Shown here one piece after another: positions 1-10,215 of a stretch of DNA of 10,215 bases. The DNA comes from Alphaproteobacteria bacterium (lineage in GTDB: Bacteria; Pseudomonadota; Alphaproteobacteria; Rs-D84): positions 1 through 10,215 of the forward strand of contig WQVP01000007.1 of NCBI GenBank assembly GCA_009785765.1, written 5' to 3'. How positions within the stretch are numbered: the first letter of the stretch is position 1; each line of letters begins with the position of its first letter. Below the pieces are notes generated by a model. The model did no database searches. It was not told the DNA's origin and saw only the letters and a list, made by a program, of their open reading frames with translations. The translations under genes were made by a program, and so were the position numbers.

Positions 1-2639
1 GCCGGACATACACACATACTTGGCACAGCGGGCGTCGGGACGTCACTTCTTCCAAACACTCTTCCCTGGGTTTGGGTGCACGCATTCCGAGCAACGGCGC
101 TATCAATCATGAAACATCTTGGGCATGCCGCACTTGTGAATTGCATGTTTTGGCCGGCCGCCGTGGTCGCTATGACAAGGCAAGTGTGTCCGTCCCATAC
201 AACAAACCGTTCTGCCATAGATTCCGGACAACTACAATGTCCATATGGAGCCGGCAAAGCCATACCTTGGAATGTTGTGCTTGAATTTCCTGGACATGGC
301 TCAGCAGGTACACATCTTCTTTGTACATAATTCCATGGGGCGCCGTCGGGGCATGCCGGACACCCAAGGTCTCCAGTTGTGCGGTTTCTTACAACGCATC
401 TGCATGGTTGTACAGCGTGGGTTGCGGTCATTGGACTTGGGGCTTGGGCATTAAACAGGCCTGTTAAAGACGAATATCTTGGACAATCAACCCATGGGAC
501 ACACTGTCCATTAACTGGTGCGAACCCGGCATTACAACGACACATATTATTTGCCCAGCCTCTCTCAAGTCCATTATTAAGATGGCCGGCTTCAAATCCG
601 CTCATAGTAAGCGTTGCATTATCCATCGTACAAAGCATGCTTTGTGCGAACACTTCGGAAATTTCGTCTATAAATCTGTCGGCATTCCACCCGCCTTGCC
701 CGCGAAGCTCTGGCTGCGGAAACACAGCAAATCCACAAGTTAACGCAACATTACGGCATGCGCCACGCATAATATTGTGTATGCTTTGTGCGGATGCGCC
801 GGATGCCCATAAATTAACCTGTGCCATTTGCGCTGTATAACAGGTTGCAAGGTCTTGCAGACAAGTTGATGCGAAGTCTGCAATTATGCGTTCTTGTCCG
901 GCACGTATACCAACCATGGCACGCTGTATATAAAGTCTTATAACATCGTTTTCTGGGTTAAATCTTCCGTCCCGATCGTGCGTTACCGCACGGCATCTGT
1001 TCATAACGCCGCGGCAAAGTCCGGATATTGCCTCTTGCCCAGTGCCAATGCGGCCAAGCAAATATCGTATAACCGCATGATAAGTCCCGGCATCGGTAAG
1101 CTGTTGTGGGTTCACACTTATTCTTTGTGCATCAAAAGGATTGCCTGTGGCATCACGCATAAGCGAACGGATTCTTGTTATATCTTGGCCCAGGACAACA
1201 CGTCCATTTTCATCAATAAATTGTTTTGATGGATCCAAACATTTTACATAATCATTTCCGCAAACCATCGGGTCTGTCATACATTGTTCAAGCGCCGCCA
1301 CACAGCCACGCGCATCCAATTCATTGTGTGATTGCATAACTGAAAGACGTGCCTGTTCAAGCATACGAATGGCCGCACGAACATTGCCACGAAGATTATT
1401 ATTCATGCGTTCAAGACCTGTTTCAAATGCTATACAATCTCTGTCTATGGCCATTTGATAGTATGCCTCTACTCTGGCCATATCTGCGCCGGCTCTGCGA
1501 CAATTATCCAATATTGCACGGCATCTGTTTTGCGCTTGGTTGAATAATTGTGTGCCACGCATATTTGCAAAACTTCCGGCATTGTTGCCGCCGCCAAACA
1601 TATTGTTAACATTAAACATATCCATAACGTCGCCGCCAAATTCAAAGTTTATATCAATGTCCAGCCCAAAACCAGTTTGCGCCTGTTGCACTGTTTCATC
1701 CGGAGAACGGATAAGTAATTCAATTTGATTTAATAATTCACGGTTGGCGGTTCTGTCAGTTTGTCCGCCAAGCGCCATCTCTGCCTCTGTCGCAGACATA
1801 ATAGACCGGATTTCATCCGCCGTTAAACCGATATAGCGAATACGCTGGGCCACTTCGTTTAATTCATTATTTGCATCACGTACGGCACGTTCAATAGCGG
1901 CGTATTCCGTTAATCTTGCGCTGCATGAACATCTTTGTTGGTTGGCGTCAATAACATTACAGAATTGATCCATACAGTCCATAAATTGTTGTTGGCATTG
2001 AAGAGTGATTTCAGAGACCTGTGCAATATGGTCGCCCATATCGGCAATCGCAATCGGAGAAATCGCAGCACGGGCAACCTGTGCATCAGATGCGGCCATG
2101 CGATTTAATTCGGCTGCGACGACGTTTGCATCACGTGCAACTGATGGCCTTTGTGAAATTCCCGCACGACGTGCAGCGGCATCTGTTGTACCACGTGTTG
2201 CTTGTTGTTGTTGCGCTATGGCTGCACGGGCCTGGGCTGGAATGGCCGACCGTGCTTGTTGGCCGCCAACCATAGTGCGTGTTGTTGTTGGCTCTGTCGC
2301 GCGTACTGCGACCGCTGTTCTGGCTGCGACTGCTGGCTCTGGCGCACGAACTGCTCCCCGGGCCACGGCTTGTTCCTGGGCACTTCTGGCGACAGTTGGC
2401 GCACGGGCTGGTGCGGGGGCGGGCTCTTGTCTTGTTATAGCTGTTCTTGCGGCAATGACTGGCTCTTGAATTCTTGCCTCACCAAAAGCATCGGGTGATG
2501 CCACAGTTGGGACGTGCACCACGGTACGACTTGCACGTGGGCTTGCTGCGCCGTCGTGAAACACAGGCGAGTCGTTCGCAACCGCAAAACCTGTAATAAA
2601 TACAGCAAGCAATAAAGATAAAGGAATTATCTTATTCAT
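1..2639 (-). CDS. Large exported Cys-rich repeat protein, 3' end beyond window
   Basis: Open reading frame of at least 879 codons from the ATG at 2639, with no stop before the left edge. I read the reverse strand codon by codon. Residues 1-21 form a Sec signal peptide (MNKIIPLS..., hydrophobic core, AVA-N cleavage). Residues 35-170 are low-complexity Ala/Arg/Pro/Gln with repeats such as VIAARTA, TVARSA, AVARGA and AVAARTA. A Cys block follows (C215, C222, C227, C237, C239). A long, probably helical region then carries C-x6-C pairs at 373/380, 446/453, 542/549, 593/600 and 628/635. From about residue 695 there are EGF-like or CxC modules (CRCNAGF, CRCVV, CPACPDG, CSCPES, CVCP). The protein is probably periplasmic or on the cell surface, with many disulfides. 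It is paralogous to the 7555-9705 product. I do not recognise the family. No Shine-Dalgarno sequence is visible; the start rests on the signal peptide. Confidence 0.9.
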   Translation of the reverse strand, partial: MNKIIPLSLLLAVFITGFAVANDSPVFHDGAASPRASRTVVHVPTVASPDAFGEARIQEPVIAARTAITRQEPAPAPARAPTVARSAQEQAVARGAVRAPEPAVAARTAVAVRATEPTTTRTMVGGQQARSAIPAQARAAIAQQQQATRGTTDAAARRAGISQRPSVARDANVVAAELNRMAASDAQVARAAISPIAIADMGDHIAQVSEITLQCQQQFMDCMDQFCNVIDANQQRCSCSARLTEYAAIERAVRDANNELNEVAQRIRYIGLTADEIRSIMSATEAEMALGGQTDRTANRELLNQIELLIRSPDETVQQAQTGFGLDIDINFEFGGDVMDMFNVNNMFGGGNNAGSFANMRGTQLFNQAQNRCRAILDNCRRAGADMARVEAYYQMAIDRDCIAFETGLERMNNNLRGNVRAAIRMLEQARLSVMQSHNELDARGCVAALEQCMTDPMVCGNDYVKCLDPSKQFIDENGRVVLGQDITRIRSLMRDATGNPFDAQRISVNPQQLTDAGTYHAVIRYLLGRIGTGQEAISGLCRGVMNRCRAVTHDRDGRFNPENDVIRLYIQRAMVGIRAGQERIIADFASTCLQDLATCYTAQMAQVNLWASGASAQSIHNIMRGACRNVALTCGFAVFPQPELRGQGGWNADRFIDEISEVFAQSMLCTMDNATLTMSGFEAGHLNNGLERGWANNMCRCNAGFAPVNGQCVPWVDCPRYSSLTGLFNAQAPSPMTATHAVQPCRCVVRNRTTGDLGCPACPDGAPWNYVQRRCVPAEPCPGNSSTTFQGMALPAPYGHCSCPESMAERFVVWDGHTCLVIATTAAGQNMQFTSAACPRCFMIDSAVARNACTQTQGRVFGRSDVPTPAVPSMCVCP

Positions 2640-2649
2640 AATCTATATA

Positions 2650-2678
2650 ATTATATCATAAATCATAGCTAATAACTA
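2650..2678 (-). promoter_or_regulatory. Candidate promoter for the left Cys-rich gene
   Basis: On the minus strand an extended -10, TGATATAAT (TATAAT at 2655-2650), lies only about 10 bases from the ATG. The -35 at a 17-base spacing would be TAGTTA, which is poor. The predicted transcript would have a leader of only a few bases. The same TGATATAAT element occurs in front of the paralogue at 9705, which supports it being real. Confidence 0.4.
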
Positions 2679-2697
2679 ATAGCTAATGGCTAATAAC
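2666..2697. repeat. Short degenerate tandem repeat (AGCTAATA/GCTAATAAC)
   Basis: The stretch is made of slipped copies of a TAGCTAATAAC-like unit (TAGCTAATAAC, then TAATAGCTAATGG, then CTAATAAC). It sits just upstream of the candidate promoter of the left Cys-rich gene and could vary in length. No coding potential is visible. Confidence 0.6.
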
Positions 2698-2733
2698 TTT
2701 TGCGTTTACTTCGCTCACAATCTATTTAAAAGA

Positions 2734-2774
2734 TGTCGCCAACGGCGACACCACAACTATTCACTATTCACTAT
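2734..2774. repeat. Hairpin plus 7-bp tandem repeat in intergenic region
   Basis: A perfect 7-bp inverted repeat TGTCGCC-aac-GGCGACA (2734-2750) is followed by two copies of CTATTCA plus CTAT (2757-2774). Together with the repeat at 2666-2697 and the terminator hairpins, this is all I can see in the 235-base gene-free stretch 2640-2874. The stretch has no convincing ORF or RNA gene. Confidence 0.6.
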
Positions 2775-2779
2775 AAAAA

Positions 2780-2836
2780 ATAGTTTTTTATAAAAACTAT
2801 AACCCGCAGACTTAAAAGGCTTGCGGGTCATTTTTT
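2780..2836 (-). terminator. Double-hairpin terminator after the alpha/beta hydrolase gene
   Basis: Two hairpins lie in tandem. The first is ATAGTTTTT-TAT-AAAAACTAT (2780-2800). The second is ACCCGCA...TGCGGGT (stems 2802-2808 and 2822-2828). On the plus strand the GC stem is followed by CATTTTTTG; on the minus strand it is followed by TATAGTTTTTATAAAAAAC. It can therefore work in both directions. Its position 3' of the gene ending at 2875 makes that gene the likely client. A similar ATAGTTTT/AAAACTAT stem follows the last gene of the window. Confidence 0.7.
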
Positions 2837-2849
2837 GTTTGCCCCGATT

Positions 2850-2876
2850 TTCTATGTCGTGAATATGTCTCTTTTC
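2850..2876 (+). repeat. Diverged third copy of the TATGTC...ATATGTCT repeat
   Basis: On the plus strand TCTATGTCGTGAATATGTCT (2851-2870) followed by CTTTTC aligns without gaps to the reverse complements of the repeats at 7457-7481 and 6410-6434. I count about 6 differences over 29 positions against the 7457 copy. It overlaps the stop codon of the hydrolase gene. Relative to that gene it has the same downstream orientation that the 7457 copy has relative to the DUF2797 gene. Confidence 0.5.
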
Positions 2877-3465
2877 AAATTTTCAACTCTGAAATAAGTT
2901 GCCCAACAGACCAGTTTGTGTGAGTTGTTCCGGGTATGATTTTATAATTTAATCCAACTCCAATACCTATCAACTTTTCATAAGATTGTAGACGGGATTC
3001 ATTTAATGTATCATCTTCTTCAGCCTGTAACCAATTTATAATAAAGTCGGTGTGTGGATTTTCAGGCAGCGGAAATGATGGTGATATGTCTGCGCCCCAA
3101 ACGACTACATTTTTTGCGCCATATTTTAATGCCATACGCATTGCCATATCCCCCCCCTGCGATTGCCCAGCCCAAATTATGTCATTTGGAATTTTGTCTG
3201 CACCTACAATCTTGTGTGTTTCTGTTTCAATGTGCTCTATTGACTTGTTAAATTCAACTATAGCTTCCTCAATAGGCTGTTTATTTCCATTGTGCCAGCG
3301 GTTGCCTTTCTCTCTATGTGGGTTCGGCGCATCAATACAAAAAAGTTCCGCACCCATATGTTCCGCCAACTGTTTAACAGGTGCATATAACTCGTTAGAC
3401 GAGGCACATCCTTTGCCATGTAAAAATATCATTTTTGTCTTTTTCATATTTGAAATTATAGTCAT
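2875..3465 (-). CDS. Small alpha/beta hydrolase (carboxylesterase/phospholipase-like)
   Basis: The product is 196 residues with no signal peptide, so cytoplasmic. It has the core of the alpha/beta hydrolase fold. The oxyanion-hole HGKG is at 16-19 after a hydrophobic strand (KMIFL). The nucleophile elbow G-Q-S-Q-G-G is at 100-105, making Ser102 the catalytic serine. The likely acid is Asp151 or Asp152, and His182 (PGTTHTN) is the catalytic histidine. Order and size fit the Abhydrolase_2 (phospholipase/carboxylesterase) group; the substrate is unknown. The ATG at 3465 has GGA about 6 bases upstream. An internal ATG at 3447 (MKKTKM) lacks a ribosome site. A perfect TGTCC/GGACA palindrome lies 31 bases upstream. 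The gene looks more AT-rich than the flanking Cys-rich genes, consistent with acquisition. It is probably its own transcription unit, ended by the hairpins at 2780-2836. Confidence 0.88.
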   Translation of the reverse strand: MTIISNMKKTKMIFLHGKGCASSNELYAPVKQLAEHMGAELFCIDAPNPHREKGNRWHNGNKQPIEEAIVEFNKSIEHIETETHKIVGADKIPNDIIWAGQSQGGDMAMRMALKYGAKNVVVWGADISPSFPLPENPHTDFIINWLQAEEDDTLNESRLQSYEKLIGIGVGLNYKIIPGTTHTNWSVGQLISELKI

Positions 3466-3495
3466 AATTTTCCATAAAATAAAGTCTAAAAACTT

Positions 3496-3519
3496 ACTTG
3501 TCCTTTATAAAGGACAAGT
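3496..3519. promoter_or_regulatory. Perfect 24-bp palindrome, TTGTCC-TTTATAAA-GGACAA core
   Basis: The site reads ACTTGTCCTTTA and then its exact reverse complement. It lies between the stop of the cupin gene (3526) and the start of the hydrolase gene (3465). It is the longest member of the TGTCC-NN-TATA-NN-GGACA family in this window. The half-site TTGTCC resembles a -35 hexamer on either strand, but I see no convincing -10 at the right distance for the hydrolase. It is a probable operator for a dimeric regulator. In RNA it could fold as a 9-10 bp stem closed by the TATA centre. Confidence 0.65.
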
Positions 3520-3525
3520 CCGCAC

Positions 3526-3873
3526 CTAACTTAAATTCACATCATTTTCAATATTGAATGCAGGCATCATTACTTGTACAGCTCTGAAACTTCCTTTGAA
3601 AGAAAAGAAAGTGTCTTTTTCTATAAACAAAACATCGCCATCATTTATAGATATTTTGTTGTCTTCTATTTCAAAAGTCGCATCAGCAGAAATAAAGTAA
3701 TAAAAACGATCACTTGCGATGTTTTTCGTAGGCTCATGTTCGCCGTTTGTTAATTCTACAACAACGATACTAAACTTTTTGTCAAAATCTTTTGTAAGAT
3801 AATTTTTAATAAAATATTCGGAATTGTGATTGTGATTTGTTGTTTCATTTTCTTTTACAAGCTTATACTTCAT
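3526..3873 (-). CDS. Small single-domain cupin-like protein
   Basis: The product is 115 residues, has no signal peptide and is probably cytoplasmic. The middle and C-terminal part reads as a cupin barrel: strand SIVVVEL (35-41), then SDRFYYFISADATFEI (54-69), ISINDGDVLFIEKDTFFSF (74-92) with the characteristic G-D turn (79-80), and a final VQVMMP strand. The usual metal-binding HxH and Glu of cupin motif 1 are not obvious. The His run at 14-16 is outside the barrel, so the protein may be a sugar- or ligand-binding or isomerase-type cupin rather than a dioxygenase. The function is not assignable. The start at 3873 has a clear AAGGGG seven bases upstream. It lies between the truncated GNAT gene and the hydrolase gene on the same strand, with a decayed palindrome just upstream. 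Confidence 0.8.
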   Translation of the reverse strand: MKYKLVKENETTNHNHNSEYFIKNYLTKDFDKKFSIVVVELTNGEHEPTKNIASDRFYYFISADATFEIEDNKISINDGDVLFIEKDTFFSFKGSFRAVQVMMPAFNIENDVNLS

Positions 3874-3900
3874 GCTTTACCCCTTGCAGTTATTGATTGT

Positions 3901-3922
3901 GTGCCCAATATATGCGGACAAC
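3901..3922. promoter_or_regulatory. Decayed copy of the TGTCC/GGACA palindrome
   Basis: On the minus strand the left half GTTGTCC and the ATATATTGG centre are intact, but the right half is broken and one base is gained (GTTGTCCGCATATATTGGGC). The site fills the gap between the truncated GNAT stop (3923) and the cupin ribosome site. It therefore sits where a promoter or operator for the cupin gene would be expected. Confidence 0.45.
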
Positions 3923-4228
3923 TTATTTTCTTGCCTCTGCGGCTAGTTTTATATCAAACAAATTTAATAAACGCAATATGGTTACAAACTCTGGATTACC
4001 TTTGATGCGAAGTTTTTCATCAATCCAAAGATCAGACAAATAGAACCATTTATTGCGATACATCAGGCCAGTTGCAACCCCAATAATTTTGCCATTTTCA
4101 TCATCAACAGTTACATTAAGTCGCTGTGTATCGGACGGCGCAATACCATATTTAACCTCAATCGCTCGGAAATCATCCTGGATCATTTGGTGCTCTTCTT
4201 TGGTTATATCGCGTTTTGTTATTTTCAT
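3923..4228 (-). CDS. Truncated GNAT-type acetyltransferase
   Basis: The product is 101 residues. The N-terminal half looks like a GNAT N-acetyltransferase: MKITKRDITKEEH start, then strand NVTVDDENGKIIGVATGLMY (38-57), then the strand and loop WFYLSDLWIDEKLRIKG (61-77). In GNAT enzymes this last strand leads into the acetyl-CoA P-loop (R/Q-x-x-G-x-G/A). Here the sequence changes after LRIKG to NPEFVTILRLLNLFDIKLAAEARK and stops. The pyrophosphate loop and the second half of the fold (about 40-50 residues) are missing. It is probably a pseudogene or remnant from a 3' deletion or rearrangement, although the frame is open with a usable start. The gene lies 10 bases after the NUDIX stop, with a GAG ribosome site in that gap, so the two form an operon. 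Substrate unknown. Confidence 0.72.
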   Translation of the reverse strand: MKITKRDITKEEHQMIQDDFRAIEVKYGIAPSDTQRLNVTVDDENGKIIGVATGLMYRNKWFYLSDLWIDEKLRIKGNPEFVTILRLLNLFDIKLAAEARK

Positions 4229-4238
4229 AGCTTGCTCT

Positions 4239-4751
4239 TTATATTGCTATTTTATCTAATAATAATTGTAATTCTTCTAGTGCTATGGCTCTAAATTCAT
4301 CGTCTTGAGATTGTATACGTGACACAATTTCTGTAATAGTGAAAAATTTTATTTCGGTCGCTTCGACTGGATCAAACTTAAATTCAGACAACGGTAAGTC
4401 TATGCGAACAATATAACAATCAAAAAATTCTTTTCCTTTATAATAGGTTAACTGTCCTATGTAATCAAAAGATTCTTTTGTAAGTTCAACTCCTAATTCT
4501 TCAACCGTTTCACGCATAGCGGTATCAAGAGCAGTGTCGCCAGCCATAACGTGACCGATTACAGAATTCGCCCAACTGTTCGGATATGACTTATGTGGTA
4601 CCCGACGCTGTAGTAATATTTCATCATTGCTGTTAATAATCCAAACACATGCCGCACGGTGCCAATCGCCATCGTTGTGAACATCTGTACGAGATTTTAC
4701 TGTGCCTGTTTTTTTGCCGCTTTCATCCAAAACATCAATATATTCTGTCAT
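4239..4751 (-). CDS. NUDIX hydrolase, isopentenyl-diphosphate-isomerase-like subgroup
   Basis: The product is 170 residues and cytoplasmic. The N-terminus MTEYIDVLDESGKKTGTV followed by HRAACVWIIN and LLQRR is the usual opening of the IPP-isomerase-like/YfcD-like NUDIX group. The Nudix box spans 66-88 (GHVMAG-D-TALDTAM-RETVEELGV). R80, E81, E84 and E85 are present for Mg-pyrophosphate binding. The first conserved Glu of the box is Asp72, a conservative change. YPNSWANSVIGH is also typical of the group. The expected activity is Mg-dependent hydrolysis of a nucleoside-diphosphate-linked substrate; which one cannot be told. The start at 4751 has a strong AGGAG six to seven bases upstream. It is the first gene of a two-gene operon with the truncated GNAT, and a perfect palindrome lies 66 bases upstream. 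Confidence 0.88.
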   Translation of the reverse strand: MTEYIDVLDESGKKTGTVKSRTDVHNDGDWHRAACVWIINSNDEILLQRRVPHKSYPNSWANSVIGHVMAGDTALDTAMRETVEELGVELTKESFDYIGQLTYYKGKEFFDCYIVRIDLPLSEFKFDPVEATEIKFFTITEIVSRIQSQDDEFRAIALEELQLLLDKIAI

Positions 4752-4817
4752 TAAGCTCTCCTGTAATTATTCCCAGAGCATAGATACTTTTGATTCAAAA
4801 ATCCAGTCTAAATACAA

Positions 4818-4839
4818 GTTGTCCAATATATTGGACAAC
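4818..4839. promoter_or_regulatory. Perfect 22-bp palindrome GTTGTCCAATA/TATTGGACAAC
   Basis: An exact inverted repeat with no spacer, in the 150-base leader between the LysM terminator and the NUDIX start. On the minus strand a TATGAT -10-like element lies just upstream (near 4846-4851), so the palindrome would cover the transcription start, a classic repressor position. TTGTCC could alternatively serve as a -35 to a weak TATTTA at an 18-base spacing. Which applies cannot be decided from sequence. Confidence 0.65.
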
Positions 4840-4876
4840 CAGTTATCATAGCACATAATAAATTAGTTCTCAGTTC

Positions 4877-4903
4877 AAAAAATCCCGCATGGCGGGATTT
4901 TTT
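4877..4903 (-). terminator. Intrinsic terminator of the LysM gene
   Basis: A perfect 12-bp inverted repeat AAAAAATCCCGC-atg-GCGGGATTTTTT, with a T-tract on either strand. It overlaps the last codon and stop of the LysM gene (stop at 4902-4904). It is symmetric, so it could also stop transcripts from the other direction. Confidence 0.85.
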
Positions 4904-6149
4904 ATCTGATGGGTATTCTTAATCTTTGATTTGGGAATATAAGATCTGGGTTTCTTATTTCCGGATTTGCATCAACTATCATTGTAAAACGTGTACCACG
5001 CCCAAGGAAATTACGTGCAATAATCCATAATGCATCACCTCTGCGCACTGTGTAATATGTGGCATCGCCCGGTGTGATTTCTGGCATTGTAAATTCGTGT
5101 ACGACCTCTGCAACTGTTGTGCCGCTTGTGTCATGTAAACGAATTTTTAAACGATATGTTTCGCCCGGATTTAATGGCTGGGTCGGTACGCCCAACATAA
5201 AGTTCCGGTGATCAGACGTTCTTGCAAAGCCAAGCTCTGTATCATTTAATGTCAACGTCACACGAAGACGTGGTATTGCACGACCTGTTACAACTATGCG
5301 ATTATTTTCCAAGTAATCAATTGTGCGCACGACAAGGTCGCCATCAGACAAAGTTGGTGCCTGCATAACACGTGATCCATCCGCCGTCATTAATAATGAC
5401 AATGCACCGGCAAAATTTCTGTCAGACGGAATATATACAAATACATTGTTTTCAGATTGACGTCCGGCCTCAACCGCAATTAATCTTATGATGTGATTAC
5501 CTGGGTTTAATGGGCGGCTTGGTGCGTATACAAATTCTCCGCGGCGGTCGGCGTTTTCGGTTGCGACGATTTGACGGTTAATCATAATGGATACTTTTTG
5601 GTTCGGCAAATAACGGCCGGCCACAATTAAATTTCCGTTTTGTTCAATGCGAACAACGTCAAAAGACGGCAATACAACTTCGCCGATAACACGAACGGTG
5701 GGTTCTGCGATACCATCAATTTGTTGTTCAATTGGTTGTGCGACGACGGTTTTGACCGTGCGCTCTGTGCGTTCAGATGATGGGATAATTGCCCAAATCA
5801 CAAGCGCAAGTATTGCAACAACGCAAAGGATTGGAAACCAATAATCTTTGATATTAAAACCACCGCCAAGTATGCGAACAGGCGGGCGATTAACGTCGTT
5901 TTTTACGGCGGACGGTTGTACAACTGGCTTTATAACGATTGGCTTTGGTGCTGGCGCAGGCGTTGGTGCGGATTTTGTTTTTTGCACTTCTGATATCCTT
6001 TTTTCTGGATTGCTTACCGCCGGAGTACTTGGACGATTTTTACGCCACAAAGCCGCAATACGACTGTGTTTTGCCAATGCTTCTTCCATGATTTCTTCGG
6101 TCGTTTTTTTGACTTTTCCCATTCTTGCGAATCTTGTATCTTTTGCCAT
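4902..6149 (-). CDS. Inner-membrane-anchored Ig-like/LysM peptidoglycan-binding protein
   Basis: The product is 415 residues. Residues 1-60 are charged and cytoplasmic, followed by a Pro/Ala linker (61-90). A single membrane helix spans 103-123 (YWFPILCVVAILALVIWAII). Two Ig-like beta repeats follow: 165-225 (VVRIEQNGNLIVAGRYLP...LNPGNHIIRL) and 273-340 (VVRTIDYLENNRIVVTGRAIP...LNPGETYRLKIRL). A C-terminal LysM domain occupies 366-413 (YTVRRGDALWIIARNFLG...ANPEIRNPDLIFPNQRLRIP). The topology is N-in with the LysM domain in the periplasm binding peptidoglycan glycan strands. The architecture matches a family known from alphaproteobacteria. No catalytic domain is visible, so the role is structural or in wall attachment. 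The start at 6149 has AAAGGA about 9 bases upstream. It is monocistronic, with its own promoter (6216-6244) and terminator. Confidence 0.92.
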   Translation of the reverse strand: MAKDTRFARMGKVKKTTEEIMEEALAKHSRIAALWRKNRPSTPAVSNPEKRISEVQKTKSAPTPAPAPKPIVIKPVVQPSAVKNDVNRPPVRILGGGFNIKDYWFPILCVVAILALVIWAIIPSSERTERTVKTVVAQPIEQQIDGIAEPTVRVIGEVVLPSFDVVRIEQNGNLIVAGRYLPNQKVSIMINRQIVATENADRRGEFVYAPSRPLNPGNHIIRLIAVEAGRQSENNVFVYIPSDRNFAGALSLLMTADGSRVMQAPTLSDGDLVVRTIDYLENNRIVVTGRAIPRLRVTLTLNDTELGFARTSDHRNFMLGVPTQPLNPGETYRLKIRLHDTSGTTVAEVVHEFTMPEITPGDATYYTVRRGDALWIIARNFLGRGTRFTMIVDANPEIRNPDLIFPNQRLRIPIR

Positions 6150-6215
6150 TTTTGCGGTCCTTTATATCTTTATTTATATAAGGCCTCTCTCCGCATCCCT
6201 GATATTATTGCCCAA

Positions 6216-6244
6216 ATATTACACAAAAACATTCTATTTGTCAA
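6216..6244 (-). promoter_or_regulatory. Sigma70-type promoter of the LysM gene
   Basis: On the minus strand there is a consensus TTGACA (6244-6239), a 17-base spacer and TAATAT (6221-6216), preceded by TGTG. Transcription would start near 6209 and give a leader of about 60 bases. This is the best promoter match in the window. It carries no TGTCC/GGACA palindrome. Confidence 0.75.
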
Positions 6245-6253
6245 GCAAATAAA

Positions 6254-6278
6254 ACCCCGCACTGCGGGGTAATTTTTT
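6254..6278. terminator. Hairpin terminator upstream of the LysM promoter
   Basis: An 8-bp stem ACCCCGCA-c-TGCGGGGT is followed on the plus strand by AATTTTTT and on the minus strand by TTTATTT. It lies immediately upstream of the LysM -35 and would insulate that promoter. No obvious gene ends into it from either side within the window. Confidence 0.7.
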
Positions 6279-6283
6279 ATAGT

Positions 6284-6345
6284 TCCACACTTTGGTGGCG
6301 AGACGCGCCCTTATTGGGCGACAAGCGCACGGACTGTCCATTACA
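6284..6345. other. GC-rich non-coding patch with small hairpins
   Basis: The 388-base gap 6150-6537 holds the LysM promoter, a terminator, this GC-rich patch and repeat or palindrome elements. The patch stands out from its AT-rich surroundings. It contains CCAC-ACTTTG-GTGG, CGCCC-TTATT-GGGCG (6306-6320) and GGACTGTCC. No tRNA T-arm and no convincing coding frame could be recognised. It may be an RNA element or the remnant of a lost gene. Confidence 0.3.
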
Positions 6346-6409
6346 ACGCGACTACCATATCTGCTCTAATATGTAAGAATATGTATAGAATGGTATTTCT
6401 GCATGTTGT

Positions 6410-6434
6410 AAAAAGACATATACGGGACATAAGA
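6410..6434 (+). repeat. Direct repeat flanking the DUF2797 gene, left copy
   Basis: AAAAAGACATATACG followed by GGACATAAGA matches the copy at 7457-7481 with 2 differences in 25 bases. The two copies, 1047 bases apart, bracket the DUF2797 gene and both of its palindromes. The part TATAcgGGACA equals one half of the TGTCC-NN-TATA-NN-GGACA palindrome family. Confidence 0.65.
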
Positions 6435-6468
6435 CCACCGACACCACACTGACAAATAAAAATAACTC

Positions 6469-6490
6469 TTTGTCCTTTATAAAGGATAAG
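6469..6490. promoter_or_regulatory. Near-perfect palindrome upstream of DUF2797 gene, possible -35
   Basis: The site reads TTTGTCCTTTA followed by TAAAGGATAAG and differs from the 3496-3519 core at two positions. On the plus strand TTGTCC (6470-6475) is 16 bases from GATAAA (6492-6497), so it could be the -35 of the DUF2797 promoter. Binding of a regulator would then block the promoter. The gene starts at 6538, leaving a leader of about 35 bases. Confidence 0.55.
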
Positions 6491-6537
6491 TGATAAATTT
6501 GCTTTATTTTTACCGTTGTTACGGATATACTTTTGTC

Positions 6538-7425
6538 ATGAAAAATGATATTCAATTTCTTGGTATAAAATGGGCAAACGGGACACCGAAATTTATGTTG
6601 GCGAATGATGATGGGTTATATTTTGATAATATACCTGATATATTGAATATTTCCATAACTAAAACAAAAAAATGCTCAGGGTATTATGATTTAGAAAAAC
6701 GAGAATATAAATCATGCCCAAATAAAGTCGATATGACTGAATCTGATTTTGCACAATGTAAACAATGTCGCGATGCTAATGGGTTTGGTTTATGCCTTGG
6801 TTGTAATGGTGGAATTTGCCGTGCGGATAATAAACACGGATTAGCGTTTTGTAATCAGCCGCATATTGTGTATTTGGCTTTATTCCCAAATGATAAGTTC
6901 AAAGTTGGAACCGCCACCGAATATCGCAGCCTTACGCGAATGTATGAACAAGGGGCGATATGTTCAGTATTTTTTGCAAAAGCCCCAAATGGCAGAATTG
7001 CACGGCAGATAGAACAAGCGGCATCAGAACTGGATATATCAAAAAATATGAATTCAAGTTATAAAATGAAAAATCTGATTTTTGATTCAGATTTGCAGAA
7101 TATCCAACAACAACTAATGCAAAAATTAAACAAAGTGCGTTACAGATTATCTGAATTTTCAGAATACTTCATAGAACCAGAATATAACGTCTTTTCTGAA
7201 ATTTATAATAAAATCTACAATAATCTGACGGAAAAGCAAACTGCAGATTTATTTGGAGAATCAAAAATAACAATTAAACCGTATGATGTTTTAACCGATG
7301 TTTCAGAAATAACTGGAAACTTAAAGTCAGTTATGGGTGAGCTTTTGCTAACTGAAAAAAACGGAACAATTAAGGTTATAAATGCAAAACCTTTGATTGG
7401 ATTTGTTATAAATATGAGTAATTAA
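6538..7425 (+). CDS. DUF2797-family zinc-cysteine protein
   Basis: The product is 295 residues with no signal peptide. It resembles DUF2797. The N-terminal beta part (QFLGIKWANGTPKFML) is followed by a Cys cluster: C46, C60, C74-x2-C77, C86-x2-C89, C94 and C105, a probable zinc site. Then comes the hallmark CNQPHIVYLALFPNDKFKVGTA (105-126) with RMYEQGA (134-140) and a later Ile-Glu helix (IARQIEQ). The 'VYLALF...KVGTA...R' run is reminiscent of GIY-YIG-type folds, but the catalytic residues are not clearly present. The molecular function of the family is unknown to me. I chose the ATG at 6538 because the family homology begins at once (MKNDIQFLGI). A GTG at 6490 would add 16 hydrophobic residues. 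The gene looks AT-rich compared with its neighbours and is flanked by palindromes and direct repeats on both sides. Confidence 0.82.
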   Translation: MKNDIQFLGIKWANGTPKFMLANDDGLYFDNIPDILNISITKTKKCSGYYDLEKREYKSCPNKVDMTESDFAQCKQCRDANGFGLCLGCNGGICRADNKHGLAFCNQPHIVYLALFPNDKFKVGTATEYRSLTRMYEQGAICSVFFAKAPNGRIARQIEQAASELDISKNMNSSYKMKNLIFDSDLQNIQQQLMQKLNKVRYRLSEFSEYFIEPEYNVFSEIYNKIYNNLTEKQTADLFGESKITIKPYDVLTDVSEITGNLKSVMGELLLTEKNGTIKVINAKPLIGFVINMSN

Positions 7426-7429
7426 ATAC

Positions 7430-7451
7430 ACTGTCTAATATATTAGACAGT
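7430..7451. promoter_or_regulatory. Perfect 22-bp palindrome ACTGTCTAATA/TATTAGACAGT
   Basis: An exact inverted repeat starting 5 bases after the DUF2797 stop. It belongs to the same family as the sites at 3496, 4818 and 6469, with compensating C-to-T and G-to-A changes in both halves. No gene starts near it on either strand (7425 and 7555 are convergent ends). Here it cannot be a simple promoter operator, and a 3'-end or boundary role is more likely. Confidence 0.6.
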
Positions 7452-7456
7452 TGCGA

Positions 7457-7481
7457 AAAAAGACATATACCGGACATAGGA
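7457..7481 (+). repeat. Direct repeat flanking the DUF2797 gene, right copy
   Basis: AAAAAGACATATACC followed by GGACATAGGA is the partner of 6410-6434 (23 of 25 identical). A diverged third copy lies inverted at 2850-2876. It directly follows the 7430-7451 palindrome. Confidence 0.65.
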
Positions 7482-7501
7482 ATTTTGTATTTCTAAAAAA
7501 C

Positions 7502-7532
7502 AACCCGCAAAGGCAGAGCCGATGCGGGTTTT
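7502..7532. terminator. Bidirectional terminator between convergent genes
   Basis: The stem is AACCCGCA (7502-7509) with TGCGGGTT (7523-7530), a 13-base loop that contains an inner GGC-aga-GCC, and T-tracts on both strands (TTTTAT on plus, GTTGTTTTTT on minus). It serves the Cys-rich gene ending at 7555 and probably also the DUF2797 transcript. Confidence 0.8.
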
Positions 7533-7554
7533 ATAATTCACACGGAACTATTTT

Positions 7555-9705
7555 TTATGGAGTCTGGGCCGGCAATTCCCAATCGCGTACTGCGACCGCC
7601 CCATTATCAAGCAAACACTGTTCACGGAAATCACGAGAATCCCCAGAAGTCGTCGGCTGTGATGGATCTGTGCTTATGGGATTTGGATCGCCAAGTATTT
7701 CAAATATAGTTGTTATATTGCGGCACTCGCCATTGAATGGATTACAGCTTGCATCGTCTGACACGTCTATTGCCTGTTGGACGCCGCCAATAGCTGGTGC
7801 ACAAATCATTTCACGGAAGCACGCCGGAGCATTTACCTGAAGACGACATGTATTCCTTATCTGTGTTACACCCCAACCTGGATTACGACGCTCCATGTCA
7901 TTATAACACGTAGTCAACTCGGATATACATGCATGCAAGTTATTTCGCCCGGCATTAAATCTTGTTACACGCTCTTGCTCTGCTTCTCTTTGGAATTCCA
8001 AACGTGATGTCTGCAACAGGTTTGTTGCCGCAATACGTTGTAATTCAAAGTTCTGCGCAAGCTGGCGCAATTGTTCCTGGTACAAATCACAGTCCGCATT
8101 TGCATCCAACAAATAGCGCATTATGATTGCACGACGTGCATCAGAAATTGGTTGGCGCAATGCGCTGAACGGGTCAACGTTATTTGCATATCCGAAAAAG
8201 TCTGGTGATGCACCCGCACCACGTTGCCCATGTTGCCAGCGATGCAGCGTGGTTTCAACGTTCGCATTTTGATTGGACACGGTGATATTGGAATTAAGGT
8301 TGCTTGGCTGGTGGCGCACGGCCGCAACTTCAAATATACCGTTAAAGCATGAATCCAAAACTCTTGCACAAACATTATTATGCGCAAGCGTGAACAAGTC
8401 ATAGCCCCAAGTTTGCGCCAATCTGTCTTCGGCTGCTTGTTGCATATTTTGGCCGGCCGCCATACCGATTTGTGAAAACATATTATTCAAGTTTCTGAAT
8501 GATTCAGCCAAGGCATCATTACCAAAGTTTTGTGTCAAATTATCCATGCTGGTAACACTTGTTGCCATGGATTGCAATGCCGAAAGAATCGTAGAGTCCG
8601 AGCCATCCAAAAGATTTTGCCAACCATCACCCAACGTTGTCTGACAAAAACTTGGTGCCGTTGGCGTAACATTTGCACAGTCAATCGGAAGTCCCGCATT
8701 ATCAACCGCCAACATTCTGTTGTTTTCGCACCAATTCCGTAATTGTCCGGTTCTTTGTGCATCACGGAATGATACGCACGCAAGCGTTTGCTCTGCCTCT
8801 GTTAATGTAAATGCCGCAGTTATCGGACGGCCACGTGCGGCGATGATAAGTGATAATTCACCAGAAACACGTAATAAATCTTCACGTGCATGGTGCAGAT
8901 TTTCTGTGATTGTATTAAATGCAACAACACGTGCGGCGCATGCACACCGGCGTTGCCCAGGATTACGTGCAGTACAGATTTCATCCATACATGCATAGTA
9001 TGCTTCCATACATTGGGCAATGGCGTCGCCAGACAACAATCCAGTCACAGGATCAATAAGATTTCCCCACTGGCCAGTTTGCAATCTTGCGGCCAATGCT
9101 TGGTTGTCGCCACGCTGTGGTGGACGCATGATATTTGTTGGGCCCATGCTTATACGTGCAACGCTTCCAGGTGCGGCTGTTGCACTCCTTGCGGCAACCG
9201 TACGACCAGTTGCGGCATTACGTGCGACCACGCCACGGTCTGTGCCCGGGGCGTTTACTGTTCTTCCGGCTGGGACCGCGGATCTGGCTGTGACGGCACG
9301 CTGTTGTTGAATTTGTTGTTGTGGTTGTGCACGGCCTGGCGCAACGGCGGCAGTGGCGGCTGTGCCTGCGCCCATTGCTTGGGGCACTGCTTGTGCGGCA
9401 CTTCTTGCGGCAACTGCACGTTGAGCGGCGGCCTGTCCAACCTGTGCGCCCTGCATAGCTTGGGGCGTTGCGGCACGATTGGCAACGGCACGTTGTGGTT
9501 GTACGGCTGCGCCGCCTGCACGACCTGGTGCGACATTACCGCCCGCACGTGGCGACGGCTGTGCCTGTCCGACTGGTATCATTTGCTGTTGTAGTTGATG
9601 CCAAATGGCCGCTTCGCCAAATGGTACAACACCTGTGTTTGCACGGGCCATATTTGCGACAACCGCAAGACATAATGCAACAACAAAGAAATTTTTGAAT
9701 TTCAT
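7555..9705 (-). CDS. Large exported Cys-rich repeat protein (paralogue of left-edge gene)
   Basis: The product is 716 residues. Residues 1-22 form a Sec signal peptide (MKFKNFFVVALCLAVVANMARA). Residues 45-190 are an Ala/Arg/Gln-rich linker with degenerate repeats (AVANRAA, AVAARSA, AVTARSA, GVVARNA, TVAARSA). A Cys block is at C232, C239, C244, C254 and C256, with the same spacing as in the left-edge protein, followed by a helical region ending in LTEAE. Further C-x6-C pairs are 446/453 and 593/600. YLLDANADC (531-539) and C593-x6-C600-Y...IRNTCR (616-621) also align with the paralogue. Unlike the paralogue, it lacks the C-terminal EGF-like/CxC modules. It is probably a disulfide-stapled, helical periplasmic or surface protein; the family is not recognised. 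The start at 9705 has AAGGA about 8 bases upstream. It is monocistronic, with a promoter at 9741-9769 and a terminator at 7502-7532. Confidence 0.9.
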   Translation of the reverse strand: MKFKNFFVVALCLAVVANMARANTGVVPFGEAAIWHQLQQQMIPVGQAQPSPRAGGNVAPGRAGGAAVQPQRAVANRAATPQAMQGAQVGQAAAQRAVAARSAAQAVPQAMGAGTAATAAVAPGRAQPQQQIQQQRAVTARSAVPAGRTVNAPGTDRGVVARNAATGRTVAARSATAAPGSVARISMGPTNIMRPPQRGDNQALAARLQTGQWGNLIDPVTGLLSGDAIAQCMEAYYACMDEICTARNPGQRRCACAARVVAFNTITENLHHAREDLLRVSGELSLIIAARGRPITAAFTLTEAEQTLACVSFRDAQRTGQLRNWCENNRMLAVDNAGLPIDCANVTPTAPSFCQTTLGDGWQNLLDGSDSTILSALQSMATSVTSMDNLTQNFGNDALAESFRNLNNMFSQIGMAAGQNMQQAAEDRLAQTWGYDLFTLAHNNVCARVLDSCFNGIFEVAAVRHQPSNLNSNITVSNQNANVETTLHRWQHGQRGAGASPDFFGYANNVDPFSALRQPISDARRAIIMRYLLDANADCDLYQEQLRQLAQNFELQRIAATNLLQTSRLEFQREAEQERVTRFNAGRNNLHACISELTTCYNDMERRNPGWGVTQIRNTCRLQVNAPACFREMICAPAIGGVQQAIDVSDDASCNPFNGECRNITTIFEILGDPNPISTDPSQPTTSGDSRDFREQCLLDNGAVAVRDWELPAQTP

Positions 9706-9740
9706 GATATATCCTTATCTTAACGATATTATATATTTAT

Positions 9741-9769
9741 ATTATATCACAAGTGGCGAATCGGGTAAA
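9741..9769 (-). promoter_or_regulatory. Extended -10 promoter of the right Cys-rich gene
   Basis: On the minus strand TTTACC (9769-9764), a 17-base spacer and TATAAT (9746-9741) preceded by TGA (extended -10). Transcription would begin near 9734, giving a leader of about 28 bases. It shares the TGATATAAT element with the candidate promoter of the left paralogue. Confidence 0.7.
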
Positions 9770-9780
9770 GCGGAAATTGG

Positions 9781-9810
9781 ATTTTAAATTTAAGATTTAA
9801 GATTTAAAAT
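9781..9810. repeat. AT-rich ATTTAAG tandem repeat inside an inverted repeat
   Basis: Three copies of ATTTAAG/A (starting at 9788, 9795 and 9802) lie inside the 9-bp inverted repeat ATTTTAAAT...ATTTAAAAT. It sits between the divergent promoters of the Cys-rich gene and the lipoprotein gene. It could be a protein-binding or slippage-prone spacer; nothing more can be said. Confidence 0.6.
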
Positions 9811-9828
9811 TGTAGGGTTTTGTTCTTG

Positions 9829-9857
9829 TTGGAAACAGTGAAAAAAACAACAATAAT
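9829..9857 (+). promoter_or_regulatory. Candidate promoter for the MliC-like lipoprotein gene
   Basis: TTGGAA (9829-9834), a 17-base A-rich spacer and AATAAT (9852-9857). This is a moderate match at the right distance, giving a leader of about 20 bases before the ATG at 9884. Confidence 0.35.
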
Positions 9858-9883
9858 TTCATAGAAAACCAAAAGGAACCTTT

Positions 9884-10189
9884 ATGAAAAAACTGTTAAC
9901 GCTTTCACTAACACTGACTCTCGCACTTGCTGCATGCGAATTCCCACGTGAGAGAATTTATTTAACATGCGGCGAAGATACCGCCATGATACGTGTTTAT
10001 AGCGAAAAAATAATTGCAACAATTAACGATGAAACGTTTAAATTCCGTGGGACAGAAACGGGCACAGGAACCAGATTTTTACCGGAATCAGATATAACAA
10101 ATTTCATGATTTGGAGAGACGCCAATGATTGGGCATTAATAACAATTGACCCGGCCGGCGATATGGTTTTGGTCTCTTGTTATGAATAA
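9884..10189 (+). CDS. Small lipoprotein, MliC-like (C-type lysozyme inhibitor fold)
   Basis: The product is 101 residues. The lipoprotein signal peptide ends in the lipobox L-A-A-C with Cys18 as the lipidated residue, so it is anchored to the outer or inner membrane and faces the periplasm. The mature part (about 84 residues) resembles the MliC domain: an opening strand with Cys29 (IYLTCG), a short barrel, TETGTGTRF (57-65) in place of the family's GSGA-R/KY segment, MIWRDANDWALI in place of FWxKGxxAxL, and a closing Cys99 that could pair with Cys29. MliC proteins protect the wall by inhibiting host C-type lysozyme. The similarity is by pattern only, so inhibition is inferred. The start has AAAGGAA about 7 bases upstream. 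It is divergent from the Cys-rich gene and probably monocistronic. Confidence 0.85.
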   Translation: MKKLLTLSLTLTLALAACEFPRERIYLTCGEDTAMIRVYSEKIIATINDETFKFRGTETGTGTRFLPESDITNFMIWRDANDWALITIDPAGDMVLVSCYE

Positions 10190-10192
10190 AAA

Positions 10193-10213
10193 ATAGTTTT
10201 ATGCAAAAACTAT
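10193..10213 (+). terminator. ATAGTTTT/AAAACTAT hairpin after the lipoprotein gene
   Basis: An 8-bp AT stem with a 5-base loop, immediately after the stop. It is the first half of a module also seen at 2780-2836, where a GC-rich terminator stem follows directly. Here the window ends before that part. Assignment as a terminator is by analogy. Confidence 0.45.
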
Positions 10214-10215
10214 AA

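Follow-up and report, generated by a model that had tools for sequence, protein, structure and literature searches.

The window analysed here is the whole stretch of 10,215 nucleotides of alphaproteobacterial DNA, in which an accessory interval contains several small genes interspersed with short palindromes. Genes were called as the longest ORFs, and names given by eye have no family search behind them. A hydrolase-like gene (2875..3465, minus strand) shows a weak proline-iminopeptidase match below the cut-off and was not found in the LysM loci of six relatives. It is followed by a small ORF without a Pfam match at 1e-3 (3526..3873, minus strand; the cupin of the initial annotation) and by a chimeric ORF (3923..4228, minus strand), whose N-terminal part, initially named GNAT, has no Pfam match and is joined to an antitoxin-like tail. 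This tail (3923..4012, minus strand) represents the last 28-29 codons of an antitoxin-like HTH gene, retained in frame at the 3' end of the ORF. It shares 23 of 28 residues with L041:7867-8172 (BLASTP), and an HTH profile matches at 3929-4012 with E 1e-9. The remaining accessory genes encode a NUDIX hydrolase (4239..4751, minus strand; PF00293, 57.4 bits) and a DUF2797 protein (6538..7425, plus strand; PF10977, 67.2 bits), the latter gene being flanked by palindromes. Beyond the HTH tail, no homologues of the accessory proteins were found near palindromes elsewhere in the loci examined.

Three perfect palindromes and one near-perfect palindrome, none assigned to a strand, were recovered where the initial annotation had placed them, and their common core TGTCY-NN-TATA-NN-RGACA was confirmed. 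The 24-bp palindrome at 3496..3519 (spelling CCTT) has the core TGTCCTTTATAAAGGACA (3499-3516), located 33 bp 5' of the hydrolase start and 9 bp 3' of the stop of ORF 3526-3873. The core of the 22-bp palindrome at 4818..4839 (spelling CCAA) lies 68 bp 5' of the NUDIX start and 64 bp 3' of the LysM stop. The near-perfect copy at 6469..6490 (spelling CCTT) has two mismatched pairs over 22 bp; its 18-bp core, with one mismatch to the pattern, lies 49 bp 5' of the DUF2797 ATG at 6538. The core of the third perfect palindrome (22 bp, 7430..7451, spelling CTAA) is found 6 bp 3' of the DUF2797 stop. Contrary to the initial description of the copies as sitting just upstream of genes, the copy at 7430-7451 is 3' of DUF2797, and the one at 3496-3519 is also 3' of the cupin stop.

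A decayed copy, likewise without strand, had been proposed at 3901..3922. No ungapped match with up to four mismatches exists there; a gapped fit by eye to the CCAA spelling calls for one inserted base and a minimum of one substitution, and the reading as a decayed palindrome is supported by the antitoxin-like gene remnant, whose stop codon directly adjoins it. A companion repeat of family D14 is present in two copies without strand, at 6410..6434 (AAAAAGACATATACGGGACATAAGA) and 7457..7481, and its motif also occurs near palindromes of other genera. An Rfam scan of the window gave no match up to E 1.

In the genome of origin (513 kb, an assembly 54.6% complete in 102 contigs) the pattern has 16 exact matches and three with one mismatch, compared with no exact match to the reversed pattern and about 0.012 exact matches predicted from base composition. 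The palindromes are thus genuine, and their number far exceeds what chance would give. At up to two mismatches there are 30 matches versus 10 in the reversed-pattern control, so the two-mismatch matches are mostly background. The supposed confinement to the accessory interval was not borne out: copies occur on seven other contigs of this genome (that on C83 with one mismatch), and gpmI and grpE are neighbours of some copies outside the window. Within one alphaproteobacterial family the sites are patchy (17 of 36 genomes) with genome-specific spellings; the isolate prefixes Nt197P3, Lab288P3 and Cu122P5 suggest the termite gut as the habitat of the relatives. Symmetry is kept between copies, as noted initially, with 132 of 169 exact-pattern sites in eight genomes being perfect palindromes when copies with identical 48-bp context are counted once. 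For the five genomes with mixed spellings the figure is 99 of 134 sites, versus about 32 if the halves were independent, an excess that could also come from descent from symmetric master copies. Viral contigs delivered five matches of one spelling group, one of them a Rudaea-type operon. A literature search for TGTCYNNTA gave no match, and no description of the palindrome repeat was present among the literature matches listed.

Seven genes in six genomes encode an antitoxin-like HTH protein of about 101 aa and are each flanked by two palindromes, of the same spelling in six of the seven. The upstream core lies 35-41 bp from the ATG in all seven genes and the downstream core 3-20 bp from the stop in six, the downstream copy in genome G001 having two mismatches; in G010 the downstream core is a CCAC/CTAC hybrid 65 bp from the stop. 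All seven genes have a perfect TATAAT 17 bp after TTGTCY, and the upstream palindrome, judged by its sequence, provides the predicted -35 region (TTGTCY) and the spacer of the HTH promoter. A candidate HTH regulator gene with its own copy, which the initial annotation had suggested looking for, is thereby at hand. PF21716 is over its cut-off in all three HTH proteins tested, in one of them barely (27.1 versus a cut-off of 27), and TIGR02684 matches below its cut-off. The three scanned proteins contain no other Pfam domain over cut-off. A PDB sequence search gave a best E no better than 0.25, and viral relatives were found neither by profile scan nor in 50,697 phage records.

The full-length HTH gene is present in six of 201 genomes of the order, all six among the 17 site-bearing genomes of the 36 in the family; the probability of this co-occurrence by chance is 0.006 in a calculation that ignores phylogeny. 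Two site-rich genomes have no detected HTH gene, G002 (19 sites, 97% complete) and G016 (24 sites, 78% complete). No toxin family was detected by Pfam scan of ten array genes, among them the genes directly next to the HTH gene in four of the six genomes that encode it (G001, G004, G008 and G012). Spelling tracks the recognition-helix residues in the seven genes, which are related and cover four spelling classes: KS occurs with TGTCC, RP or RA with TGTCT, FYK with AC, and FYN with TT or AA. Rudaea (spelling CCAT, residues YK) breaks the FYK rule.

The HI1419/HI1420 toxin-antitoxin operons (TIGR02683/TIGR02684, HigBA-like) have in common with this system the HTH protein family and an 18-bp TGT....TATA....ACA palindrome upstream of the toxin. 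Of 13 plasmid operons, some of them close relatives, 10 have TGTNNNNTATANNNNACA with up to one mismatch no more than 130 bp ahead of the toxin gene, versus 1 of 438 control windows and none of 13 for the reversed pattern. The pattern was composed after the first regions had been inspected; of the four regions examined later, three match exactly. The three operons without it have a GATC centre (two) or two mismatches (one). In the Rudaea operon (TIGR02683, 116 bits; TIGR02684, 97 bits) an exact palindrome lies one base 5' of the toxin ATG. In contrast to these operons, the antidote-like gene has no toxin gene next to it among the genes scanned, and its putative operator is scattered here over up to tens of intergenic positions, with spellings that differ between genomes.

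Sequence comparison makes it likely that an antitoxin-like HTH protein of the HI1420 type (PF21716/TIGR02684) has the palindrome as its operator, and that this operator has since been dispersed as a small repeat. A dimer of the HTH protein would bind the palindrome and repress its own gene. Together with flanking DNA, the operator would have become a small dispersed repeat, in the form of hairpin-like elements some 100-200 bp long or of gene-cassette boundaries, and most copies would be bound, if at all, without control of a promoter.

A promoter regulon, in which the autorepressor governs palindrome-adjacent genes via operators near their start codons, appears unlikely. It would account for the arrays L229, L167, L169, L199 and L050, where a palindrome precedes most genes by 19-99 bp (by 197 bp for one operon), and for the distances of 33 bp (hydrolase), 68 bp (NUDIX) and 49 bp (DUF2797) in the window. 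However, apart from the HTH genes a single neighbour has a perfect -10 at promoter spacing (at 16 bp; 1 of the 78 remaining site-to-gene pairs), and a general promoter rule was rejected, a 5-of-6 -10 box being no commoner toward genes (16/84) than elsewhere (41/297, p 0.23). Of 190 sites, 151 are cleanly intergenic, 19 lie at an edge and 20 inside ORFs of at least 80 aa, which are our own picks and some probably not genes. Placement also speaks against a regulon: divergent, promoter-only space in the eight genomes holds 15 of the 151 intergenic sites versus 30 expected from its length share, whereas 46 lie between convergent genes. Furthermore, sites remain numerous in G002 and G016, where no HTH gene was detected. 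From the initial proposal of a regulon under an unknown dimeric regulator, the regulator is supported in kind and has gained a candidate, the HI1420-type protein; a regulon finds no support at most copies. A rule that palindromes hug stop codons, strong in the genome of origin (2, 4, 5, 6, 9 and 9 bp among 14), failed over the 151 sites, where 15 are close to a stop versus 19.5 expected, which is not above chance.

Many copies without the HTH gene reside in insertions, about 100-200 bp long, that are missing from sister genomes; some of these have inverted heptamer arms. In G002, G004 and G020, for example, gpmI shares a 4-bp overlap with tadA, whereas the two genes are separated by 108 bp in G008 and by 176 bp in G000, with a palindrome in the gap; the genes have other neighbours in G001 and G003. 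The palindrome is lacking from the sister interval in 12 of 12 cases examined, and by eye the arms are missing too; the absence of the arms is the informative part because the sisters were chosen for having no exact site.

Such elements might be REP/REPIN-like hairpins moved by a Y1 (RAYT-type) transposase, the resemblance to an antitoxin operator being secondary, which we regard as quite improbable. The sites are mostly intergenic, palindromic and multi-copy with genome-specific sequence types, a protein gene is flanked by repeats, and long hairpin forms exist; REPIN-RAYT systems, as described in PMC3116915, likewise comprise palindromic repeats outside genes, in several sequence types per genome and with hairpin forms, and repeats beside a protein gene with apparent co-evolution. 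Their protein is a Y1 transposase, whereas the repeat-flanked protein here is a small antidote-like HTH protein, with no further Pfam domain over cut-off in the three scanned. Y1_Tnp was found in just four of 60 family genomes, G012 (four sites), G017 (eight sites, below cut-off) and the site-free G007 and G032, and had no match in the eight genomes with at least ten sites (G000, G001, G002, G004, G008, G010, G015 and G016). As moving agents, serine resolvase (PF00239), Y1 transposase (PF01797) and tyrosine recombinase (PF00589) were all rejected, as none tracks the sites.

Bidirectional intrinsic terminators that share a stem by chance are very unlikely as a general explanation. With 46 sites in 9.9 kb, convergent regions have the highest site density, an RNA hairpin of about -8 kcal/mol is obtained for five spellings, and TTTT occurs within 12 nt at 71 of 169 sites versus 149 of 758 controls, twice the background, so that some copies may act as terminators; but 98 of the 169 sites have no such T-run, identical 18-bp cores lie in unrelated flanks, and a palindrome stands at the HTH promoter. 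Resolvase or integrase recombination sites are hardly credible: the half-site agrees letter for letter with the gamma-delta resolvase consensus, TGTCYNNTA, but the half-sites abut without the spacer of a recombinase site, PF00239 has no match in the site-bearing G000, G001, G002, G019 and G024 and matches in all nine site-free g11 genomes, and tyrosine recombinases occur in 27 of 27 genomes at counts of 1-5 unrelated to the sites.

Other copies of the putative dispersed operator bound gene-sized cassettes, forming palindrome-gene-palindrome arrays at several loci with genes in both orientations; a Pfam scan assigned array genes to APH, chorismate mutase and Nmad3 types. The initial reading of the palindromes as a signature of cassette-like acquired genes therefore applies to several loci and not to the many solo copies. 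The window holds such a cassette-type set: four palindromes surround the hydrolase gene, the small ORF and the NUDIX and DUF2797 genes, and a last piece is left of an antitoxin-like cassette that has been lost. Reciprocal half-site hybrids surround one insert in G010 (L046 2910/2982), and no other clear pair was seen. Integron gene cassettes are likewise single accessory genes in arrays, separated by palindromic attC sites; the site described here is much shorter than attC, and its genes stand in both orientations. The pdif sites of Acinetobacter plasmids and chromosomes, according to PMC6449649, span 28 bp, with two 11-bp Xer arms around a 6-bp centre. The pdif modules of the plasmids share with the present arrays short palindrome-containing sites bounding gene modules, whereas the sites here lack the 28-bp Xer-arm layout and are symmetric over 18-24 bp with a fixed TATA centre.

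It is conceivable, and offered tentatively, that a toxin-less antitoxin made its operator a mobile genomic address, with genes captured and shuffled as operator-bounded cassettes in hairpin elements, in either orientation. Protein and site 'dialect' would co-evolve per lineage, and cassettes would be re-spelled or selected to fit the local protein. A pair of genes 62% identical, near CCAC palindromes in G004 and near CCTT palindromes in G015, is a direct fit to this reading. If true, this would be integron-like gene capture built on a repressor in place of an integrase.

REP-type repeats are usually ascribed to a transposase; here the repeat appears to go back to the operator of an antitoxin family, for which a candidate binding protein is at hand. 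For HI1419/HI1420 modules the operator rule would be useful on its own, and the system offers this family-wide rule, TGT....TATA....ACA, together with a natural series of matched protein and site variants. Two questions become directly testable: the role of toxin-less antitoxins, and how the site of a regulator becomes a dispersed repeat and a cassette boundary.

Four copies of the palindrome (TGTCY-NN-TATA-NN-RGACA) are present in the window as reported in the initial annotation, three of them perfect, the fourth carrying two mismatched pairs. The own genome (G000; 512,778 bp in 102 contigs, 54.6% complete, the window being the entire contig C7) contains 16 exact matches to the 18-bp pattern TGTCYNNTATANNRGACA, against 0.012 predicted from base composition and 0 for the reversed pattern; when up to two mismatches are allowed, the pattern yields 30 matches and the control, no longer empty, 10. 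Exact copies are located on contigs C7, C23, C25, C29, C34, C52 and C65 and one-mismatch copies on C7, C52 and C83, and the family is therefore not limited to one accessory interval, to which it had been thought confined.

Palindrome matches occur in 18 of 60 genomes searched (own included), with one match of the reversed control across all 60. Seventeen of these genomes belong to the window's own family (36 genomes), and the remaining one, from another family, has a single copy. The distribution is patchy even inside the window's genus, with 16, 29, 19, 0 and 44 sites per genome. The spelling of letters 4-7 is almost uniform in some of the compared genomes (G-numbers), with CCTT in 14/15 sites of G015, CCAA in 23/24 of G016 and CTAC in 8/10 of G010, which also has two CCAC/CTAC hybrids; G000, G001, G002, G004 and G008 have mixed spellings. 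Searching 84,980 species genomes for one spelling group (TTGTCCWWTATAWWGGACAA) gave 68 stretches: 46 are, judged by record title, from MAGs of the window's group (Rickettsiales, Alphaproteobacteria, Proteobacteria bacterium) and the other 22 each represent a lone copy in some other bacterium; the one examined closely is from Rudaea. Perfect symmetry is seen in 99 of 134 exact sites in the five mixed-spelling genomes, versus about 32 expected with independent halves, an excess compatible with duplication from symmetric master copies, with selection that keeps a binding site symmetric, or with a combination of the two. Palindromes also recur every 33 bp (every 32 bp in G000) in short arrays, as in the fetched stretches (L-numbers, local coordinates) L193 (1561, 1594, 1627, 1660), L197, L205 and L018; palindromes no more than 75 bp apart in the five mixed genomes mostly do not share a spelling (24/30 pairs).

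The check proposed earlier, for an HTH-regulator gene with its own copy, points to a candidate: seven genes from six genomes (L041 in G015; L031/L050 in G012; L120/L229 in G008; L097/L199 in G001; L167 and L169 in G004; L025/L046 in G010), each with a palindrome on either side, encode an HTH protein of roughly 101 aa. PF21716 (dnstrm_HI1420, probable addiction module antidote) scored above cut-off in all three HTH proteins tested, one of them barely, and the TIGR02684 match falls under that model's stricter cut-off. At E <=1e-15, a search of 201 genomes from the order finds the protein in six, each of which also carries palindromes; 41 database proteins match its profile at E <=1e-8, some being copies of the seven. 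No toxin was seen beside the HTH gene among ten array genes scanned with Pfam, which take in its immediate neighbours in G001, G004, G008 and G012. Six of the ten scored above cut-off (two APH-type kinases, chorismate mutase, Nmad3, short-chain dehydrogenase, serine hydrolase) and four gave a weak match or none. All six HTH genes scored, and the seventh too, have a TATAAT at a distance of exactly 17 bp from the upstream palindrome's TTGTCY. This spacing places the palindrome across the -35 element and spacer of the HTH promoter, a usual location for autorepressor operators. Among 78 other site-to-gene pairs a perfect TATAAT occurs once, at 16 bp, before the gene adjoining a G004 HTH gene.

In Rudaea the palindrome comes immediately before the ATG of the toxin gene in a TIGR02683/TIGR02684 operon, and a viral contig carries the same toxin and palindrome. 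Sixteen plasmid regions with HI1420 relatives were hand-picked from the 25 listed out of 345 records; three were dropped for lack of a usable toxin start, and three of the remaining 13 starts are our own ORF choice. In 10 of these 13 operons, which amount to fewer independent cases because some are closely related, the 130 bp preceding the toxin contain the pattern TGTNNNNTATANNNNACA (up to one mismatch); controls gave 1/438 windows from the same loci and 0/13 reversed upstream strings. The pattern was written once the first twelve regions had been seen, and the four later ones gave three exact matches and one region without. The pattern is missed by two Acinetobacter operators, identical to each other and centred on GATC, and by an E. 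coli plasmid that departs from it at two positions. This placement upstream of the toxin, together with that in Rudaea, indicates on sequence grounds that the palindrome belongs to an operator type of the HI1420 antidote family. HI1420-type operons on plasmids pALWEK1.1 (L342) and pTS134338 (L348) have the perfect palindrome TGTATTCGATCGAATACA, equal to the TATA type in length and ends but with GATC at the centre. Exact palindromes TGTCCATTATATTGGACA were also observed on viral contigs L148 (3597-3827) and L149 (1331-1348), the L148 copy being 3 bp past the end of a small gene of XRE-like HTH type.

Across the seven genes the recognition helix starts with KS where the site reads TGTCC and with RP or RA where it reads TGTCT; proteins whose sites have AC carry FYK, and those whose sites have TT or AA carry FYN. 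Two database proteins have N-terminal extensions readable as an in-frame palindrome, and both agree with expectation: P0010 (LVLYKGQ = CCTT; KS, FYN) and P0022 (STIVDN = CCAC or CTAC; KS, FYK). Rudaea is an exception to the FYK rule, and the correspondence is regarded as a lead, not a proven code.

Placement was assessed for 190 sites (exact or one mismatch, eight genomes, identical-context repeats counted once): 151 are cleanly intergenic with both neighbours, 20 fall inside ORFs of 80 aa or more and 19 are at an edge. The 151 comprise 90 in tandem, 46 in convergent and 15 in divergent intervals, for which 23.4, 9.9 and 8.4 kb are on offer, respectively; divergent regions are therefore under-used. 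Within the intervals, the 151 sites are neither nearer to nor farther from start and stop codons than random placement would put them.

Many copies in the window's genus and G008 sit at the middle of a longer, imperfect inverted repeat composed of 7-bp tandem repeats, whose arms vary between loci and are complementary within a locus (e.g. L088, L018 310-359, L053, L193, L222). An inverted-arm score of at least 18 was reached by 41/176 sites (20/31 in G008, none in G010, G015 and G016), 10/475 random intergenic points and 60/1489 mispaired flanks. The genes gpmI and tadA share 4 bp in G002, G004 and G020 and are separated by a palindrome-containing gap of 108 bp in G008 and 176 bp in G000; G001 and G003 have different neighbours there. 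For 16 of the 102 intergenic intervals compared, the two flanking genes were also found next to each other in sampled stretches of the site-free sisters G020 or G003, and in all 12 sister intervals inspected by eye palindrome and arms are absent. At the grpE 3' end, G008 carries HTH, chorismate mutase and AAA-like genes separated by four palindromes and bounded by two inverted copies of a 26-bp arm, G000 four palindromes with two genes (by eye methyltransferase and transporter), and G001 two palindromes 33 bp apart without a gene; in G002 and G003 the grpE stretches fetched lack palindromes. Proteins encoded at L169 1660-2337 (G004) and L042 4581-5261 (G015), from two genera, are 62% identical (139/223), with nearby palindromes spelled CCAC and CCTT, respectively. 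G004 further contains a MITE-like element, roughly 175 bp long, that has GGGAWCTGTTAAGATAWTAG as its inverted ends and two palindromes inside, complete in L170 (911-1086) and L171 (1536-1711) and partial in L157, L159, L165 and L166; several contigs end in it. A companion direct repeat, KACATAnnnnnKACATAGRAATTT, lies within 250 bp of a palindrome in 15/23 matches (window 6410-6434 and 7457-7481; L041, L031, L110, L169, L306; once in site-free G003); the first base of its halves is G or T, often identical in both.

In the window, the LysM gene (4902-6149) is present in all six relatives searched, flanked on one side in five by a gene resembling, by eye, 6-phosphofructokinase. The hydrolase (2875-3465), small ORF (3526-3873), NUDIX (4239-4751) and DUF2797 (6538-7425) genes were found in none of these six LysM loci (about 1.5 kb per side, less at contig ends). 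The terminal 28 residues of ORF 3923-4228 correspond to the end of the HTH protein (23/28 identities with the G015 copy), and the decayed palindrome at 3901-3922 adjoins this end. An entire HTH cassette probably once stood here and was truncated into its neighbour. At 2645-2800 a heptamer-like run (CTAATAACTAATAGCTAATGGCTAATAAC) and a ATAGTTTTTTATAAAAACTAT hairpin occur without a palindrome of the TATA-centred family.

G002 and G016 are site-rich without a detected HTH gene, so the repeats can outlast this gene or use another protein. From the sequences compared, the sites are best read as putative operators of an HI1420-type antidote-like protein without adjoining toxin, which would have turned into dispersed, mobile intergenic repeats and cassette boundaries.
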